DNA of 64,000 bases. It comes from Glaciihabitans sp. dw_435. Lineage in GTDB: Bacteria; Actinomycetota; Actinomycetes; Actinomycetales; Microbacteriaceae. Shown piece by piece: positions 1 to 64,000 of this stretch; position 1 is the stretch's first letter, and every line of letters starts with the position of its first letter. Below the pieces are notes generated by a model that worked only from the letters and a program-made list of their open reading frames with translations, did not search any database and was not told the origin of the DNA. The stretch lies in assembly GCF_018449675.1 (NCBI RefSeq), contig NZ_JAAVUZ010000007.1:1-64000 (forward strand), read 5' to 3'. The position numbers and the translations under genes were made by a program.

Positions 1-9
1 CTTGGCCGC

Positions 10-150
10 ACTCGCCCGTGTTGCGGATGTCGAGCGCACCGAGGCGCCGAACTCGCCCGGGATGTCGTGTTGTGGCGGGCAGATCGCGCCGAATTGACCC
101 GTTTTGGTGCGCGGCGGCCGGGAGCTCTGCCGGACTCGCCCGTTTTGGTG
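10..150. repeat. Four degenerate repeats at 41-42 bp period
   Basis: Copies related to ACTCGCCCGTTTTGGTG begin at 10, 51, 93 and 134, so the spacings are 41, 42 and 41 bp. The last two share the exact 12-mer CCCGTTTTGGTG (98-109 and 139-150); the first two keep ACTCGCCCG and then diverge. The array reaches the window edge and may continue outside. No credible gene covers it, so it is read as intergenic DNA downstream of the doxX-like gene. Confidence 0.6.
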
Positions 151-190
151 TCAGACGAGCGACGCGGCCTGTAGTCAGACGACCGACGCG
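151..190. repeat. Short direct repeat at the doxX-like 3' end
   Basis: TCAGACGAGCGACGCG (151-166) and TCAGACGACCGACGCG (175-190) match at 15 of 16 positions and start 24 bp apart. The second copy contains the stop codon and last codons of the reverse-strand doxX-like gene, so the first looks like a duplicated gene end lying between that gene and the 41-bp repeats. Confidence 0.55.
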
Positions 191-573
191 AGGAGCACGA
201 GAGCGATGATCACCAGCTGCCCGGCATAGCGCGGCCAGAACGGAATGGCGGCGGCGCCGAACTTCTCCGGGTGCTGCGCGGCATACGTGTTGGCGGGAAA
301 TACCGCGACGCGAAACAGCACGAGCGCGATGCCCGCGGCGAACCGCGTGGCCGGAACGAGCAGCCCGATTCCCCCGGCGATTTCGCACAGTCCCGTGAAT
401 CTCACGAGAAAACGCGGGCTCGGGATGCCCCTGCGCCGCAGTGTTGGCGGAATCATGGCGGCCATCCCGCGCGCCGGTTTCGGCAGGAAGTGTGCGATCC
501 CCATGAACACGAATACCGCGGCGAGGGCGGCGCGGAGGCACCAGAGAGTTAGCTGCAGCGCCGGGTCATCCAT
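175..573 (-). CDS. DoxX family membrane protein
   Basis: Predicted 132-residue integral membrane protein of the DoxX/DoxD-like family, whose members are four-helix proteins often linked to redox or thiol stress but with unsettled biochemistry. Visible: an N-terminal hydrophobic helix followed by the family-like FMGIAHFLPKP stretch, a G-rich second helix (CEIAGGIGLLVPA), and two further helices near the C-terminus. I chose the ATG at 573 because it gives the usual family start just before the first helix; a longer reading from 627 adds an Arg-rich stretch that is unlikely to be real. It diverges from serA. The function here is not inferred beyond the family. Confidence 0.75.
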   Translation of the reverse strand: MDDPALQLTLWCLRAALAAVFVFMGIAHFLPKPARGMAAMIPPTLRRRGIPSPRFLVRFTGLCEIAGGIGLLVPATRFAAGIALVLFRVAVFPANTYAAQHPEKFGAAAIPFWPRYAGQLVIIALVLLASVV

Positions 574-634
574 CCGTCTATATTGCGGCCTAAGTCGATG
601 CCTGTGCTTGCGCCACTGGCGCGCCAACTAAACT

Positions 635-700
635 CTCAGGGGTTGCGGCGAGCACCATCCCCGCCTGCCGCACCAACCTCTGAGACCCCAAGCCTCTGAG
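635..700 (+). promoter_or_regulatory. serA leader with alternative stems
   Basis: CTCAGGGGTTG (635-645) can pair with CAACCTCTGAG (674-684) as an 11-bp stem with one G-T pair. The 3' arm motif CCTCTGAG is repeated at 693-700, so the same 5' arm could pair with either copy. Alternative pairing in front of an amino-acid biosynthetic gene suggests RNA-level control, but no leader peptide or known riboswitch core was recognised. Confidence 0.3.
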
Positions 701-749
701 TCGCTCTATCCTCCAAGTCGCAACACCCCTCCAAGTAAGGACTCGATTC

Positions 750-2339
750 GTGGCCAAGCCGGTCGTCTTGATTGCCGAAGAACTTTCACCCGCTACCGTC
801 GAGGCCCTCGGCCCCGACTTTGATGTTCGCTCCGTGGACGGCACCGACCGTCCCGCGCTGCTGGCGGCACTAGCCGATGCCAGCGCCATCCTCATCCGCT
901 CCGCGACCCAGGTCGACGCCGAGGCAATCGCCGCCGCGCCCGCCCTGAAGGTCATCGCCCGCGCGGGCGTCGGACTGGACAACGTCGACATCAAGTCGGC
1001 GACCACCGCCGGCGTCATGGTGGTCAACGCACCGACGTCGAACATCATCTCGGCCGCCGAGCTGACCGTCGGGCACATCATCAGCCTCTCCCGGTTCATC
1101 CCGGCCGCCCACGCGAGCCTCGCCGCGGGAACCTGGAAGCGCTCCAAGTTCACCGGTACCGAGCTGTACGAAAAGACCGTCGGCATCATCGGCCTTGGCC
1201 GTATCGGTGCCCTCATCACCGCCCGCCTGCAGGCGTTCGGCATGAACATCGTGGCGTTCGACCCCTACGTGACCGCCGCCCGCGCGCAACAGCTCGGCGT
1301 CACGCTGCTGAGCCTCGAGGAGCTGCTCGCGCAGTCCGACTTCATCACCATCCACATGCCGAAGACGCCGGAAACGACGGGCATGATCTCCACCGATCAG
1401 TTCGCCCTCATGAAGCCGACCGCGTTCATCGTCAACGTCGCTCGCGGCGGACTGATCGACGAGGATGCACTGTACGCAGCGCTCAAGTCCAACCGCATCG
1501 CCGGCGCCGGTCTCGACGTGTTCGTGTCGGAGCCGCCCCTGGAGTCACCGCTGCTCGGTCTCGACAACATCATCCTCACCCCGCACCTCGGTGCATCCAC
1601 CGATGAGGCCCAGGAGAAGGCGGGTGTCTCCGTCGCGAAGTCGGTGCGTCTCGCCCTCGGCGGAGAGCTCGTTCCCGACGCGGTCAACGTGGCCGGCGGC
1701 GTCATCGCTCCCGAGGTGCGCCCGGGCATTCCGCTCATGGAGAAGCTCGGCCAGGTCTTCTCCGGTCTCGCCGGCAGCCCGCTCACCAGCGTGGATGTCG
1801 TCATCAGCGGCGAGATCTCCGAACTCGACGTCAGCGTGCTGAAGCTCGCCGCCCTCAAGGGCATCTTCTCCAACATCGTCAGCGAGTCGGTCAGCTACGT
1901 GAACGCGCCGCTGCTCGCCGAGCAGCGCGGTGTCGTCGTGCGCCTGATCACCGAGTCGGAGAGCGAGGAGTACCGCAACCTGCTCACGATCCGTGGCGCG
2001 CTCAGCGACGGCTCGCAGATCTCCGTCTCCGGAACCCTGACGGGTACCAAGCAGACCGAGAAGATCGTCGCCATCAACGGATACGACGTCGAGGTGCCGA
2101 TCCCCAAGCACCTCATCGTGATGGTCTACACGGACCGCCCCGGGATCGTCGCCGTCTACGGCAAGGAGTTCGGCGAGGCATCCATCAACATCGCCGGCAT
2201 GCAGATCGCCCGTCACGCCGCCGGCGGACAGGCACTCAGTGTGCTGACGGTGGACTCGCCCGTTCCCGAGGGGCTCCTCGAGACCGTTCGTGTCGCCATC
2301 GACGCGACCCTCATGCGCGAGATCGACATCACCGACTAG
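750..2339 (+). CDS. serA: D-3-phosphoglycerate dehydrogenase
   Basis: Cytoplasmic enzyme that oxidises 3-phosphoglycerate to 3-phosphohydroxypyruvate with NAD+, the first step of serine synthesis. The 529 residues match the long actinobacterial form: split substrate-binding domain, Rossmann domain with GLGRIG near residue 147, the catalytic region NVARGG (about 233) and the active-site His in LTPHLGAST (about 279), then an intervening (ASB) domain and a C-terminal ACT domain beginning near LIVMVYTDRPG, which in this family senses serine. The start is GTG, supported by AAGTAAGGA about 9 bases upstream. A leader with alternative stems precedes it and a strong terminator follows. Confidence 0.96.
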   Translation: MAKPVVLIAEELSPATVEALGPDFDVRSVDGTDRPALLAALADASAILIRSATQVDAEAIAAAPALKVIARAGVGLDNVDIKSATTAGVMVVNAPTSNIISAAELTVGHIISLSRFIPAAHASLAAGTWKRSKFTGTELYEKTVGIIGLGRIGALITARLQAFGMNIVAFDPYVTAARAQQLGVTLLSLEELLAQSDFITIHMPKTPETTGMISTDQFALMKPTAFIVNVARGGLIDEDALYAALKSNRIAGAGLDVFVSEPPLESPLLGLDNIILTPHLGASTDEAQEKAGVSVAKSVRLALGGELVPDAVNVAGGVIAPEVRPGIPLMEKLGQVFSGLAGSPLTSVDVVISGEISELDVSVLKLAALKGIFSNIVSESVSYVNAPLLAEQRGVVVRLITESESEEYRNLLTIRGALSDGSQISVSGTLTGTKQTEKIVAINGYDVEVPIPKHLIVMVYTDRPGIVAVYGKEFGEASINIAGMQIARHAAGGQALSVLTVDSPVPEGLLETVRVAIDATLMREIDITD

Positions 2340-2353
2340 AGCACCCGCGAACC

Positions 2354-2390
2354 ACGAAGGGCCCGGACGCGATGCGTCCGGGCCCTTCGT
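2354..2390. terminator. Bidirectional terminator after serA
   Basis: A perfect 17-bp inverted repeat (ACGAAGGGCCCGGACGC with its complement) around a GAT loop. It lies between serA and the reverse-strand DUF6458 gene and can serve both. Confidence 0.85.
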
Positions 2391-2417
2391 CATTCACGCC
2401 GCGAGGGCGACTGGTTG

Positions 2418-2678
2418 TTAGAGGGTCTGGTCGGGGGTGGTGGAGGTGCTGCGCTGCGTGACGGCTTCTCCGCTGCCCGCGTCGACGCCCGAACGAACCG
2501 TGGTGGTCGACGAACGCTTGCGGAGCATGAAGATGAGACCGATCACGAAGACGATCACACCGGCACCCATCAGGAGTGCACCCACGAGGTCCAGGTCGAT
2601 CCAGCTGACCTGCACATTGATGGCAAACGCGAGAACCGCGCCTACAACGAACAAGAAAATTCCGGTTCCAATACTCAT
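2418..2678 (-). CDS. DUF6458-like small membrane protein
   Basis: An 86-residue protein with two predicted membrane helices: one at the N-terminus (about 5-22) and one in the middle (LLMGAGVIVFVIGLIFML), followed by RKR and a Ser/Thr-rich hydrophilic tail of about 30 residues. Order and length match the DUF6458 family of actinobacteria, which has no assigned function. The short N-terminus, followed immediately by a helix, supports the ATG at 2678. A TAGGAT hexamer at 2692-2687 suggests a nearly leaderless transcript. It is divergent from leuB. Confidence 0.75.
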   Translation of the reverse strand: MSIGTGIFLFVVGAVLAFAINVQVSWIDLDLVGALLMGAGVIVFVIGLIFMLRKRSSTTTVRSGVDAGSGEAVTQRSTSTTPDQTL

Positions 2679-2745
2679 GAGGCCTCATCCTATTCGGACC
2701 CTGAGGCCGGATAGAGGGTTGACCGGCGGGCACTAATGTGAATGC

Positions 2746-3798
2746 ATGCCAAAGACACTGAGCCTTGCGGTCATTCCCGGCGACGGAATCGGACCAGAGG
2801 TCATCACCGAAGCGGTGCGGGTTCTGCACGCAGCTGCCCCCGCCGACGTCACCTTCGAGACCACCGAATACCCCTTTGGTGCCGGGCACTTTCTCGCCAC
2901 CGGCAACATCCTCAGCGACGACGACATCGTCTCCCTCAGCGGGCACGATGCGATCCTCCTCGGTGCCGTCGGGGGAGATCCCCGGGACCCGCGCCTGAAG
3001 GGCGGGATCGTCGAGCGCGGACTGCTGCTCAAGCTGCGGTTCGCTCTCGACCACTACGTCAACCTGCGTCCGACCAGCCTGTTTCCCGGTGTTGCCTCGC
3101 CGCTGGCCAATCCGGGCGCCGTCGACTTCGTTGTCGTCCGCGAGGGAACCGAGGGACCCTACGTCGGCAACGGCGGAGCCATCCGGGTGGGAACCCCGCA
3201 CGAAATCGCGAACGAGGTCTCGGTCAACACCGCCCACGGCGTCGAGCGTCTCGTGCGGTTCGGCTTCGAGACGGCGAGCAAGCGCGGCAAGAAGCTCACC
3301 CTCGTGCACAAGACGAACGTGCTGGTCTTTGCCGGCAGCCTCTGGCAGCGCACTGTGGATGCGGTCGCGACCGAATACCCCGATGTCACCGTGGATTACC
3401 TCCACATCGATGCCGCAACTATCTTCATGGTCACCAATCCCGGTAGATTTGACACCATCGTCACGGACAACCTCTTTGGCGACATCATCACCGATCTTGC
3501 GGCCGCTATCAGCGGGGGCATCGGTTTGGCAGCCTCGGGCAACATCAATCCGGACGGCGCCTTTCCCAGCATGTTCGAGCCGGTCCACGGATCCGCGCCC
3601 GACATCGCCGGTCAACACACAGCAGACCCGACGGCGGCGATCCTTTCGGTCGCACTCCTGTTGGACCACCTGGGATATCCGGATGCCTCGGCCCGCGTCA
3701 GCGCGGCCGTGACCGCCGATCTCTCGGCCCGTGGTTCGCAGAGCCGGCCGACCCCGGCCATCGGCGACGCCATCCTGGCGCAACTGAGCGCACAATAG
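2746..3798 (+). CDS. leuB: 3-isopropylmalate dehydrogenase
   Basis: NAD-dependent oxidative decarboxylation of 3-isopropylmalate to 2-oxoisocaproate in leucine synthesis. The 350-residue protein has the isocitrate/isopropylmalate dehydrogenase fold with GDGIGPEV near the start, a metal/substrate region around [17 protein letters not shown], and the nucleotide-binding [10 protein letters not shown] near residue 285. The length fits the actinobacterial LeuB type. There is no Shine-Dalgarno sequence; TAATGT (2734-2739) lies 6 bases before the ATG, which fits a leaderless transcript. ilvE follows after 29 bp, so the two branched-chain amino acid genes probably form one operon. Confidence 0.95.
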
Positions 3799-3827
3799 AC
3801 ATACTTCTCGACGAAAGACACGACCCC

Positions 3828-4940
3828 ATGACGATTCAGCTGCAGATGGCCCAGCGCGACCTCACCTTCATGGTGATGAAGTCCGTAAACCCCAAGTCCG
3901 ACGAGGAGCGCGCGGAGATTCTCGCCGCTCCCGGCTTTGGCAATTTCTTCACCGACCACATGGTCGACATTTGCTGGTCGGAGAAGGGCGGATGGCACCG
4001 TCCCCGCGTCCAGCCGTACGGACCCATCGCTCTCGACCCCGCGGCCGCCGTGCTGCACTACGGCCAGGAGATCTTTGAGGGCCTGAAGGCGTACCGCCAC
4101 GCCGACGGCTCCATCTGGTCGTTCCGCCCGGAGGCCAACGCCAAGCGGATGCAGCGTTCTGCCGTGCGCCTCGCCCTGCCGGAGCTTCCCACCGAGTACT
4201 TCATCGAGTCGATCAAGCAGCTCATCGCTGTGGACGGCGCATGGGTGCCCGACGGCGGCGAGACCAGCCTCTACCTGCGTCCGTTCATGTTCGCGAAGGA
4301 GGCGTTCCTCGGGGTGCGTCCCGCCGCGAAGGTGAACTACTACGTGATCGCCAGCCCCTCCGGCGCCTACTTCACCGGCGGCGTCGCCCCCGTGTCCATC
4401 TGGCTGTCGACCAAGTACGCCCGTGCGGGCAAGGGCGGAACCGGCGCCGCCAAGACCGGCGGTAACTACGCCTCGTCGCTCATCGCCCAGGCGGAGGCCT
4501 ACGAGCACGGCTGCGACCAGGTGCTCTTCCTCGACGCACTCGAGGGCAAGTACCTCGAGGAGCTCGGCGGAATGAACATCGTGCTCGTCTACAAGGACGG
4601 CACGCTCGTCACCCCCGAGTCCGACAGCATCCTCGAGGGCATCACGCGCGACTCGGTGCTGGAGCTTGCCGCGGACCGCGGCCACACGGTGGAGCGCCGT
4701 CGCGTCACCATCGACGAGTGGCGTGAGGGCGTGGCATCCGGCGACATCGTCGAGGCGTTCGCCTGCGGTACCGCCGCGTCCATCACCCCGATCGGCCTGC
4801 TCAAGGGCGAAGACTTCGAGATTGGATCAGCGGATGCCCCGGCCGGCGAGCTCACGATGTCGCTGCGCAAGGAACTGATCGACATCCAGTACGGTCGCGG
4901 CGAAGACCGTCACGGCTGGATGATGCGCCTCGACGCGTAA
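3828..4940 (+). CDS. ilvE: Branched-chain amino acid aminotransferase
   Basis: PLP-dependent class IV transaminase catalysing the last step of leucine, isoleucine and valine synthesis (and the first step of their breakdown) with glutamate as partner. The 370 residues match the large actinobacterial/eukaryotic-type [13 protein letters not shown], the [13 protein letters not shown] stretch, [10 protein letters not shown] with the expected PLP lysine, and the EELGGMN segment. It lies 29 bp downstream of leuB. A terminator hairpin follows directly. Confidence 0.95.
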
Positions 4941-4960
4941 GCACCCGCCACACAAACGAG

Positions 4961-4994
4961 AACGCCCGGCCCCCGCGAGGGGACCGGGCGTTTC
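4961..4994. terminator. Terminator after ilvE
   Basis: AACGCCCGGCCCCC pairs with GGGGACCGGGCGTT (one G-T pair) around GCGA, followed by TTTCG. It sits between the convergent ilvE and aldo/keto reductase genes and probably works in both directions. Confidence 0.8.
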
Positions 4995-5010
4995 GTGGTT
5001 TGTCGAGGGA

Positions 5011-6021
5011 TTAGACGACGCGGGTCTTCGGCGCGTTCGCCGCCGTCTGGGCGGCATCGCGCTCGGCGACGTCGCCGATTGCCTCGTCGATTGCTTCCAT
5101 CGTGCGCTCGGACAGGCGCACGCCGGCGGCCTTCACGTTTTCGGCCACCTGCTCCGGACGCGACGCGCCGATGATGGCGGAGGCGACGTTGTCGTTCTGC
5201 AGCACCCACGCGACGGCGAGCTGCGCCATGGTGAGGCCGTTTGCCTCGGCGATCGGGACGAGCTTCTGCACACCGGTGAGCACGGCGGGGCGCAGCCACG
5301 ACTGGATCGAGTTGGCACCGCCGGCGACATCGGTCGCGCGCGTGCCCGAGGGAAGCTCGGCGCCCGGCTTGTACTTGCCGGTGAGCACACCCTGGGCGAC
5401 GGGCGACCAGACGATCTGCGAGATGCCGAGTTCGCGCGACACGGGAACGACGCCGTCCTCGATGACACGCCAGAGGGCCGAGTACTGCGGCTGGTTCGAG
5501 ATGAGCTGGAAGCCGAGCTGCTTGGAGAGGGCGTGCCCGGCGCGCAGCTGGTCGGCCGTCCACTCGGAGACACCGATGTAGAGAGCCTTGCCCTGACGCA
5601 CCACGTCGGCGAAGGCCTGCATGGTCTCTTCGAGCGGCGTCTCGGTGTCGAACCGGTGTGCCTGGTACAGGTCGAGGTAGTCGGTGCCGAGGCGCTTCAG
5701 CGACGCGTTCACGGACTCCATGATGTGCTTGCGCGACAGCCCGGTGTCGTTCGGGCCCATCGGGCCGGTCGGCCAGTAGACCTTCGTGAAGATCTCCAGC
5801 GACTCGCGCCGCTGCCCCTTGAGGGCGGTGCCGAGCACGGTCTCCGCCGCCGTGTTGGCGTACGTGTCGGCCGTGTCGAAAGAGGTGATTCCGGCGTCGA
5901 GAGCTGCATGCACGCACTGGGTGGCGATGTCATTTTCGACCTGTGAGCCGTGCGTCAGCCAGTTGCCGTAGGTGATCGCCGAAACCTTGAGTCCGCTTTT
6001 TCCGAGATATCGATGTTCCAT
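5011..6021 (-). CDS. Aldo/keto reductase, KCAB/YghZ-like
   Basis: A 336-residue NADPH-dependent (beta/alpha)8-barrel oxidoreductase. Family motifs are visible: the N-terminal MEHRYLGKSGLKVS, FDTADTYANTAAE carrying the catalytic Asp and Tyr, the Lys in EIFTKVYW, DYLDLYQAHR, and the cofactor-binding IIGASRPEQVAEN near the C-terminus. The pattern is closest to the K+-channel beta-subunit-like branch; the substrate is unknown. TAGCGT at 6033-6028 lies 6 bases before the ATG, a leaderless arrangement. It is divergent from the fumarylacetoacetate-hydrolase-family gene. Confidence 0.88.
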   Translation of the reverse strand: MEHRYLGKSGLKVSAITYGNWLTHGSQVENDIATQCVHAALDAGITSFDTADTYANTAAETVLGTALKGQRRESLEIFTKVYWPTGPMGPNDTGLSRKHIMESVNASLKRLGTDYLDLYQAHRFDTETPLEETMQAFADVVRQGKALYIGVSEWTADQLRAGHALSKQLGFQLISNQPQYSALWRVIEDGVVPVSRELGISQIVWSPVAQGVLTGKYKPGAELPSGTRATDVAGGANSIQSWLRPAVLTGVQKLVPIAEANGLTMAQLAVAWVLQNDNVASAIIGASRPEQVAENVKAAGVRLSERTMEAIDEAIGDVAERDAAQTAANAPKTRVV

Positions 6022-6075
6022 GGCCCCACGCTAGTCGCGCGCGGTGAATTCCACCCCGCGACTAGGCTCACAGGC

Positions 6076-6840
6076 GTGAAGATTGCACGATTTACCACAG
6101 ACGGTAACCCCCAGTTCGGCATCATCGACGGCGACGAGATCGTCGTCCTGCAGGGCGATCCGATGTTCGTCGGGTACGACACGACGGAGGAGAGGGTGCC
6201 GCTCGCCTCGGTGAAGCTGCTGGCTCCGGTCATCCCACGCTCCAAAATCGTCTGCGTCGGCATGAACTACGGCGAGCACAAGGCGGACATGGATGTCGCG
6301 GGGCCCGACACCCCCCTGCTGTTCCTGAAGCCCAACACCGCGATCGTCGGCCCGGGGGATGCGATCCAGATTCCGCCCGTCGAGGGGCGGATCGTGCACG
6401 AGGGGGAACTGGCCATCGTCATCGGCCGGGTCGCCAAGCAGATCAAGGCCGAGAACTACGCGGACTACGTGTTCGGGTACACGATCGCGAACGACGTCAC
6501 CGCGCGCGACGTCATGCTCTCCGACGGCCAGTGGGCGCGGGCGAAGGGGTATGACACGTTCTGCCCGATCGGACCGGTCATCGAGACCGAGCTGGACCCG
6601 TCGGCGCTCGAGATCCAGACCTACGTCGACGGGGAACCCCGCAGGCACGGCAACACCCGCGACATGATCCACAGCGTCGCCGAGATCGTCGCCTTCGCCT
6701 CGGATGTCTGGACGCTGCTGCCCGGCGACATCATTCTCACCGGAACGCCCGCCGGTCTCGGGGGATTCGTCGACGGCCAGACCGTCGACATCGACATCGA
6801 GGGCATCGGGCGCCTCAGCAACCCCGCACGCAACCGCTGA
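6076..6840 (+). CDS. Fumarylacetoacetate hydrolase family protein
   Basis: A 254-residue protein of the FAH fold, a metal-dependent family whose members hydrolyse, decarboxylate or isomerise 2-oxo acids. Seen: the short N-terminal region of small FAH proteins, CVGMNYGEH, FLKPNTAIVGPGD, the metal-binding Glu pair in HEGELAIVIG, IANDVTARD, and the C-terminal GDIILTGTPAGLG. I chose GTG at 6076; TAGGCT at 6063-6068 is 7 bases upstream. A reading from 5950 would add residues from the divergent gene's promoter. The substrate is not inferable. Confidence 0.88.
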   Translation: MKIARFTTDGNPQFGIIDGDEIVVLQGDPMFVGYDTTEERVPLASVKLLAPVIPRSKIVCVGMNYGEHKADMDVAGPDTPLLFLKPNTAIVGPGDAIQIPPVEGRIVHEGELAIVIGRVAKQIKAENYADYVFGYTIANDVTARDVMLSDGQWARAKGYDTFCPIGPVIETELDPSALEIQTYVDGEPRRHGNTRDMIHSVAEIVAFASDVWTLLPGDIILTGTPAGLGGFVDGQTVDIDIEGIGRLSNPARNR

Positions 6841-6843
6841 CCC

Positions 6844-7869
6844 GTGGTGGGTGACGCCGGGCGGGTGCCCGTCCCCGTGCGGGCGCTGCCGGGGCCGGCC
6901 TGGCTGCCGGGGCTCCTGCTCGCGCTCGTGGGCGCCGCCGCGGGCTGGGGTCTGCACGCGCTGCTGCCGGGCCTGCCGTGGTTGACGGCGGCGCTCATCC
7001 TCGGCGTGATCGCCGGGTGCGTGCCATCCGCCCGTCCCGCCCTCGATGGGGTGCTGAAGCCGGGCCTTGCGATCGCCTCCCGCCGGCTGCTGCGCCTGGG
7101 CATTGTCGTGCTGGGATTGAAGCTCAGCCTCGACGCGATCGCCGCGCTCGGCTGGGTAGCGATCGTCGCAATCGTGCTGCTGGTGCTCGCGAGCTTCGGG
7201 ATCACCTGGCTCGTGGCGCGCGCGTTCCGGCTCGAAGGCGACCAGCCGTTCCTCCTCGCTGCCGGCTTCGCCATTTGCGGTGTCTCCGCCGTCGGTGCGA
7301 TGAGCGCGGCCCGCGGCTCGGACGCGAAGGACACGGCGACACCCATCACCTTGGTGACGCTCTACGGCACGCTTGCCATCGTCGTGCTGCCGTTCCTCTC
7401 GGGCCTGCTGGGCCTGGACAGCCTCGACTTCGGTCGGTGGACAGGCGCGAGCGTGCACGACGTCGGTCAGGTCGTTGCCACGGCGCAGACGGCGGGAGCA
7501 GCCGCCCTCGCCGCCGCGGTCGTCGTCAAGCTCACCCGGGTGCTGATGCTCGCGCCCATGGTCGCCGTCACCTCCATCGTCACCCGGCACCGGGGAACTG
7601 CCACCGGCACGCAGCCGGCAATCGTTCCCCTGTTCATCGTGGGCTTCGTCGCGATGGTGCTGGTGCGCACGTTCCTCACGATTCCGCCCGGCGTGCTCTC
7701 GATCGCTGATACGGTGCAGTCGCTGCTTCTCGCCGCCGCCCTGTTCGGCATCGGTGCGTCGCTGCGGCTCGAGACGCTCGCCCGTTCCGGTGTACGCGCC
7801 ATCGGTGCCGGTCTCGTATCGTGGATCGTCATCCTCGGCCTGGCGCTCACCCTCGTCGAGCTGACCTGA
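6844..7869 (+). CDS. YeiH-type putative sulfate exporter
   Basis: A 341-residue polytopic membrane protein of the UPF0324/YeiH family, often annotated as a putative sulfate exporter on limited evidence. About ten hydrophobic segments are visible. Family-like stretches are RRLLRLGIVVLGLKLS, AAGFAICGVSAVGA and GASVHDVGQVVATA. It begins 3 bases after the FAH-family gene stops, so the two are likely cotranscribed. The start could be GTG at 6844 or 6847. Confidence 0.85.
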   Translation: MVGDAGRVPVPVRALPGPAWLPGLLLALVGAAAGWGLHALLPGLPWLTAALILGVIAGCVPSARPALDGVLKPGLAIASRRLLRLGIVVLGLKLSLDAIAALGWVAIVAIVLLVLASFGITWLVARAFRLEGDQPFLLAAGFAICGVSAVGAMSAARGSDAKDTATPITLVTLYGTLAIVVLPFLSGLLGLDSLDFGRWTGASVHDVGQVVATAQTAGAAALAAAVVVKLTRVLMLAPMVAVTSIVTRHRGTATGTQPAIVPLFIVGFVAMVLVRTFLTIPPGVLSIADTVQSLLLAAALFGIGASLRLETLARSGVRAIGAGLVSWIVILGLALTLVELT

Positions 7870-7949
7870 CGCGCGGCCGCGCCGCACCCACACTTGTCCA
7901 GCCCCACCGCACAACCCTCACAGCTCCAACTCGAAAGGCTCCCAGTTCC

Positions 7950-8633
7950 ATGGTGAACAGAATCAACTTCTCGTTCGAAGAGACGGCGACCGACATCACG
8001 GAGCCCGTCACCAAGTTCGGCGGCCAGCCCGTCTGGATCGACGGCGCACAGTGGCCCATCAGCCGAAGCCTCGGCACTCCCATGCGGTTCATTGGCCAGA
8101 TCGCGATCGACGAGTCGGTCGTGCCCGGCGCCGGCGGCAAGATGGCCTACCTCTTCATGACCGAGGACGACGACAACTTCGCGGATGACACGTGGGTGCC
8201 CGATGCCGGAGAAAACGCCCTCATCATCCAGCCGAACGGCACGCCCGAGGTCGAGGTGCGCAATCTCACCACCGGCCCCACCGCCCGCAAGTTCGAAGAG
8301 GTGCAGGGAAAGTCCAAGCTGCAGCCGCGCGAGGTCATCTACGGGGTGCACACGGCTCCCGGCATCGATCCCGAGTTCATCGACGAGGAGGCCTCGGAGG
8401 AGATGACGGATGACGCGTGGTCGCTGCACGCCGCGGCGCTCGCCGGCAACAAGATCGGGGGCACCCCCGGGTTCCTCCAGTTCGACGAGTTCCCCGACGA
8501 GGAGACCGACTGGACCCTGTTGCTCCAGCTGGACGAGACCGAGACGCCGTTCTACCTCAACTTCGGGGGATCTGGCTGTGGGTACGCGTTTGTGAACCCC
8601 GGGGCATCCGTCGGCAAATTCCTCTGGCAATAG
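7950..8633 (+). CDS. DUF1963 (YwqG-like) protein
   Basis: A soluble 227-residue protein resembling the DUF1963/YwqG family: KFGGQPVWI near the start, the segment GTPMRFIGQI, KIGGTPGFLQ, LLLQLDE, and a C-terminal GGSGCGYAFVN ending in FLWQ. The biochemical role of the family is not established. ATG at 7950 has GAAAGG upstream at a fitting distance. It lies 12 bp before gltX. Confidence 0.75.
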   Translation: MVNRINFSFEETATDITEPVTKFGGQPVWIDGAQWPISRSLGTPMRFIGQIAIDESVVPGAGGKMAYLFMTEDDDNFADDTWVPDAGENALIIQPNGTPEVEVRNLTTGPTARKFEEVQGKSKLQPREVIYGVHTAPGIDPEFIDEEASEEMTDDAWSLHAAALAGNKIGGTPGFLQFDEFPDEETDWTLLLQLDETETPFYLNFGGSGCGYAFVNPGASVGKFLWQ

Positions 8634-8645
8634 GATTAGGGCGAT

Positions 8646-10121
8646 ATGTCTGCCACTTTCACCACCGCATCCGGTGCCGATGTCCGCGTGCGGTTTTGCC
8701 CGTCGCCGACCGGCACGCCCCACGTGGGTCTCATCCGCACAGCCCTGTTCAACTGGGCGTACGCGAGGCACACGGGCGGCAAGCTCATCTTCCGCATCGA
8801 GGACACCGATGCGGCGCGCGACTCGGAGGAGAGCTACCTCCAGCTGCTCGACGCGCTGCGCTGGCTGAAGATCGACTGGGACGAGGGCATCGACGTCGGG
8901 GGACCGCACGGGCCCTACCGCCAGTCGCAGCGGTCGGACATCTACCTCGAGATCATCGAGCGTCTGAAGACCTCCGGCCACCTCTACGAGAGCTACGCCA
9001 CCGGCGAAGAGATCGAGGCGCGCAACATCGCCGCCGGCCGCGACCCCAAGCAGGGCTACGACAACTTCGAGCGTGACCTCACGGCCGAGCAGATCGCCGC
9101 GTTTAAGGCGGAGGGACGCCAGCCCGCGCTGCGCCTGCGCGTGCCGGACACCGACCTGAGCTTCGACGACCTCGTGCGCGGGGAAATCACCTTCCCGGCC
9201 GGGTCCTTCACCGACTTCGTGGTCGTGCGCCCCAACGGCGCCCCGCTGTACACGTTCGTGAACCCCGTCGACGACGCGCTCATGGGCATCACGCACGTGC
9301 TGCGCGGCGAGGACCTGCTGTCGTCCACTCCCCGCCAGATCGCGCTGTACACCGCGCTGATCGAGATCGGTGTCGCTAGCGCGATCCCGCGTTTCGGCCA
9401 CCTGCCCTACGTCATGGGCGAGGGCAACAAGAAGCTCAGCAAGCGCGACCCCGAAGCTAACCTCTTCCACCACCGCGACCGCGGGTTCATTCCCGAGGGC
9501 CTGATCAACTACCTGGCGCTGCTCGGCTGGTCACTTAGCCACGACCGTGACGTGTTCTCCATCGACGAGATGGTGGCCGCGTTCGACGTCGTCGACGTGA
9601 ACCCCAACCCGGCCCGCTTCGACGTGAAGAAGGCCGAGTCGATCAACGGCGACCACATCCGGTTGCTCTCGGTCGAGGATCTCGCCTCGCGCCTGATTCC
9701 GTACCTCGACGGCATCGTGACGACAGCGGCCGACGAGGAGATGCTTCTCGCGGCCACACCGCTGGTGCAGGAGCGGATGCAACTCCTCGGCGAAGCGCCC
9801 GGACTTCTTGCCTTCCTCTTCACGGCGGACGAGGACCTCGTCTACGAGGCCGACGCGCTGCCCAAGCCCGACGCGGTGCCCGTGCTCGAGGCATCCATCA
9901 CCGCCCTTGCCAACCTCACCGAGTGGGCGCACGAGTCCATCGAGGCAGCGCTTCGCGTCGCCCTGATCGACGGGCTCGGCCTCAAGCCGCGCATCGCGTT
10001 CGGACCGCTGCGCGCCGGCATCTCCGGTCGTCGCATCAGCCCGCCGCTGTTCGAATCGATGGAGCTGCTCGGCCAGGCCTCGACACTGGCGAGGCTTGAG
10101 CGGCTGAAGTCGCAGCTGTGA
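8646..10121 (+). CDS. gltX: Glutamyl-tRNA synthetase
   Basis: Class I aminoacyl-tRNA synthetase that charges tRNA-Glu; in many actinobacteria it is the non-discriminating form acting with GatCAB. The 491 residues carry the HIGH-type motif as PTGTPHVGL near residue 20, FRIEDTD, and the KMSKS equivalent KKLSKRD near residue 263, followed by the helical anticodon-binding region. An N-terminal extension of about a dozen residues precedes [11 protein letters not shown]. The stop overlaps the start of the next gene by 4 bp. Confidence 0.96.
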
Positions 10122-11056
10122 GCGAGGTCGGTGCGTCGGTAGCGGGTGCGGAAGCGGATGACCCGTCCGCCGCGACCCGCGACGTCATCGTCATCGGGGC
10201 CGGCCCCGCCGGGCTCTCCGCGGCGCTCAACCTCGTGCGCGCCCGCCGCACCACGCTGGTGCTGGACAGCAACCGACCCCGCAACGCCGCCACCCTCGCC
10301 TCCCACGGATTCCTCTCGCGGGACGGCGTCTCGCCGCTCGAGCTCCGCAGCCTCGGCCGGGACGAACTTGCCGCCTACCCCGAGTCCGAGTTCCGCCGCA
10401 CGGTCGTCTCCTCGATCGAGCGCGACGGTGACAGCTTCGTCGTGACCGACAAGTCCGGCTCGACGCACGCCCGCACGGTGCTGATCACCACGGGGCTGAC
10501 GGAGACGTTCCCCGCGCTGCCCAGCATCCGCACCTTCTACGGCACGAGCATCCACAGCTGCGTGGCCTGTGACGCCTACGAATACTCCGACAAGCCCATC
10601 GCGCTGCTGGGGGAAACGAACGACCTCGCGGCCCGCGCGCGCCACCTCTCCCAGTGGAGCCGGGACCTCATCGTCTTCACCAACGGCGTCGGCATCGTCA
10701 GCGACGACGACGAGGCGATGCTCGCGCGCCGGGGCATCCGTGTCGACCGTCGACCGGTAGCGGATGTCGCGGGGGACCGCACCGGTGTCACCGGCGTCAC
10801 CCTGGCCGATGGCGAGACAGTTCCCCGTGTCGCCGTGTTCGTGCGCCCCCTCTGGACCCCCAACCTCGGCTACGCGGATCAGCTCGGTCTCGCCCAGGAC
10901 GACCAGGGCCTTCTCGTGGTCGACGCGGACGGACGCACCAGCGTTCCCGGCGTCTATGCCGCGGGGGACTCCACCCCGCCGGGCCCCCAGCAGCTCATCG
11001 TCGCGGCCGGCGCGGGAGCCCGCACCGCCGCGGCAATCACGCTCGACCTGCTGTAG
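10118..11056 (+). CDS. Thioredoxin-reductase-like FAD oxidoreductase
   Basis: A 312-residue pyridine-nucleotide-disulfide oxidoreductase of the thioredoxin reductase superfamily. Seen: the FAD-binding [13 protein letters not shown] near residue 25, [10 protein letters not shown], the redox pair in SCVACDAYE (CxxC), an NADPH-domain start IALLGETN that is less canonical than GxGxxA, and the C-terminal GVYAAGDST. The GTG start overlaps the gltX stop (GTGA), implying translational coupling. No thioredoxin gene is adjacent, so a role in the thioredoxin system is uncertain. Confidence 0.82.
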
Positions 11057-11070
11057 CGTCCGACGGGGCG

Positions 11071-11883
11071 CTAGCGCCGCAGGTGCTCCGCGGTCAGGGC
11101 CGCCATCTCGTCGTCGCTGAGCTCATCGAAGTCGGTTGCCTCGTGCTTGTCCACGCGCGACCAGCGGATGAACAGGAAGATCAGCACCGGGACATCCGCC
11201 GCCTCGGCAATGAACCACAAAAAGTCACCCGACAGATGCTGATCGTGCAGCGCGCTGGGGAACCAGGTGGGCAGCGATCCCATAACCGCCGGCACATGGT
11301 CGAGGACACCGTCGTTCAGGCGCAGGAGAATCGCGGGAATGGCGTCGAGCAGCAGCTCGAGGAACAGCAGCATGAACTCCGCCGTGATGAACATGCTCGT
11401 GCGGTGGGTGGTCTGCTCGGCGATCGGCAGCACCATCAGCAACCCGATCAAAGGCACCAGTACGGTCACGACTGCCTCGCCCGTGCCGTTCTCGCGCAGC
11501 GCGCCCGACAGCGGAGTCAGGAAGAACGAGAAGGCCACAAGCGCCAGCAGCGGCGCGAAGATCGTGTTGCCGACCAGTCGCACAGGCCAGGACGCGAGAA
11601 CACGCTCGGTGACCCGGGCGGGCAATCCGGACAGACCGATGCGCGCCAGCGCCACCGGTTTGCCCAGGGAGATCAGCGCCGGGACGGCGAACAGCAGCAC
11701 CGCGATCTTCGTCGTGAATGCCCAGCGCAGCTCGACCGTGTACACGCTGAGGAACCCGAATGACACAAACGCGTACGAGCCGAGTCCAAGGACGTAGAAG
11801 GCGGTGGATGTCCCGCGCTTCCAGTGCACCCCGGCACGGGCCGCCGACCGTATTCCGAGGGCGTAGAGCACCCCGGCCAGCAC
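11071..11883 (-). CDS. CtaG-like cytochrome oxidase assembly protein
   Basis: A polytopic membrane protein of the caa3-type CtaG family, linked to copper insertion into cytochrome c oxidase. Hydrophobic helices fill most of the 270 residues; FITAEFMLLFLEL and the C-terminal ADVPVLIFLFIRW are family-like. The first standard start codon in frame is GTG at 11883, but coding similarity appears to continue upstream (TTWSFDPTAACVIV) into a frame closed by TGA at 11961-11959, with an in-frame ATG only beyond it at 11976. The given start is therefore a minimum. A real gene might use a rare start codon or be damaged. Confidence 0.7.
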   Translation of the reverse strand: MLAGVLYALGIRSAARAGVHWKRGTSTAFYVLGLGSYAFVSFGFLSVYTVELRWAFTTKIAVLLFAVPALISLGKPVALARIGLSGLPARVTERVLASWPVRLVGNTIFAPLLALVAFSFFLTPLSGALRENGTGEAVVTVLVPLIGLLMVLPIAEQTTHRTSMFITAEFMLLFLELLLDAIPAILLRLNDGVLDHVPAVMGSLPTWFPSALHDQHLSGDFLWFIAEAADVPVLIFLFIRWSRVDKHEATDFDELSDDEMAALTAEHLRR

Positions 11884-12059
11884 GATGACGCAGGCGGCCG
11901 TGGGGTCGAAGCTCCACGTCGTGAGAAAAGTGGTGAGAGGGGGCGTGGGGTTCTCCGATCAGCGGTCCCCGAGCATTATGCGCCCGTGCCGCTGCGCGTT
12001 TGCCTGCACCCCGTGTCGGGCGGTGCCGCGAGTGGCGCCGCGCAGCGGGATTCCCGCGG

Positions 12060-12476
12060 TCAGGAGGCGACGCGCTCCGTGAGGTATGCCGCGAGCTCGC
12101 GTGCCTCGGCTGCGAGGATCGTCCAGTCCGGGTCATCCGGTTCATCCTGCTGATCGTCTTCGACGGGCTCGGCCGCGATCTGCTCGCTGACCTCGGCGTC
12201 TTCTTCGACGGCCTCGATGACGAAGGCCCACTCGTCGGCGGTGAGACGGATCAGCGAGCGCTGGCCCTCGGCGGGCCAGTTCTCGAGCTCGGTCTCTTCG
12301 GTGGGCCAGTCGGGAATCTGCTCGAGTCCCTTCACACGAATCTCTTCGCAGATCGCGACGGTCTCCTCGTCGTCATCTTCCGCCGCGATCGAGGCGACGT
12401 TGTCGATGACGGCGTCGATGAGGAGCCAGTTCTCGGTGGGCAGATCGATCTCGATGATCGTGGTGTTCTCGTCCAT
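12060..12476 (-). CDS. Acidic hypothetical protein
   Basis: A 138-residue, very acidic soluble protein rich in Asp and Glu with two Trp-centred repeats (TENWLLIDAVIDNVA and ADEWAFVIEAVEEDA) that look like related helical segments, separated by a DWPTEE-type linker. I do not recognise a family. Support for it being real: codon use like its neighbours and TAGGCT (12488-12483) 6 bases before the ATG, the leaderless pattern seen across this window. The duplicated segment suggests a small helical-repeat or sensing module, but no function is proposed. Confidence 0.6.
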   Translation of the reverse strand: MDENTTIIEIDLPTENWLLIDAVIDNVASIAAEDDDEETVAICEEIRVKGLEQIPDWPTEETELENWPAEGQRSLIRLTADEWAFVIEAVEEDAEVSEQIAAEPVEDDQQDEPDDPDWTILAAEARELAAYLTERVAS

Positions 12477-12626
12477 GAGGCGAGCCTATCGGCGCCTGTC
12501 ACGCGGGGTGAAGCCGACGTCGACGGCGTCCCGACCTCGCGTGCCGCGCCCGGGGAGCACCTCATTTTGGTACCAGCGCCCGAGGTGCGTTAGAGTAACG
12601 AGTCGGCCCCGCTACGGTGAGGCCTA

Positions 12627-12698
12627 TGGGGTATGGTGTAATTGGCAACACGGAAGATTCTGATTCTTTTGTTCTTGGTTCGAGTCCAGGTACCCCAG
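12627..12698 (+). tRNA. tRNA-Gln (anticodon CTG)
   Basis: The 7-bp acceptor stem TGGGGTA pairs with TACCCCA at 12691-12697, with discriminator G. The anticodon stem-loop is GAAGA-TTCTGAT-TCTTT, placing CTG at positions 34-36, which reads CAG. The T arm CTTGG-TTCGAGT-CCAGG is intact. The CCA end is not encoded (GCA follows). Confidence 0.93.
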
Positions 12699-12706
12699 CA
12701 AGTGCG

Positions 12707-12740
12707 CCCCTGATTTCCTCTGGAAGTCGGGGGTATTTTT
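12707..12740 (+). terminator. Terminator after tRNA-Gln
   Basis: CCCC plus GATTTCC pair with GGAAGTC plus GGGG (one bulged T, one G-T pair) around a TCT loop, followed by TATTTTT. Confidence 0.75.
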
Positions 12741-12773
12741 CTGTCGATGTGCGGTCACCGCTAAGTTCGTGGC

Positions 12774-13154
12774 ATGACCCAAGACCTTCAGGCCAACGCC
12801 GTGCTCGACGCCCGCTCCATGCGGCTAGGTCCGCTGCTGCTGGATCCGTCCGACGTGGCCGGGGGCACACCGGTCGCCTCGATCGGCGAGGTGGTCGACG
12901 TCGCGGGGGTTGGCGTCGGAGTCTGGGAGCTGACGCCCGGTGTCGTCACCGACACGGAGACCGACGAGGTATTTGTCGTTCTGAGTGGAACGGCGGTCGT
13001 CGAATTTCTCGACGAACCCGATAAGGCACTGCGCCTGGATCCCGGCACGATCGGACGGCTCAGCGCGGGGACGCGCACTCGGTGGACCGTCACCGAGACG
13101 CTGCGCAAGGTGTACATCACGCTTCCCGGCGAGGCAGTCGGGGTCGTTTCATGA
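12774..13154 (+). CDS. Cupin domain protein of polyamine locus
   Basis: A 126-residue single-cupin protein with a central beta-barrel region (VWELTPGVVTDTETDEVFVV) and a second barrel motif near LRLDPGTIGRL. The conserved cupin metal His residues are replaced or missing in the first motif, so catalysis is doubtful and ligand sensing or storage is as likely. TAAGTT at 12762-12767 lies 6 bases before the ATG. Its stop overlaps the next ORF (ATGA), so it is the first gene of a coupled operon of flavin oxidases and an aldehyde dehydrogenase. Confidence 0.78.
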   Translation: MTQDLQANAVLDARSMRLGPLLLDPSDVAGGTPVASIGEVVDVAGVGVGVWELTPGVVTDTETDEVFVVLSGTAVVEFLDEPDKALRLDPGTIGRLSAGTRTRWTVTETLRKVYITLPGEAVGVVS

Positions 13155-14560
13155 CGATCGAACCCGCCTACGGCCATACGCTCCGTCATCCGCGAGCGGA
13201 ACTCGTCGCGTCCCTTGCGGGTGCATCCACGGTCCCGTTCTGGTTGGACCGCACCAGCCCTGATGTTCTGCCACGCCTGGCAGGTGACACTCGCGCCGAT
13301 CTCGTCGTGGTCGGGGGCGGTTTCTGCGGGTTGTGGACTGCCCTGATGGCAAAGGAGCGAGACCCGAACCGGGATGTCGTGCTGGTCGAAGGAAAACGGA
13401 TTGCCTGGGCGGCGTCCGGCCGAAACGGGGGCTTCGTGGAGGCGTCACTGACTCATGGCGAGGACAACGGGCAACGCCATTTCGCCGATGAGCTCGAGGC
13501 CATTGAGGCGCTCGCCGCCGACAATTTCGCGGCGCTCAGGGAAACGCTGATTCGCTACGGCATCGACGCGGAGTGGGAAGAACAGGGCGCACTCACGGTG
13601 GCAACCGAGCCGCACCAGGTAGAGGATCTTCGGGCGGCGGGGGAGAACCTGCTTGAGGGCGAATCCCTGCGCACGGTGACGAAGTCACCGGTCGTTCGCG
13701 CGGCGGTACTGCATCACGACGGGATGGCGCTGGTGCACCCCGTCAAACTCGCCCGGGGCCTGTTGGAGGTATGTGTCCGGCTGGGAGTGCGAGTGTTAGA
13801 GAAGACGCCGGTCTCCCGGATCTCCGATAATGGGGACGGTGTGTCCGTCGTGACCCGGGACGGAGTCATCCGCTCCCGCCAGGTCGCGCTGGCGACCAAT
13901 GGATTTCCCTCGATGCTCAAACGCAACGCTTTGCGCACAGTTCCGATCTACGATTACGTGCTCGTCACGGAGCCGCTCTCGGCGGCGCAGCTGGACGACA
14001 TCGGCTGGGTTGACCGGTACGGAATCAGCGACTCGTCGCGCCAGTTCCACTACTACCGCAAGACCGCCGACGACCGCATCCTCTGGGGTGGCTACGACGC
14101 TGTGTATCACCGCGGACGGAAGATTCTGCCGGAGTATGACCAGCGGCCGGAGACGTTCGAACGGCTCGCGGATCACTTCTTCACGACCTATCCCACACTG
14201 CGCGGCACGAAGTTCAGCCACGCGTGGGGCGGAATGATCGACATGTCGACGAAGTTTGTGTCGTTCCAGGGGCTGGCTCGTGGTGGCAAGGTCGCCTACA
14301 GCGCCGGCTACACGGGCCTGGGAGTCGGCGCTACCCGGTTTGGTGCAGCGGTCATGCTCGACCTGTTGTCCGGAGAGTCAACGCCCCGGACGCGCCTGCG
14401 GTTTCCGACGACGAAGCCGTTTCCCGTGCCGCCGGAACCCGTTGCGTTCCCGGCCATTCAGACGATGCGCGCGGCAGTGGCACGCTCGGATGCAAACGGT
14501 GGAAAGGACGGACCCCTCATCCGCGGAATGGAACTGTTTGGAATTGGATTCGATTCTTGA
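13151..14560 (+). CDS. PuuB-like FAD-dependent amine oxidase
   Basis: A 469-residue DAO-family flavoprotein, similar in plan to gamma-glutamylputrescine oxidase. Seen: the N-terminal PFWLDR, FAD-binding VVVGGGFCGLWTAL near residue 50, VEGKRIAWAASGRNGGF typical of the PuuB/glycine-oxidase branch, and a C-terminal AYSAGYTGLGVGAT flavin-contact loop. It would oxidise an amine or N-modified polyamine to the aldehyde, feeding the aldehyde dehydrogenase downstream. The ATG at 13151 overlaps the cupin stop by 4 bp; a longer frame from 13082 only overlaps the cupin gene. Confidence 0.85.
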   Translation: MTIEPAYGHTLRHPRAELVASLAGASTVPFWLDRTSPDVLPRLAGDTRADLVVVGGGFCGLWTALMAKERDPNRDVVLVEGKRIAWAASGRNGGFVEASLTHGEDNGQRHFADELEAIEALAADNFAALRETLIRYGIDAEWEEQGALTVATEPHQVEDLRAAGENLLEGESLRTVTKSPVVRAAVLHHDGMALVHPVKLARGLLEVCVRLGVRVLEKTPVSRISDNGDGVSVVTRDGVIRSRQVALATNGFPSMLKRNALRTVPIYDYVLVTEPLSAAQLDDIGWVDRYGISDSSRQFHYYRKTADDRILWGGYDAVYHRGRKILPEYDQRPETFERLADHFFTTYPTLRGTKFSHAWGGMIDMSTKFVSFQGLARGGKVAYSAGYTGLGVGATRFGAAVMLDLLSGESTPRTRLRFPTTKPFPVPPEPVAFPAIQTMRAAVARSDANGGKDGPLIRGMELFGIGFDS

Positions 14561-14658
14561 GCTGAGGCAAGGGGTTTGAGAGTTAGAGAAGCGAAAACCT
14601 CCGTTTTCTGCGATCCTAGGTGAGGAAATACACCGCTGCTGGTCCCATTAGCTTCGAA

Positions 14659-16056
14659 ATGAGTCGTTCCATGCACCTCAATCGCGACGTAGTCATCATC
14701 GGGGCCGGCGTCACGGGCCTCACCGCGGCGACACGGTTGCGCGCCGCCGGTCTGTCCGTGGTTGTGCTCGAAGCGCGGGACCGCGTCGGGGGGCGGCTGT
14801 GGACCGACCACGTTGAGGGGCAGCTGTTCGAACTCGGCGGCCAGTGGGTGTCGCCCGACCAGACGGCACTTCTCGAAACGCTGGACGAGCTCGGACTGGC
14901 GACCTACTCGCGGTACCGCGATGGCGAGAACCTCTACTTTGGTGCCGATGGCGCCACGCACCGCTATACCGGCGACATCTTCCCGGCCAGCGCCGAAACC
15001 CAGGCCGAGCTCGAGCGCCTGATCGCCCTTCTCGACACGCTCGTTGCCGAGATCGATCCGGCCGAGCCATGGGCACATCCCCGGGCGGCAGAGTTTGACC
15101 ATGTGAGCTTCCGGCAGTGGCTTGGACAGCAGACGTCCGACGACGAGGCGATCGCGAACATCGCACTGTTCGTTGCCGACGCGATGCTCACCAAACCGGC
15201 ACACTCGTTCTCCCTGCTGCAAGCGCTCTACATCGCGGCCAGCGCCGGTAGCTACAGCAACCTCGTCGACGCCGACTTCATCCTCGACAAGCGGGTCGTG
15301 AGTGGCTTACAACAGGTACCGTTGCTGCTCGCGGAAGCACTGGGTGACGACGTGCTGCTCGACACTCCCGCGACATCCATCCGCTGGACGGAAGACGGCG
15401 TGACCGTGTCCGCGGGCGACGGAATTACGGTGGAGGCGCGCTACGCGATCGTGGCTGTGCCGCCGAACCTGCACTCGCGCCTCGAGTACGTGCCGGCATT
15501 GCCGCCCCTGCGCCAGCAACTGCAACAGCACCAGTCCCTCGGGCTCGTTATCAAGGTTCACGCGACCTACGAGACCCCGTTCTGGCGCGCCGATGGACTG
15601 TCGGGCACCGCCTTCAGCCCGTATCAGCTGGTGCACGAGGCGTACGACAACTCCAACTTCGGCGAAGCCCGGGGGACGCTCGTCGGATTTGTGTCTGACG
15701 AGAAGGCCGACGCGCTGCTGCGGCTGACCCCCCAGGAGCGTAAGGAACGCATTCTCGCCTCCCTTGCCGCGTACTACGGGCCGACAGCGCTGAATCCGGC
15801 CGTGTATTACGAGAGCGACTGGGCATCGGAATACTGGACCCAGGGCGCCTACGCCGCAAGCTTCGACCTGGGCGGCCTCACCCGGTATGGCGCCCTCCAA
15901 CTCGAACCGGTCGGGCCGATCCGTTTTGGTTCGAGCGATGTCGCGGCCGAGGGATACCAGCACGTCGACGGTGGCATCCGCGTTGGTCGTCGAATGGCGG
16001 CCGAAATTCTTGAGCAACAACCATCCATCCAGCACACCCAGGGAGCAACGGCATGA
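14659..16056 (+). CDS. Flavin monoamine oxidase (putrescine-oxidase-like)
   Basis: A 465-residue amine oxidase with the GMC-like dinucleotide fold: VIIGAGVTGLTAATRLRAAG, VLEARDRVGGRLWT (the monoamine oxidase signature), GGQWVSPDQ, and near the C-terminus the YWTQGAY and GSSDVAAEGYQHVDGGI flavin-contact segments. In actinobacteria this group includes putrescine oxidases, which yield 4-aminobutanal and H2O2. The start is uncertain among GTG 14620, ATG 14659 and ATG 14671. The stop overlaps the aldehyde dehydrogenase start (ATGA), supporting sequential action. Confidence 0.87.
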   Translation: MSRSMHLNRDVVIIGAGVTGLTAATRLRAAGLSVVVLEARDRVGGRLWTDHVEGQLFELGGQWVSPDQTALLETLDELGLATYSRYRDGENLYFGADGATHRYTGDIFPASAETQAELERLIALLDTLVAEIDPAEPWAHPRAAEFDHVSFRQWLGQQTSDDEAIANIALFVADAMLTKPAHSFSLLQALYIAASAGSYSNLVDADFILDKRVVSGLQQVPLLLAEALGDDVLLDTPATSIRWTEDGVTVSAGDGITVEARYAIVAVPPNLHSRLEYVPALPPLRQQLQQHQSLGLVIKVHATYETPFWRADGLSGTAFSPYQLVHEAYDNSNFGEARGTLVGFVSDEKADALLRLTPQERKERILASLAAYYGPTALNPAVYYESDWASEYWTQGAYAASFDLGGLTRYGALQLEPVGPIRFGSSDVAAEGYQHVDGGIRVGRRMAAEILEQQPSIQHTQGATA

Positions 16057-17441
16057 GTCATTACGCAGTCATCAATCCGGCCACGGGCGCAACCATCCGC
16101 GAGTACGCGACCATCTCCGACGAGGACCTCACCGCAGCGATTGGATCGGCCCACGACGCGTACGCGACCTGGTCTCGCACGGCCGGGGTGGATGCCCGGG
16201 CGGCACTCATTGGACGCGTCGCGGAGCTGCACACCGAGCGTCGCGATGCACTTGCAGAGATCATCGTGCGCGAGATGGGTAAGCCGCTCGAACAGGCGCT
16301 GGGAGAAGTCGACTTCGCTGCGGCGATCTACCAGTACTACGCGGACAACGGTGCCGCTTTTCTCGCCGACGAGAAGATCGAGCTGAGCGACGGGACAGGG
16401 TCGGCGTTCGTACGTCGCTCGGGCCTCGGGGTGCTGCTCGGCATCATGCCGTGGAACTTCCCCTACTACCAGGTGGCGCGATTCGCCGGTCCCAACATCG
16501 TGGTGGGCAACACGATCCTCCTGAAGCATGCGCCGCAATGTCCCGAATCGGCCGCAGCCATCGCCGACATCTTCGATGTGGCAATCTCCGAGTCGGGTGC
16601 ACACACCGGCGTCTACGTGAACATTTACGCCGACAACGACCAGATCGCCACGGTGATCGCCGATCCTCGTGTACAGGGCGTGTCGGTGACGGGGTCTGAG
16701 CGCGCAGGAGCCGCGGTCGCCAAACTCGCCGGGCAGTACCTCAAGAAGGTGGTACTTGAGCTCGGCGGTTCCGACCCGTTCGTCCTGCTTTCGACCGACG
16801 ACCTGGACGCGGCCGTGCAGGACGCGGTAAACGCCCGACTCGACAACAACGGCCAGTCCTGCAACGCCGCCAAGCGTTTCATTGTGATCGATGACCTATA
16901 CGACGATTTCGCGGCGAAGTTCACCGAGGTCTTCACCGCTGCCCAGCCAGCCGATCCGTTTGCCGATGGAACGCTGCTCGGCCCTCTTTCTTCCGCGGCG
17001 GCAGCGGAGCGTCTCGACGAGCAACTGGGACGGGCCATCTCGCAGGGCGCCACCGTGCTGGCAAGCGGCGACCGGGTAGGAAACTTCTTCCCACCCGCCG
17101 TGATCGCGGATGTAACGGCAGACATGGATGCCTATCGCGAAGAGTTCTTCGGTCCCGTTGCCGCGCTGTACCGCGTGACCTCGGAGGACGAGGCGGTGCG
17201 CATCGCAAACGACACCCCGTTCGGACTCGGCTCGTATGTCTACACGACCGATGAAGAACAGGCGCTCCGCGTCGCTGACCAGATGGATGCCGGCATGGTC
17301 TGGATCAATCTCGTTCTCGGCGACGCGGCCGAACTGCCGTTCGGGGGAGTGAAGCGGTCGGGTTCCGGTCGGGAGATGGGCAGGTATGCGCTCGAAGAAT
17401 TCGCCAACAAGAAGCTGATCCGGATTGCCGGAGGGGCGTAA
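16053..17441 (+). CDS. Aldehyde dehydrogenase of polyamine catabolism
   Basis: A 462-residue NAD(P)-dependent aldehyde dehydrogenase, of the size of the YneI/GabD-like succinate-semialdehyde branch. Visible: the catalytic-site segment GIMPWNFPYYQ, GSERAGAAV, the general base Glu in VLELGGSDPF (about 232), the nucleophile Cys in NNGQSCNAAKR (about 270), and ITC-like C-terminal FGGVKRSGSGRE. Coupled by 4 bp to the amine oxidase, it should oxidise the aminoaldehyde or succinic semialdehyde produced upstream. The exact substrate cannot be read from sequence. Confidence 0.9.
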   Translation: MSHYAVINPATGATIREYATISDEDLTAAIGSAHDAYATWSRTAGVDARAALIGRVAELHTERRDALAEIIVREMGKPLEQALGEVDFAAAIYQYYADNGAAFLADEKIELSDGTGSAFVRRSGLGVLLGIMPWNFPYYQVARFAGPNIVVGNTILLKHAPQCPESAAAIADIFDVAISESGAHTGVYVNIYADNDQIATVIADPRVQGVSVTGSERAGAAVAKLAGQYLKKVVLELGGSDPFVLLSTDDLDAAVQDAVNARLDNNGQSCNAAKRFIVIDDLYDDFAAKFTEVFTAAQPADPFADGTLLGPLSSAAAAERLDEQLGRAISQGATVLASGDRVGNFFPPAVIADVTADMDAYREEFFGPVAALYRVTSEDEAVRIANDTPFGLGSYVYTTDEEQALRVADQMDAGMVWINLVLGDAAELPFGGVKRSGSGREMGRYALEEFANKKLIRIAGGA

Positions 17442-17467
17442 GCGGGTGAGCGTGCCCGCGCGGAAGG

Positions 17468-19042
17468 ATGAGTAGCCGCCAGCTGCCGCGGACGTTTGGC
17501 GGTGCGGTCGCGACACCGCACGTGCTGGCAACGGATGCCGCAGAGGCGGTGCTCGCGGAGGGCGGCTCCGCGATCGATGCCGCCATTGCCGCCGCCGCAG
17601 TGCTGACAGTGGTGTACCCACATAATGTCGCGCTCGGCGGAGACCTCATCGCCCTCGTGCGAACACCGGACGGCGTGGTGCGGTGCGTCAATGCATCCGG
17701 ACGCGCGCCACAGGCACAGACCGGTGAACGCCTGCGGGCCGTCCACGGGAGCCGACTTCCCGCCCGTGGTGTTGACACCGTCACCATTCCCGGCGGCGTG
17801 CGCGGGTGGGACGTCCTTCACGGACTCGGCGGGCAACTGCCGTGGTCACACTGCTTCGATGCGGCGGTGGTGCACGCCGACGAGGGCGTGCCGGTTGCCC
17901 GCGATCTTGCGCGCAACATCGCGGAAGCCCATGGCCTTCTGGCGTCGGACCCCGGTGCCGGTGCCCTGTTCGTCCCCGGCGGTCGACCGTTGGGTCTCGG
18001 CGACGCCCTTAGGCAACCTCGTCTCGCCGAAACGTTCCGTCGGTTGCAGCGGCACGGAGCCGAGGACTTCTACACCGGAGACATCGCCGCCCAGCTCGTT
18101 GCCGGCCTCCGGGCGCACGCGTCGGTCGCTACGCTTGCCGACTTTGCGCGCCAGGACGCGCAGGTCGAGGAGCCCATCAGTGGCACGTTCGGACGATTCG
18201 GCGTGCACACGAGTGGTCCCAACACCCAGGGCTTCATGGTGCTGCGGGCGCTCGCCGCACTCGAGGGGACTCCGATCGCGGATCCGCTGGGCGCCGGGCT
18301 TGGCGAGCTGATGAGCATCTTCCGCGACGCCAACGCCCTGCGGGACGAGCTCCTCGCCGATCCAGAATTCGCTGCCGTCGACCTCGCCCGGTTGCTCGAT
18401 CCACGGTCGGAGCTGTCCCGTTCGACCGCGTCTCTGGCGCGCCCCGGCGTGCCGCGCGCGGCCGGTGACACGGTGGGAATATCGGTTCTCGACGCGGACG
18501 GCATGGCGGTCTCGCTTATCCAGAGCGTGTACTGGGCCTTCGGATCGGGCGTACTCGAACCGAACACGGGAGTGTTGTTCCACAACCGTGGCACGTCGTT
18601 TTCTCTGGATCCGGCATCCCCTAACGTCATCGAGCCGGGCAAACGGCCCCGGCATACCCTCATGCCGCTCATCGTCACCGAGGGAGAGGACCTCCGGTTG
18701 GTGCTCGCTGCCCAGGGTGGGCAAGGGCAGCCCCAGGTGCACACGCAACTGCTCCTGCGCCTGTGGGACGGAGCAGACGTCTCCGCCGCCGTTGACGCGC
18801 CGCGCGCCATTGTGGGTGTCAGTGATGACGGCGAGAGTGCGGACACGGTCTTCGCCGAGGCATCCGTCGCTCAGACGTCCCTGACAAGCATCAGCAAACA
18901 GGGGATGCCCGTGCGTTCGGTGCCAGACCTCGGTGACCTTGTCGGCCAGGCGAATGCCATCGCCGTGGGAATCGACGGCGTGACCGCCGCGAGCGACCCC
19001 CGGGCGGATGGCTCGGCGGTCGTGCTCTCGCGCGGGGAGTAG
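17468..19042 (+). CDS. Gamma-glutamyltransferase-like, no signal peptide
   Basis: A 524-residue Ntn-hydrolase of the gamma-glutamyltranspeptidase family. The N-terminal half has the ATPHVLAT and IDAAIAAAAVL and NVALGGD segments. The autoprocessing and nucleophile Thr is expected in GDTVGISVLDADG, where family members more often have TTH. Other family-like elements are FGSGVLEPNTGVLFHN and the C-terminal GQPQVHTQ. Unlike secreted GGTs there is no signal peptide, so it is predicted to be cytoplasmic. It closes the forward operon, 26 bp after the aldehyde dehydrogenase, and could hydrolyse gamma-glutamylated intermediates. The active-site Thr is conserved, but the loop around it is unusual. Confidence 0.82.
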   Translation: MSSRQLPRTFGGAVATPHVLATDAAEAVLAEGGSAIDAAIAAAAVLTVVYPHNVALGGDLIALVRTPDGVVRCVNASGRAPQAQTGERLRAVHGSRLPARGVDTVTIPGGVRGWDVLHGLGGQLPWSHCFDAAVVHADEGVPVARDLARNIAEAHGLLASDPGAGALFVPGGRPLGLGDALRQPRLAETFRRLQRHGAEDFYTGDIAAQLVAGLRAHASVATLADFARQDAQVEEPISGTFGRFGVHTSGPNTQGFMVLRALAALEGTPIADPLGAGLGELMSIFRDANALRDELLADPEFAAVDLARLLDPRSELSRSTASLARPGVPRAAGDTVGISVLDADGMAVSLIQSVYWAFGSGVLEPNTGVLFHNRGTSFSLDPASPNVIEPGKRPRHTLMPLIVTEGEDLRLVLAAQGGQGQPQVHTQLLLRLWDGADVSAAVDAPRAIVGVSDDGESADTVFAEASVAQTSLTSISKQGMPVRSVPDLGDLVGQANAIAVGIDGVTAASDPRADGSAVVLSRGE

Positions 19043-19063
19043 GTACCTCCGGCCGCTGTACCG

Positions 19064-20458
19064 CTAGTGTCCCCGGCCCGACACGATGTCGGCCATGGTG
19101 GCGATCGGGGAGGTGGTGCTCCGTTTGCTCGCTTCCGCCCGGTCCGCCGCGGAGTATGCGGCGTAGAGCGCCTTCACGGCGATGTAGCGAAGTGGTTCGG
19201 GTTCCCATTTTCGCACGCGGTGATTGACCCAGGGGAGTTCGGTGAGCTCGCTGGGGGTGCCGAGGATGAGGTCGCGAAGGGTGCGCCCGGCGAGGTTCGT
19301 TGACGTCACGCCGGTACCGACATAGCCGCCGGCCCAGGCCAGTCCGGTGTCTGGGTCGAGGCCCACGGTGGCGGACCAGTCGCGGGGCACGCCGAGCACA
19401 CCGGACCAGACGTGTTCGATCGCCGCGGATTCCGTGGCGGGAAAGAAGCGCGTCAGGATGTCCCGCAGGAGGCCCACCGTGCGTGGGTCGGTCGCGCCAT
19501 CGTTGTCGGTGCCCGAACCGTAGCGATAGGGAACGCCGCGACCGCCAATCGCGATGCGATCATCAGCGGTGCGCTGGGCGTACATGTAGGCGTGCGCCTG
19601 ATCGCCCAGAGTCTCGTACCCGTTCCAGCCGATCTGATCCCAGGTGTCGGAGGGGAGCGGCTCGGTGACGATGAGGGACGAGTTCATGGGCAGCCAGGTG
19701 CGACCAAGACCCTTGAGCTGCGCGGTGAAGCCTTCGGTGGCGCGCACAATCGTGTCGGCCGTGACGGTGCCGAACCCGGTGACTGCTTCGTGCGGCCGGA
19801 TCTCGGTGACCCGGGTGTCCTCGTAGATTTCGACGCCGAGCGCCTCGACCACCCGGGCCAGTCCCGCTGCAAGCTTGGCCGGGTGGATGCGGGCGCAGTG
19901 CGGGTGCCACATGGCGCCCGTCGTGCCGTGCACATTGATACGGGAGGTGGCCTCGGCCGCGCTGAGCAACTCGACATCGGTCATCGACCACTCGGCGGCT
20001 TCGGCGACGGCGCCCAGCAGGCGTGACTGCTGCGCGGGACTTGTCGCGACGGTGAACTCACCGCCCTTGACGATGTCGCAGTCGATGCCCTCGAGCGCGG
20101 CCACCCTGATGACCTCGTCAACGGTGTCGTTCATTGCCGTCTGCTGGCGGCCCACCGCATCCCTGCCGTGCGAGGCGAGATAGGACCCGCGTCCACCGGT
20201 GATCTCGTTGGTGAGCCATCCACCATTGCGTCCCGAGGCGCCGAACCCGGCGAAGCGCTGCTCGAGGATCACGATGCGCAGGTGCGGGGCCACCTTCTTG
20301 AGGTAGTAGGCGGTCCAGAGGCCCGTGTAACCGGCACCGACGATGCACACGTCGGCACTCGTGGAGCCGGGAAGCGGCGCCCGGTCGGGGGAGCGTCCGA
20401 GGTCGTTCCACCAGAACGAGACGCCGCCGTTCACCGGTTCCGGATACGGGGCGTTCAT
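19064..20458 (-). CDS. PuuB-like FAD-dependent oxidoreductase (second copy)
   Basis: A 464-residue DAO-family flavoprotein related to the one at 13151-14560. Seen: VSFWWNDLG near the start, FAD-binding VCIVGAGYTGLWTAYYL, EQRFAGFGASGRNGGW, and a C-terminal AGGYVGTGVTSTNLAG. I chose ATG at 20458, which overlaps the stop of the preceding permease gene by 4 bp; a 653-residue open frame extending to 21025 only reads through potC in another frame. Being last in the pot operon, it probably oxidises the imported polyamine or its gamma-glutamyl derivative. Confidence 0.86.
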   Translation of the reverse strand: MNAPYPEPVNGGVSFWWNDLGRSPDRAPLPGSTSADVCIVGAGYTGLWTAYYLKKVAPHLRIVILEQRFAGFGASGRNGGWLTNEITGGRGSYLASHGRDAVGRQQTAMNDTVDEVIRVAALEGIDCDIVKGGEFTVATSPAQQSRLLGAVAEAAEWSMTDVELLSAAEATSRINVHGTTGAMWHPHCARIHPAKLAAGLARVVEALGVEIYEDTRVTEIRPHEAVTGFGTVTADTIVRATEGFTAQLKGLGRTWLPMNSSLIVTEPLPSDTWDQIGWNGYETLGDQAHAYMYAQRTADDRIAIGGRGVPYRYGSGTDNDGATDPRTVGLLRDILTRFFPATESAAIEHVWSGVLGVPRDWSATVGLDPDTGLAWAGGYVGTGVTSTNLAGRTLRDLILGTPSELTELPWVNHRVRKWEPEPLRYIAVKALYAAYSAADRAEASKRSTTSPIATMADIVSGRGH

Positions 20459-21333
20459 CGGCCCACCATCGTTCCGGCGAGGCCCGCTGCCCCGCTGCCG
20501 GATCCGCCCGGATCCCGGCGCAACACGAGGGCCACGACTCCGAGCACGATCAGGGTCAGCACGAGCATGAGTGTAGACATGGCGGCGATCTCTGGCCGCA
20601 GCGACGCTTTCAGCGAGGCGAAGATGTAGACGGGCCAGGGCGTGGAACCTGCCACGGACACGAACGAGGAGACGACGGTGTTGTCGAGACTGAGCGTGAA
20701 TGCGAGCAGGGCACCGGAGATGACCGCCGGTCGGATCAGCGGAAGCGTGATGTCGACGAATCGCCGGAACGGTGAGGCATACAGATCGGCTGCCGCCTCT
20801 TCGAGGGACTCGTTCATTCCCGTCATCCTCGCGCGCACGATGAAGGTAACGACTGCACTCGAAAACAGTGAGTTGGCGATGATGAGACGCACCTGTCCGA
20901 TGTTGAATCCCGTCAGCCCCCAGTCGACGCCGAGGGTGACGAACCAGGGCAGCAGCGAGATCGCACTCACGATCTCCGGGGTGACCATCACGAGACCGAG
21001 CAGCACGAGAAGTCCGGGCGTCCACCAGCCAGCACGGCGGGCGAGGGCGATACCTGCGAACGTGCCCAGCACCGTGGACACCACCGCGACCCCGGCGGCT
21101 GTTATCAGCGACACCGAGATCGAGTTGGTAATGGCGGGGTTGGCGAGCGCGTCGAGGTAGGGCTGGATGCCGAAGCCCTCGAACGCCTGCAGGGTGCGCC
21201 CCGTGTTGAACGAGAAGATGACGATGACGACGATCGGGAAGAACAGGAATGCGAGGCCAAGAACACCCCAGATGGACAGCAGAGCGTCGATGGGAGACTT
21301 TCGGCGTCGGCGACCGATGCGGGGCGTGGTCAT
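20455..21333 (-). CDS. potC: Polyamine ABC permease, PotC-type
   Basis: A 292-residue inner-membrane permease with six predicted helices and the EAA loop near MNESLEEAAADLYASPF, which contacts the ATPase. Type and order (after the PotB-like gene) match the spermidine/putrescine importer of the PotABCD class. It overlaps both neighbours by 4 bp. Confidence 0.9.
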   Translation of the reverse strand: MTTPRIGRRRRKSPIDALLSIWGVLGLAFLFFPIVVIVIFSFNTGRTLQAFEGFGIQPYLDALANPAITNSISVSLITAAGVAVVSTVLGTFAGIALARRAGWWTPGLLVLLGLVMVTPEIVSAISLLPWFVTLGVDWGLTGFNIGQVRLIIANSLFSSAVVTFIVRARMTGMNESLEEAAADLYASPFRRFVDITLPLIRPAVISGALLAFTLSLDNTVVSSFVSVAGSTPWPVYIFASLKASLRPEIAAMSTLMLVLTLIVLGVVALVLRRDPGGSGSGAAGLAGTMVGR

Positions 21334-22286
21334 AACGGTTCCTTCGGTGACAGCGTGAGGGAGGTTGCGGCCGTGGTGATCCGGCCGACGAGCTTCAGGA
21401 GGCCGCCCACGACCGCGCTTGTGCCGAAGATCGCGAACATCAGCAGCACGGCCATTGCCGCCCCCAGCGCCCAGTTCTGGGCGCTCTGGAACTGCCCGGC
21501 CACCATCTGGCCGACCATGCTTCCCTTGGCTCCGCCCAGCACGGTGGGGGTGATGTAGTCACCCATCAGCGGGACGAAAACGAGGAGAAGGCCCGCCGTC
21601 ACGCCCGGGGACGTCAGGGGAACGGTGACCCGCCAGAACGTGCTCCATGCCGTGCCGCCCAGGTCGCGGCTCGCTTCGAGCAGCCTGGGATCCAGGCGCT
21701 CCAGTGCGACGTACAGGGGCAGGATCATCAGGGGAAGGTAGTTGTAGACGACACCGAGCTGCACAGCACCGGAGGTGTACAGGACCTTCAGCGGGGTGTC
21801 GATGATGTGCGCGCTCTGCAGCACATTCGATACGAAACCATCGGGGCTGAGCGAGATCTGCCACCCGATGGTGCGCACGAGAAAGTTCGTCCAGTAGGGG
21901 ATCAACACGAGCGCGAGGACCACCCCACGCCAGCGGGCCGCGAGCTTCACGGCCATCCAGTACGCCATCGGGAACGCGATCACCAGACAGAGGATCGTGC
22001 CGATGACGGAGATGTTCAGCGTCCGCCCGAAGATCGCGAAGAACGCGGGAGACGCAGCCTCCACGTAGCGGTCGAAGGAGAGCACATCGTTGTCGTGAGT
22101 GGTGTAGATATCGGGCTTGTAGCCGAAGCTGTACCAGACGACCAGGCCGAACGGCAGGATGAAGAACAGCAGGATCCACAGGCCGATCGGGAGGGCGCCG
22201 ATCCCTCGCGGCACCCGGAGCCACCGCCGAGAGGCGGGCGGCGGAGCGATCGGCACCTCCGCCGCCGGCGCCTCGATCGTGGTCAT
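21330..22286 (-). CDS. potB: Polyamine ABC permease, PotB-type
   Basis: A 318-residue permease with six or seven hydrophobic helices, a polar N-terminal stretch of about 25 residues, and an EAA-like loop around LLEASRDLGGTAWSTFW. YNYLPLMILPLY upstream of that loop is typical of PotB. It overlaps potD and potC by 4 bp each, so the transporter subunits are translationally coupled. Confidence 0.9.
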   Translation of the reverse strand: MTTIEAPAAEVPIAPPPASRRWLRVPRGIGALPIGLWILLFFILPFGLVVWYSFGYKPDIYTTHDNDVLSFDRYVEAASPAFFAIFGRTLNISVIGTILCLVIAFPMAYWMAVKLAARWRGVVLALVLIPYWTNFLVRTIGWQISLSPDGFVSNVLQSAHIIDTPLKVLYTSGAVQLGVVYNYLPLMILPLYVALERLDPRLLEASRDLGGTAWSTFWRVTVPLTSPGVTAGLLLVFVPLMGDYITPTVLGGAKGSMVGQMVAGQFQSAQNWALGAAMAVLLMFAIFGTSAVVGGLLKLVGRITTAATSLTLSPKEPL

Positions 22287-23425
22287 GCGCCCGCCGCAGC
22301 CTTGAGCTCGTCGTAAATGCTGATGATCGTGCCATCCATGGAGGTCATCTGGCTGTAGACCAGTTTTGACATGATCTCGTCACTGATGAAGATCAGGTCC
22401 GTGCGCTCGACGCCGGCGGCGGTCGCTGCGGCCTCGATGCCCTCAATGCCCGTGTTGTATCCCACGTAGGTGAGCTCCTTGAGCGAGACGGTGGGATCGA
22501 GCACATAGTTGATGAACTGGTAAGCGGCATCCTCGTGCGGGGCTCCCTTGACGATCGCCCAGTTGTCCTGCCAGAGGTTCGCACCTTCGGTGGGCCACAC
22601 CCACTTGTACCGGTCGGGTTCCTTGTTGGTGAGCAGGCCGAGTCGGGCGTCACCGTTCCAGCAGTGGATCAGGGCACGCGCCGACGTCGAAATTGAGGCG
22701 TTGGTGGATGACTCGAACGTCTGAACGTGAGGCGCGATCTTGGCAAGAACAAACTTGCGGTACGCCTCGACGTCGGCCTTGTTCGTCGTGTTGGGATCGA
22801 TGCCATTGGCGTAGAAGTAGGTGAAGGCCACCTCGCCCTGGTCCTCCAGAAGGGAGAAGCTTCCCGAGGCTTCGTTTTGTGCGGCATCAAGGAAGTCGGC
22901 CCACGACGTCAGTTCCCGCTTGATCACGGTGGTGTCGTAGACGTAGCCGGTCGATCCCCAGTCCTTGCACACCGAGTACTTGTTGCCCGGGTCGAAGGGG
23001 GTGTCGACAACGCCGGCGTTCAGGTTCTTCATATTCGGGAGCTTGGTGAGGTCGAGCTCCGTGAGCAAACCCGCGGTCGCCATTTGTTTGACGGACGAAT
23101 GGGTGGGAACACAGATGTCGTAGCCGGTCGTACCCTTCGCGGCGCTGAGCTTGGAAATCATCTCGGCGTTGGAGCCATAGGAGTCGAGGGTGATAGTCGG
23201 TCCCTTCGACTTGGTGTAGGCCGAGAGCACCTTGGGATCGTCGTACTCGCCCCAGGTGTAGATGTTGAGCGCACCACCCGCCGAGCCGCCGCCGCCAGGG
23301 CTGGCGCAGGCAGCGAGGAAGGCGGCAATGCCGACGGCGGCCGCTCCGCCAAGCACCGTGCGCCGGGAGAGGGAGTTCTTAAGGGCTTCCGGAAGGAGAA
23401 TGCGGATGTTCTGTGGCTGGTCCAT
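22283..23425 (-). CDS. potD: Polyamine-binding lipoprotein, PotD-type
   Basis: A 380-residue extracytoplasmic solute-binding protein. The N-terminus combines a twin-arginine-type motif (SRRTVLGG) with a hydrophobic stretch and a lipobox LAAC, so it is probably a Tat-exported, lipid-anchored receptor. The mature part starts with a Gly/Ser linker, then LNIYTWGEY, typical of the spermidine/putrescine receptors. Residues such as YDICVPTHSS and WAIVKGAPHEDAAYQFINY fit the same family. Ligand specificity cannot be assigned by eye. Confidence 0.9.
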   Translation of the reverse strand: MDQPQNIRILLPEALKNSLSRRTVLGGAAAVGIAAFLAACASPGGGGSAGGALNIYTWGEYDDPKVLSAYTKSKGPTITLDSYGSNAEMISKLSAAKGTTGYDICVPTHSSVKQMATAGLLTELDLTKLPNMKNLNAGVVDTPFDPGNKYSVCKDWGSTGYVYDTTVIKRELTSWADFLDAAQNEASGSFSLLEDQGEVAFTYFYANGIDPNTTNKADVEAYRKFVLAKIAPHVQTFESSTNASISTSARALIHCWNGDARLGLLTNKEPDRYKWVWPTEGANLWQDNWAIVKGAPHEDAAYQFINYVLDPTVSLKELTYVGYNTGIEGIEAAATAAGVERTDLIFISDEIMSKLVYSQMTSMDGTIISIYDELKAAAGA

Positions 23426-23491
23426 TGCTTCACTTTCGAATCGGGAGATGGGGGAGGCGATGCGGAATGCGGAGTGCGGAAGGACAGTCGT

Positions 23492-24643
23492 TCAGGAGGT
23501 GAAGAGGCGTACGGCGTCCGCTATCCACGAGCAGACAACGGGCGAGCCGAGTTCGGTGGGCGGGTTGGCTGAGCGCGGCAAACGGGCAAGGATTTGGGCG
23601 TCACTGGCGGTATGGATGACGAGTTGAAGGCTGTGACCGAGTTCGGACACCCCGCGCAGCACCCCGTGCACCGTGTTGGGCGGCGACGATATGCCGTGGG
23701 TGGCGGCCGCCGCCGAGGCATCCACTATTACCGCCTCGGGACGCACCGAGGCGGTCACGGCTCCGCCCACGGCGGCGGGAATCTCACCCCTCGCTTGCCG
23801 GGACGAGCGCAGCGTCAGATCGGGCGTGTGCACAGTTGTCCCCGTGGCATCAAAGCCCTCGATCGTGCCGGTGAACGCGTTCTGCCGTCCGATGAACCCC
23901 GCGACAAAGGCGGACTCCGGCGCGTCGTATACCTGGGCCGCGGTACCGATCTGTTCGATGCCGCCGTCCTTCATCACGGCGACCCGGTCGCTCATGGAGA
24001 GCGCTTCCTCCTGGTCGTGGGTGACGAAGATGAAGGTGGTGCCGAGTTCGCTCTGGAGCAGCTTGAGCTCGACCTGCATCTCCTCGCGCAGCTTTCGGTC
24101 GAGGGCGCTCATGGGTTCGTCGAGCAGGAGCACCGCGGGGCGGTTGACCAGGGCGCGGGCGAGCGCGACGCGCTGCTGCTGGCCGCCAGAGAGTTGTGCG
24201 GGTTTGCGATCGGCGAATGCCGTCATCCGCACCATGTCGAGAGATCGACGTACCCGGTCGGCCATCTCCGAGCGGGCGACCCCGCTGCGGCGCAGTCCGT
24301 ACGCCACGTTGTCGGCGACCGTGAGGTGCGGGAAAAGGGCATAGGCCTGAAAGACGGTGTTCACCGGACGCTTGTGCGGCGGCAGGTTTTCGACGTGCTT
24401 TCCGGAGATCTGGATGGAACCGTCGTCCGGGAACTCGAAGCCTCCAATCATCCGCAGGGTCGTGGTCTTGCCGCATCCGCTGGGCCCAAGAAGGCTGAGG
24501 AACTCGCCTGCCTGCACACTGAGGCTGAGATCGGAGACGGCCGTTGCCGTTCCGTATCGCTTGGTCAGCGACCGCAGCTCGACAGATCCGGGTGCGCCGG
24601 CGAGGGCTGCCGTCGCGGACTCGCCGGTATCGATGACACTCAC
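23492..24643 (-). CDS. potA: Polyamine ABC ATPase, PotA-type
   Basis: A 383-residue ABC ATPase with Walker A GPSGCGKTT near residue 55, signature LSGGQQQR, Walker B VLLLDEPMSALD and the switch His in FVTHDQEEAL. The C-terminal ~130 residues form a TOBE-like regulatory domain as in PotA. The N-terminus overlaps the amidohydrolase stop by 4 bp; a 66-bp gap separates it from potD, the only real gap in the operon, and may hold a second ribosome-binding or processing site. Confidence 0.92.
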   Translation of the reverse strand: MSVIDTGESATAALAGAPGSVELRSLTKRYGTATAVSDLSLSVQAGEFLSLLGPSGCGKTTTLRMIGGFEFPDDGSIQISGKHVENLPPHKRPVNTVFQAYALFPHLTVADNVAYGLRRSGVARSEMADRVRRSLDMVRMTAFADRKPAQLSGGQQQRVALARALVNRPAVLLLDEPMSALDRKLREEMQVELKLLQSELGTTFIFVTHDQEEALSMSDRVAVMKDGGIEQIGTAAQVYDAPESAFVAGFIGRQNAFTGTIEGFDATGTTVHTPDLTLRSSRQARGEIPAAVGGAVTASVRPEAVIVDASAAAATHGISSPPNTVHGVLRGVSELGHSLQLVIHTASDAQILARLPRSANPPTELGSPVVCSWIADAVRLFTS

Positions 24644-26295
24644 GCCGACACCGCTTCCGTGGTGCTCGCCGAGTAGACGACCTCTCCACCGATGATCGTG
24701 TAGGCGACACTCGCGGAACCGATCTCGGCAACGGGGGCAGCGAAGATGTCCCGGTCGAGGATCACGATGTCGCCCGCCTTGCCCACCTCGATGCTGCCGG
24801 AGCGTGCCTCGTCATGGTTGAGGAACGCCGTGCCGAGGCTGTGGGCGATGAGCGCATCGGCGAGGGACAGCGCCTGCTCCCCGAGGAAGGGGAGGGCGGC
24901 AGCGCCGGTCGCCCCGGCGGGCGCCCGGTTCACGGAGGTATGGATGATCTCCAGGGCGTTGGCGGTGCTGACGGGCCAGTCGCTTCCCGAGGCGAGCGGC
25001 GCCCCCGCCCGCTGCAGCGAACCGAAGGGATACTGCCAGCCTGCCCGGCGGGTGCCGAGGAAGGGAATCGTGAGGGTGTCCATCTGCGCCTCGTGCCGCG
25101 CCCACAACGGCTGCATGTTCGCCACCGCGCCGAGCTCCGCGAACCGGGGGATGTCGTCGGGGTGGATGATCTGGATGTGGGCGAGTGTGTGGCGCAGGTC
25201 GCTGTCGCCGTTCGCGTCACGGGCGGCTTCGATCGCGTCGAGCGCCTCGCGCACGGCCCGGTCGCCGAGGGCGTGATAGTGAAGCTGGAAGCCAAGGGCA
25301 TCCAGCTCGATCGAGAGTTCCTTGAGCGTGGTCGGATCGACGAAGCTCTTGCCGGTGTTCTCGCCCGGGCAGCCGCACGCATCGAGGTACGGCTCGAGCA
25401 TTCCGGCGGTGAAGTTCTCGGCCACGCCATCCTGCATGATCTTGACCGTCGTCGCCCGGAATCCGCCGGCAAGAGCGCGCTCGCGCTTCGCGACGATTTC
25501 GGGGATCTGCTCGAGCCCCCGGTTGCGGTCCCACCAGATTGCGCCAACCACGTGGGCCTTGAGCACGCCGGACGCGGTACCGCGCAGGTAGGAGTCCAGC
25601 GGATCGGGGGTGTCGTTGGTGGCGCCCACGATGGCGTCCTGCCAGCCGGTGATACCCCAGGAGAACAGCTGTTGCTGTGCAATCGCGAGGGCCTCATCCA
25701 TGTCGTCCTGGCTCGGGAGAGGCACGTGGCTGGCGACAAATCCCATCGCGCCTTCCTGAAGCGTGCCGATCGCATGACCGTCCGCGTCCCGTTCGATGCG
25801 ACCGTCAAACGGGTCCGGCGTCGAGTCATCGATTCCGGCAATCTCGAGGGCCTTGGAGTTGACCCAGGCGCCGTGACCGTCGCGGTTGGGGAAAAACGCG
25901 GGGCGGTCGGGCACGATCGCATCGAGGGCCGCGGCGCTGGGAAGCCCACCGGGGAACGAATCCATCGACCAGCCGCCGCCAGTGATCCACTGGAGATCCG
26001 GGTTGGCGGCGGCGTACTCCGCGATGCGCGTGAGGTAGCCGTCGGCGGTGACGTACGGAGTGAGGTCGCACGCGATCATGTCGAGGCCCGCGTGATACGG
26101 GTGCACGTGACTGTCCTGGAAACCGGGGGAGACGGTGCCGCCCGCCGCATCGATCTCGGTGGCGCCCGGCACAGCGAGCGCATCGGGCCCGATCGCCGTG
26201 ATGACGCCGTTCTCGATGAGGACGGGTTCTTCCACGACGCCCGCGGGGGTGAACACGTGGCCGCCGGTAATGAGTAAGCGTTCGGAAGTTGTCAT
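24640..26295 (-). CDS. YtcJ-like metal-dependent amidohydrolase
   Basis: A 551-residue amidohydrolase-superfamily enzyme. The metal-binding HxH is in FQDSHVHPYHAG, with later ligands expected in HYHALGDRAVREAL and AHIQIIHPDD, and the catalytic Asp in ASGSDWPVS. Residues 1-70 and the C-terminus form the composite beta-sandwich typical of the family. YtcJ-like enzymes hydrolyse varied amides or imides with few known substrates. Position between the regulator and potA, overlapping both by 4 bp, suggests a step in use of the imported compound, perhaps deacylation of an N-acylated polyamine; this is inference only. Confidence 0.85.
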   Translation of the reverse strand: MTTSERLLITGGHVFTPAGVVEEPVLIENGVITAIGPDALAVPGATEIDAAGGTVSPGFQDSHVHPYHAGLDMIACDLTPYVTADGYLTRIAEYAAANPDLQWITGGGWSMDSFPGGLPSAAALDAIVPDRPAFFPNRDGHGAWVNSKALEIAGIDDSTPDPFDGRIERDADGHAIGTLQEGAMGFVASHVPLPSQDDMDEALAIAQQQLFSWGITGWQDAIVGATNDTPDPLDSYLRGTASGVLKAHVVGAIWWDRNRGLEQIPEIVAKRERALAGGFRATTVKIMQDGVAENFTAGMLEPYLDACGCPGENTGKSFVDPTTLKELSIELDALGFQLHYHALGDRAVREALDAIEAARDANGDSDLRHTLAHIQIIHPDDIPRFAELGAVANMQPLWARHEAQMDTLTIPFLGTRRAGWQYPFGSLQRAGAPLASGSDWPVSTANALEIIHTSVNRAPAGATGAAALPFLGEQALSLADALIAHSLGTAFLNHDEARSGSIEVGKAGDIVILDRDIFAAPVAEIGSASVAYTIIGGEVVYSASTTEAVSA

Positions 26296-26957
26296 GAGGA
26301 AGTCCCTGAGGTCTGGTGGGCTGGCGCCGGGGCGGTGAACGGGTTGAGGTCCTGTGGGGGCGTGAAATGCGAGGTGATCCAGATGGCCTGCGCTTCGGTC
26401 GCGCCGATGTTGACCGCGCGGTGGGGGATGGAGGAGAGGTATTCGATGCTGTCGCGCGGTCCGAGGATGTGGTTCTCCTCGCCGATCGAGATCTGAACGT
26501 GCCCGCTCAGCACGTAAAACAGCTCCTGAGCGTTGTCGTGGGCGTAGGCTTCCGCACCCGTGGACCCACCGACCTCGAACGTGCCCTCGTACACCTCGAG
26601 TTGCTGGATGGGCGGTCGTGACAGCAACAGTTTCTGCAGACCACCGTCGCTGGAGAGCACGGGCCGCTGGTGGGCCCGCAGCACCGGACGGGACGCGGGC
26701 GCCTCGTCCGAGAGCAGGTCGGCAACGGAGATTCCGACGGCCGTGGATATCCGCTTGAGCACGCCCACCGAAGCGCCGCGCTTGCCGTTCTCGAGCTGGC
26801 TGATGAAGCCGGCGCTGACTCCCGCACGGGCGGCAACGTCCCGGGTCGACAACCGTGCGCGCTCACGCGCGGTCCTCAGGCGCTCGCCCAGCTGGTCCTT
26901 CGTCGGCTCCGGGGAGTTGACGACGGCTGCCGTGGATTCAGAAATCATGAGGCTCAT
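26292..26957 (-). CDS. XRE-cupin transcriptional regulator (PuuR-like)
   Basis: A 221-residue regulator with an N-terminal helix-turn-helix of the XRE type (LSTRDVAARAGVSAGFISQ, residues about 35-55) and a C-terminal cupin domain (EVGGSTGAEAYAHDNAQE, IPHRAVNIG). This architecture is shared with PuuR, the polyamine-responsive repressor. As first gene of the reverse operon it probably controls both polyamine operons and itself. ATG at 26957 was taken; a second ATG lies 9 bases downstream. Confidence 0.88.
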   Translation of the reverse strand: MSLMISESTAAVVNSPEPTKDQLGERLRTARERARLSTRDVAARAGVSAGFISQLENGKRGASVGVLKRISTAVGISVADLLSDEAPASRPVLRAHQRPVLSSDGGLQKLLLSRPPIQQLEVYEGTFEVGGSTGAEAYAHDNAQELFYVLSGHVQISIGEENHILGPRDSIEYLSSIPHRAVNIGATEAQAIWITSHFTPPQDLNPFTAPAPAHQTSGTSS

Positions 26958-26962
26958 TCCGC

Positions 26963-26987
26963 TAAGCGGGAGTTAACGTTCTGCTTA
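26963..26987. promoter_or_regulatory. Imperfect dyad upstream of XRE-cupin gene
   Basis: TAAGC and GCTTA flank a segment centred on GTTAAC, only a few bases ahead of the regulator's start codon. The position fits an autoregulatory operator, but symmetry is incomplete and I found no clear second copy near the cupin gene at 12774. Confidence 0.3.
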
Positions 26988-27219
26988 CCGAGAGACGCTA
27001 CTGCTCTGCTGTGACGGTTGCTCATGTTGAATCATGTTTGCAACGCAGTGTTTACGTCGTTGAAATAGAGCGACGTCCATCGGTCGCCAGGGGACGGCCG
27101 CACTCCCATCCGCCCATTTCCGGTGGCGGTGTTACTCTGAATATCTAGCCCGTGACCGAACTGTGCGACTTTGGACGGATGCCTCAGCCGTCTGTTTTTA
27201 CCCGCAACACAACTCATCA

Positions 27220-27259
27220 CCACAGCAAGAAAGCCCCGGCCATACCGGGGCTTTTGTGG
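27220..27259. terminator. Terminator downstream of GntP-like gene
   Basis: CCACA and TGTGG form an outer stem around AAAGCCCCGG-CCATA-CCGGGGCTTT. The run of A/T at the arms makes it usable in both directions; on the minus strand it lies about 80 bases after the permease stop. Confidence 0.8.
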
Positions 27260-27281
27260 TTAATGCGGATTAAACGAGCTC

Positions 27282-27313
27282 GGCCCGCGATCCCCGTGGG
27301 GGAGCGCGGGCCG
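27282..27313. terminator. GC-rich hairpin after GntP-like gene
   Basis: CGGCCCGCG plus CCCC pair with GGGG plus CGCGGGCCG around GTG. There is no adjacent T tract, so it may act as an RNA-stabilising 3' structure together with the terminator at 27220-27259. Confidence 0.5.
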
Positions 27314-27335
27314 GTGCCGGTACTTCAGCGTGCGG

Positions 27336-28712
27336 CTAGGCAAGCCCGCCGACGAAGGCGCCGAGAACGAGGATGCCTCCGAGCCCAACGACTGACTGCA
27401 CAGTGACCAACAGGCTCCAGGTGCGCAGAGTCTGCGGAACTGTCAGCCCGAAGTACTCCTTGAACAACCAGAAGGCTCCATCGCTGACGTGCGAGAAGAT
27501 CATGGCGCCGGTACAGGTTGCGAGCACCAGCAGGGCAGGGTTGACCGACGGATCTGCCGCAATAAGCGCAGCGACGATTCCCGTGCTGGCGGAGACGGCA
27601 ACTGTTCCCGAACCGAGCGCGATGCGGAAAATCGCTGCCACAATCCAGGCGAAAAGCACGGCCGGGATGGCCCAGGTCTGTGCGGCTCCGCTGATGATGT
27701 CGCTCAGTCCGATCGCGGTGAGGATCGTCTTCAGGCCGCCACCGGCGCCGATGATCAGCAGCAAGCTGACGATCGGCACGATGCTTGAACGCACAATCGC
27801 CTGGATGTCGACGAGGGTGAATCCCGAGCCCCTTCCCAGAACGATGAAGGCGAGGATGACGGCGAAGGTCAGTGACAGCACCGGGTTGCCGATGGTCTCA
27901 AAGAACGGAACGAGGAACGAACCCTTGGGGGTGACGTCGAGCCCGATGGTGCCGATGATCATGAGGGCGGGGGCAAGCAGGACGGAACTGAGGGCAGCGG
28001 CCAGGCTTGGCTCGCGAAGACGGGCCAGCGTCAGATCTCCACCGATGTGAGCGCTGGCGGCAGGGGACGACGGGTCCATGCCCACGTCCTTGCCGATGTA
28101 CTTTCGCATGACGCGGGGGAACAGCCAGGCACCGACGAGCAGTACCGGGACAGCGACGATGACGCCATACAGCGTGGTAGTTCCGATGTTGGCGCCGTAT
28201 GCGGTCGCGGCGAGGATCGGAGCCGGGCCCGGGGGAAGCAAGCCGTGTGCCGTCATGAGTCCCGCCGCCATGGGAATTCCCACGGCCAGGAGGCTGACGT
28301 GCAGGCGCTTGGCGATCGAGAACACGAGCGGCACGAGCAGGACGAAGGTGACTTCGAAGAGGTTGGGAAGTCCGATGATCAGCGCGACGAGACCGACGCT
28401 GATGGGCATCCAGATGATCTTGCGCTTACCGATGATGACGTCGGCGATGCGGTCGCCGCCGCCCGAGCGAATCAGGATGCCACCCAGCATCGCACCGAGG
28501 GCGATTACCACGCCGGTCACCGAAAGTTGCTTGCCAAAGCCATCGGTAAAGGTGGAGACGGCGGTCGTGACATCCAGCCCATTGACGATGCCCAGCAGAA
28601 TGCTGGAGATCAGCAACGCGAAGAACGGATGCAGTTTCACGCGGGTGATCAGGATCACCAACAGCACGATCGCGAGGATCCCGCTGATCACGGTGAAGAG
28701 AGTTGAATGCAC
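27336..28712 (-). CDS. GntP-family permease
   Basis: A 458-residue, strongly hydrophobic transporter of the gluconate:H+ symporter (GntP) family, with about 12 membrane segments. Typical stretches are VKLHPFFALLISSILLG at the N-terminus, ALGAMLGGILIRSGGGDRIAD and MTAHGLLPPGPAPILAA. Known members carry gluconate and other sugar acids. ATG at 28712 is preceded by AAAGGAG, a good ribosome-binding site. Divergent from a GntR regulator and an isomerase/kinase operon, it is the likely uptake system for that pathway. Confidence 0.88.
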   Translation of the reverse strand: MHSTLFTVISGILAIVLLVILITRVKLHPFFALLISSILLGIVNGLDVTTAVSTFTDGFGKQLSVTGVVIALGAMLGGILIRSGGGDRIADVIIGKRKIIWMPISVGLVALIIGLPNLFEVTFVLLVPLVFSIAKRLHVSLLAVGIPMAAGLMTAHGLLPPGPAPILAATAYGANIGTTTLYGVIVAVPVLLVGAWLFPRVMRKYIGKDVGMDPSSPAASAHIGGDLTLARLREPSLAAALSSVLLAPALMIIGTIGLDVTPKGSFLVPFFETIGNPVLSLTFAVILAFIVLGRGSGFTLVDIQAIVRSSIVPIVSLLLIIGAGGGLKTILTAIGLSDIISGAAQTWAIPAVLFAWIVAAIFRIALGSGTVAVSASTGIVAALIAADPSVNPALLVLATCTGAMIFSHVSDGAFWLFKEYFGLTVPQTLRTWSLLVTVQSVVGLGGILVLGAFVGGLA

Positions 28713-28796
28713 TGTGCGATTTCTCCTTTGAAATACCTCTGGGCGGATAGCCGAGGGAGGCTACAAAACAATATGCCGTCGCGGCCCGACGGAAAA

Positions 28797-28810
28797 CTTC
28801 CTATAGGAAG
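28797..28810. promoter_or_regulatory. Palindromic operator between gntP-like and gntR genes
   Basis: CTTCCTATAGGAAG is a perfect 14-bp palindrome in the divergent promoter region. Its half TATAGGAAG (28802-28810) recurs exactly at 29618-29626 in front of the isomerase/kinase operon, pointing to one regulator acting at both sites, most simply the GntR protein encoded between them. Confidence 0.65.
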
Positions 28811-28879
28811 AATGATCCACGAAATCGAATTGTGCAAGTTCAGCTTCTCCGAGTGATCCTCGCGGCGTTACCCTGAAGC

Positions 28880-29572
28880 ATGGCAATCGGACCCTCGTCG
28901 CGCGGCACGTTATCCCGTCAAGTTCTCGCGGACCACGTGTACGACGAGCTGATGGTGGCGTTCATGGATGGGCGCCTCGAGGCTGACGAAGCCCTCAACA
29001 TCGACTCGCTCGCCCGCGACCTGGAGATTTCACAAACGCCCATCCGGGAGGCGCTTGCACGCTTGGAATCAACGGGCCTGGTTATCCGCACGGCGCTCAA
29101 GGGCTACCGCGTCGCCCCCCTCTTTTCGCTCGAGGAAGTCGTCGAGCTGATGAACGCCCGACAATTGATCGAGCCGGAGAATGCCTTTCTCGCCTGCTCG
29201 CGGTCGACGGACGCTCTCGTTGCACAGCTCGAACAGACCATCGTCGACCTTGACCGGTCGTCCGAGCAGGCCGACTCGGTCGCGACGATCCGCCCGTATT
29301 GGCAGGCTGACGAGCGTTTCCATCGCCTGATCGCCGAAAGCACGGGCAACCGGTTCCTGCTCGCGGCGTACACGGCTCTTGGTGGTCACGTGCAACGATT
29401 CCGGCTCTTCGGTGGGCTCGGAGTGAGCGACGCGGGCCCGGCCATCGCGGAGCACACCCGGGTGCTCGACGCGTTCAAGGCCGGGGACGCCGACGCGGCC
29501 CGCGCCGGGATGGACGAACACATTTGCGGAGTGCGCACCCGAGCGGTCGCCGACGCCGCCGGAGAGCACTAA
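28880..29572 (+). CDS. GntR/FCD transcriptional regulator
   Basis: A 230-residue regulator: N-terminal winged helix (ALNIDSLARDLEISQTPIRE, residues about 38-57, with ARLESTGLV following) and a C-terminal all-helical FCD ligand domain with metal-ligand-type residues in QADERFHRLI and AEHTRVLDAF. FCD proteins usually repress uptake and catabolism of organic or sugar acids and release on binding the substrate or an intermediate. TACCCT lies 5 bases before the ATG. Shared half-sites suggest it controls the GntP-like permease and the downstream operon. Confidence 0.9.
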   Translation: MAIGPSSRGTLSRQVLADHVYDELMVAFMDGRLEADEALNIDSLARDLEISQTPIREALARLESTGLVIRTALKGYRVAPLFSLEEVVELMNARQLIEPENAFLACSRSTDALVAQLEQTIVDLDRSSEQADSVATIRPYWQADERFHRLIAESTGNRFLLAAYTALGGHVQRFRLFGGLGVSDAGPAIAEHTRVLDAFKAGDADAARAGMDEHICGVRTRAVADAAGEH

Positions 29573-29614
29573 CCCAGCACTCCCCACATTTGACAATCCG
29601 TACCGTCGGGTGGA

Positions 29615-29631
29615 TCGTATAGGAAGTACGA
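29615..29631. promoter_or_regulatory. Second GntR-type operator
   Basis: TCGTA-N7-TACGA is a 5-bp inverted repeat containing TATAGGAAG (29618-29626), the same 9-mer as half of the palindrome at 28797-28810. It lies downstream of a TTGACA hexamer (29590-29595) that may be the -35 box of the following operon. Confidence 0.55.
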
Positions 29632-29672
29632 CCTACGATTTTGGCTCAGCCGAACCACACGACGAGGTGTCT

Positions 29673-30602
29673 ATGTCATTCACTCGAGAGAGCTGGCCCA
29701 TCGCGGCCGCCCTCCACCAGTTCTCCCACCCCAGCGTGCAGGACGCGTCCGTCGACGTCTGGCTGGATACCCTCCGCCAGGTCGCCTCTGTCGGGTTCGC
29801 CTCGATCGACCTCACCGACAGCTGGGTGCGCATTGGAGACCTGACGCCTGAGCGCTTCGCAGATTTCCAGCAGACTCTGTCGAGTGCCGGGATGGATGCC
29901 CCCGCGCTGTCCATCACGAGGCGCAGTGTCATTGACCCCCTCACCGGAGACGACAATCTCGCGTACACGCATCGCACCGTGGACGCCGCCGCGGCCCTCG
30001 GTACCGGGGTGCTGTCCCTCGGACTGCACCGGCCCCTCACCGTTGAGCAGAAGAAGCAACTCTGGTTCTGGAACGCGAAGAGCGACGGCGACCCCATCGA
30101 GGACTTCGATGCCTGGGAGCTTGCCGTCACTCGATTCCGCGAGATCGGCAACCATGCCGCGGATTACGGCATGCAGGTCTCCCTCGAGATGTACGAAGAC
30201 ACCTTCCTCGGCAGCGCCGACTCGGCGGTGCGCCTGATTAACGACATCGATCTCCCGAACGTCGGCCTCAATCCGGATATTGGCAACATCGTGCGCATGC
30301 ACCGTGAGATCGAAGACTGGCGCGACATGCTCGCCAAGACGCTGCCGTACACGAACTACTGGCAGGTAAAGAACTACTACCGGGATGAGGATGCCGCGAC
30401 GGGAAGCATCTTCACCGCGCCCGCGCCCCTCATGCTCGGCTTCATCAACTACCGCGAGGCCGTACGTGACGCTCTCGCCCTCGGCTTCCAGGGCGTGATC
30501 TGTTGCGAGCACTACGGCGGTGACGGACTTGCCGTCAGCGGCCTGAACGCCGACTACCTCCGCACCCTATTGCCCGCTACGTCGCAGGAGACCCGCGCAT
30601 GA
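29673..30602 (+). CDS. TIM-barrel sugar isomerase/epimerase
   Basis: A 309-residue protein of the xylose-isomerase-like TIM-barrel superfamily (AP endonuclease family 2 fold). Candidate metal ligands lie in SLEMYEDTF (Glu), GLNPDIGNI (Asp), YWQVKNYYRDE (in place of the more usual His motif) and the C-terminal ICCEHYGGDG (Glu). The substrate is probably a short sugar, sugar acid or keto-sugar. ATG at 29673 follows GAGGTG; its stop overlaps the kinase start by 4 bp. It is the first gene of a five-gene operon. Confidence 0.82.
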   Translation: MSFTRESWPIAAALHQFSHPSVQDASVDVWLDTLRQVASVGFASIDLTDSWVRIGDLTPERFADFQQTLSSAGMDAPALSITRRSVIDPLTGDDNLAYTHRTVDAAAALGTGVLSLGLHRPLTVEQKKQLWFWNAKSDGDPIEDFDAWELAVTRFREIGNHAADYGMQVSLEMYEDTFLGSADSAVRLINDIDLPNVGLNPDIGNIVRMHREIEDWRDMLAKTLPYTNYWQVKNYYRDEDAATGSIFTAPAPLMLGFINYREAVRDALALGFQGVICCEHYGGDGLAVSGLNADYLRTLLPATSQETRA

Positions 30603-32335
30603 CCTACCTCATCACCGATTCGACAACCTTCGCCGATGCCGCCATTGACGGGTTCGTGCTCGCCAATCCGCGGCACGTGCGCCGCGCGAGCGGCGGAGTC
30701 ATCCGTTCCACTGTCATTCCCGACGGTCGCGTCGGCGTCGTCATCGGCGGCGGTTCCGGACACTATCCCGCGTTCGCCGGCCTCGTTGGCCCGGGTCTCG
30801 CCTCCGGCGCTGTGTGCGGCAACATCTTCGCGTCGCCATCGTCCGGGCAGGCATACCGTGTGTCGCATGCCGTCGAGCGAGGTGCCGGCGTTCTGCTGGC
30901 CTATGGCAACTACGCCGGTGACGTGCTGCAGTTCGGCCAGGCAGTCGAGCGGCTGAAGGGCGACGGGATTGACGCCCGCATGATCGCCGTCACCGACGAC
31001 GTCGCCAGTGCATCCGCCGACGAAATCGGCAAGCGTCGGGGAATCGCCGGCGACCTCACCGTCTTCAAGGTCGCGGGAGCTGCCGCGGAGGCGGGGGCCT
31101 CCCTCGACGAGGTGGAGCGCCTCGCTCACCGTGCCAACGATCGCACCCGCACGTTCGGCGTCGCTTTCACTGGGTGCACTCTGCCGGGCGCGACCGAGCC
31201 TCTCTTCACCGTGCCCGAAGGGATGATGGCGATCGGCCTCGGCATTCACGGGGAGCCGGGTCTCGGCGAGGTGCCCGTGACGACCGCTCCAGAACTGGCC
31301 GAGCTGCTCGTGTCCCGTCTTCTCGGCGAACTGCCCGAGGGAATCACCACACCGGAAGGGCAGCGCGCCGTTGTGCTGCTCAATGGCCTTGGCTCGTTCA
31401 AGTACGAGGAAATGTTCGTGGTTTTCGGTGCGATTCATTCCTTATTATCGGATGCCGGTGTGCAGATCGCTTCGTCCGAGAGCGGCGAGCTCGTCACCAG
31501 CCTCGACATGGCAGGTGTGTCCCTGACGCTGTTCTGGGTCGACGACGAGCTGGAAAACCTGTGGGACGCGCCCGCGGATACTCCCGGCTACCGCACCGCG
31601 CGCATCGCAGCGGATCTCGATACCGCGGTCGCGGCGGGGGCCACCGTCGCCGCGTCCCGCCAGAAAGCCAGCACGATCGACGCCGCCGGTGCCGCTGCTG
31701 CCCTCGGCTACGCCCGGGTGGTGCACGCGATGATCCTCGCGTCGGAAGAAGAATTCGGGCGAATCGACGCCGTCGCCGGTGACGGCGATCACGGCATCGG
31801 CATGAGCCGCGGGGTCAGCGGCGCGGTGAGCGCGGCCGAGGTTGTTGTCGCCGAAGGTGGCAGCCTCAAGGAACTTCTCGCCGAAGCCGGCGAGGCGTGG
31901 TCCGAACACGGAGGTGGAACCTCCGGCGCACTGTGGGGGATCGCGCTCACCGCTGCCGGCGCGAGTCTTCCCTCCGACACCGCGATTGATCCGGCGGCTG
32001 TCAGCGTCGCGGTGGATGCGGCACTCGCCGCCATCCAGAAACTCGGCAAGGCGCAGGTGGGGGACAAGACCCTCGTCGACGCCTTCGTTCCGTTCGCCGA
32101 ACGACTGAGTGCCTCCGTCGGCGATGACCTGCCCCTACCCGCGGCGTGGGCAATCGCGGCCGAGGCCTCACTGCAGGCCGCCGCCGCCACGGCCCAGCTC
32201 AAACCGCGCCTGGGACGCGCGCGTCCCCATGTCGAGCGCAGCCTCGGCCACCCCGATGCCGGGGCCACCTCGCTTTCCCGCATAGCCGTGACGATCAGTG
32301 ATGCCATGGCGACCGATCCGACACAGAAGGACTAG
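30599..32335 (+). CDS. DhaK-DhaL fused keto-sugar kinase
   Basis: A 578-residue ATP-dependent kinase of the dihydroxyacetone kinase family with both domains in one chain. DhaK part: [24 protein letters not shown], and the substrate-binding His in GIHGEPG near residue 215. DhaL (ATP) part: [14 protein letters not shown] with the Mg-binding Asp residues near 394, and [10 protein letters not shown]. Characterised relatives phosphorylate dihydroxyacetone, erythrulose (LerK in Mycobacterium smegmatis) or apulose. The RpiB- and TPI-like neighbours make a tetrulose the best guess, unproven. Confidence 0.88.
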
Positions 32336-32339
32336 AACC

Positions 32340-32810
32340 ATGAGCGAACCACTACGCATTGTCATCGGAAACGACGACGCCGGAGTTGACTACAAGGACG
32401 TGCTGAAGAAGATGCTTGAAGCTGACCCCCGGGTCGCCTCGGTCGTGGATGTCGGGGTCGATGCCGATGGGCACACCGCTTACCCCCACGTCGCCGTTGC
32501 CGCCGCGCGGCTTGTCGCGGATGGGGCGGCCGACCGCGCCCTGCTCTTCTGCGGCACCGGGCTCGGCGTCGCAATTTCGGCCAATAAGGTTGCCGGCATC
32601 CGAGCGGTCACGGCACACGACAGCTATTCGGTAGAGCGCTCCGTGTTGAGCAACAACGCGCAGGTGCTGACCATGGGCCAGCGCGTCATCGGCATCGAGT
32701 TGGCCAAGCGTCTCGTGGGCGAGTGGCTCGACTACCGCTTCGACGAGTCCTCGGCGTCTGCGGAGAAGGTCGCTGCGATCAGCAGCTACGAGGAAGCTCC
32801 GCAGGACTGA
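32340..32810 (+). CDS. RpiB/EryI-like sugar phosphate isomerase
   Basis: A 156-residue LacAB/RpiB-family aldose-ketose isomerase. Seen: the N-terminal [11 protein letters not shown], the catalytic Cys in [15 protein letters not shown] (about residue 70), and [19 protein letters not shown]. The SYSVERS form resembles the tetrose-4-phosphate isomerases EryI/DerI of erythritol pathways more than ribose-5-phosphate RpiB, so D-erythrulose-4-phosphate to D-erythrose-4-phosphate is a reasonable candidate reaction. It starts 4 bp after the kinase stop. Confidence 0.85.
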
Positions 32811-32812
32811 CT

Positions 32813-33604
32813 GTGCCATCCACGATCTTCGTCGGGGTCAGCACCAAGGCCTACTTCGGTTTCGCGCAGACTCTGGACTGGCTGTCCGAACTGCGGGACA
32901 CGGTGGTGGCGCGCCCGGAACTCGCTACCAATGGAGTCATTCCGTTCGTGATTCCCTCGGCGCCCCTCCTTCCCCGCAGTGTTGCTCTGCTGGCAGGCAC
33001 CGGGGTGCTCGTTGGTGCACAGGATCTCGGATACTCCACGGGAGCCTTCACCGGCGAGACGCCCGCGCCGATGCTGGCGGAGATTGGAGTCCGCATCGCG
33101 GAGATCGGCCATGCCGAGCGCCGCTCCCTGTTCCACGAAACTGACGAGGTCATCGAGCGCAAGCACGCCGCCGCCACCGCCGCGGGCCTGACCTCGCTGC
33201 TGTGCGTGGGTGAGCTTGATGTCAGCACGCCGGAGGAGGCGGCTCGGTTCTGCTTCGACCAGATCACAGCGGTCGTGCCATCCGCTCAGACCGCCGACGT
33301 GCTCATCGCGTATGAGCCGGTGTGGGCGATAGGAGCGGATGCCCCGGCCGCCCCCGATTACGTCAACGCAGTCATCCATGAGCTGCGCGCGCTCGTCGTT
33401 GCGCGGTATCCCGATCTCGGCGTCAGTTTTATCTACGGAGGCAGCGCCGGTCCCGGCCTGCTTCCCCTTCTCTCCGAGCTGGACGGGATTTTTCTCGGCC
33501 GCTTCGGACATGACATCGGTAACCTCGCTGCTGTTCTCGACGAGGCTCTGGCGCTGACAACTTCATCCACACCCACCCCCGACAACAAGAAGGTCGCATC
33601 ATGA
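32813..33604 (+). CDS. Triosephosphate-isomerase-like (EryH/LerI-type)
   Basis: A 263-residue TIM-barrel isomerase. All three catalytic residues of triosephosphate isomerase are present: Lys in FVGVSTKAYFG, His in AEIGHAERR (about 98), Glu in IAYEPVWAIG (about 167), plus a modified phosphate loop IYGGSAGPG. STK instead of NWK at the N-terminal motif and the cluster context point to a specialised isomerase such as EryH/LerI (L-erythrulose-1-P to D-erythrulose-4-P) rather than the glycolytic enzyme. GTG start at 32813, 2 bp after the preceding stop; the stop overlaps the next gene. Confidence 0.85.
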   Translation: MPSTIFVGVSTKAYFGFAQTLDWLSELRDTVVARPELATNGVIPFVIPSAPLLPRSVALLAGTGVLVGAQDLGYSTGAFTGETPAPMLAEIGVRIAEIGHAERRSLFHETDEVIERKHAAATAAGLTSLLCVGELDVSTPEEAARFCFDQITAVVPSAQTADVLIAYEPVWAIGADAPAAPDYVNAVIHELRALVVARYPDLGVSFIYGGSAGPGLLPLLSELDGIFLGRFGHDIGNLAAVLDEALALTTSSTPTPDNKKVAS

Positions 33605-34614
33605 CAACAACGCCCGCCGCGCGTCGACCGCGCATCGCCCTCACCCTCGGTGACCCCGCCGGAGTCGGACCAGAGCTCGCAGCAAAGTTGCTCGCCCGTC
33701 CCGGAACGCTCGAGTCGGCGGAGGTTTATGTCCTCGCCGATGCCGCGGAGCTGGATCGCGCCGCCGCCACCGCCGGGGTAACGATTCCCCTGAGCGACGA
33801 ACCGAAGCCCGGGTTCGCCACGCTGCTGGACGACAACTCGTATCCCGAGATCCCCATCCCGATCAGAGAGGTCAGCAAGGAAGCGGGGGAGCGCGCGATG
33901 CACCAGCTCAGCCGTGCCCTCGATCTGGCCAACGCCGGCAAGGTCGACGCGATTGTCTTCACGCCGCTGAACAAGACGAGCCTGAAGCTTGCGGGAATGC
34001 ACCACGAGGATGAACTGCGCTGGTTTGCCCAGGAGCTCGGCGCCACCGGGGTGACCTCCGAACTCAATGTGCTCGATGAAATCACCACCGCCCGCGTGAC
34101 CTCGCACATTCCGCTGTCCGAGGTTGCCGCCCTGATCAAGGCCCCCGCGGTGACCGCTGCCATCGAGCTCCTCAACGAGGTATTGCGCGCCGCCGGCCTC
34201 GACGCTCCCCGCATCGGTGTCGCCGCGCTGAACCCTCACGGGGGAGAGAACGGCAACTTCGGCCGCGAGGAGATCGACGAGATCGCCCCCGGTGTCGAGG
34301 CCGCGCGCGCAGCGGGTATCGACGCCACGGGTCCGTTCCCGTCGGACACGATCTTCGCCGCCAAGCGGAAGGACTTCGATGGCATCGTCACGATGTACCA
34401 CGACCAGGGACAGATCGCGATGAAGCTCATCGGGTTCGACGCCGGTGTGACGGTTCAGGGTGGGCTGCCGGTGGCGATCGCCACCCCCGCCCACGGAACC
34501 GCGTTCGACATCGTGGGAAAAAACATCGTCAACACCGGTGCAACCGAGCACGCGTTCGATCTTGCGGTCTCACTGGCCGCGCGCAAAATCGCTGCGGGAA
34601 CCGCGGCCGCGTAG
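33601..34614 (+). CDS. PdxA-like oxidative decarboxylase
   Basis: A 337-residue NAD-dependent, divalent-metal dehydrogenase of the PdxA family: TLGDPAGVGPELAAK at the N-terminus and metal-binding His residues in TSHIPL, NPHGGENG and MYHDQGQIAMK. Canonical PdxA makes a vitamin B6 precursor; PdxA2 proteins oxidatively decarboxylate 4-phospho-erythronate or -threonate to dihydroxyacetone phosphate. Position at the end of a sugar-phosphate operon, coupled by 4 bp to the TPI-like gene, favours the catabolic role. No DUF1537 kinase, the usual PdxA2 partner, is present in the window. Confidence 0.85.
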   Translation: MTTTPAARRPRIALTLGDPAGVGPELAAKLLARPGTLESAEVYVLADAAELDRAAATAGVTIPLSDEPKPGFATLLDDNSYPEIPIPIREVSKEAGERAMHQLSRALDLANAGKVDAIVFTPLNKTSLKLAGMHHEDELRWFAQELGATGVTSELNVLDEITTARVTSHIPLSEVAALIKAPAVTAAIELLNEVLRAAGLDAPRIGVAALNPHGGENGNFGREEIDEIAPGVEAARAAGIDATGPFPSDTIFAAKRKDFDGIVTMYHDQGQIAMKLIGFDAGVTVQGGLPVAIATPAHGTAFDIVGKNIVNTGATEHAFDLAVSLAARKIAAGTAAA

Positions 34615-34632
34615 GCCCCCGACGTGAGAATC

Positions 34633-34676
34633 GAGCCGGTGGCGGGGATCTATTGATCCTGTCACCGGCTCTTTTG
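34633..34676 (+). terminator. Terminator after the isomerase/kinase operon
   Basis: GAGCCGGTG pairs with CACCGGCTC, with an inner GGATC-TATT-GATCC stem, followed by TTTTG. It closes the operon that ends with the PdxA-like gene. Confidence 0.85.
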
Positions 34677-34868
34677 TCTCGCCCTCTCGCGGAGGTAGAC
34701 GCCCTAGTTTCGGGGGCGCCGCGCGATACTAGACCGAGATGCTCGAATTGACCACCCTCGGGCCCACAATGGCTCTCCTGTTAGCGTCACGGCAAGAGGT
34801 TTAGCGAACATCGTGTTTGCTAGCGCCGCATCTGTGCGGCACCTTCTTTCGCGCAGTGGGGGATAGAA

Positions 34869-35951
34869 ATGACTGCTCGTTCGATCCGGATGAAGCTTGA
34901 GGTGCCGCTCGCTTTGGCGCTGGCGATAGCGGCTGGCACCCTGCTGGTTCTCAGCGGTGGCACTCCTGCCCACGCCGCGGAGTCGTCCGTCGGACTTGGC
35001 ACCGCCGAGAGCTTCTCCGTGCTCGGTGCGACAGCCGTCACCAACACCCTGTCGACCACGGTGCAGGGCGATCTGGGCGTCAGCCCCGGGTCATCCATCA
35101 CCGGATTCCCGCCCGGACTCGTCTCCAACGGCACGGTCCACACCACCGACGCCGTGGCCGCGCAGGCCCAGGCCGCCGTCACCACTGCCTACAACGACGC
35201 GGCCGGGCGCTCCCCGCTGACGTCGGGGCTCGGCGACCTCGCCGGACTCACCCTCGTGCCCGGCGTCTACTCCGGCAACGAGCTGGGACTTACCGGCACC
35301 GTCACCCTCGCCGGCGACGCGAGCTCGGTCTTCATCTTCCAGGCGGCCAGCACGCTGATCACCGCCTCCGCCAGCCGTGTCGTACTCACCGGTGGAGCCT
35401 CGGCCTGCAACGTGTACTGGCAGGTGGGCAGTTCCGCCACCCTCGGCACCGCGTCTACCTTCTTCGGCACCATCCTCGCCCAGGCGTCGGTCACCGCGAC
35501 GACCGGCGCGACGATCACCGGACGCCTGTTCGCCCGCACGGGTGCCGTGACCCTCGATTCCAACGTCATCAACCGACCGACCGGGTGCACCGCGGTTGCC
35601 GCACCCGTCCCGTCAGTGTCAGCGACGCCCAGCGCAACGCCCACCCCGGTGGCGACGCCGTCCGCAACACCGCGGCCCACCGCGTCCGCCGTGCCCAGCA
35701 CCACACCGAGCGTTTCCCCGTCGGCCACCCCCGGTAGCGGGACGGGCAACGGCGGTGGCGGCGGCAACGGGAATGGCAACGGCAACGGCACGGGTACCGA
35801 CACTCTCGCCGAGACGGGAGCGGACGCGATCGCGCCGTCCATCGTGGGTGCGAGCCTTCTCTTGATCGGGGCAATCCTGCTCGCGTACCGCGCGGGATTC
35901 TCCTCCACCACGGGCGGCCGCGGCCGCCACTCCACACTTCGGCGGCGGTAA
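34869..35951 (+). CDS. DUF3494 protein with sortase-type anchor
   Basis: A 360-residue exported protein. A signal peptide ends near PAHA; residues about 40-235 resemble the DUF3494 beta-helix domain found in ice-binding proteins (SFSVLGATAVTN, GDLGVSPG, LTGTVTLAGDASSVFIFQAAS, ASTFFGTILAQ, GRLFARTGAVTLDSN, ending PTGC). A Pro/Ser/Thr-rich and then Gly/Asn-rich linker follows, then LAETG, a hydrophobic helix and an Arg-rich tail, i.e. a sortase-type cell-wall anchor. Ice binding is known for some family members; in mesophilic actinobacteria the role of such proteins is unclear, so activity is not assumed. Confidence 0.85.
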   Translation: MTARSIRMKLEVPLALALAIAAGTLLVLSGGTPAHAAESSVGLGTAESFSVLGATAVTNTLSTTVQGDLGVSPGSSITGFPPGLVSNGTVHTTDAVAAQAQAAVTTAYNDAAGRSPLTSGLGDLAGLTLVPGVYSGNELGLTGTVTLAGDASSVFIFQAASTLITASASRVVLTGGASACNVYWQVGSSATLGTASTFFGTILAQASVTATTGATITGRLFARTGAVTLDSNVINRPTGCTAVAAPVPSVSATPSATPTPVATPSATPRPTASAVPSTTPSVSPSATPGSGTGNGGGGGNGNGNGNGTGTDTLAETGADAIAPSIVGASLLLIGAILLAYRAGFSSTTGGRGRHSTLRRR

Positions 35952-36006
35952 GGACCGTGATGCGTCCGGCGTATTACCGAGTCGGGTCGGATACGCTGGG
36001 CGCATC

Positions 36007-36213
36007 ATGGTCAACAGTCGCTGGGTTCGATTCAGTCTCGCCGGGATGGCCCTGTGGGTTGTCGCGCTGATTCTCAACCTCCTCACCCACAACGATCACG
36101 TCACGGTGCTTCTGCCGGTGATGATCGGGGGAGTCGTCGTTCAGTTCGTCTGTCTCTTCGTCGCCCGCTGGAACATGGGCCGCACTCCCAAGGACCGCTC
36201 GGGCCTGCGCTGA
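36007..36213 (+). CDS. Two-helix small membrane protein
   Basis: A 68-residue protein with two hydrophobic helices (LAGMALWVVALILNLL and VLLPVMIGGVVVQFVCLFVA) joined by a short polar loop, and a basic C-terminal tail. No family recognised. It lies between the DUF3494 gene and the olefin operon without evident linkage. Confidence 0.55.
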   Translation: MVNSRWVRFSLAGMALWVVALILNLLTHNDHVTVLLPVMIGGVVVQFVCLFVARWNMGRTPKDRSGLR

Positions 36214-36410
36214 CTTCCGCGGGACGGCGGCGGGCGCCAGTGCCTTAACGCTCCCCAGACGCCCGGCTGTCAACCCATAGGCGGCGCGCAGGAGGCGTCC
36301 AGCCCAAGGTTGTAGCGTGTACAGCCGGTGTCTGGAAAACGGCTAGTTTTAGATCAGAGCGCCGCTCAGCCACCTTTTTGTCAGCAGCTACAACTGGATA
36401 TGGATTTTCG

Positions 36411-37433
36411 TTGGACGGAAACGCAACGACGACGCATCGCAACGTCGCCCTCCTGTCGGTCGCGAGTTTCATCGCCCCGCGGATCACCACCTCAGAAGAC
36501 ATCGATCGACGGCTGAAACCGGTCCTCGACCGCCTCCGCCTCCCCAAGGGACTCCTTCAGCGCGTCGCCGGTGTGTACGAACGCCGCAACTGGGCCGAGG
36601 GCCAGCTCTTCGACGACGCCGCCATCACCGCTGGCAAGCAGGCCATGGCCGAGGCGGGCATCGACCCGTCGCAGGTCGGGCTGCTGATCAACACGTCCGT
36701 GACGCGCAAGCACCTCGAGCCATCCGTCGCCGTCCGTATTCATCACGGACTCGGCCTTCCCTCGTCCGCGACCAACTTCGACATCGCCAACGCCTGCCTC
36801 GGATTCGTCAACGGCATGGCCCTCGCGGCGCAGCTCATCGACGCCGGCCAGATCAAGTACGCCATCGTGATCGACGGTGAAGACGCCGACGACATTCAGA
36901 ACAACACGATCGACCGGCTCAGCGGTGGCGACATGAACCGCAAGGACTTCATGAGCGAGTTCGCCAGCCTCACCCTGGGATCGGGAGCGGCAGCCGCCGT
37001 GCTCGGCCCGGCAGACGCGCATCCCGAAGGCCACCGCATGCTCGGTGGCGTGACCCGCGCCGCGACCGAGTTCAACGAACTCTGCGTTGGCAGCGTCGAC
37101 GGCATGTTCACCGACGCCAAGGCGCTGCTGAAGGGCGGAATGGACCTCGTTGTCTCCGCCTGGAAGGAAGCCAAGCGCGACTGGAACTGGGCTACCATGG
37201 ACCGCTACATCATGCACCAGGTCTCGTCGGTGCACACCAACGCCATCGTGAAGGCCGCGGGTCTCGACAAGACCCGCGTTCCCGTCACCTACCCGCTGTA
37301 CGGCAATGTCGGACCGGCGTCGATCCCGATCACCCTCGCGCAGGAGGCGTCCACCCTGAAGAAGGGCGACCGCGTGCTGCTTATGGGCGTCGGTTCCGGC
37401 CTCAACACGGCCATGATGGAAATCGCCTGGTGA
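36411..37433 (+). CDS. oleA: OleA-like thiolase, head-to-head condensation
   Basis: About 340 residues of the FabH/OleA thiolase fold. The catalytic Cys is in FDIANACLGFVNG (about 129), with His in RYIMHQVSS and Asn in YPLYGNVGPASIP. In the olefin pathway OleA joins two fatty acyl-CoA units to a 2-alkyl-3-ketoacid. Context is decisive: OleBC and OleD follow with 4-bp overlaps. The start is uncertain: TTG at 36411 gives a Micrococcus-like N-terminus (DGNATTTHRNVALLS), and TTG at 36378 adds 11 residues; no ATG or GTG fits. Confidence 0.88.
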   Translation: MDGNATTTHRNVALLSVASFIAPRITTSEDIDRRLKPVLDRLRLPKGLLQRVAGVYERRNWAEGQLFDDAAITAGKQAMAEAGIDPSQVGLLINTSVTRKHLEPSVAVRIHHGLGLPSSATNFDIANACLGFVNGMALAAQLIDAGQIKYAIVIDGEDADDIQNNTIDRLSGGDMNRKDFMSEFASLTLGSGAAAAVLGPADAHPEGHRMLGGVTRAATEFNELCVGSVDGMFTDAKALLKGGMDLVVSAWKEAKRDWNWATMDRYIMHQVSSVHTNAIVKAAGLDKTRVPVTYPLYGNVGPASIPITLAQEASTLKKGDRVLLMGVGSGLNTAMMEIAW

Positions 37434-40189
37434 CCTCGCGTTTGCCCCGGGCCGCGACGGTGCCCGCACCGGCCACTCTTCCCCCGAGTGACCTGCCCGG
37501 GCTCGATCCCGCGTTCTCGCGGCTGATCGACGTGCACGAGTCCGATGGTGTCATCGGTGGCGCCCAGGACGGCGCACCGCGCACCTGGCATGTTCTCGAC
37601 AATGGCCCGCGTCTGGCGCAGCTCGGCGTCACGCCCGTGGGAACGATCCTCTGCGTTCACGGCAACCCGACGTGGTCGTACCTGTGGCGGTCGCTGGTCA
37701 GTCAGGCGACGGATGCCGCGCTCGACGGCAAGCCCGCATGGCGCGTCATCGCGGTCGACCAGCTCGACATGGGCTTTTCCGAGCGCACGGGCGTTGCACG
37801 TCCACTGGCCCGCCGTGTGCGTGACCTCGACGACTTCACCACCGCCATTGGACTCGACGGTCCCGTGGTCACCCTCGGTCACGACTGGGGCGGCGTCGTG
37901 TCGATGGGCTGGGCCGTCAACCACCCGGACCTGCTGTCCGGCGTCATGATGCTCAACACCGCGATTCACCAGCCCGAGTCATCGCCGATTCCCGCGCCCC
38001 TGCGTCTCGCGCTCGGCCCCGGAATCCTCGGCCGTGCCACGGTCGCGACTCCGGCGTTCCTCGAGACGACCCTTGCCCTGGCGCATCCGCCCCTCGCGTC
38101 CGACGTCAAGAACGCGTACCGCGCGCCGTACCGCACGGCCGAGCGCCGCGGCGGCATCGGTGGATTCGTCGCCGACATCCCCGTGGATGCCGCGCACGAG
38201 AGCACCCCGGAACTCGACCGCATCGCGTCCGAGCTCACCCGCCTCACCGTGCCGACGCTCATGCTGTGGGGCCCGCGCGATCCCATCTTCGGCGACCGGT
38301 ACCTGGACGACCTCGTCGACCGCATGCCCCACGCCGACGTGCACCGTTTCGAGGGTGCGGGACACCTCATCGCCGAGGACGTCGACTACGCGTCATCCGT
38401 GCTCACCTGGCTCGCCGACCAGGCGGGGCTCGAGTCGCTCGAAGCACTCGCCTCCCTCGAGTCGTTCGATGCCGCCGCGGAGCACCCGGAGGTCGGTGTC
38501 GCTCCCGGACTGCTGCTCGGCGACGCCGCGCCCGCGCGCAATCGCCTGTGGCACTACCTCGACGAGCTTCGTGACAGCGACGAGACAGCGCTCATCGAAA
38601 TGGTTCCCGCACAGGGAGCAGGTCCGCGGGTCGTCAGCTGGAAGCTGCTCTCGAAGCGCGTGAACCAGATCGCCGCGGGACTCAACCGCATCGGCGTGAA
38701 GAAGGGTGACCGGGTCTCCCTCCTCATCCAGCCGGGGGCCGACCTGACCGCTGTCCTGTACGCCTGCCTGCGTCTTGGCGCGATCGTGGTTATAGCCGAT
38801 GCGGGCCTCGGCCTGCGGGGACTCACCCGCGCCGTGCGCGGTGCGTGGCCCGATCACGTCATCGGGCAGCTGCCCGGGCTGGTCGCCGCCCGCGCGCTCG
38901 GCTGGCCCGGACAAAAAATCTCGACCGTGCGCTACCCGGCATCCACGGGAGCAGCCCTCGGCCTGTCACACGCACTCGCCGACATCGTCGAGCTGGGTGT
39001 CGATCAGGCGCTTCCGGAGGAGCCTGCGGCGACGGATGTCGCGGCGGTGCTGTTCACGTCGGGATCGACAGGTCCCGCCAAGGGCGTCGTGTACACGCAC
39101 GACCAGCTCTCGGCCATCGTCGAAGCGCTGTCCGGCCAGTACGGGGTCGGCGTTGGCACCGGGCTCGTCGCCGGATTCGCACCGTTCGCGCTGCTCGGTC
39201 CTGCACTCGGCGCCCGCTCGGTCACGCCGGACATGAACGTGACCTCGCCCAAGACACTCACCGCGTCCGCCGTGGCCGCCGCCGTCGCGGCTGTCGAGGC
39301 GACCGTGGTGTTCCTGTCGCCGGCTGCTGTCGCGAACGTGGTTGCTACCTCCGCCGCGCTCACCGACCTCGACCGGAGCGCCTTGGCTGGTGTGCAGGAC
39401 TTCCTGTCCGCCGGAGCTCCCGTATCCGAACCACTGCTGACCGCGATCGCCGCCCTCATGCCGAACGCGAGCGCCCACACGCCCTATGGCATGACCGAGG
39501 GCCTGCTGATGACGGACATCACCCTCGAGGGAATCCGCGAGGCAGCCCTTGCCGTCGATGCCGACGGCCCCGGCGGCGTCTGCGTCGGGCTCCCGACCGC
39601 CACCACGCGCGTGCGCATCAGCGCGCTCAACGCCAGTGCCGAGGCCACCGGTGAGCTGTCGACCGAGCCAGGCATCACGGGCGAGATCGTCGTCTCCGCA
39701 CCGCACCTCAAGGACCACTACGACCGTCTCTGGCGCACCGACCGCGCGTCACGCATCGGTGCGATCGCCGGGGAACGCTGGCACCGCACGGGGGACGTGG
39801 GGCACTTCGACGCCGCCGGACGCCTCTGGGTGGAGGGACGCCTTCCACACGTCATCGCCGCTCCCACCGGCGTGGTCACGCCCGTGGGCCTTGAGCTGTC
39901 GTTCGAGAAGATCCCCACGGTGTCCCGCGCGGCCGCCGTCGGAATCGGCCCGGCCGGCACGCAGGCCATCGTCGCGATCATCGAGACCCAGCCACCCGCG
40001 CGCCGCGTGTCGCTGGCCTCGCCGGAGCTCGCGGCCAGCGTCCGCGCATCCGTGTCCCAGCCTGTCGCGGCCGTCATCGTGCTTCCGCACCTGCCGACCG
40101 ACATTCGCCACAACTCCAAGATCGACCGAACGAAGCTGTCGCTCTGGGCCGCGCGGATCCTTGGCGGCGGGCGGATGGTCCGCCCGTGA
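37430..40189 (+). CDS. oleBC: OleB-OleC fusion protein
   Basis: A 919-residue bifunctional enzyme. Residues about 30-330 are an alpha/beta hydrolase of the haloalkane-dehalogenase-like OleB type: HGNPTWSYLWR, nucleophile Asp in TLGHDWGGVVS (about 150), His in EGAGHLIAED. Residues about 390-915 are an AMP-forming ligase-like OleC: TSGSTGPAKGV (about 544), TPYGMTEG (about 685), WHRTGDVG (about 784). OleC turns the beta-hydroxy acid into a beta-lactone and OleB decarboxylates it to a cis-olefin. Such fusions are known from hydrocarbon-producing actinobacteria. It overlaps oleA and oleD by 4 bp. Confidence 0.93.
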   Translation: MTSRLPRAATVPAPATLPPSDLPGLDPAFSRLIDVHESDGVIGGAQDGAPRTWHVLDNGPRLAQLGVTPVGTILCVHGNPTWSYLWRSLVSQATDAALDGKPAWRVIAVDQLDMGFSERTGVARPLARRVRDLDDFTTAIGLDGPVVTLGHDWGGVVSMGWAVNHPDLLSGVMMLNTAIHQPESSPIPAPLRLALGPGILGRATVATPAFLETTLALAHPPLASDVKNAYRAPYRTAERRGGIGGFVADIPVDAAHESTPELDRIASELTRLTVPTLMLWGPRDPIFGDRYLDDLVDRMPHADVHRFEGAGHLIAEDVDYASSVLTWLADQAGLESLEALASLESFDAAAEHPEVGVAPGLLLGDAAPARNRLWHYLDELRDSDETALIEMVPAQGAGPRVVSWKLLSKRVNQIAAGLNRIGVKKGDRVSLLIQPGADLTAVLYACLRLGAIVVIADAGLGLRGLTRAVRGAWPDHVIGQLPGLVAARALGWPGQKISTVRYPASTGAALGLSHALADIVELGVDQALPEEPAATDVAAVLFTSGSTGPAKGVVYTHDQLSAIVEALSGQYGVGVGTGLVAGFAPFALLGPALGARSVTPDMNVTSPKTLTASAVAAAVAAVEATVVFLSPAAVANVVATSAALTDLDRSALAGVQDFLSAGAPVSEPLLTAIAALMPNASAHTPYGMTEGLLMTDITLEGIREAALAVDADGPGGVCVGLPTATTRVRISALNASAEATGELSTEPGITGEIVVSAPHLKDHYDRLWRTDRASRIGAIAGERWHRTGDVGHFDAAGRLWVEGRLPHVIAAPTGVVTPVGLELSFEKIPTVSRAAAVGIGPAGTQAIVAIIETQPPARRVSLASPELAASVRASVSQPVAAVIVLPHLPTDIRHNSKIDRTKLSLWAARILGGGRMVRP

Positions 40190-41166
40190 GGGTGCTCGTC
40201 ACCGGCGCGAGTGGGCTCCTGGGGTCGGCGGTCGCCGAGATTCTCCAGGCGGGTCACGAGGTTCGTACGTTCCAGCGACGCCCGTCCGGGGTGCGGGGAG
40301 CGACCGACTTTCTCGGGTCGATCACGAATCCCGCCGACATCGCCCTCGCCGTCGATGGTGTCGATGCGATCGTGCACCTGGCCGCGAAGGTTTCGCTCGC
40401 GGGCGACCCGGCCGACTTCGAGGCCGTCAACGTGGGAGGCACCCGCGCGCTGATCGCCGCCGCGCGAGGATTCGGCGTGCCACGCATGGTCTTCGTGTCG
40501 TCGCCGTCCGTCGCACACGCGGGGTCGTCGATTGTGGGGGATGACGCGCTGCCGGCCGATCCCGCACACGCCCGCGGTGATTACGCCCGCACGAAGGCTG
40601 CTGCCGAGCTGCTCGCGCTGGCCGCCGATTCGCCCGAGCTCCGCATCGTTGTCGTGCGTCCGCACCTCGTCTGGGGACCGGGTGACACCCAGCTCGTGGA
40701 GCGGGTGGTCGACCGCGCGCGATCCGGCCGGTTGCCGCTGCTCGGCCACGGTGCCGGCCTCATCGACACGATTTACATCGACAACGCGGCATCCGGAATC
40801 GCGGCCGCGCTTGACCGCGTCGACGCCGTGCATGGCAACGCCTACGTGCTGACCAATGGCGAGCCCCGGCCCGTCGCGGAGCTGCTCGCGGGAATCTGCG
40901 CCGCGGCAGGAGTCGCTGCACCCGCCTGGCGAGTCCCCGCCGTCGTGGCCCGCGCGGCGGGATCGGCGATCGAGGCGGTGTGGCGCGTGGCGCCGGGAGC
41001 GGATGAACCGCCGATGACGCGCTTCCTGGCGGAGCAACTCTCCACCGCCCACTGGTTCGACCAGCGCCGCACGCGGGACGATCTGCAGTGGGTTCCCGCG
41101 GTCTCGCTGGACGAGGGATTCCGGCGCCTGGCCGCGCACTATGCCGCCGAGGGCCTGTCACTATAG
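40186..41166 (+). CDS. oleD: OleD NAD(P)-dependent 2-alkyl-3-ketoacid reductase
   Basis: A 326-residue extended short-chain dehydrogenase: VLVTGASGLLGSAVAE at the N-terminus, VSSPSV with the catalytic Ser region, and YARTK as the YxxxK motif near residue 130, followed by VRPHLVWGPGD. In the Ole pathway it reduces the OleA product to the 2-alkyl-3-hydroxy acid. It is coupled to oleBC by 4 bp. Confidence 0.9.
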   Translation: MRVLVTGASGLLGSAVAEILQAGHEVRTFQRRPSGVRGATDFLGSITNPADIALAVDGVDAIVHLAAKVSLAGDPADFEAVNVGGTRALIAAARGFGVPRMVFVSSPSVAHAGSSIVGDDALPADPAHARGDYARTKAAAELLALAADSPELRIVVVRPHLVWGPGDTQLVERVVDRARSGRLPLLGHGAGLIDTIYIDNAASGIAAALDRVDAVHGNAYVLTNGEPRPVAELLAGICAAAGVAAPAWRVPAVVARAAGSAIEAVWRVAPGADEPPMTRFLAEQLSTAHWFDQRRTRDDLQWVPAVSLDEGFRRLAAHYAAEGLSL

Positions 41167-41199
41167 ACAGCGGCACTATCAGTAGTTACAGTATCCGTT

Positions 41200-41955
41200 A
41201 TGCGGATCTCCGAGCTCAGTGCCAAGAGCGGCCTGCCCGTGCCATCGATCAAGTTCTACCTGCGGGAGGGATTGCTCGCGGCGGGGGATCGCACGAGCCC
41301 CAACCAGGCCAGCTACGGCGACGAACACGTCGAGCGGTTGCGCCTGGTGCGGGCACTGCTGGAGGTGGGCGGGCTGTCCGTGGCATCCGCCCGCGACGTC
41401 ATCGCGGCCATCGATGACAAGAACATGCCGCTGGACTGGACCTTTGGCATCGCGCAGCACGCCATCGCGGGCGGGCTGAGCATCCCGGAGTCGGACATCG
41501 TTGGGGAACCGCAGACGGACGAGAACGGTGCACCACAGTTTTCGCGGGCGACCGCCACTTCGGCGTCGGCGGGCATCAACCGCGTCGTCGGGCTCATCGA
41601 CGCCGAGGGATGGTCGGTCTCGCAAGACAACCCGGGCATCGCCATGGCCGGTCACGTGATCGACGCCTACATCTCACTGGGGCGGGAATCACTCACCGCT
41701 ACGGCGGCCGACTACGCGCGCGCCGCGGAAATCGTTGCCGAAGCGGATCTGGATGCCGTCGAGGCGTCGGGTGACCGCTCCGATATGGCCGAAGTCGTCG
41801 TGGTGGGCACCGTTCTCGGCGACACGTTTTTTGCAGGACTGCGGCGCATCGCGCAGGAAAACGTCTCTCATCGCCGGTACCACGGTGCCCCCTCGCCGGA
41901 ACGGGATTCCCGCGGCGAGGAATCCCCTGACAGCGGGTCATCCGCTACTCCCTAG
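41200..41955 (+). CDS. MerR family transcriptional regulator
   Basis: A 251-residue regulator with a MerR helix-turn-helix at the N-terminus (MRISELSAKSGLPVPSIKFY and EGLLAAG) and a long C-terminal ligand region without recognised motif, ending in a disordered Ser/Pro/Glu-rich tail. TACAGT at 41187-41192 lies 7 bases before the ATG, a leaderless arrangement. It starts 34 bp after oleD and may regulate the olefin operon or the following membrane protein; related pieces ACTATAG and ACTATCAG occur just upstream and could be its own operator. Confidence 0.85.
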   Translation: MRISELSAKSGLPVPSIKFYLREGLLAAGDRTSPNQASYGDEHVERLRLVRALLEVGGLSVASARDVIAAIDDKNMPLDWTFGIAQHAIAGGLSIPESDIVGEPQTDENGAPQFSRATATSASAGINRVVGLIDAEGWSVSQDNPGIAMAGHVIDAYISLGRESLTATAADYARAAEIVAEADLDAVEASGDRSDMAEVVVVGTVLGDTFFAGLRRIAQENVSHRRYHGAPSPERDSRGEESPDSGSSATP

Positions 41956-41977
41956 GTTTTCCGAGAGGAAGAATGTC

Positions 41978-43000
41978 ATGACACTCGTCCGGTGGCACCG
42001 TCCACTTCTCTGGCTCGCGGCGTTAATGACCGTGCTCGCCGTGTTCACATCCATTGCCGCCCTCGTGGACCATCGTCAGGTCACCGGCGTCGACCTGTGG
42101 CTCAAGCCGCTCAAGTTCGCGCTGTCGATCGGGATCTACGCGGTCACGCTGTCGTGGCTGATCGGGCAGCTGCAGCGGTTCCGACGAATCGCGTGGATCG
42201 CGGGAACCGTCAGCGTCGTCGGGCTGCTGTTGGAGATGGTCATCATCGTCGGTGTCGCCGCGGTGGGGGAGACCAGTCACTTCAACGTGTCGACCCCGCT
42301 GCACACCACGCTCTGGTCGATCATGGCGACCTCCATCGTTGTGGTGTGGATGATGACGTTCCTCGTGAGCATCGTGCTGTTCCGCAACCCGATGGGCGAC
42401 CGCGCCCGCACGCTGGCAATTCGCGCCGGTGCGATCCTCGCGCTGGTGGGCATGGCGCTGGCGTTCCTGATGACCGGGCCGACGGCGCAGCAGCTCGACG
42501 ATTTCCAGGGCATTGCGGGCGCGCATGCCGTCGGAGTGGAGGACGGCGGTCCGGGGCTGCCTCTGCTTGGCTGGAGCACCGTCGCCGGTGACCTGCGGAT
42601 CCCGCACTTCGTGGGTATGCACGCACTGCAGGTGATTCCGATCATCGCGATAGTGCTCGCGCTGGTCGCCCGGCGGGTGCCAGCCCTTCGATCGGCGGTG
42701 ACCCAGCGCCGCCTCGTGGCGATTGCGGCGGCCACCTACTCCGCGGTTCTGGTGGTGCTGACCTGGCAGGCGCTGCGCGGTCAGTCCATCGTGCGTCCGG
42801 ACGGCCTCACCATCGGAGCGTCCATGGCAGTGTTTGCCGTGGCCATCGGTCTCGCGGTCGCGGCGGTGATGGCGCCGGGACGTCCGGGCGCGACGACGGC
42901 CACCGCTACTGGCGGGGAGCTTTCGCTGGCTCGATCGCCGCGATCAGCGCGTCGGGTCGAAGCGAACGCACGACGTAGATCCGCCCCGTCCGGGTCGTGA
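41978..43000 (+). CDS. Polytopic hypothetical membrane protein
   Basis: A 340-residue membrane protein with about seven to eight hydrophobic helices, including WLAALMTVLAVFTSIAALV, FALSIGIYAVTLSWLIG and two Met-rich helices near MATSIVVVWMMTFLVS. A conserved-looking polar stretch (GWSTVAGDLRIPHFVGMHA) sits before helix 5 and contains two His residues that could bind a cofactor or metal. No family assigned. ATG at 41978 has GAGAGGAAG upstream. The last 95 bp overlap the convergent gene at 42906-43406, whose frame also looks real. Confidence 0.7.
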   Translation: MTLVRWHRPLLWLAALMTVLAVFTSIAALVDHRQVTGVDLWLKPLKFALSIGIYAVTLSWLIGQLQRFRRIAWIAGTVSVVGLLLEMVIIVGVAAVGETSHFNVSTPLHTTLWSIMATSIVVVWMMTFLVSIVLFRNPMGDRARTLAIRAGAILALVGMALAFLMTGPTAQQLDDFQGIAGAHAVGVEDGGPGLPLLGWSTVAGDLRIPHFVGMHALQVIPIIAIVLALVARRVPALRSAVTQRRLVAIAAATYSAVLVVLTWQALRGQSIVRPDGLTIGASMAVFAVAIGLAVAAVMAPGRPGATTATATGGELSLARSPRSARRVEANARRRSAPSGS

Positions 43001-43406
43001 TCCGCACCGCCGGGCCGGCGTTGAAGAGCAGGTAGCGTGCCGAGGGCGTGACCCGGTAGCCGATGCCCCCGGCGTGCGTGGGAGTCACTGTGGCTGGCTC
43101 GATTGCGGTGATTTCTTCAGTATGTATTCGGAAGACTCGCAACGGCACAACCAGACCGGTGATGTCGCGGTGCGTTACGCGGATGTCAATCGTGTTGGCC
43201 AGGCAGATGAGTGAGGCCAGACCTATCGCGACAATGAAGAACACCATGCAGGCCAGCACCCACAGCGCCGAACCGGTTCCCCACCGTTGGGCAACGGCAT
43301 TGGCCATTACCGCAGAGACGGGCAGAAGGATCGCGACACAGAAGACTCCCACCGCTCGGAGCCACCGCGGTCCCGGCTGATGCTCGCGATATCGCAGTTC
43401 GGTCAT
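42906..43406 (-). CDS. Small membrane protein with PH-like C-terminus
   Basis: A 166-residue protein with two membrane helices (about 18-36 and 47-70) followed by about 95 residues that look like a beta-rich, PH-type cytoplasmic domain (IDIRVTHRDITGLVVPLRVF, GIGYRVTPSARYLLF, AVRITTRTGRIYVV). This plan is common in actinobacterial proteins of unknown function. The 3' end overlaps the convergent membrane gene by 95 bp, so one of the two C-termini may be shorter than drawn. Confidence 0.65.
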   Translation of the reverse strand: MTELRYREHQPGPRWLRAVGVFCVAILLPVSAVMANAVAQRWGTGSALWVLACMVFFIVAIGLASLICLANTIDIRVTHRDITGLVVPLRVFRIHTEEITAIEPATVTPTHAGGIGYRVTPSARYLLFNAGPAVRITTRTGRIYVVRSLRPDALIAAIEPAKAPRQ

Positions 43407-43449
43407 GATCGTCGTGGGTACCTCGATTCAGGTAGAGCGTTCGCGCGGA

Positions 43450-44085
43450 CTACAGTTCGATGCTCTCGCCCGCGACGAGCGGGAGGAACTGGCCGCCGGC
43501 GGCCTCGGTGGCGGACGCGATGCGGGCCCGGGCCATCGTGTTGCCGATGTCGGAGTTCACCATCTCGTGCAGGGCAAACGAGCGCCGCGGCTTTACCTCG
43601 GCGATGAAGTCCATGACCTCGCCGATCTTCAGCCACGGGGCGCTCGAGGGAACGCCGAGCACGTCCACCGGCACCGGAGGCACTGTGTAGGAGTCACCCG
43701 GGTGATAGATCGTGTCGTTGATGAGCACGCCGACGTTGTCGACGAGCGGGATCGATGAGTGGATCACCGCGTGGGTAGTGCCATAGAACGCGAGGTGGAA
43801 GGGCGAGGCATCCGCTTTGTCCCCTCCCGTCACGACCGTGACGTCGAAGCCCTCCGCCGCCGCGGCGAATCCGGCCGGTCCGAAGATCGGAACGCCCGGG
43901 TTGCGATCGAGAATGCGGGTCAGCTGGTCGGCGGTCCAGTGATCGGCGTGCTCGTGTGTGACGACGATCGCGACGACATTGTTGAGCGCGGGAAGCGACG
44001 TGCTGTACCCGCCGGGGTCGACCACGAGGTTCTTGCCGTCGAGTTCGACGACGAAGTTCGCGTGCTCGTATTTTGTGATTCGCAT
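43450..44085 (-). CDS. MBL-fold metallo-hydrolase
   Basis: A 211-residue metallo-beta-lactamase-fold protein of the short UlaG-like type: VTHEHADHW metal motif near residue 45, a further ligand in TIYHPGDSY and a C-terminal His in SFALHEM. The substrate is unknown. TACGCT at 44098-44093 is 7 bases before the ATG. Divergent from csoR. Confidence 0.85.
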   Translation of the reverse strand: MRITKYEHANFVVELDGKNLVVDPGGYSTSLPALNNVVAIVVTHEHADHWTADQLTRILDRNPGVPIFGPAGFAAAAEGFDVTVVTGGDKADASPFHLAFYGTTHAVIHSSIPLVDNVGVLINDTIYHPGDSYTVPPVPVDVLGVPSSAPWLKIGEVMDFIAEVKPRRSFALHEMVNSDIGNTMARARIASATEAAGGQFLPLVAGESIEL

Positions 44086-44116
44086 GGCTGTCAGCGTACG
44101 CCCGGCCCTCGCAATT

Positions 44117-44136
44117 AATACCCCCGGGGGGTACTA
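44117..44136. promoter_or_regulatory. CsoR operator overlapping the csoR promoter
   Basis: AATACCCCCGGGGGGTACTA is a GC-rich inverted repeat of the TACCCC..GGGGTA form recognised by CsoR-type repressors. TACTAT (44132-44137) at its edge is a likely -10 box, 6 bases before the csoR ATG, so repressor binding would block initiation of a leaderless transcript. Confidence 0.85.
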
Positions 44137-44143
44137 TCGAGGC

Positions 44144-44425
44144 ATGATCGCAGACATCAAGAAGCGTGCGTTGCACCGCACGAAGATCCTCGAGGGGCAG
44201 ATGCGCGGCCTCGAGAAGATGATCGACAACGAGGACTACTGCATGGACATCATCACGCAGTCCCTCGCCATCCAGAAGTCGCTGCGCAGCCTCAACAAGC
44301 TGCTCGTCGAGAACCACTTGCGCACCCACGTCACCGACATGTTCGCGGCCGGCGGCGATCAGCAGCAGATGGCGATCGACGAGCTGCTCAAGGTCTACGA
44401 ACTCAACAACAACAGGGGAGAGTGA
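44144..44425 (+). CDS. csoR: CsoR-family metal-sensing repressor
   Basis: A 93-residue helical DUF156 repressor. The metal positions that are Cys-His-Cys in M. tuberculosis CsoR read Cys (DYCMD), His and His (NHLRTH) here, so the third ligand is His as in nickel/cobalt RcnR. The operator and the adjacent copper-type ATPase still argue for copper-responsive control. The ATG at 44144 fits the promoter; longer frames run into the divergent gene. copB follows immediately. Confidence 0.87.
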   Translation: MIADIKKRALHRTKILEGQMRGLEKMIDNEDYCMDIITQSLAIQKSLRSLNKLLVENHLRTHVTDMFAAGGDQQQMAIDELLKVYELNNNRGE

Positions 44426-44427
44426 CC

Positions 44428-46584
44428 ATGAGCCACGATCACACCACGGCCGTTCCTTCTGCTCGGGATGCCTCGGGCGGTGCCGAGGGCGGCGGCGCGG
44501 GTCATCCGGTGTCCGACCCTCACGCGGGTCACGACCCTCACGCGGGTCACGACGCGCACGCGGATCATGACGCGCATGTGGGTCATGACGCGCACGCGGG
44601 TCACGGCGGCGACCATTCGCACCACGATCCCGGGATGTTCCGTCGCAAGTTCTGGCTGAGCCTCGTGCTCACCATCCCGACCATGGTCTTCAGTACCGGC
44701 CTGCAGGACATCCTCGGCCTCGACGGGCCGCGCTTCCCCGGCAGCCAGTACATCCCCGCGCTCTTCGGGCTGGTGCTGTTCGTGTACGGCGGCACCGTCT
44801 TCGTCAAGGGCGGGCTGCAGGAAATCAAGGGCCGCCAGCCGGGCATGATGACGCTCATCTCGCTCGCGATCGTGGTGGCCTTCGGCTACAGCGCCGCGGT
44901 GACTCTCGGGTTCCCCGGCATGGACTTCTGGTGGGAACTCGCCACCCTGATCACGATCATGCTGCTCGGCCATTGGGTGGAGATGTCGGCCATCATGGGC
45001 GCGCAGAACGCCCTCGGTGAGCTCGCGAAACTCATTCCCGACCAGGCGGACCTCATGCACGGCGACCACGTCATGGCCGTGCCCGTCGCGCAGCTCGCCG
45101 TCGGCGACAGCGTGCTCGTACGACCGGGAGCCGCCGTCCCCGTCGATGGCGAGGTGACCGACGGCCAGTCCGAGGTCAACGAGTCGCTGCTCACGGGCGA
45201 ATCAACTCTGGTGGGCAAGACGCCCGGTTCCACGGTCATCGCGGGAAGTATCAACGGATCCGGATCCCTCACCGTGCGCGTCACCAAGACCGGTGATGAC
45301 ACCGCGCTCGCCGGAGTCATGAAGCTCGTTGCCGATGCGCAGGCGAGCAAGTCCGGCGCGCAGGTGCTGGCAGACCGGGCGGCCGCGCTGCTGTTCTACG
45401 TGGCGCTGGCCGCCGCGGTGATCACCCTGATCGCGTGGTTGTTTATTTCACCGGATGACCCGGCGTTCGTGATCGAGCGGGTGGTGACGGTTCTCATCAT
45501 CGCGTGCCCCCACGCCCTCGGCCTCGCAATCCCGCTGGTCGCACAACTCTCGACCGCCATCGGGGCGAAGCGCGGAGTTCTCGTGCGCAGTCGGGCAGCC
45601 CTCGAGGACGCCCGCAACCTGCAGGTCGTGCTTTTCGACAAGACCGGAACGCTCACCGAGGGACGCCAGGGCGTCGTCGATGTGCTGCCCGCGACCGCCG
45701 ACGTGACCGCCGACCGGGTACTCGCGCTCGCCGCATCGGTCGAGGCACAGTCCGAGCATCCGATCGCCCGCGCCATCGTCTCGCAGGCGTCGGGCCGGTC
45801 CCTCGCGGTTCCGCTGTCGGGTGCCTTCGGTTCGCTCGCGGGACGGGGCGCCTCGGCGACGGTGGAGGGGCAGGTTCTCACCGTTGCGAGCTCCCGCGTC
45901 GTGACCGAACGCGGGCTCGAGGTGGATTCCACTCTCGCCAGCGCTGCGGCGGACGCGTCATCCGAGGGAAAGACCGTCGTGTACCTGATGAGCGAGACCG
46001 ACGTGCTCGGTGCGATCACGCTGGCCGATGTGATTCGGGCCGAGTCGGCAGAGGCCGTCGCGCAGCTGCGCGCCCGGGGCATCCGCGTCGCAATGCTCAC
46101 CGGCGATTCGCACGGTGTCGCCGCCTGGGTTGGATCCCAGCTCGGCATCACCGAGATCTTCGCCGAGGTGTTGCCGGGCGAGAAGGCCGACGTCGTGAAG
46201 CGTCTGCAACAGGGTGGCACCCGCGTGGCAATGGTCGGCGATGGCGTGAACGATGCGCCGGCGCTGACCCAGGCCGATGTCGGCATCGCGATCGGAGCGG
46301 GAACGGATGTCGCGATCGAATCTGCCGGAATCGTGCTGGCGTCCAGTGACCCGCGCGGTGTCTCCGACACAATCACGCTGAGCCGTGCAACCTATCGCAA
46401 GATGGTGCAGAACCTGTGGTGGGCCGCTGGCTACAACATTCTGGGCATCCCGCTGGCCGCGGGGGTGCTCTTTGGTTGGGGCATCCTGTTGTCGCCCGCC
46501 GTGGGCGCCGTGCTGATGTCCGCCTCGACGATCGTGGTGGCGGCGAACGCGCAGTTGCTGCGCCGCCTCGACCTGGCGAAATAG
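44428..46584 (+). CDS. copB: Copper P1B-3-type ATPase (CPH)
   Basis: A 718-residue heavy-metal efflux ATPase of the inner membrane. N-terminus: a His-rich, repeat-containing tail of about 70 residues with no CxxC domain. Core: phosphatase loop LLTGESTLVGK, IIACPHALGL (CPH in helix 6, the P1B-3/CopB signature, about residue 363), phosphorylation site FDKTGTLTEG (about 404), SEHPIARAI, and GDGVNDAPAL (about 605). Helices 7-8 carry AAGYNILGIP and MSASTIVVAANA, the P1B-3 signature. It exports copper (or silver). ATG at 44428 with AGGGGAG upstream is preferred to GTG at 44422. Confidence 0.93.
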   Translation: MSHDHTTAVPSARDASGGAEGGGAGHPVSDPHAGHDPHAGHDAHADHDAHVGHDAHAGHGGDHSHHDPGMFRRKFWLSLVLTIPTMVFSTGLQDILGLDGPRFPGSQYIPALFGLVLFVYGGTVFVKGGLQEIKGRQPGMMTLISLAIVVAFGYSAAVTLGFPGMDFWWELATLITIMLLGHWVEMSAIMGAQNALGELAKLIPDQADLMHGDHVMAVPVAQLAVGDSVLVRPGAAVPVDGEVTDGQSEVNESLLTGESTLVGKTPGSTVIAGSINGSGSLTVRVTKTGDDTALAGVMKLVADAQASKSGAQVLADRAAALLFYVALAAAVITLIAWLFISPDDPAFVIERVVTVLIIACPHALGLAIPLVAQLSTAIGAKRGVLVRSRAALEDARNLQVVLFDKTGTLTEGRQGVVDVLPATADVTADRVLALAASVEAQSEHPIARAIVSQASGRSLAVPLSGAFGSLAGRGASATVEGQVLTVASSRVVTERGLEVDSTLASAAADASSEGKTVVYLMSETDVLGAITLADVIRAESAEAVAQLRARGIRVAMLTGDSHGVAAWVGSQLGITEIFAEVLPGEKADVVKRLQQGGTRVAMVGDGVNDAPALTQADVGIAIGAGTDVAIESAGIVLASSDPRGVSDTITLSRATYRKMVQNLWWAAGYNILGIPLAAGVLFGWGILLSPAVGAVLMSASTIVVAANAQLLRRLDLAK
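44515..44604 (+). repeat. Five 18-bp repeats encoding His-rich units in CopB
   Basis: Five tandem 18-nt units (starts 44515, 44533, 44551, 44569, 44587) encode DPHAGH, DPHAGH, DAHADH, DAHVGH, DAHAGH. Units 1 and 2 are identical at DNA level, which suggests recent expansion. The product is a metal-binding tail in front of the first membrane helix. Confidence 0.9.
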
Positions 46585-46676
46585 CGGGCAGAGGGGCCGC
46601 CAAAGGCAGGCGGCTCGCCACGCGCCAGTGGCCGCTCCATCGCGGCCCGGTGCTCGTCACCCGCCATAATCGGGGG

Positions 46677-47615
46677 ATGACGACACCGGTGCCGCGCAGA
46701 CTCATTGTTGCCATCAATCCCTCCGCATCATTTGGGTCGAAAACCGCGGTCGGTCCGCGCGTCATCACGGGGCTGCGCGCGGGAGGTCACGACGTCACAG
46801 TGCTGGAAAAGAGCGATTTCGCCGCACTGCTCGAGGCCACGCAGCTTGCGCTGGCGAGTTCGCCTGACGCCCTCGTCGTGGTCGGCGGGGACGGCATGGT
46901 GAGCCTCGCGGTGAACGTACTCGCGGGCACCGACATTCCGTTCGGCACTATCCCCAGCGGAACCGGCAACGACATGGCCCGCGGACTCGGCCTGCCCATC
47001 AGCGATCCCGACGAGGCGCTCGCCGTTCTGTTGCGGCTGCTCCAACAGCAGCCCCGCACCATCGACGCGGTCCGTGTGCGCTGGGGAATCGGCGAGACGA
47101 AGTGGTTCGCGAGCGTGCTCTCTGCGGGATTCGACGCGATGGTCAACGAGCGGGCGAACGCGCTGCGGTATCCGCGAGGCAAGAGCCGGTACATCCTGGC
47201 CCTGCTCATCGAACTTGTGCGAATAAAGCCGATCGAGTACCGGATGACCCTCGATGGCGTGCAGCTCGACACGGCCGCGCTGCTGGTGTCTGCCGGCAAC
47301 AACGTGTCCATCGGGGGAGGGATGAGGGTCACCCCGAATGCCCTGCTCGATGATGGGCTGCTGGACGTGATGGTGGTGAAGCCGCTGAGCCGGCTCAGTT
47401 TTCTGCGGATCTTTCCGCGGGTGTTCGCCGGCACTCACCTCTCTCACCCGCGGGTGAGCGTGCACCGGGCGAGTTCGGTGCGGATCGAGGCATCCGGTGT
47501 CGTCGCGTATGCGGATGGCGAGCGGGTGGGGGAGCTGCCCGTGCAGCTGGACGTCGTGCCCGGCGCGCTGCGGGTGTTCGCGCCGGTGACGCCGGAGGCT
47601 ACGCCGCGATCGTGA
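46677..47615 (+). CDS. Diacylglycerol kinase family lipid kinase
   Basis: A 312-residue protein of the DagK/YegS/sphingosine-kinase fold, which phosphorylates lipids such as diacylglycerol. Visible: AINPSASFG near the start, the nucleotide loop VVVGGDGMVSLAVN, GTIPSGTGNDMARGLG, and the C-terminal domain with DDGLLDVMVVKPL and GVVAYADGE. ATG at 46677 lies 6 bases after CATAAT, a leaderless-type promoter; longer frames overlap copB. The 3' end overlaps the convergent DUF1304 gene by 17 bp. Confidence 0.87.
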   Translation: MTTPVPRRLIVAINPSASFGSKTAVGPRVITGLRAGGHDVTVLEKSDFAALLEATQLALASSPDALVVVGGDGMVSLAVNVLAGTDIPFGTIPSGTGNDMARGLGLPISDPDEALAVLLRLLQQQPRTIDAVRVRWGIGETKWFASVLSAGFDAMVNERANALRYPRGKSRYILALLIELVRIKPIEYRMTLDGVQLDTAALLVSAGNNVSIGGGMRVTPNALLDDGLLDVMVVKPLSRLSFLRIFPRVFAGTHLSHPRVSVHRASSVRIEASGVVAYADGERVGELPVQLDVVPGALRVFAPVTPEATPRS

Positions 47616-47985
47616 AGACCAGAGCGAGTGCCGCCGGGACGAACTGGAGCGCCGCCGACCGCAGGTAGCTGCGTCCGGTCGAGGCGAGTACCGCGCCGGC
47701 GATCGCCATGCACGCCGTGCCGAAGATCACGAGCGTCTTGCCCACGATGAAGGCGTCGCCGGTCTGGGCGAGGAGCACGATGCCGACGACGACTCCGATC
47801 GCCAGGGCGAGGTTGTAGAAGCCCTGGTTGTAGGCCATTGGGCGAATCGTGTTCGCGTCTTCCTGCGAGGCGATATTGAAGCGGCCGAAGATTGCCGGAC
47901 GGGTCCACAGAACGCTCTCGAGGAAGAACACCGCGATGTGGAACAGGGCGGCGAGGCTGGCGAAGACGATGGCGGCGATAAGCAT
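47599..47985 (-). CDS. DUF1304 membrane protein
   Basis: A 128-residue protein with four hydrophobic helices and family-like segments ALFHIAVFFLESVLW and ANTIRPMAYNQGFYNLALA. DUF1304 proteins are small membrane proteins of unknown role. It is divergent from a TetR regulator, and the two share a long inverted repeat, so it is probably the regulated target. Confidence 0.82.
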   Translation of the reverse strand: MLIAAIVFASLAALFHIAVFFLESVLWTRPAIFGRFNIASQEDANTIRPMAYNQGFYNLALAIGVVVGIVLLAQTGDAFIVGKTLVIFGTACMAIAGAVLASTGRSYLRSAALQFVPAALALVFTIAA

Positions 47986-48007
47986 GAGAACTCCTGGTCA
48001 GTCATTT

Positions 48008-48050
48008 CGAACCGATCGGTCCTGATTGCTATACTGGACCGATTGGTTCG
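48008..48050. promoter_or_regulatory. Twin TetR-type operators, DUF1304/TetR intergenic
   Basis: CGAACCGATCGGTCC (48008-48022) and GGACCGATTGGTTCG (48036-48050) are inverted copies (14 of 15) 28 bp apart, and each centre (ACCGATCGGT, ACCGATTGGT) is itself palindromic. TATACT (48030-48035) lies between them. The arrangement fits two dimers of the adjacent TetR protein blocking the divergent promoters. Confidence 0.8.
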
Positions 48051-48091
48051 CAAAGTCAATGTGACTGCGCGACTGCTGCGAGGGGAGCGTC

Positions 48092-48664
48092 ATGGCGCGC
48101 ACGAAGGAATTCAGCGACGCTTCGGTCGTGACCGCCGCGCGCGATGTCTTCTGGTCGAGGGGGTTCGCCGCCACCTCCCTCGCGCAGCTCCAGGCCGCCA
48201 CCGGACTCAGCAAGTCGAGCATGTACGAGACCTACGGCAGCAAGCGGGGACTGTTCGATCGCGCGGCACAGAGCTACCTCGACGGCATCATTGGTCCCCT
48301 GCTCGGTCCGCTCGAGGCGCCTGGCGCCGGCCGTGATGAGCTGCTCGCCTACTTCGCGTCGCTCGGCAGGCTCTTTAGCACCGCGCCCCGCGCGATCGCG
48401 TCCCGCGGATGCCTCATGCTCAACACCGCGATGGAACTCGACGATCTCGACGAAGCAGCTGCCGACATGGTGCGGGCGTATCGAACGCGTGTGCGGACGG
48501 CGTTTCTGAACTCCGTGGCATCCATTCAGGCAGTGGATGACCCGGGGCTGAAGGCCGACCTGCTGACCGCGAGCCAGATCGGCATGATGATCACGTCCCG
48601 CCTCGATCCGATGATGGCTGCCGACCTCGCCGCGACGGTGGCCGCGGATATCCGCACCTGGTAA
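48092..48664 (+). CDS. TetR family regulator (near DUF1304)
   Basis: A 190-residue TetR-type repressor. The DNA-binding domain is residues about 8-55 (DVFWSRGFAATSLAQLQAAT, LSKSSMYETYGSKRGLF). SMYETYGSK is close to the AcuR/RutR-like and YcdC-type branch seen with oxidoreductase genes. The ligand domain is generic. It probably regulates itself and the divergent DUF1304 gene through the inverted repeat at 48008-48050. Confidence 0.87.
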   Translation: MARTKEFSDASVVTAARDVFWSRGFAATSLAQLQAATGLSKSSMYETYGSKRGLFDRAAQSYLDGIIGPLLGPLEAPGAGRDELLAYFASLGRLFSTAPRAIASRGCLMLNTAMELDDLDEAAADMVRAYRTRVRTAFLNSVASIQAVDDPGLKADLLTASQIGMMITSRLDPMMAADLAATVAADIRTW

Positions 48665-48783
48665 TCGGCAGCAGGCGGGCGGTCTCGGCGGGTGGGCGCC
48701 CCGGTATCCCGCGGCGCGCCGAAACGGCGAGACGTTTTGGCAGGAGCCCCCGATATGTGGCATACTCGTCAAGTTGTCGCAAC

Positions 48784-48856
48784 GGCCCCATCGTATAGCG
48801 GCCTAGTACGCTGCCCTCTCACGGCGGTAACACCGGTTCGAATCCGGTTGGGGTCA
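48784..48856 (+). tRNA. tRNA-Glu (anticodon CTC)
   Basis: Acceptor GGCCCCA pairs with TGGGGTC (one G-T pair), discriminator A at 48856. The anticodon stem-loop is CTGCC-CTCTCAC-GGCGG with CTC as anticodon, and the T arm ACCGG-TTCGAAT-CCGGT is intact. CCA is not encoded. Confidence 0.94.
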
Positions 48857-48861
48857 CAACG

Positions 48862-48892
48862 AAGAAAGCCCGGCATTGTGCCGGGCTTTCTT
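48862..48892. terminator. Terminator after tRNA-Glu
   Basis: AAGAAAGCCCGGCA and its exact complement form a 14-bp stem with a TTG loop. The TTTCTT arm gives a T-rich end on the plus strand; it also faces the convergent TetR gene. Confidence 0.88.
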
Positions 48893-48940
48893 GCATTCTG
48901 CCTTGGTCGCAACGGCCCCGCGTCGTGGCATCGCCAGGCG

Positions 48941-49555
48941 TCAGGTGCCTTGGTTGTCTACGAACTCGACGCTACGGTGGGCCCGCACAGCGACCACGTT
49001 ATTGATGATCCTGTCCACACTCGGACCGTTTGTATCAGCCGAGTCGATACCGATCCCCGAGAGAAGCGCCCACATGAATACCGGCGCGAGCACGAGTTCA
49101 AACAGGTCGACCGAGGTAAGTTCGGTTGCCCCGTCGGCGTCAAGCATCGCCTGAAGCTGTTCGAGACGGGGCCCGCTGAACTGCTGCGCGGCATCGATGC
49201 CACCAGCCTCAGCGGCGGCCACCATCGCGCGAAAAAACCCGAGGCTGCCGGGTCGCGAGAGATCGCTGATGAGGTGTTCGAGATAGGCCGTGAGGTCGGC
49301 TGAGAGGTCCCCGCTCGCCGGGATGACGAATGCCACTGCGACATCGCTGGCTGCAACATCGAGCACGAGCGCTTCGGGGGTTCTCCACCGTCGGTAGATC
49401 GTGGCGTGGTGTACGCCGGCCCGCGTCGCAACAGCGGCAATTGTCACTGCAGCGGCTCCGCCTTCAGCTACAAGTTCTCGTACTGCGGCATGCACAGACT
49501 CGCGTGTCTTTGCGGTGCGCCCTCCGGGGCGAAGCTCACCTGTTTCTGGCGCCAT
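48941..49555 (-). CDS. TetR family regulator (of flavin monooxygenase)
   Basis: A 204-residue TetR-type repressor: helix-turn-helix in VTIAAVATRAGVHHATIYRR (residues about 38-57), then the ligand domain with FELVLAPVFMWAL near the C-terminus, as in TetR_C_11/AcrR-like proteins. It is divergent from a flavin monooxygenase; two matching inverted repeats lie between them. Confidence 0.85.
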   Translation of the reverse strand: MAPETGELRPGGRTAKTRESVHAAVRELVAEGGAAAVTIAAVATRAGVHHATIYRRWRTPEALVLDVAASDVAVAFVIPASGDLSADLTAYLEHLISDLSRPGSLGFFRAMVAAAEAGGIDAAQQFSGPRLEQLQAMLDADGATELTSVDLFELVLAPVFMWALLSGIGIDSADTNGPSVDRIINNVVAVRAHRSVEFVDNQGT

Positions 49556-49566
49556 GAGTCAATGCT

Positions 49567-49628
49567 AACGCGAAATTACTTGCATAACCTTGTCGATCGA
49601 CATACTCTAATGCGAGAAAGGTCGCATT
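49567..49628. promoter_or_regulatory. Two operator copies, TetR/monooxygenase intergenic
   Basis: AACGCGA-N6-TTGCATA (49567-49586) and AATGCGA-N6-TCGCATT (49609-49628). The second is a perfect 7-bp inverted repeat and the first a degenerate copy. Their centres are 42 bp apart, four helical turns, in the middle of the divergent promoter region. Confidence 0.65.
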
Positions 49629-49647
49629 TGTATCGAATGGAGAAACT

Positions 49648-50835
49648 GTGGCACACGCCCTCATCGTCGGAGCAGGAATTGCAGGAGACGCACTCGCGGT
49701 GCTCCTTGACCGGCAGGGCTGGCGGGTAACCGTTGCCGAGATCGCGCCAGGCCTTCGCAAGGGTGGGCAGACCGTCGATCTCCGCGCCGGCTCTCGCGAG
49801 GTATTGGCGCGGATGGGAGTTCTTGACACCGTTCTGGCGAGTCTCGTGGCACAGCGTGGGCTGGCGTGGATCGACGAAACGGGTAAGCATCTGGCTGCCA
49901 TGCCGGTCGAAGCCTTCGACGGTCAGGGTTTCGTGTCGAAAGAGGAGGTCCTGCGCACTGACCTGGCCCGCATCCTCCACAATGTCGGAAGCGCCGGGAT
50001 CCGCTATCGATTCAATGAGACCGTGGAGTCACTGGACGACCGACCGGATGGCGTGAGTGTGCGATTCCGGTCTGGCGATGTTGATCACTTTGACGTGGTC
50101 GTGGGAGCTGATGGTGTCCACTCGCGGGTGCGAGGTATCCGATGGGGCGAGGAAGAACAGTTCCGGAACTCCCTTGGCATCGCGCACGCCTGGTACACGC
50201 TCGATGAGCGCGCTGACACGCCGCCGCTCGACGGGTGGTTCCTCATGCACAATGCACCCGGCGGGCTGATGGTCGAGGCCCGACCCGGCCACGCGGGAAC
50301 GCAGGAAGTTGGCCTTTCGTTCCGTACGACGGAACCGCTCCCGCCACGCGGCGACCGGGCCGCGCAACTCGACCTGTTGGAACGAACATTCCGCGACGTG
50401 GGTTGGCGGGCCGCTGAGATCGTCTCGCGCGCCCCTAATGCCGCAGACTTCGCTCTGGACACCTACGACCAGATAGCAGTTCCAAAGTGGCACGACGGAC
50501 GCGTCGTACTCCTCGGAGACAGCGCCTGGTGCGCAAGCCCGCTCTCAGGGCTGGGAACGGCGCTCGCGCTGCTCGGCGCGGAAGTGCTTGCCCAAGAACT
50601 CGCCGACGGGACGGAGCCCATCGGGGACGCATTCGCTCGCTACGAGGACCGGATGCGTCGTCCTGCCCAGGAGGCGCGGAAGCTCCTGCCCGGTCGGGTC
50701 GGGATGTTCGTGCCCATGACGCAACTCGGTATCCGGGTCTGGGCAGTCATCTGGAAAGCGGCGCAATGGCGAGTGGCCGCGCCGATCCTGAAGTGGGCGA
50801 TGGCGGGTCGCGGGCGCGACAGTCCCGACGTGTGA
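49648..50835 (+). CDS. FAD-dependent monooxygenase
   Basis: A 395-residue class A flavoprotein hydroxylase: GxGxxG in ALIVGAGIAGDALAVLL, the DG motif in VVGADGVHSRVR near residue 155, and the GD motif in VVLLGDSAWCASPLSGLG near residue 295. The overall pattern (SAWCASPLSG in place of AHxMxPxxGxG) resembles Tet(X)-like and related actinobacterial hydroxylases that act on aromatic compounds or antibiotics. GTG start at 49648. The substrate is unknown. Confidence 0.85.
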   Translation: MAHALIVGAGIAGDALAVLLDRQGWRVTVAEIAPGLRKGGQTVDLRAGSREVLARMGVLDTVLASLVAQRGLAWIDETGKHLAAMPVEAFDGQGFVSKEEVLRTDLARILHNVGSAGIRYRFNETVESLDDRPDGVSVRFRSGDVDHFDVVVGADGVHSRVRGIRWGEEEQFRNSLGIAHAWYTLDERADTPPLDGWFLMHNAPGGLMVEARPGHAGTQEVGLSFRTTEPLPPRGDRAAQLDLLERTFRDVGWRAAEIVSRAPNAADFALDTYDQIAVPKWHDGRVVLLGDSAWCASPLSGLGTALALLGAEVLAQELADGTEPIGDAFARYEDRMRRPAQEARKLLPGRVGMFVPMTQLGIRVWAVIWKAAQWRVAAPILKWAMAGRGRDSPDV

Positions 50836-50850
50836 GTGAGGAATATTATC

Positions 50851-50901
50851 CGGAACCGAATATTCCGTTACACTGCCAAGAAGCGGAATAGATTGTTCCG
50901 C
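50851..50901. promoter_or_regulatory. Two CGGAA-N7-TTCCG operators
   Basis: CGGAA-N7-TTCCG occurs at 50851-50867 and 50884-50900; the second extends to GCGGAA-N7-TTCCGC (50883-50901). They are 33 bp apart, about three helical turns. A related GGAATATTATCC lies just upstream. They precede the reductase-TetR operon and are probably its autoregulatory sites. Confidence 0.7.
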
Positions 50902-50924
50902 AACAGAGTGCAGGGAGTCGCCCC

Positions 50925-51806
50925 ATGAAAATCCTCGTCTATGGAGCCGGTGTCCTCGGGAGCATCCACGCCGTCCGCCTGTACGAAGCCGGAGTCGACG
51001 TCACCGTCGTGGCTCGGGCCTCTCGACTTGCCTCGATCCGAGAGAACGGGGTGCTGATTGCCGAGGGAGATCACGGTGCCACACGGTCGGTGGCGGTTCC
51101 CGTGACGGACAACCCCAGCGGTCATTGGGACCTCATCCTGGTGTTCGTCCGCACCCATCAGGTGGACGCGGTGCTTCACTCTTTGGCGGGGCAGCGCGGC
51201 GACGTGCTCCTTCTCGTGAACTGGGCCGCTGGCCCCGCACCGCTGGGAAACGTGGTCGGACACAACCGCGTACTTCTCGGTTTCCCCACGCAGGGCGGAG
51301 TGATGGACGGCGACGTTGTCCGCTACCGGCCGGAGACTCGGCTAACGCGCCTGGCGATGCCGATCGGTGAGCCGGACGGGCGCACCACGCAACGCCTCGA
51401 ACGGATCGTCGAGATGTTCCGCAGTGCCAATTTCGCCGTCGCCATCGAGCCGAGAATGGATGCCTGGCTCCGCACCCACGCCGCATTCGAGGTGCCGCTC
51501 GGACTCGCCGTCCATGCAGCCGGCGGTCCGGAGGCGCTGGCGCAAGATCGGCCCAGGCTCCGCTCGATGGTGCACGAGCTCAAGCGGAGCCTGGCGGCTA
51601 TGCCCAACGCGACGGTTCCGAGACCGTTCGGAATCCTCAGCGTCCTTCCCGCAGCAATCCTCGTCCCTGTCTTCAGGCTCTTTCTGCGGAGCTCTGCCGC
51701 CGGGCCTCTTCGAACGGATTCGGCCGCCGTTTCAGAAGAGCTCGAGTGCTTGGCCGAACAACTGCGGAGCTCAGTGCTCGCCCACTCCGCGAGACTGGAA
51801 CGATGA
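50925..51806 (+). CDS. Ketopantoate-reductase-like (PanE/ApbA) protein
   Basis: A 293-residue protein of the PanE/ApbA fold: N-terminal Rossmann motif LVYGAGVLGSIHAVRL, ASRLASIRENGV, and LVFVRTHQVDAVL. The catalytic Lys/Asn/Glu set of true ketopantoate reductase is not clearly present (VRTHQ in place of VKAYQ), and the C-terminal domain is diverged, so it is likely an NADP-dependent reductase of another keto compound. It is coupled by 4 bp to a TetR gene and preceded by paired operators and a GGGAG ribosome-binding site. Confidence 0.78.
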   Translation: MKILVYGAGVLGSIHAVRLYEAGVDVTVVARASRLASIRENGVLIAEGDHGATRSVAVPVTDNPSGHWDLILVFVRTHQVDAVLHSLAGQRGDVLLLVNWAAGPAPLGNVVGHNRVLLGFPTQGGVMDGDVVRYRPETRLTRLAMPIGEPDGRTTQRLERIVEMFRSANFAVAIEPRMDAWLRTHAAFEVPLGLAVHAAGGPEALAQDRPRLRSMVHELKRSLAAMPNATVPRPFGILSVLPAAILVPVFRLFLRSSAAGPLRTDSAAVSEELECLAEQLRSSVLAHSARLER

Positions 51807-52444
51807 GCGACGACGAGAGGCCCAGCCGCGCACGACGATCAGACGCGATTCTCAACAATCAGCGACTCGTGCAGGCTGCCCGCGAAGTCTTCGCAGAGCA
51901 GGGGCTCACGGCGACACTGCAGGACATCGCCGCGCACGCCGGCGTCGGCGTGGGAACCATCTACAGAAACTTCGACAGCAAGCAGCAGATCATCGAGACG
52001 CTGTATGAGGAAGCCATCGAGGGAGCACTGGCCGGTGTCCACGAGGCCCTCGAGGTCGCTGACCCGTGGCAAGCGCTCGTTACTTTCTTCGAGGTGACCG
52101 CGTCGAATCAGGCTCGGGATCGCGGCCTGACGGCGATGTTCCTCGGCTCGGCAACCGGCACGCCTCTCGATCAGACCGCCGCCAGAATCCTTGACGGCGT
52201 ATCACCGCTTTTTGATAGGGCGCGCGCCGCGGGCGTGGCGCGCGAAGGGATCGGCGCCACAGACATCCTGCCGATCTTCGCGATGCTCGATGCCGTGTAC
52301 CGGCTGAGCGACGAGAGCCCCGACCTGTGGCGGCGCTACCTCGTTCTTCTTCTGGATGGGCTCCGTGCCAAGGACCGCCCGGAACTGCCCGTCGCCGCCT
52401 TGGATGATGCGACATTCCGCTCGTCGCTCGGCGGCGCCCACTAA
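51803..52444 (+). CDS. TetR family regulator (of PanE-like gene)
   Basis: A 213-residue TetR protein with helix-turn-helix in TLQDIAAHAGVGVGTIYRNF (residues about 38-57) and an AcrR-like ligand domain with a WRRYLVLLLDGLR helix near the end. The start overlaps the reductase stop (ATGA), so the regulator is produced with its target. It is expected to bind the CGGAA-N7-TTCCG sites upstream of the operon. Confidence 0.87.
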   Translation: MSDDERPSRARRSDAILNNQRLVQAAREVFAEQGLTATLQDIAAHAGVGVGTIYRNFDSKQQIIETLYEEAIEGALAGVHEALEVADPWQALVTFFEVTASNQARDRGLTAMFLGSATGTPLDQTAARILDGVSPLFDRARAAGVAREGIGATDILPIFAMLDAVYRLSDESPDLWRRYLVLLLDGLRAKDRPELPVAALDDATFRSSLGGAH

Positions 52445-52516
52445 GCGCGCGAATACCCCTCGGTCGGACGATGACCATTTCTATCTTTTGTCGGGCATCC
52501 ACGGGATCATTGGCGT

Positions 52517-52963
52517 GTGCCCAAGAAACACAAGCCGACGCTCGCCGATTTTGTCCGCGAGCTCGAAGCCGCGCCGTCGTCGGGCAGAGTCGACGTGCCG
52601 AAGGAGCCGGCCATACGCCCCAGCGGGTTCAACGAGGACGGCGAGCTCTTCGACCACGATGGAATGCCTCTGATGCTGTGGCAGACCACGACTCCCCACG
52701 GAGCGGCGAATTTCATCGCTGATGGGGCATTACTGGCGTACGAGCTGTGTGGCTGTGGTGGATTCGCGGGCTGCCAGCCCGTCTGGGTAGCGCCGGACGT
52801 CGTCTCCAGGATCAAGCCCGGAAGTAAGCCGAACTTGGTAGACCGCCCGAACACTCCCGAGGGGTGGATCGACGTGTGGGGAAACACTAACGGGACTGTC
52901 GTCTTCCTCCACGGCGGAATCGAATGGGGTTGGCTGCGGAACGGTGGAAGAATCCCGGAGTGA
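52517..52963 (+). CDS. Orphan protein with Cys cluster
   Basis: A 148-residue soluble protein starting at GTG 52517. A basic/proline-containing N-terminus precedes a mixed alpha/beta region. The stretch ELCGCGGFAGCQPVW holds three Cys residues in a CxC-x5-C arrangement, and three Trp residues cluster near the C-terminus (WIDVWGNT, IEWGWLR). Not recognised. The Cys cluster could bind a metal or form disulfides. It lies in an accessory-looking patch between a TetR gene and a broken orphan gene. Confidence 0.5.
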   Translation: MPKKHKPTLADFVRELEAAPSSGRVDVPKEPAIRPSGFNEDGELFDHDGMPLMLWQTTTPHGAANFIADGALLAYELCGCGGFAGCQPVWVAPDVVSRIKPGSKPNLVDRPNTPEGWIDVWGNTNGTVVFLHGGIEWGWLRNGGRIPE

Positions 52964-53038
52964 GGTCGCGACGCAACAGATCCCGTGTCGGACGGCTGGG
53001 TCCGTGGACTTGAGGGCTGCGCGTTCTAGGCTCCGAAG

Positions 53039-53692
53039 ATGCCACTCCTCCCCGCCCGTAACATCCCGCCGGAGACAAAACACCTACTGAGGCGCCAGGG
53101 GAGCGGATGGCACGTGGGCGAGCATCTTCGTCTGGACGGTGCGTCCTTTGCCCGCGTGATGAATCCGGTCGACTGGGATACCGGCCACCCCCGGTCATGG
53201 GCGTCAATCGTGGGTACCGCTATGAACGCCACTACGTCGTGGAACGACGTCGCTTCGTTGTCAGCCGCGGAGGCCCCGCAAGAAGGCGGAATTTTCCAGC
53301 CAACCGCGCGCGCTTTGGCACGGGTTCTTGCTGCTCACACGACGACACCCGATGACTGTTACTTCATGATCTGGGAGGGGTACGGGGCCAGCCGCCCCGG
53401 GTTCCCGCACGCCCAGAGCATTGAGACTCCTTATCGGCGTCGGATGCAGATTCTGCATGGCAGCGTCACGGATGGTGCTGATCCAGTCACGGGATCAGGC
53501 GGAGATAGTGGTCCGCCCTGGTAGATCCCACGGGACGGCGCGTGGGTCGTGGGAAACGATCTTTATGGCAGGAGCGTCTACGTGGCTGCACGCGAGGAGG
53601 CTATTCAGGACATCCTTGCGGCGGATGACCTGGAGGCCTACCGGGCCACCGCCGACATGTGGCTCATCGGGGAAGAGTTTTCGGACGACTGA
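53039..53692 (+). pseudogene. Orphan gene interrupted by an in-frame TAG
   Basis: The frame from ATG 53039 reads 161 codons to TAG at 53522-53524 (after GGDSGPPW), then continues in the same frame for 55 codons with protein-like composition (IPRDGAWVVGNDLYG, AAREEAIQDILAADDLEAY) to TGA at 53690-53692. Actinobacterial proteins I recall of this type have a Trp-rich WWP-DRAW stretch here, so the stop may be TGG changed to TAG; the total would be 217 codons. The N-terminal part has the motif WDTGHPRSWASIV. TAGGCT sits 6 bases before the ATG. Function unknown. Confidence 0.65.
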
Positions 53693-53770
53693 CCCGAGCT
53701 CGGGACATCCGCTCTCCGATGTCAATGTCGATCGTGAGAGTCGCTCATGGGCGAGACCTAGACTCGGGGG

Positions 53771-54991
53771 ATGCCCGATGGTCGTCGCCTCCCGATCTGG
53801 GCCGGACGCACCGCGGCGCTGCTGGGGATCGTGCTCGTTGCGTTCACCCTGCGCCAGGCAGTGGCGGCGATATCACCGATCCTGGGCGACATTCGCGTAG
53901 ACATACCGATCTCGGGCACCGGTGTCGGGCTGCTCGGCACCATGCCGCCCATTCTGTTTGCGGCTTCCGGGGTCATGGCGCCGCGTGTCGCCCGCGCCAT
54001 CGGTCTCGACGGAGGCATCGTGCTCGCGCTGGTGCTCATGACGGTCGGGCACCTCGTTCGCGCGTTCGCGCCGGGATTCGTGGTTCTTCTTGTGGGCAGC
54101 GCTCTCGCGTTCGCCGGGACGGGCATCGGAAACGTACTGTTGCCATCCATCGTCCGGCGGTACTTCCCGGACCGGGTCGCCCTCCTCACCGCGGTGTACG
54201 GCTGCATCGTCGGCGTGAGCACGGCCGTGCCCGCGGCTCTCGCGGCCCCGTTAGCTGCGCAGGCTGGCTGGCGCTTTTCGCTGGGCATCTGGTCGGTGAC
54301 GTCGGTCGTCGCGCTGGTGCCGTGGCTCGTCATCATCGTGCGAGAGCGGCGCGCACGAATTGTGGACGACGGCAGCGTGGAGTCCCCGACTGACGCGCTC
54401 GTCACCCGGCTGTGGCGGTCGCGCGCGGCCCTGTCGATCACGCTGCTTTTCTCCACCAGCACGATCTGCACCTACGCGGTCTTCGCCTGGCTGCCCGAGA
54501 TCCTCGGTGATGTCGCCGGTTCGACCCCAACTGAGGCCGGCGTGCTCCTCGCGGTGACCGGCATCATCAGCGTGCCGGGCGCGCTCGTGGTGCCCTTGCT
54601 CGCGGCCCGGCTGCGCAACGTCGGATGGCTGATCGTCGCGGGGATCGCGAGCTTCGTGCTCGGTTTCCTCGGGCTGTTGGTCGCCCCCGAATCGCTCACC
54701 CTGGTATGGGTCGTGCTCATCGGATTGGGGTCGATCCTGTTCCCGGTCAGCCTCGTGCTCATCAACTCCCGCACCCGCACCCACGGTGGCACGGTCGCCC
54801 TCAGCGGCTTCGCCCAGGGGGTGGCCTACGCCCTTGGCGCCCTCGGCCCGCTGCTCGTCGGACTGCTACACGACCTGAGCGGCGCGTGGAGCCTGCCGCT
54901 GGTGTTCCTGCTCGCCGTCGCGCTGGTGGCGACGATCCCCGCGATCACGTTGGCACAACCCGCCTTTGTTGAGGACGAACTCACTCGTTAG
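53771..54991 (+). CDS. CynX/NimT-type MFS transporter
   Basis: A 406-residue 12-helix major facilitator resembling the cyanate/nitroimidazole-transporter (CynX/NimT) group: VAFTLRQAVAAISPIL in the first helix, GTMPPILFAASGV, and the IGNVLLPSIVRRYFPDR loop after helix 4. The substrate is not predictable. TAGACT at 53759-53764 is 6 bases before the ATG. Downstream lies a decayed arginine deiminase remnant. Confidence 0.87.
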   Translation: MPDGRRLPIWAGRTAALLGIVLVAFTLRQAVAAISPILGDIRVDIPISGTGVGLLGTMPPILFAASGVMAPRVARAIGLDGGIVLALVLMTVGHLVRAFAPGFVVLLVGSALAFAGTGIGNVLLPSIVRRYFPDRVALLTAVYGCIVGVSTAVPAALAAPLAAQAGWRFSLGIWSVTSVVALVPWLVIIVRERRARIVDDGSVESPTDALVTRLWRSRAALSITLLFSTSTICTYAVFAWLPEILGDVAGSTPTEAGVLLAVTGIISVPGALVVPLLAARLRNVGWLIVAGIASFVLGFLGLLVAPESLTLVWVVLIGLGSILFPVSLVLINSRTRTHGGTVALSGFAQGVAYALGALGPLLVGLLHDLSGAWSLPLVFLLAVALVATIPAITLAQPAFVEDELTR

Positions 54992-55304
54992 GGTCGACCG
55001 CGTGTCCGATGGTCAGAAGTCGACCGGCTCGCGAATGATCGGGCACGTCATGCCGTGGCCACCGCCGCGGCCACGGCCGAGCTCGGCACCGACGATGGGG
55101 GACGCTGAGCTTGTTCGTTTCCGTGCTGGAGGTCGACGCCTCTTGCGTCGTCACGGTTGCTCCTCACTGGGCGGGCGTGGGGCGGGCAGAGAGTGTGGGC
55201 AGAGGGGCGCACGGGGCAGCCGCGGTCCGACGATGAAATCGCTGCCCATGGTCCTGTCGGCGCGGGCCGCCAGCCTCACCCCGGGCGGGTGACCGTGCGG
55301 GCCA
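54992..55304. other. 313-bp region without an intact gene
   Basis: It holds the arginine deiminase remnant (55013-55100, minus strand) and about 200 further bases in which no coding frame, RNA gene or regulatory repeat could be supported. Confidence 0.55.
55013..55100 (-). pseudogene. Remnant of arginine deiminase C-terminus
   Basis: Read on the minus strand, about 28 codons ([25 protein letters not shown], then TGA at 55015-55013) match the C-terminal end of arginine deiminase, whose family form is [15 protein letters not shown]. The residue that should be the nucleophilic Cys is Gly (GGC at 55054-55052). Upstream of this the match stops, and no frame continues the enzyme. It is thus a deletion remnant of arcA rather than a working gene. 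Confidence 0.7.
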
Positions 55305-56018
55305 CTAAGGCCGGGGTCGCTCCCATCCGGCTACCACCCGCGCCACCGCAATGACAAGAAACAGTTGCCCCGCGATTGCCTCGACGATCGCGACGGTCTG
55401 GCCAAACTGGCCGACGGGCACGAGATTGCCGTACCCGGTGGTGGTCAGGGTGGTGAAGGAGAAGAACAACTGGCTGGTGAGGGTGTCCGCGTGCGCGTCG
55501 CCGAAGATCGGGACATCCGTCACCAGCGCAGTCAGGTTGAACACGAATGTGAAGAACATCCCGACCAGAACATAGGCCGCGACGGCCGCCAACAGGGTCT
55601 GACCGTCTACCCGACCACGGCGTATCTGGTGGGAGAGAATCGCGACCGGTGCGCTGAGATACGCCAGCATCGAGGCGGCGGACAGCGCGATGTCCAGCAC
55701 GTGTCCCTCGGTTCCTGCCAGGCGCACCGCGATGATGGCCACGGCTGCCACGGCGAGCACGATCCAGCCGGTGCGACGAAGCACCGGTCCGACGTGCGCG
55801 ACCCAGAGAGTGACCGCGACGGTCGCCAGTTGCACGAGCAGGGCGGGTGCGCTCGGATCCGGAGACGCCTGAGTGGCACACAACACATACGAGACCGCAA
55901 TGAGCAGCAGCACGACCCAATAGCCGGACTGGGAGTGCGGATGCCTCGCGGCGAGGCGGTCCTGCCAGGCCGCGGGCACCCCTGCCGACGTCCGCCCCGG
56001 AGTATCGCCCAGTGTCAT
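55305..56018 (-). CDS. Potassium channel family protein
   Basis: A 237-residue membrane protein with about six helices. The final pair encloses a pore loop with the K+ selectivity filter TTTGYGNL, preceded by FFSFTTL. The order of helices before the pore resembles bacterial Ion_trans_2 proteins; a voltage-sensor Arg ladder is not evident. ATG at 56018 was chosen; a frame to 56156 adds a polar, low-complexity region. Confidence 0.85.
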   Translation of the reverse strand: MTLGDTPGRTSAGVPAAWQDRLAARHPHSQSGYWVVLLLIAVSYVLCATQASPDPSAPALLVQLATVAVTLWVAHVGPVLRRTGWIVLAVAAVAIIAVRLAGTEGHVLDIALSAASMLAYLSAPVAILSHQIRRGRVDGQTLLAAVAAYVLVGMFFTFVFNLTALVTDVPIFGDAHADTLTSQLFFSFTTLTTTGYGNLVPVGQFGQTVAIVEAIAGQLFLVIAVARVVAGWERPRP

Positions 56019-56196
56019 GTCGCTCCGGCCCGTCGTCGAACCCCGGCTCGATCCTCTGGCGCGGTGTGGAGGGGCGGCATCATCCGTGGAGGGTGAGGCC
56101 GGGGCATCCCGCAGCTCCCACACTGTGGTCGACAAGGGAACGGCTGCGTCGATCACCCGGTCGGCGGCAGATCAAACAACGAAGGTGGTCGACATC

Positions 56197-56628
56197 ATGA
56201 GCAACATCACACACAGTCGGTCTTCATCGGGGTGGGCCGACTGGCTGGTCTTCGCCGGAGTGATCCTGGTGATCAACGGAGGCTTCAACGTCATCCAGGG
56301 CATCGTGGCGCTCGTCGGGCCCGATGCCTACTTCGCCTCCGTCAACGGCAGCCTCTTCATCTTCAATGTGGAGGGCTGGGCCTGGTGGAATCTCATCATC
56401 GGGGCGCTGCAGGTGATTGCGGCGCTCGCACTGTTCTTCAGCGGGGCGGGTTGGGCCCGGATCGTCGCGGTGATTCTCGCGTCGCTGAGCGCATTTGTGC
56501 AGATGATCCTGATCCCCGTGCAGCCGTGGTGGTCTCTGATCGTGATCGCGGTGGACGTGCTCATCATCTACGCGCTCGTCGCGCACGGACGGGAGCTTCG
56601 CGATGAGGGCAGCCGCAATACCGCGTAG
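56197..56628 (+). CDS. DUF7144-like membrane protein
   Basis: A 143-residue protein with four hydrophobic helices: WADWLVFAGVILVINGGFNV near the start, then IIGALQVIAALALFF, ILASLSAFVQMILI and LIVIAVDVLIIYALV. Length and the WxxFAGxxLxxxGxFN start match the DUF7144 family common in actinobacteria. Function unknown. Confidence 0.78.
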   Translation: MSNITHSRSSSGWADWLVFAGVILVINGGFNVIQGIVALVGPDAYFASVNGSLFIFNVEGWAWWNLIIGALQVIAALALFFSGAGWARIVAVILASLSAFVQMILIPVQPWWSLIVIAVDVLIIYALVAHGRELRDEGSRNTA

Positions 56629-56631
56629 AAG

Positions 56632-57186
56632 CTAGTTCTCGATGGTCACGGTGAGCAGCGGGCACGTCGCGAGGTCGGCCCGCCTGCCCGTGGAGGCATC
56701 GACACAGGTGAATCCGCGGGTGAGGCGGATGGTGGATGTCCCCACCGAACTGGCCGTGAACAACGAGGCATCCCGCTGAAGCGCAGAACCGGAGGCGACG
56801 ACGCCGTGTGCCAGGGCGGAGCCGCTGGCAATGACACCGCCGAGGGGACGGCCGGTGCCACCGACGATGAGCAGGGATTCACCCACGTGGATGAAGATCA
56901 GTGGGGTCGGTGCGCTCGCCAGTTCGCCGGTGCACCCGGCAAGCGGAATGGGTATGTCATCGTCAACCACCACCTGCACCTCGGATTGTGCGCAGGTCGT
57001 CTCGTTGCCGGAGCCGGTCTGCCCGACGACGCGAATCGGGCCGGGGGTGGCAGATGCGGCGGGAGAGCTCGGTGCGGTGCCCGCCGCCGCGAGGGTGCAT
57101 CCCGTGAGGGCCAACACCGCGACCGCCATGACGGCGACATGGCGCCAGGGAAGAGCGGGGGCCGACGAGCGAGTGTTCCGCGTCAT
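56632..57186 (-). CDS. Putative lipoprotein
   Basis: A 184-residue exported protein with a signal peptide and lipobox (AVMAVAVLALTGC), followed by an Ala/Ser/Pro-rich linker and a beta-rich domain containing VVVDDDIPIPLAGC and FIHVGESLLIV. Four Cys residues after the lipobox could form two disulfides. No family recognised. TATCGT at 57198-57193 is 6 bases before the chosen ATG (57186); a longer frame to 57384 has no supporting features. Confidence 0.68.
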   Translation of the reverse strand: MTRNTRSSAPALPWRHVAVMAVAVLALTGCTLAAAGTAPSSPAASATPGPIRVVGQTGSGNETTCAQSEVQVVVDDDIPIPLAGCTGELASAPTPLIFIHVGESLLIVGGTGRPLGGVIASGSALAHGVVASGSALQRDASLFTASSVGTSTIRLTRGFTCVDASTGRRADLATCPLLTVTIEN

Positions 57187-57259
57187 GTGGCGACGATAAC
57201 TCAGATCACGAAGGATCGCGCGGGCTGGCGGCGGCGGGGACGGTGACGAGTCGGGCCGA

Positions 57260-57556
57260 TCAGACTGTGCCGCTGCCGGGTGTTTCGCGTCCACGATTGA
57301 GGCGTTCGACCTCGGCGTCGACATCCGACTCCGTGATGTAACGCCGGGTTCCGTAGGCCTCGATCGCCTGGAACACCACCGCAACGCCGATGCCCAGAAT
57401 CGCCCAGATGGGCCAGAAGTAGCCGCCCGGTGATGTCATCCACCAGATGACAATGAGGAACACGGAAACGACGAGCCACACCCATAACAGCGCGGTGAAA
57501 TCAGCCCTGGCTTTCAGGCGTCGACGGGCGAGCGTTCGGATTTCTTCCTCGTTCAT
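57260..57556 (-). CDS. 2TM-domain protein
   Basis: A 98-residue protein: short charged N-terminal helix (EEEIRTLARRRLKARADF), two membrane helices (about 20-40 and 46-66), and a polar tail with ESDVDAEVERL. This is the plan of the 2TM domain family, often found near histidine kinases, though none is here. TACCCT at 57570-57565 lies 8 bases upstream of the ATG. Confidence 0.75.
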   Translation of the reverse strand: MNEEEIRTLARRRLKARADFTALLWVWLVVSVFLIVIWWMTSPGGYFWPIWAILGIGVAVVFQAIEAYGTRRYITESDVDAEVERLNRGRETPGSGTV

Positions 57557-57881
57557 GGGTCCTTAGGGTAGAACTCCGTGCCCGCTCGCGGCAGGGGTCA
57601 GCGGCTGGTTTCTTGCACCGCGATTCCGGGCGCCGATGCAGGCATTCGGCTAAACTGGCGGCATCGAAGGGGAGTAGTTCTCGCTGTGGCACCGCCGCAG
57701 CGACGTGCGTGTCGACATGCTGGCGAATCTCAGGATCCGCCCGGTGCGCCACCTCGTGGACATCCACGCGGCGAACGAGACCTTCGGCCAGACACAGCGA
57801 AACACGCTCATCCCGGGTTTCGCGTCTTTGGCCGAACTCTCGCCCAGCGGAACTTCGGCCGAAGTCGACCGAAGGAACGCC
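57557..57881. other. 325-bp leader region of the VIT1 gene
   Basis: It contains the manganese riboswitch candidate (57665-57792) and, just before the gene, a palindromic hairpin. The first ~100 bases presumably hold the promoter: GGCTAAACTGG near 57650 offers a TAAACT -10 box about 20 bases ahead of the riboswitch. No protein gene is supported; open frames here are shadows of the leader. Confidence 0.6.
57665..57792 (+). promoter_or_regulatory. yybP-ykoY-like manganese riboswitch (VIT1 leader)
   Basis: GAAGGGGAGTAG at 57666-57677 matches the conserved 5' loop of the yybP-ykoY RNA, and AACGAGACCTTCGG (57773-57786) matches its 3' partner loop. GC-rich helices lie between them. About 60 bases later an ACTTCGGCCGAAGT hairpin (57853-57866) sits just before the ribosome-binding site and may be the expression switch. 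The family binds Mn2+ and turns on metal exporters, which fits the gene downstream. Confidence 0.72.
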
Positions 57882-59006
57882 ATGACACCCACATCCGAAG
57901 TTCGCCCCGCGGGCGACGCGGGCAACCCCACCTCTGCACCGGATCCCACTCCCGCACAGATCAAACGCTGGCGTCAGTACCTCGCCGACGAACTGGCCGA
58001 GGCCTCCGTCTACCGCGATCTCGCGAGCCGGCGCACGGGTGAGGAGCGGGAGATTCTTCTCGGTCTCGCCGAGGCCGAGGGCCGCCACGAGACGCACTGG
58101 CTCGAGCTGCTAGGTGACAACGTGGGCAAGCCGCGACGCGGGGACATCCGCACCCGGTTCCTCGGATTTCTCGCCCGACGCTTTGGTTCGGTCTTCGTGC
58201 TGGCGCTCGCGCAGCGTGCAGAGTCCCGGTCGCCCTACGAGGAGGACGAGGATGCCACGCGCCAGATGGCCGCGGACGAGCGCATCCACGAGGAGGTCGT
58301 ACGCGGACTCGCAGAACGCGGGCGCAACCGGCTGTCGGGAACCTTCCGGGCAGCGGTCTTTGGCGCCAACGATGGCCTGGTCAGCAACCTGTCGCTGATT
58401 CTCGGTGTCGGTGCGAGCGGAGTGTCCACCCAAATCGTGCTTCTGACCGGTGTCGCGGGGTTGCTCGCCGGCGCGCTGTCGATGGGCGCGGGCGAATATG
58501 TGTCGGTGCGGTCGCAGAGGGAACTGCTCGAGGCATCCACTTTCAATCCTGAAGCTCGGACGGCGATACCGCAGCTGGACGTCGACGCGAACGAACTCGC
58601 GCTGCTGTACCGCGCTCGCGGCATGAGCATCGAGGAGGCCGAGACACATGCCGCTGAGGTGCTCGATGGCATGCATCAGGAGAAGGCAGAAGCGCCCGCG
58701 GCCGACGCGCCCGATGAGCACGAGGCGATCGGGTCGGGCTTCGGTGCCGCGCTGTCGAGCTTCTGCTTCTTCGCGTCGGGCGCGATCATCCCGATCATCC
58801 CGTACCTGTTCGGACTCAGCGGCATCACAGCCGTGATTGTCGCTTCCGTTCTGGTCGGCATCGCCCTGCTGGGAACGGGCGCGGTCGTCGGACTGCTGTC
58901 GGGCGCCTCGCCGGTCAAGCGCGGTTTGCGCCAGCTCGCAATCGGCTTTGGTGCCGCGGCCGTCACGTACGCGCTGGGTCTCGCGTTCGGGACGTCGGCC
59001 GGATAG
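57882..59006 (+). CDS. Rubrerythrin-VIT1 fusion metal transporter
   Basis: A 374-residue protein with an N-terminal ferritin-like (rubrerythrin) domain (about 25-150; metal-ligand-type Glu/His in EASVYRDLASRR, GLAEAEGRHETHW and ADERIHEEV) fused to a VIT1/CCC1 Fe2+/Mn2+ transporter (about 165-374; FGANDGLVSNLSLILGV, MGAGEYVSVRSQRE). The family moves iron or manganese out of the cytoplasm; the soluble domain probably senses or oxidises the metal, as in MbfA. The Mn-riboswitch-like leader argues for manganese. GAAGGAA precedes ATG 57882. Confidence 0.88.
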   Translation: MTPTSEVRPAGDAGNPTSAPDPTPAQIKRWRQYLADELAEASVYRDLASRRTGEEREILLGLAEAEGRHETHWLELLGDNVGKPRRGDIRTRFLGFLARRFGSVFVLALAQRAESRSPYEEDEDATRQMAADERIHEEVVRGLAERGRNRLSGTFRAAVFGANDGLVSNLSLILGVGASGVSTQIVLLTGVAGLLAGALSMGAGEYVSVRSQRELLEASTFNPEARTAIPQLDVDANELALLYRARGMSIEEAETHAAEVLDGMHQEKAEAPAADAPDEHEAIGSGFGAALSSFCFFASGAIIPIIPYLFGLSGITAVIVASVLVGIALLGTGAVVGLLSGASPVKRGLRQLAIGFGAAAVTYALGLAFGTSAG

Positions 59007-59065
59007 CTCGCGTTCGAGGGCGCCGGGTGGGGGCATCCGCCCGCCAATCCGCATACGATCTCAGC

Positions 59066-59923
59066 ATGACAATCGCGCTGACGGGCACATCGGGAAATAT
59101 CGGACGCAAGGTTCTCGAGCGGCTCGGCGGTGAGCATGTGCTGATCGGGCGCGACCTGGCGAAGCTTCCGGCGGGCGGCGCCCACCGCGAGGCCGCCTAC
59201 GGGGACACCGATGCCATGACGACCGCGCTCGCCGGCGTCGAGACGCTGTTCTTCGTCTCCGGGCGCGAAGCCCCGAATCGTCTGGAGGAGCACTTCTCGG
59301 TGGTCGCGGCGGCCTTCGCCGCGGGTGTCGAGCGAATCGTGTACCTGTCGTTCCTGGGCAACTCTGAAAACTGCACCTTCACCTTCGGGCGTCACCACTA
59401 CTTCACCGAGCAGCGCATCCGCGAGACGGGCATGAAGTTCACGTTCCTGCAGGACAGCCTCTACCAGGACTACCTTCCGTTCATGACGGATCCGGAGGGC
59501 GTCATTCGCGGTCCGGCAGGCGATGGCACCGTCAGCGCGGTGAGCACCGACGATGTGGCGGATGTCGCGGCGACGATCCTTCGCGCCGCCGCCGATGGTG
59601 ACCCCGTGCATGATGGAGTCACGTACCGGGTCACCGGGCCGGAGGCGCTGACGCTCGATGACGTGGCCGCGGCGCTGCAGAAAGCGACGGGTCGGCCAGT
59701 GAGATACGAGCGTGAAACCGAGGCGGAGGCGTACGCCTCGCGGGCGAAGTTCAACGCTCCCGACTTCGAGGTCGAGGGCTGGGTGACGTCGTACCAGGCG
59801 ATTGCCGCGGGCGATCTGTCGGCGATCAGTGACGATGTGCAGCGCGTCACCGGTCATGCGCCGCAGTCCTTCGACGAGTTCCTGCTCGCGCATCCCGAGA
59901 GTTACCAGCACCTGCTGTCGTAG
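59066..59923 (+). CDS. NmrA/QorB-like NAD(P)-binding protein
   Basis: A 285-residue atypical short-chain dehydrogenase: ALTGTSGNIGRKVLERLG nucleotide motif, YLSFLGNSEN, and FLQDSLYQDYLPF, typical of NmrA-like and quinone oxidoreductase (QorB) proteins. It may be an NADPH-dependent quinone reductase or a redox sensor. TACGAT at 59054-59059 is 6 bases before the ATG. Confidence 0.83.
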   Translation: MTIALTGTSGNIGRKVLERLGGEHVLIGRDLAKLPAGGAHREAAYGDTDAMTTALAGVETLFFVSGREAPNRLEEHFSVVAAAFAAGVERIVYLSFLGNSENCTFTFGRHHYFTEQRIRETGMKFTFLQDSLYQDYLPFMTDPEGVIRGPAGDGTVSAVSTDDVADVAATILRAAADGDPVHDGVTYRVTGPEALTLDDVAAALQKATGRPVRYERETEAEAYASRAKFNAPDFEVEGWVTSYQAIAAGDLSAISDDVQRVTGHAPQSFDEFLLAHPESYQHLLS

Positions 59924-60029
59924 CGAGGGCGATGCGCGGTTTGGTGTGGGTTGTTTCCGTTCGCGAGGCAGCCGGCTCAGACTGGTGGGCGCTTGTGGGC
60001 ATAGTTCAGCTCCGCAACCGGTGGTCCAG

Positions 60030-61490
60030 CTAAGCGGCCGCCCGGCGCCGGGAGAGTTCGGCGACGGCCACCGCGCGGTTCTGGCCCATCGGTTTCCACG
60101 TCTGGGTCGGATCTACCCACGGTGGGGCCAGCAGATAGGGCTTGCCGTTGATCATTGTCATCTGGTTGTCGGAGCGGTGGATATCCCGATGGTGGGGGCC
60201 GCAGATCAGCACCGCATTGTCGATGTCGGTGGGACCACCCTCGCCGTAGGGGATCACGTGGTGACCTTCACTCTGTCGCGCCGAGGTTGAACAACCATCG
60301 ACTGCGCAGGTGCCGCCGTCCCGGGCGATCATCGCCCGCCGCTGTGCGTCGCTGAAGAGTCGCGGTTTGGGGCCAAGGTAGAGGATTTCGCCGGAGTTGC
60401 CGAGGACTACCTTTTGAACACCGCCGTCGCACGCCATCTGGCGGATCGTGGCCATGGAGACGGGCTCGTCACCGCCGTCGATCCAACCGACGCCGGTGCC
60501 CCGTTCAAGGTCTTCGAGCGTTACCACCGCGGTCACCGTGGCGGTCGCCCTGGCGCCGCCGGTCTCGTTGGCGCTCGCCCGCATTCCGGCCTTGAGATAG
60601 CCGAAGAGAACGTCGGACTGACGTTGCTCCCGCGTGCGGTTGTCGGCGATCACCACTCGTTCGCGTCCATCATCGTCAATGACTGTCACGTTCTCGCTGT
60701 CATCCTCGGAGAGGAAGCGAGGCACCTTGGCGCTCTGTGCCTCTTCGAACAGCGCCTTGACGTGAGCAGTTTCGACCGGGGTCGCGTCCCACACGATGCG
60801 GGAGATGCCATTGTTCTCCCGCCCGACCCGAAGACCGCGACGGGCGTGAATCTCGTCTTCCCGCGGCTCTGCTCCGTCGGGGTCAAGGGCCTCTCGCCAG
60901 ATGCGGGCCTGAGTCTGAACGAGGTCTGTCGACTTCTCCTGTGCGAAGTCGACGAGGCTCTCTTCTGCCGTGGCGATGTCGGTGGGGGCGGCGGTCGCGC
61001 CGTCTAGGCATTTAATGATGCGGGACGCGGCATCCACTCCAATGAGTCCCGCTTCGACGGCTCCCGAGATGCGGGGGTAGGAGTAGGGCTCGAAGGATCC
61101 GTCGAGGGCCAGCCGAAGGCGAAGCGTGGTGCCCAGCTTCATTCTGCGGTACGCCTCGGCCTCGGAAATGCGGGTCAGTCGCTCAAGCAGAAAGGCAGGC
61201 TTTGCGTCTCCCAGTCGGGAAGCAAGTCCCTCGGTCCCGAGTTCGTAGCGCGACCGATGGGCGATCTCTGCGGCGGTCTTGGCGCGGATGCCGTCGACGA
61301 GTCTGCCGGCCTGCTCGATCTGCGCGGTCACCGAGCACAGGGTGTCGTCGCTGAGCGCATCGAGGGACCTGCTCGCCACGTTTTCGAGCAACGCGATCGA
61401 CGACACGACGTCGGGCACGAGTGCCTCTTCGGCGCCCGCGTCGGTGCCCATTCCGAGGTACTCGGAGAGAGCCGCTGCATCGATTTCCAT
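60030..61490 (-). CDS. DUF222/HNH endonuclease-like protein
   Basis: A 486-residue protein with an N-terminal DUF222 helical domain (RSLDALSDDTL, ARTAEIAHRSRYE-like region near residues 70-85) and a C-terminal HNH nuclease fold: CAVDGC, SEGHHVIPYGEGG, and ICGPHHRDIHRSD. Such proteins (the REP13E12 type) are numerous in actinobacterial genomes, often in several copies, and are regarded as mobile-element or domesticated nucleases. The HNH residues look intact. No terminal repeats were seen. Confidence 0.85.
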   Translation of the reverse strand: MEIDAAALSEYLGMGTDAGAEEALVPDVVSSIALLENVASRSLDALSDDTLCSVTAQIEQAGRLVDGIRAKTAAEIAHRSRYELGTEGLASRLGDAKPAFLLERLTRISEAEAYRRMKLGTTLRLRLALDGSFEPYSYPRISGAVEAGLIGVDAASRIIKCLDGATAAPTDIATAEESLVDFAQEKSTDLVQTQARIWREALDPDGAEPREDEIHARRGLRVGRENNGISRIVWDATPVETAHVKALFEEAQSAKVPRFLSEDDSENVTVIDDDGRERVVIADNRTREQRQSDVLFGYLKAGMRASANETGGARATATVTAVVTLEDLERGTGVGWIDGGDEPVSMATIRQMACDGGVQKVVLGNSGEILYLGPKPRLFSDAQRRAMIARDGGTCAVDGCSTSARQSEGHHVIPYGEGGPTDIDNAVLICGPHHRDIHRSDNQMTMINGKPYLLAPPWVDPTQTWKPMGQNRAVAVAELSRRRAAA

Positions 61491-61673
61491 ACGTAAATTT
61501 TCTCGGCTGGCACTGACATTTCGGGGTCAAAAAGCCCGGAATTCCGGGGATGTGGATAAGTTTGTGCGAAATATTTCGGCGACCAGGTGGGTATCCCACC
61601 GAAGGCACATTGAGTAGTGCAGCACCCCTGCGAGGATGAGATCACACGCGACACCGGCAAAGGAGCCATCACC

Positions 61674-62099
61674 ATGTCAGCTGCCGTTTCTCTCATCACC
61701 GCGAGCCTGCTTTCGAGCCACGCGGGATATTCGCACGCGGCAGTGGTGGCATCGGGTACACGACTGGTGTTCCTCGCCGGAAGTTGCCCGGTTGACCTCG
61801 ATGGGTCCACTGTCGCAGTCGGGGACGTCGCTGGACAGGCTCGCGCGTGCATCGACAATATGGCGATCGCGCTGCAGGCAGCCGGGGCGACGATCAGCGA
61901 TGTGGTTTCTACGCGGATCCTTGTTGCGTCCCGCGACCGAGAAGACCTGGTGCTGGCGTGGGACATCGTCCGCGCTGCGTTCGGGGATCACGCCGTACCG
62001 AGCACGCTCCTGGGAGTCACCGTCCTCGGTTACCCGGACCAACTCGTCGAGGTCGAGGCCGTTGCAGCGATCTCCGTTGATTCGACCCTCGGGAGTTAA
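61674..62099 (+). CDS. RidA family protein
   Basis: A 141-residue YjgF/YER057c/UK114 protein, expected to trimerise and deaminate reactive enamine/imine intermediates. Segments YSHAAVVASGTRLVFLAG and IDNMAIALQAAGATISDVV are typical. The residue that in RidA is the catalytic Arg lies in STRILVAS and is present. AAAGGAG precedes ATG 61674 by 8 bases. Confidence 0.85.
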   Translation: MSAAVSLITASLLSSHAGYSHAAVVASGTRLVFLAGSCPVDLDGSTVAVGDVAGQARACIDNMAIALQAAGATISDVVSTRILVASRDREDLVLAWDIVRAAFGDHAVPSTLLGVTVLGYPDQLVEVEAVAAISVDSTLGS

Positions 62100-62101
62100 G
62101 A

Positions 62102-62134
62102 AGAGCCGCCCCACCACGCTGGTGGGACGGCTCT
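62102..62134. terminator. Terminator between ridA-like and UPF0114 genes
   Basis: AGAGCCGCCCCACCA and TGGTGGGACGGCTCT form a 15-bp stem with one C-A mismatch around CGC. It separates the convergent RidA and UPF0114 genes. Confidence 0.8.
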
Positions 62135-62152
62135 GTGTCGGACTGTGGGCGA

Positions 62153-62959
62153 TTAGCGCTCGTTGGCCAGCTGGAGCCGCTTGACCTCGCGGGCAGCGAG
62201 TTCCTCGGGCGTCGCGGCCTCGTAGGGCAGTGCATAGGTCGGGGCGCCGCCGATCGCGGCAGACCCGGCCGGAGCAGACACCATGGGTGCGTGACCGTTG
62301 GGTGCGTGGGGCGCCTCTTCGAGGGCCGGCTCGGCGTGACCGCCGGAACGGGACATCCGGTCGATCCATTGGAGGGCGATGGCGGAGAGGATGAAGACGA
62401 TGTGAATGACGACCTGCCAGAGCACGCCGTCCCAGGTGTACGACTCTTCGGAGGTGTCGCCGGCGGTGGCCGCGGAGCCGCGGGGGCCGATGCTGCCGAC
62501 CTCGATAAACGTCTTGAGAAGGTGGATCGAGGAGATGCCGACGATGGCCATCGCGAGCTTGACCTTGAGCACATTCGCGTTGACGTGGGACAACCACTCA
62601 GGCTGGTCGGGATGTCCGTCGATCTTGATCTTCGAGACGAACGTCTCGTAGCCGCCGATGATGACCATGATCAGCAGATTTGCGATCATAACGACGTCAA
62701 TCAGGCCGAGGACGGCCAGCATGATGACGGCCTCATCGATCTCGATTCCGTGGTCGCCGGGGTGCGCGAACGCCTCCCAGACGGTGCCGCCCAGGTGGTA
62801 CAGCTCGACCATGAAGACGACGACGTAGATGACCTGCGCGATGATCAGACCGATGTACAGCGGGGCCTGAAGCCACCGACTGAAAAAGATCATGAATCCG
62901 ACGCTCTGGACCCATCGGGATTGCTCTTTGAACTGGTGGGGTGCGGGGGATTGGCTCAC
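62153..62959 (-). CDS. UPF0114 (YqhA-like) membrane protein
   Basis: A 268-residue membrane protein with four helices. IFFSRWLQAPLYIGLI, LIDVVMIANLLIMVIIGGYE and LKVKLAMAIVGISSIHLLKT match the UPF0114/TIGR00645 family. A polar tail of about 60 residues follows. Function unknown. GTG start at 62959, with TAGTAT (62971-62966) 6 bases upstream. Confidence 0.83.
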   Translation of the reverse strand: MSQSPAPHQFKEQSRWVQSVGFMIFFSRWLQAPLYIGLIIAQVIYVVVFMVELYHLGGTVWEAFAHPGDHGIEIDEAVIMLAVLGLIDVVMIANLLIMVIIGGYETFVSKIKIDGHPDQPEWLSHVNANVLKVKLAMAIVGISSIHLLKTFIEVGSIGPRGSAATAGDTSEESYTWDGVLWQVVIHIVFILSAIALQWIDRMSRSGGHAEPALEEAPHAPNGHAPMVSAPAGSAAIGGAPTYALPYEAATPEELAAREVKRLQLANER

Positions 62960-63010
62960 GCGCCCATACTAGGGAGGCCTCATCTGGGAACGTCCTGTAC
63001 GATCGTCAGA

Positions 63011-63112
63011 GTGAAGGGGAGTATCCCACTGAGCCGCGTTCGTCAGCACAGGTTCCAATGGTGAAGCCTCGGACGTGGCCACCGTTTTCGGTGAGGGAGA
63101 GACTTTCGGGTT
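63011..63112 (+). promoter_or_regulatory. yybP-ykoY-like manganese riboswitch (terC leader)
   Basis: GTGAAGGGGAGTATC (63011-63025) matches the 5' conserved loop, and GAGGGAGAGACTTTCGGG (63093-63110) the 3' one, with GC-rich helices between. The leader ends 33 bases before the terC start. TerC genes preceded by this RNA are well known in bacteria, and the family binds Mn2+. Confidence 0.8.
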
Positions 63113-63145
63113 CTGCTGTACCCGTTTCCTGACCAAAGGACCTCC

Positions 63146-64000
63146 ATGGCGCTTGAATTACCGCTGGCCTTCGAGATCATCTCGTTCGTCGTACTCACCC
63201 TGATCATCGTTGCCGACCTCGTGTTGGCATACCGCAGGCCACACATCCCGTCGACCAGAGAGTCGGCCCTCTGGGTAGCGTTCTACGTCGTGCTGGCGTT
63301 GATCTTCGCCGTCATCATGTTCTTCGTTGGTGGCAGTGAGCACGCGGGGCAGTTTGTTGCGGGATGGCTCACCGAATACAGTCTCTCGATCGACAACCTG
63401 TTCGTGTTCGTGATCATCATGGCCAGGTTCTCGGTACCCCGGAAGTACCAGCAAGAGGTGCTCATGGTGGGCATCATCCTGGCGCTGATCTTCCGCGGAA
63501 TCTTCATCCTCCTCGGGGCGACGATCATCGAGAACTTCAGCGCGGTGTTCTACCTATTCGGTCTGTTCCTGCTCTATACGGCCTACAACCAGGCGTTCAC
63601 GAACCACGATGACGAGACCGAAACCGAAAACAAGCTCATCAAGTTCCTGCGCAAGCGCATCGCCATCACCGACGACTACGACGGCGCCAAGATCCGCACC
63701 GTGATCGACGGCAAGAAGATCTTCACGCCGATCCTGATCGTGTTCATCGCCATCGGCACCACGGACATCGTCTTTGCGCTGGACTCGATCCCCGCGATCT
63801 TCGGTATCACGCAGAGTCCGTTCATTGTCTTCGCCGCCAACGTGTTTGCTCTGATGGGGCTGCGCCAGCTGTACTTCCTGCTCGGCGATCTCATCGACAA
63901 GCTCGTGTACCTCCACTACGGAATCGCGTTCATCCTCGGTTTTATCGGCGTGAAGCTCTTCTTCCACGCCCTGCACGAGAACGAACTCCCGTTCATCAAC
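63146..64000 (+). CDS. TerC family metal exporter, truncated by window end
   Basis: The first 285 residues of a TerC/Alx-type integral membrane protein; no stop before the window ends. Conserved acidic motifs are present in membrane helices: EYSLSIDNLFVFVI and GTTDIVFALDSIPAIF. Members export manganese during metal stress. AAAGGA precedes the ATG at 63146. The preceding yybP-ykoY-like leader supports Mn2+ as the substrate. Confidence 0.9.
   Translation, partial: MALELPLAFEIISFVVLTLIIVADLVLAYRRPHIPSTRESALWVAFYVVLALIFAVIMFFVGGSEHAGQFVAGWLTEYSLSIDNLFVFVIIMARFSVPRKYQQEVLMVGIILALIFRGIFILLGATIIENFSAVFYLFGLFLLYTAYNQAFTNHDDETETENKLIKFLRKRIAITDDYDGAKIRTVIDGKKIFTPILIVFIAIGTTDIVFALDSIPAIFGITQSPFIVFAANVFALMGLRQLYFLLGDLIDKLVYLHYGIAFILGFIGVKLFFHALHENELPFIN

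Follow-up and report, generated by a model that had tools for sequence, protein, structure and literature searches.

A PdxA-containing operon of Glaciihabitans sp. dw_435 that may carry a C5 sugar acid through L-erythrulose to D-erythrose-4-phosphate

Introduction

The D-erythronate and D-threonate pathways employ PdxA2 together with a DUF1537 kinase. The D-apionate pathway is said to run through L-erythrulose by way of ApnO, OiaC, LerK, LerI and DerI. It is credited to Carter et al. 2018, a study cited in an excerpt of PMC6302742, and a D-apionate oxidoisomerase is named in an excerpt of PMC11747546. In the erythritol and threitol pathways of Brucella and Mycolicibacterium smegmatis, erythrulose phosphates are converted to D-erythrose-4-phosphate, as stated in an excerpt of PMC12780249.

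The window analyzed here, a stretch of 64,000 nucleotides from Glaciihabitans sp. dw_435, contains seven genes that share features with each of these systems. As in the tetronate (PdxA2) pathways, a PdxA-family enzyme is found in a sugar-acid context, but the PdxA residues differ and DUF1537 is absent, with 0 matches to PF07005 in the whole genome, which extends to genome scale what the first-pass annotation had noted for the locus. The erythritol and threitol pathways converge on D-erythrose-4-phosphate, like the route proposed below, but begin at polyols, whereas Pfam places none of the seven window genes in a polyol dehydrogenase family. With the D-apionate pathway the operon shares kinase, TPI-like and RpiB-like genes and, for the step presumed to be a decarboxylation, a PF01261 protein. 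It differs in having a PdxA-like enzyme instead of PF16896, which we take to be the apionate-oxidoisomerase (ApnO) family; none of the seven genes belongs to PF16896. A second cluster in the same genome (L129), in which PF16896 is present, appears to be of this known type. No recognized description of the window's gene set was found in the open-access literature.

Gene organization and recurrence

The open reading frames and Pfam matches (Table 1) confirm the gene list of the first-pass annotation (GntP, TIM barrel, DhaKL, RpiB-, TPI- and PdxA-like), which had left the FCD regulator unmentioned. All four internal junctions of the five-gene operon (TIM barrel-DhaKL-RpiB-TPI-PdxA) overlap or almost abut: ATG 32340 of the RpiB-like gene lies directly past the DhaKL stop, and GTG 32813 of the TPI-like gene directly past the RpiB stop. 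The TIM barrel probably starts at ATG 29673, inside its ORF. The permease gene, whose product is the probable importer of the sugar acid, is divergent from the regulator and the operon, and many of the homologous loci listed have a related FCD gene on the upstream side of the TIM barrel.

Table 1. Genes of the window that form the operon and its surroundings.
Feature	Position	Strand	Supporting match
GntP permease	27336-28712	-	PF02447, E 1.4e-115; TIGR00791 364.1 bits, cut-off 292.75 exceeded
GntR-FCD transcriptional regulator	28880-29572	+	PF07729 + PF00392
Xylose-isomerase-like TIM barrel (AP_endonuc_2)	29610-30602	+	PF01261, E 4.6e-26
DhaK-DhaL fusion kinase (Dak1+Dak2)	30599-32335	+	PF02733 + PF02734; NF011049 694 bits, cut-off 492
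RpiB-like isomerase (LacAB_rpiB)	ORF 32298-32810, proposed start 32340	+	PF02502; TIGR02133 195.7 bits, cut-off 168.2 exceeded
TPI-like isomerase (TIM, TPI family)	32813-33604	+	PF00121
PdxA-family enzyme, DELR/TPAHGT type	33601-34614	+	PF04166, 278.6 bits, E 7.8e-83

With the window's own TIM barrel as query, 83 loci were confirmed, of which 80, mostly actinobacterial, were compared over approximately 9 kb on either side of the TIM barrel (less at contig ends). The arrangement is beyond chance, because the TIM barrel recurs at these 80 loci with DhaKL (57/80), RpiB (47/80) and TPI-like (36/80) neighbours. The make-up of this sample, obtained with a single query and dominated by one phylum, weakens the case for the pathway proposed below. 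On rhizobial plasmids the genes for a regulator, PdxA, a TTT transporter, the TIM barrel and DhaKL are consecutive, which favours that pathway. Locus L114, on pSymB of Sinorhizobium meliloti 1021 (record 1558646-1566541), has both a PdxA and a TIM-barrel gene.

Proposed pathway

The genes, their recurrence, the altered PdxA pocket and the exchange of PdxA with enzymes of the 3-hydroxyacyl-CoA-dehydrogenase family (HCDH-type) can be read directly in the sequences, and from them we infer all reactions and the substrate. We see about an even chance that the operon serves to break down an imported 3-hydroxy sugar acid of the C5 class, leading via L-erythrulose to D-erythrose-4-phosphate; the odds of the alternatives weighed below overlap with one another and with those of this pathway. 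The acid would enter through GntP, after which the PdxA-like enzyme would use NAD to oxidize the 3-hydroxyl, ahead of any phosphorylation, and the TIM barrel would convert the resulting 3-oxo acid to L-erythrulose and CO2. The DhaK-DhaL kinase would then form L-erythrulose-1-phosphate, which the TPI-like enzyme would isomerize to D-erythrulose-4-phosphate and the RpiB-like enzyme, in turn, to D-erythrose-4-phosphate. If correct, an as yet unassigned route from a sugar acid to erythrose-4-phosphate would be present in some rhizobia and in many actinobacteria. The TIM-barrel family, for whose solved member (5tnv) the PDB title names no function, would then gain one, and the name "4-hydroxythreonine-4-phosphate dehydrogenase" would need correcting for one PdxA subfamily.

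The kinase and isomerase module

On the basis of family matches and gene context, we propose that the DhaK-DhaL fusion is an L-erythrulose kinase (LerK-like, which we take to be the name for such a DhaK-DhaL enzyme), the TPI-like protein an L-erythrulose-1-phosphate isomerase (LerI/EryH-like) and the RpiB-like protein a D-erythrulose-4-phosphate isomerase (DerI/EryI-like). The three genes characteristic of an L-erythrulose module occur together in the window, and the second cluster holds their paralogues in the same order (57% identity for DhaKL, 71% for RpiB-like, 49% for TPI-like), beside the PF16896 enzyme and another PF01261 protein. This supports the earlier view of the trio as a tetrulose module. 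Against the D-erythrulose-4-phosphate isomerase model NF051858, the name of which suggests a rhizobial set, the window RpiB-like protein scores 154 bits, under the cut-off of 240. The TPI-like protein is 32% identical to the pgk-linked TPI of the genome (L119) and reads GVSTKA where the latter has GNWKMN; the glycolytic NWKM motif, of which N11 is presumably a functional residue, is absent. Across the 80 loci, the TPI-like genes (36) have S at the position of this N, as read by eye.

These observations bear on an unlikely alternative, in which a C4 acid (threonate or erythronate) would be oxidized and decarboxylated to dihydroxyacetone, with DhaKL forming DHAP and the TPI-like enzyme glyceraldehyde-3-P. 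The DhaKL family of the kinase agrees with this scheme, as does a D-erythronate dehydrogenase gene that adjoins the TIM barrel at one homologous locus (L067). At three rhizobial loci, moreover, TPI and RpiB are absent beside the kinase, which counts against the C5-acid pathway. However, the C4 scheme has no role for the frequently recurring RpiB, the trio matches that of the second cluster, and the N of the pgk-linked TPI is missing from the 36 TPI-like genes, while that pgk-linked copy is already present in the genome.

Apionate, or another branched C5 acid, would also draw on the lower module that the window has in common with the PF16896 cluster, and a PF01261 protein is present in both clusters; the PdxA-like enzyme would then be an alternative oxidoisomerase and the TIM barrel would take the OiaC role. 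We consider this improbable, as the PF16896 cluster is already in the same genome and blastp at 1e-6 gives no match between its PF01261 protein and the window TIM barrel. In addition, HCDH-family enzymes oxidize a secondary 3-hydroxyl, which apionate lacks.

The PdxA-like enzyme

In an alignment, positions 136, 137, 283 and 292 of E. coli PdxA correspond to E, L, T and I in the window PdxA, and to E, L, T and either I or L at the 12 loci with PdxA. H136, T137, N283 and R292 (E. coli numbering), which we take to be substrate ligands, are kept in E. coli PdxA, a pdxA-2 and a D-threonate-4-phosphate dehydrogenase. The window protein retains the three metal histidines and K274, and scores 250.5 bits against the curated equivalog PdxA model TIGR00557, under its cut-off of 290.35. 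Its predicted structure (mean pLDDT 76.8, <50 at 212-219 and 299-309) was too poor for pocket analysis. A role in vitamin B6 synthesis, of which there is no sign, was provisionally set aside: PdxS is present, so that the PdxA route to the vitamin is not needed, and the genome has no second PdxA.

Earlier, PdxA had been placed after the kinase: a ketose or acid would be isomerized and phosphorylated by DhaKL, and PdxA would decarboxylate tetronate-4-phosphate to a triose phosphate. Membership of the PdxA family speaks for this branch, and so does a D-threonate-4-phosphate dehydrogenase that ranks by sequence with the closest solved relatives. The branch nevertheless appears improbable, given the loss of the four presumed substrate residues, a genome devoid of the DUF1537 kinase, and the substitution of an HCDH-family enzyme for PdxA at other loci. 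Furthermore, DhaK-family kinases yield phospho-ketoses and are not known to yield phospho-aldonates. A linear route with PdxA first is favoured because the four residues are lost and PdxA replaces, but never accompanies, the HCDH-type enzyme at the loci; the window PdxA most likely acts upstream of the kinase, and we propose that it oxidizes an unphosphorylated 3-hydroxy sugar acid with NAD.

An unphosphorylated substrate is used by the PdxA-fold terephthalate 1,2-cis-dihydrodiol dehydrogenase/decarboxylase (8zhy and related entries), although that substrate is aromatic. In the comparison with this TphB type, the presumed substrate residues are lost in both enzymes, and other pocket residues differ. 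N283 and R292 are also missing from three PdxA proteins taken as aromatic-diol types; two of these (L141 and L136, presumably relatives of this type) have a GYP pocket motif, and the third (L145) is situated among ring-dioxygenase genes.

Exchange of PdxA and HCDH-type enzymes

Among the 80 loci, the dehydrogenase is HCDH-type at 55, window-type PdxA at 12, neither at 13 and both at 0. Each of the 55 HCDH-type enzymes shares 49% identity or more with a single reference and is at most 6 kb from the TIM barrel. Mutual exclusion gives a Fisher p of 9e-8 when loci are counted as independent and kinship is ignored. The best tree of the TIM barrel that a short search with 84 rows produced needs 7 changes between the PdxA and HCDH labels, and approximately four switches fall on well-supported branches (4 independent pairs on starred branches). 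The loci with neither enzyme count against the proposed pathway, although 4 of the 13 are truncated 1.6 kb or less from the TIM barrel; a search of the genomes of 12 found PdxA elsewhere in three, at 49-60% identity, and weaker matches only in four more. At the locus closest to the window by TIM barrel (L034), both dehydrogenases are missing from the 19 kb compared, and a search of its genome found no match to PdxA. Two genomes (L107 and L108) hold both types, which counts against the exchange reading.

Our guess is that the window operon acts on an L-pentonate whose C3 hydroxyl is 3R (L-lyxonate or L-xylonate), and that HCDH-type loci reach the same 3-oxo acid from the 3S epimers (L-arabinonate or L-ribonate), the C3 stereochemistry of the PdxA and HCDH loci being assigned here by assumption. 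Only tentatively do we put forward the wider proposal of an undescribed L-pentonate route, including L-lyxonate and L-xylonate derived from vitamin C, in which a PdxA-family enzyme re-tooled for unphosphorylated acids would be interchangeable with an HCDH-family enzyme that has the opposite stereochemistry at C3; the two would supply a common TIM-barrel decarboxylase and so lead to L-erythrulose. If right, this would be a clear example of a pathway step at which two unrelated dehydrogenases have been swapped, and the bacterial fate of the two ascorbate-derived acids would become testable.

The TIM barrel

The window TIM barrel shares 44% identity with 5tnv, which comes from Mycobacterium smegmatis. 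The predicted structure of the window protein has a mean pLDDT of 91, with residues 5-20 unreliable, and E193, D223 and E300 are invariant in 28 sequences. Other than 5tnv, most of the fold neighbours listed are isomerases or epimerases, which counts against a decarboxylase; no solved OiaC is named among those listed, which is not evidence either way. The neighbours include 5h1w, an L-ketose 3-epimerase with L-erythrulose. The latter would suit a scheme in which PdxA alone decarboxylates oxidatively, leaving the TIM barrel to epimerize or isomerize, for example from D-erythrulose to L-erythrulose. PdxA-family enzymes usually decarboxylate unaided, and PDB titles of the terephthalate dihydrodiol enzymes of this fold read dehydrogenase/decarboxylase; with such a PdxA, the TIM barrel of the C5-acid pathway would lose its decarboxylase function. 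We nevertheless judge this scheme unlikely: at HCDH loci such as L049 and L058 the TIM barrel adjoins a dehydrogenase of a family that, to our knowledge, does not decarboxylate. Because the HCDH partner is of such a family, the shared TIM barrel would be the natural decarboxylase. The tetrulose module of the first-pass annotation is supported; in place of its first-acting TIM-barrel isomerase, we infer a 3-oxo-sugar-acid decarboxylase producing L-erythrulose as the more likely function.

Residue 252 of the TIM barrel is Q in the window and H in most relatives. By dehydrogenase type, Q252 occurs in 9/16 PdxA rows and 3/55 HCDH rows, raw counts for which the independent-pairs test was unable to reach significance, and the residue was not used as a marker of dehydrogenase type. 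One locus (L106) initially counted with the PdxA loci (13/80) was dropped and now belongs to the 13 with neither enzyme: its PdxA, of the GQTE/R292 type, shows 36% identity and lies at a distance of 7.7 kb from the TIM barrel. The neighbour of that PdxA is an ORF judged by eye to be a DUF1537 kinase.

Predicted pathway and gene organization

The window operon most likely encodes a pathway for a putative sugar-acid substrate, with entry at L-erythrulose. The gene set claimed by the first-pass annotation is borne out by the window ORFs and their Pfam families. The GntP permease gene is on the minus strand. On the plus strand, an additional FCD regulator gene precedes a compact series that encodes a PF01261 TIM barrel, the fusion of DhaK and DhaL (DhaKL), and proteins resembling RpiB, TPI and PdxA. 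In a longer form of the TIM-barrel protein, residues 5-20 are unreliable in the structure model. The genome (3.7 Mb, 99.99% estimated completeness) holds three TPI-family genes, Dak1 matches in four places (one of them in two pieces), a single PdxA, and PdxS. Genome-wide searches found no DUF1537 and no orthologue of the 3-hydroxyacyl-CoA-dehydrogenase-family (HCDH-type) enzyme that occurs at related loci (best match 27%).

Coordinates of features in the window and in compared loci
Feature	Sequence	Position	Strand	Content or reading
Region upstream of the operon	Window	21330-26957		ABC transporter genes (spermidine/putrescine-like by eye), amidohydrolase-like gene, regulator with a PuuR match under cut-off; seemingly a separate unit
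TIM-barrel gene	Window	ATG 29673	+	Probable start
RpiB-like gene	Window	ATG 32340	+	Probable start
TPI-like gene	Window	GTG 32813	+	Probable start
PF00180 enzyme	L062	6879-7943	-	Isocitrate/tartrate-dehydrogenase type
D-erythronate dehydrogenase	L067	7960-8931	+	NF043036, 470.9 bits (cut-off 325)
Second cluster, same genome (L129)	Contig C1	206000-224000		MFS transporter, DhaKL, RpiB, TPI, PF01261 protein, PF16896 enzyme

The substrate pocket of the PdxA-like enzyme

In an alignment with E. coli PdxA (L140), three histidines (166, 211 and 266) and K274 are conserved in the window PdxA; positions 135-138 are D, E, L, R instead of G, H, T, E, position 283 is T instead of N, position 292 is I instead of R, and TPAHGT stands where E. 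coli has SVDHGT. In the E. coli enzyme we take H136, T137, K274, N283 and R292 to be contacts to the phosphorylated substrate. The H, T, N and R at four of these positions are kept by a D-threonate-4-phosphate dehydrogenase (L142) and a pdxA-2 (L143), and a distant PdxA (L133) has S at 283, yet GHTE and R. N283 and R292 are likewise lost in L141, L136 and L145, which we took for aromatic-diol types. Window residues D137, E138, L139, R140 and T284 are invariant in an alignment (A1) of 13 sequences, those of the window and 12 loci, and DEIR is found in three rhizobial sequences (L114-L116) and in L132. By their PDB titles, 8zhy and related entries have the PdxA fold dehydrogenating and decarboxylating a substrate that carries no phosphate. 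Together with the altered pocket, this argues for, but does not prove, an unphosphorylated substrate of the window PdxA. The earlier proposal, in which the PdxA step follows the kinase on a branch to triose phosphate, is unlikely.

The DE motif and TPAHGT are also shared by PdxA relatives in other gene neighbourhoods (L117, L118, L144, L146, L147), such as beside L-rhamnonate dehydratase (L117, L118) or threonate genes (L144). All are annotated as 4-hydroxythreonine-4-phosphate dehydrogenase, probably the wrong name for this subfamily.

Exchange of PdxA and an HCDH-type enzyme

A search covering a single genome from each species, built on peptide patterns of the window's TIM-barrel protein and thus biased to near relatives, confirmed 83 places, 80 of which were taken as loci (L034-L113). 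Within the stretches compared, their neighbours include DhaKL (57/80), RpiB (47/80) and TPI-like genes (36/80). ORF clustering, a rough method, gave another common neighbour, cluster 2, at 46 loci; its representative (L063) carries PF02737 and PF00725, i.e., belongs to the 3-hydroxyacyl-CoA dehydrogenase family. It is over no NCBIfam cut-off, its best NCBIfam models include one non-CoA enzyme, and the structure of that enzyme (4om8) is its second-best PDB match.

By a single tblastn criterion, the HCDH type is found at 55 of the 80 loci, PdxA at 13, neither at 12 and both at none; all 55 HCDH matches have at least 49% identity to the reference and lie no more than 6 kb away from the TIM barrel. 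At L106 the PdxA has the ordinary phosphate site, and its exclusion leaves 12 loci with window-type PdxA and 13 with neither, four of the latter ending at a contig edge at most 1.6 kb from the TIM barrel. The mutual exclusion has a Fisher p of 9e-8, kinship not corrected for; by genus label (n = 46), 22 have HCDH only, 10 PdxA only and 12 neither. Arthrobacter has both types, but in different genomes. In the best TIM-barrel tree (84 sequences: the 80 loci, the window and three rhizobial plasmids; short search, 17/81 inner branches drawn open), parsimony gives 7 changes between the labels. On starred branches, the PdxA label must change at least 4 times under the first labelling (L106 included); these branches also hold 4 independent pairs. 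By these sequence comparisons, PdxA and the HCDH-type enzyme stand in for each other at TIM-barrel loci.

In whole-genome searches, HCDH-family matches were at most 42% identical in 11 of 12 PdxA-type genomes and 53% in that of L107, and among the 23 of 55 HCDH-type genomes searched for PdxA, 22 had no match above 43% and that of L108 had one of 62%. One genome can thus hold both types, a pattern compatible both with dehydrogenases that act on different epimers and with a simple replacement.

Two of the loci with neither type have other NAD enzymes. The PF00180 enzyme of L062, encoded close to both the TIM barrel and a TctA gene, is perhaps a third substitute. In L067 the D-erythronate dehydrogenase gene is directly upstream of the TIM-barrel relative, and a TRAP binding protein is encoded downstream of it. 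Some PdxA was present in 7 of 12 "neither" genomes searched; in 3 of those 7 it is 49-60% identical, with a DELR or DEIR motif, and not beside the TIM barrel. The nearest TIM barrel to the window's (72%), that of Subtercola boreus (L034), is without PdxA, HCDH and TPI in the surrounding 19 kb, and a search of that genome gave no PdxA match.

The TIM barrel and its distribution

Residues E193, D223 and E300 of the TIM barrel are invariant across 28 sequences and are candidate metal residues of this protein family. The structure model matches 5tnv with Z 44.1 (rmsd 1.4 over 301 residues, 44% identity), and the next match is far lower (Z 25.6). In a separate set from the window's taxonomic family, 135/398 genomes have a match at E 1e-3, the weakest covering part of the TIM barrel only, at about 24-35% identity.

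The annotated locus of Pararhizobium qamdonense reads regulator, PdxA, TTT binding protein, TctB, TTT permease, TIM barrel, DhaKL. Our ORF calls and tblastn give the same order (PdxA, TctC-like, TctA-like, TIM barrel, DhaKL) in S. meliloti 1021 pSymB and Ensifer adhaerens, with no identifying match for TctB in either locus. The core of PdxA, TIM barrel and kinase therefore crosses phyla, and its presence in S. meliloti 1021 makes this core testable in a laboratory strain. The rhizobial loci are without RpiB and TPI beside the kinase, so that a dihydroxyacetone route is possible there.

Lower module and candidate substrates

In the second cluster (L129), DhaKL, RpiB and TPI follow the window's gene order and are 57, 71 and 49% identical to their window counterparts; the window TPI is only 32% identical to the pgk-linked copy, and the 36 TPI-like genes at TIM-barrel loci have S where that copy has N. 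The PF16896 enzyme (203.5 bits) also matches KARI_N (30 bits, cut-off 20.6), and GlpX and class-II aldolase genes are nearby. PF16896 is the family of D-apionate oxidoisomerase, and OiaC of the D-apionate route is a PF01261 protein. The cluster is probably the known D-apionate route through L-erythrulose; if so, the window operon would be a second entrance into the same lower module.

At this entrance, a C5 aldonate would be oxidised at C3 to a 3-oxo acid, whose decarboxylation would yield erythrulose, and L-erythrulose if C4 has the L configuration. The hydroxyl of PdxA substrates is of the 3R type and that of HCDH-family substrates of the 3S type, so that each enzyme would take a different C3 epimer, with both routes meeting at one 3-oxo acid: L-lyxonate or L-xylonate through PdxA, L-arabinonate or L-ribonate through HCDH. 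Ascorbate breakdown yields L-lyxonate and L-xylonate (PMC11066805). A single HCDH locus, L056, encodes an SDR together with a sugar-binding protein and a lactonase of the SMP-30 type, a set that would suit the oxidation of an aldose to its aldonate. In five Microbacterium loci (L064, L066, L069, L074, L075) a GH3-cluster gene (representative checked by Pfam) directly precedes the TIM barrel, a hint at a glycoside as the source of the acid or of its parent sugar; L069 and L075 also carry ABC permease genes.
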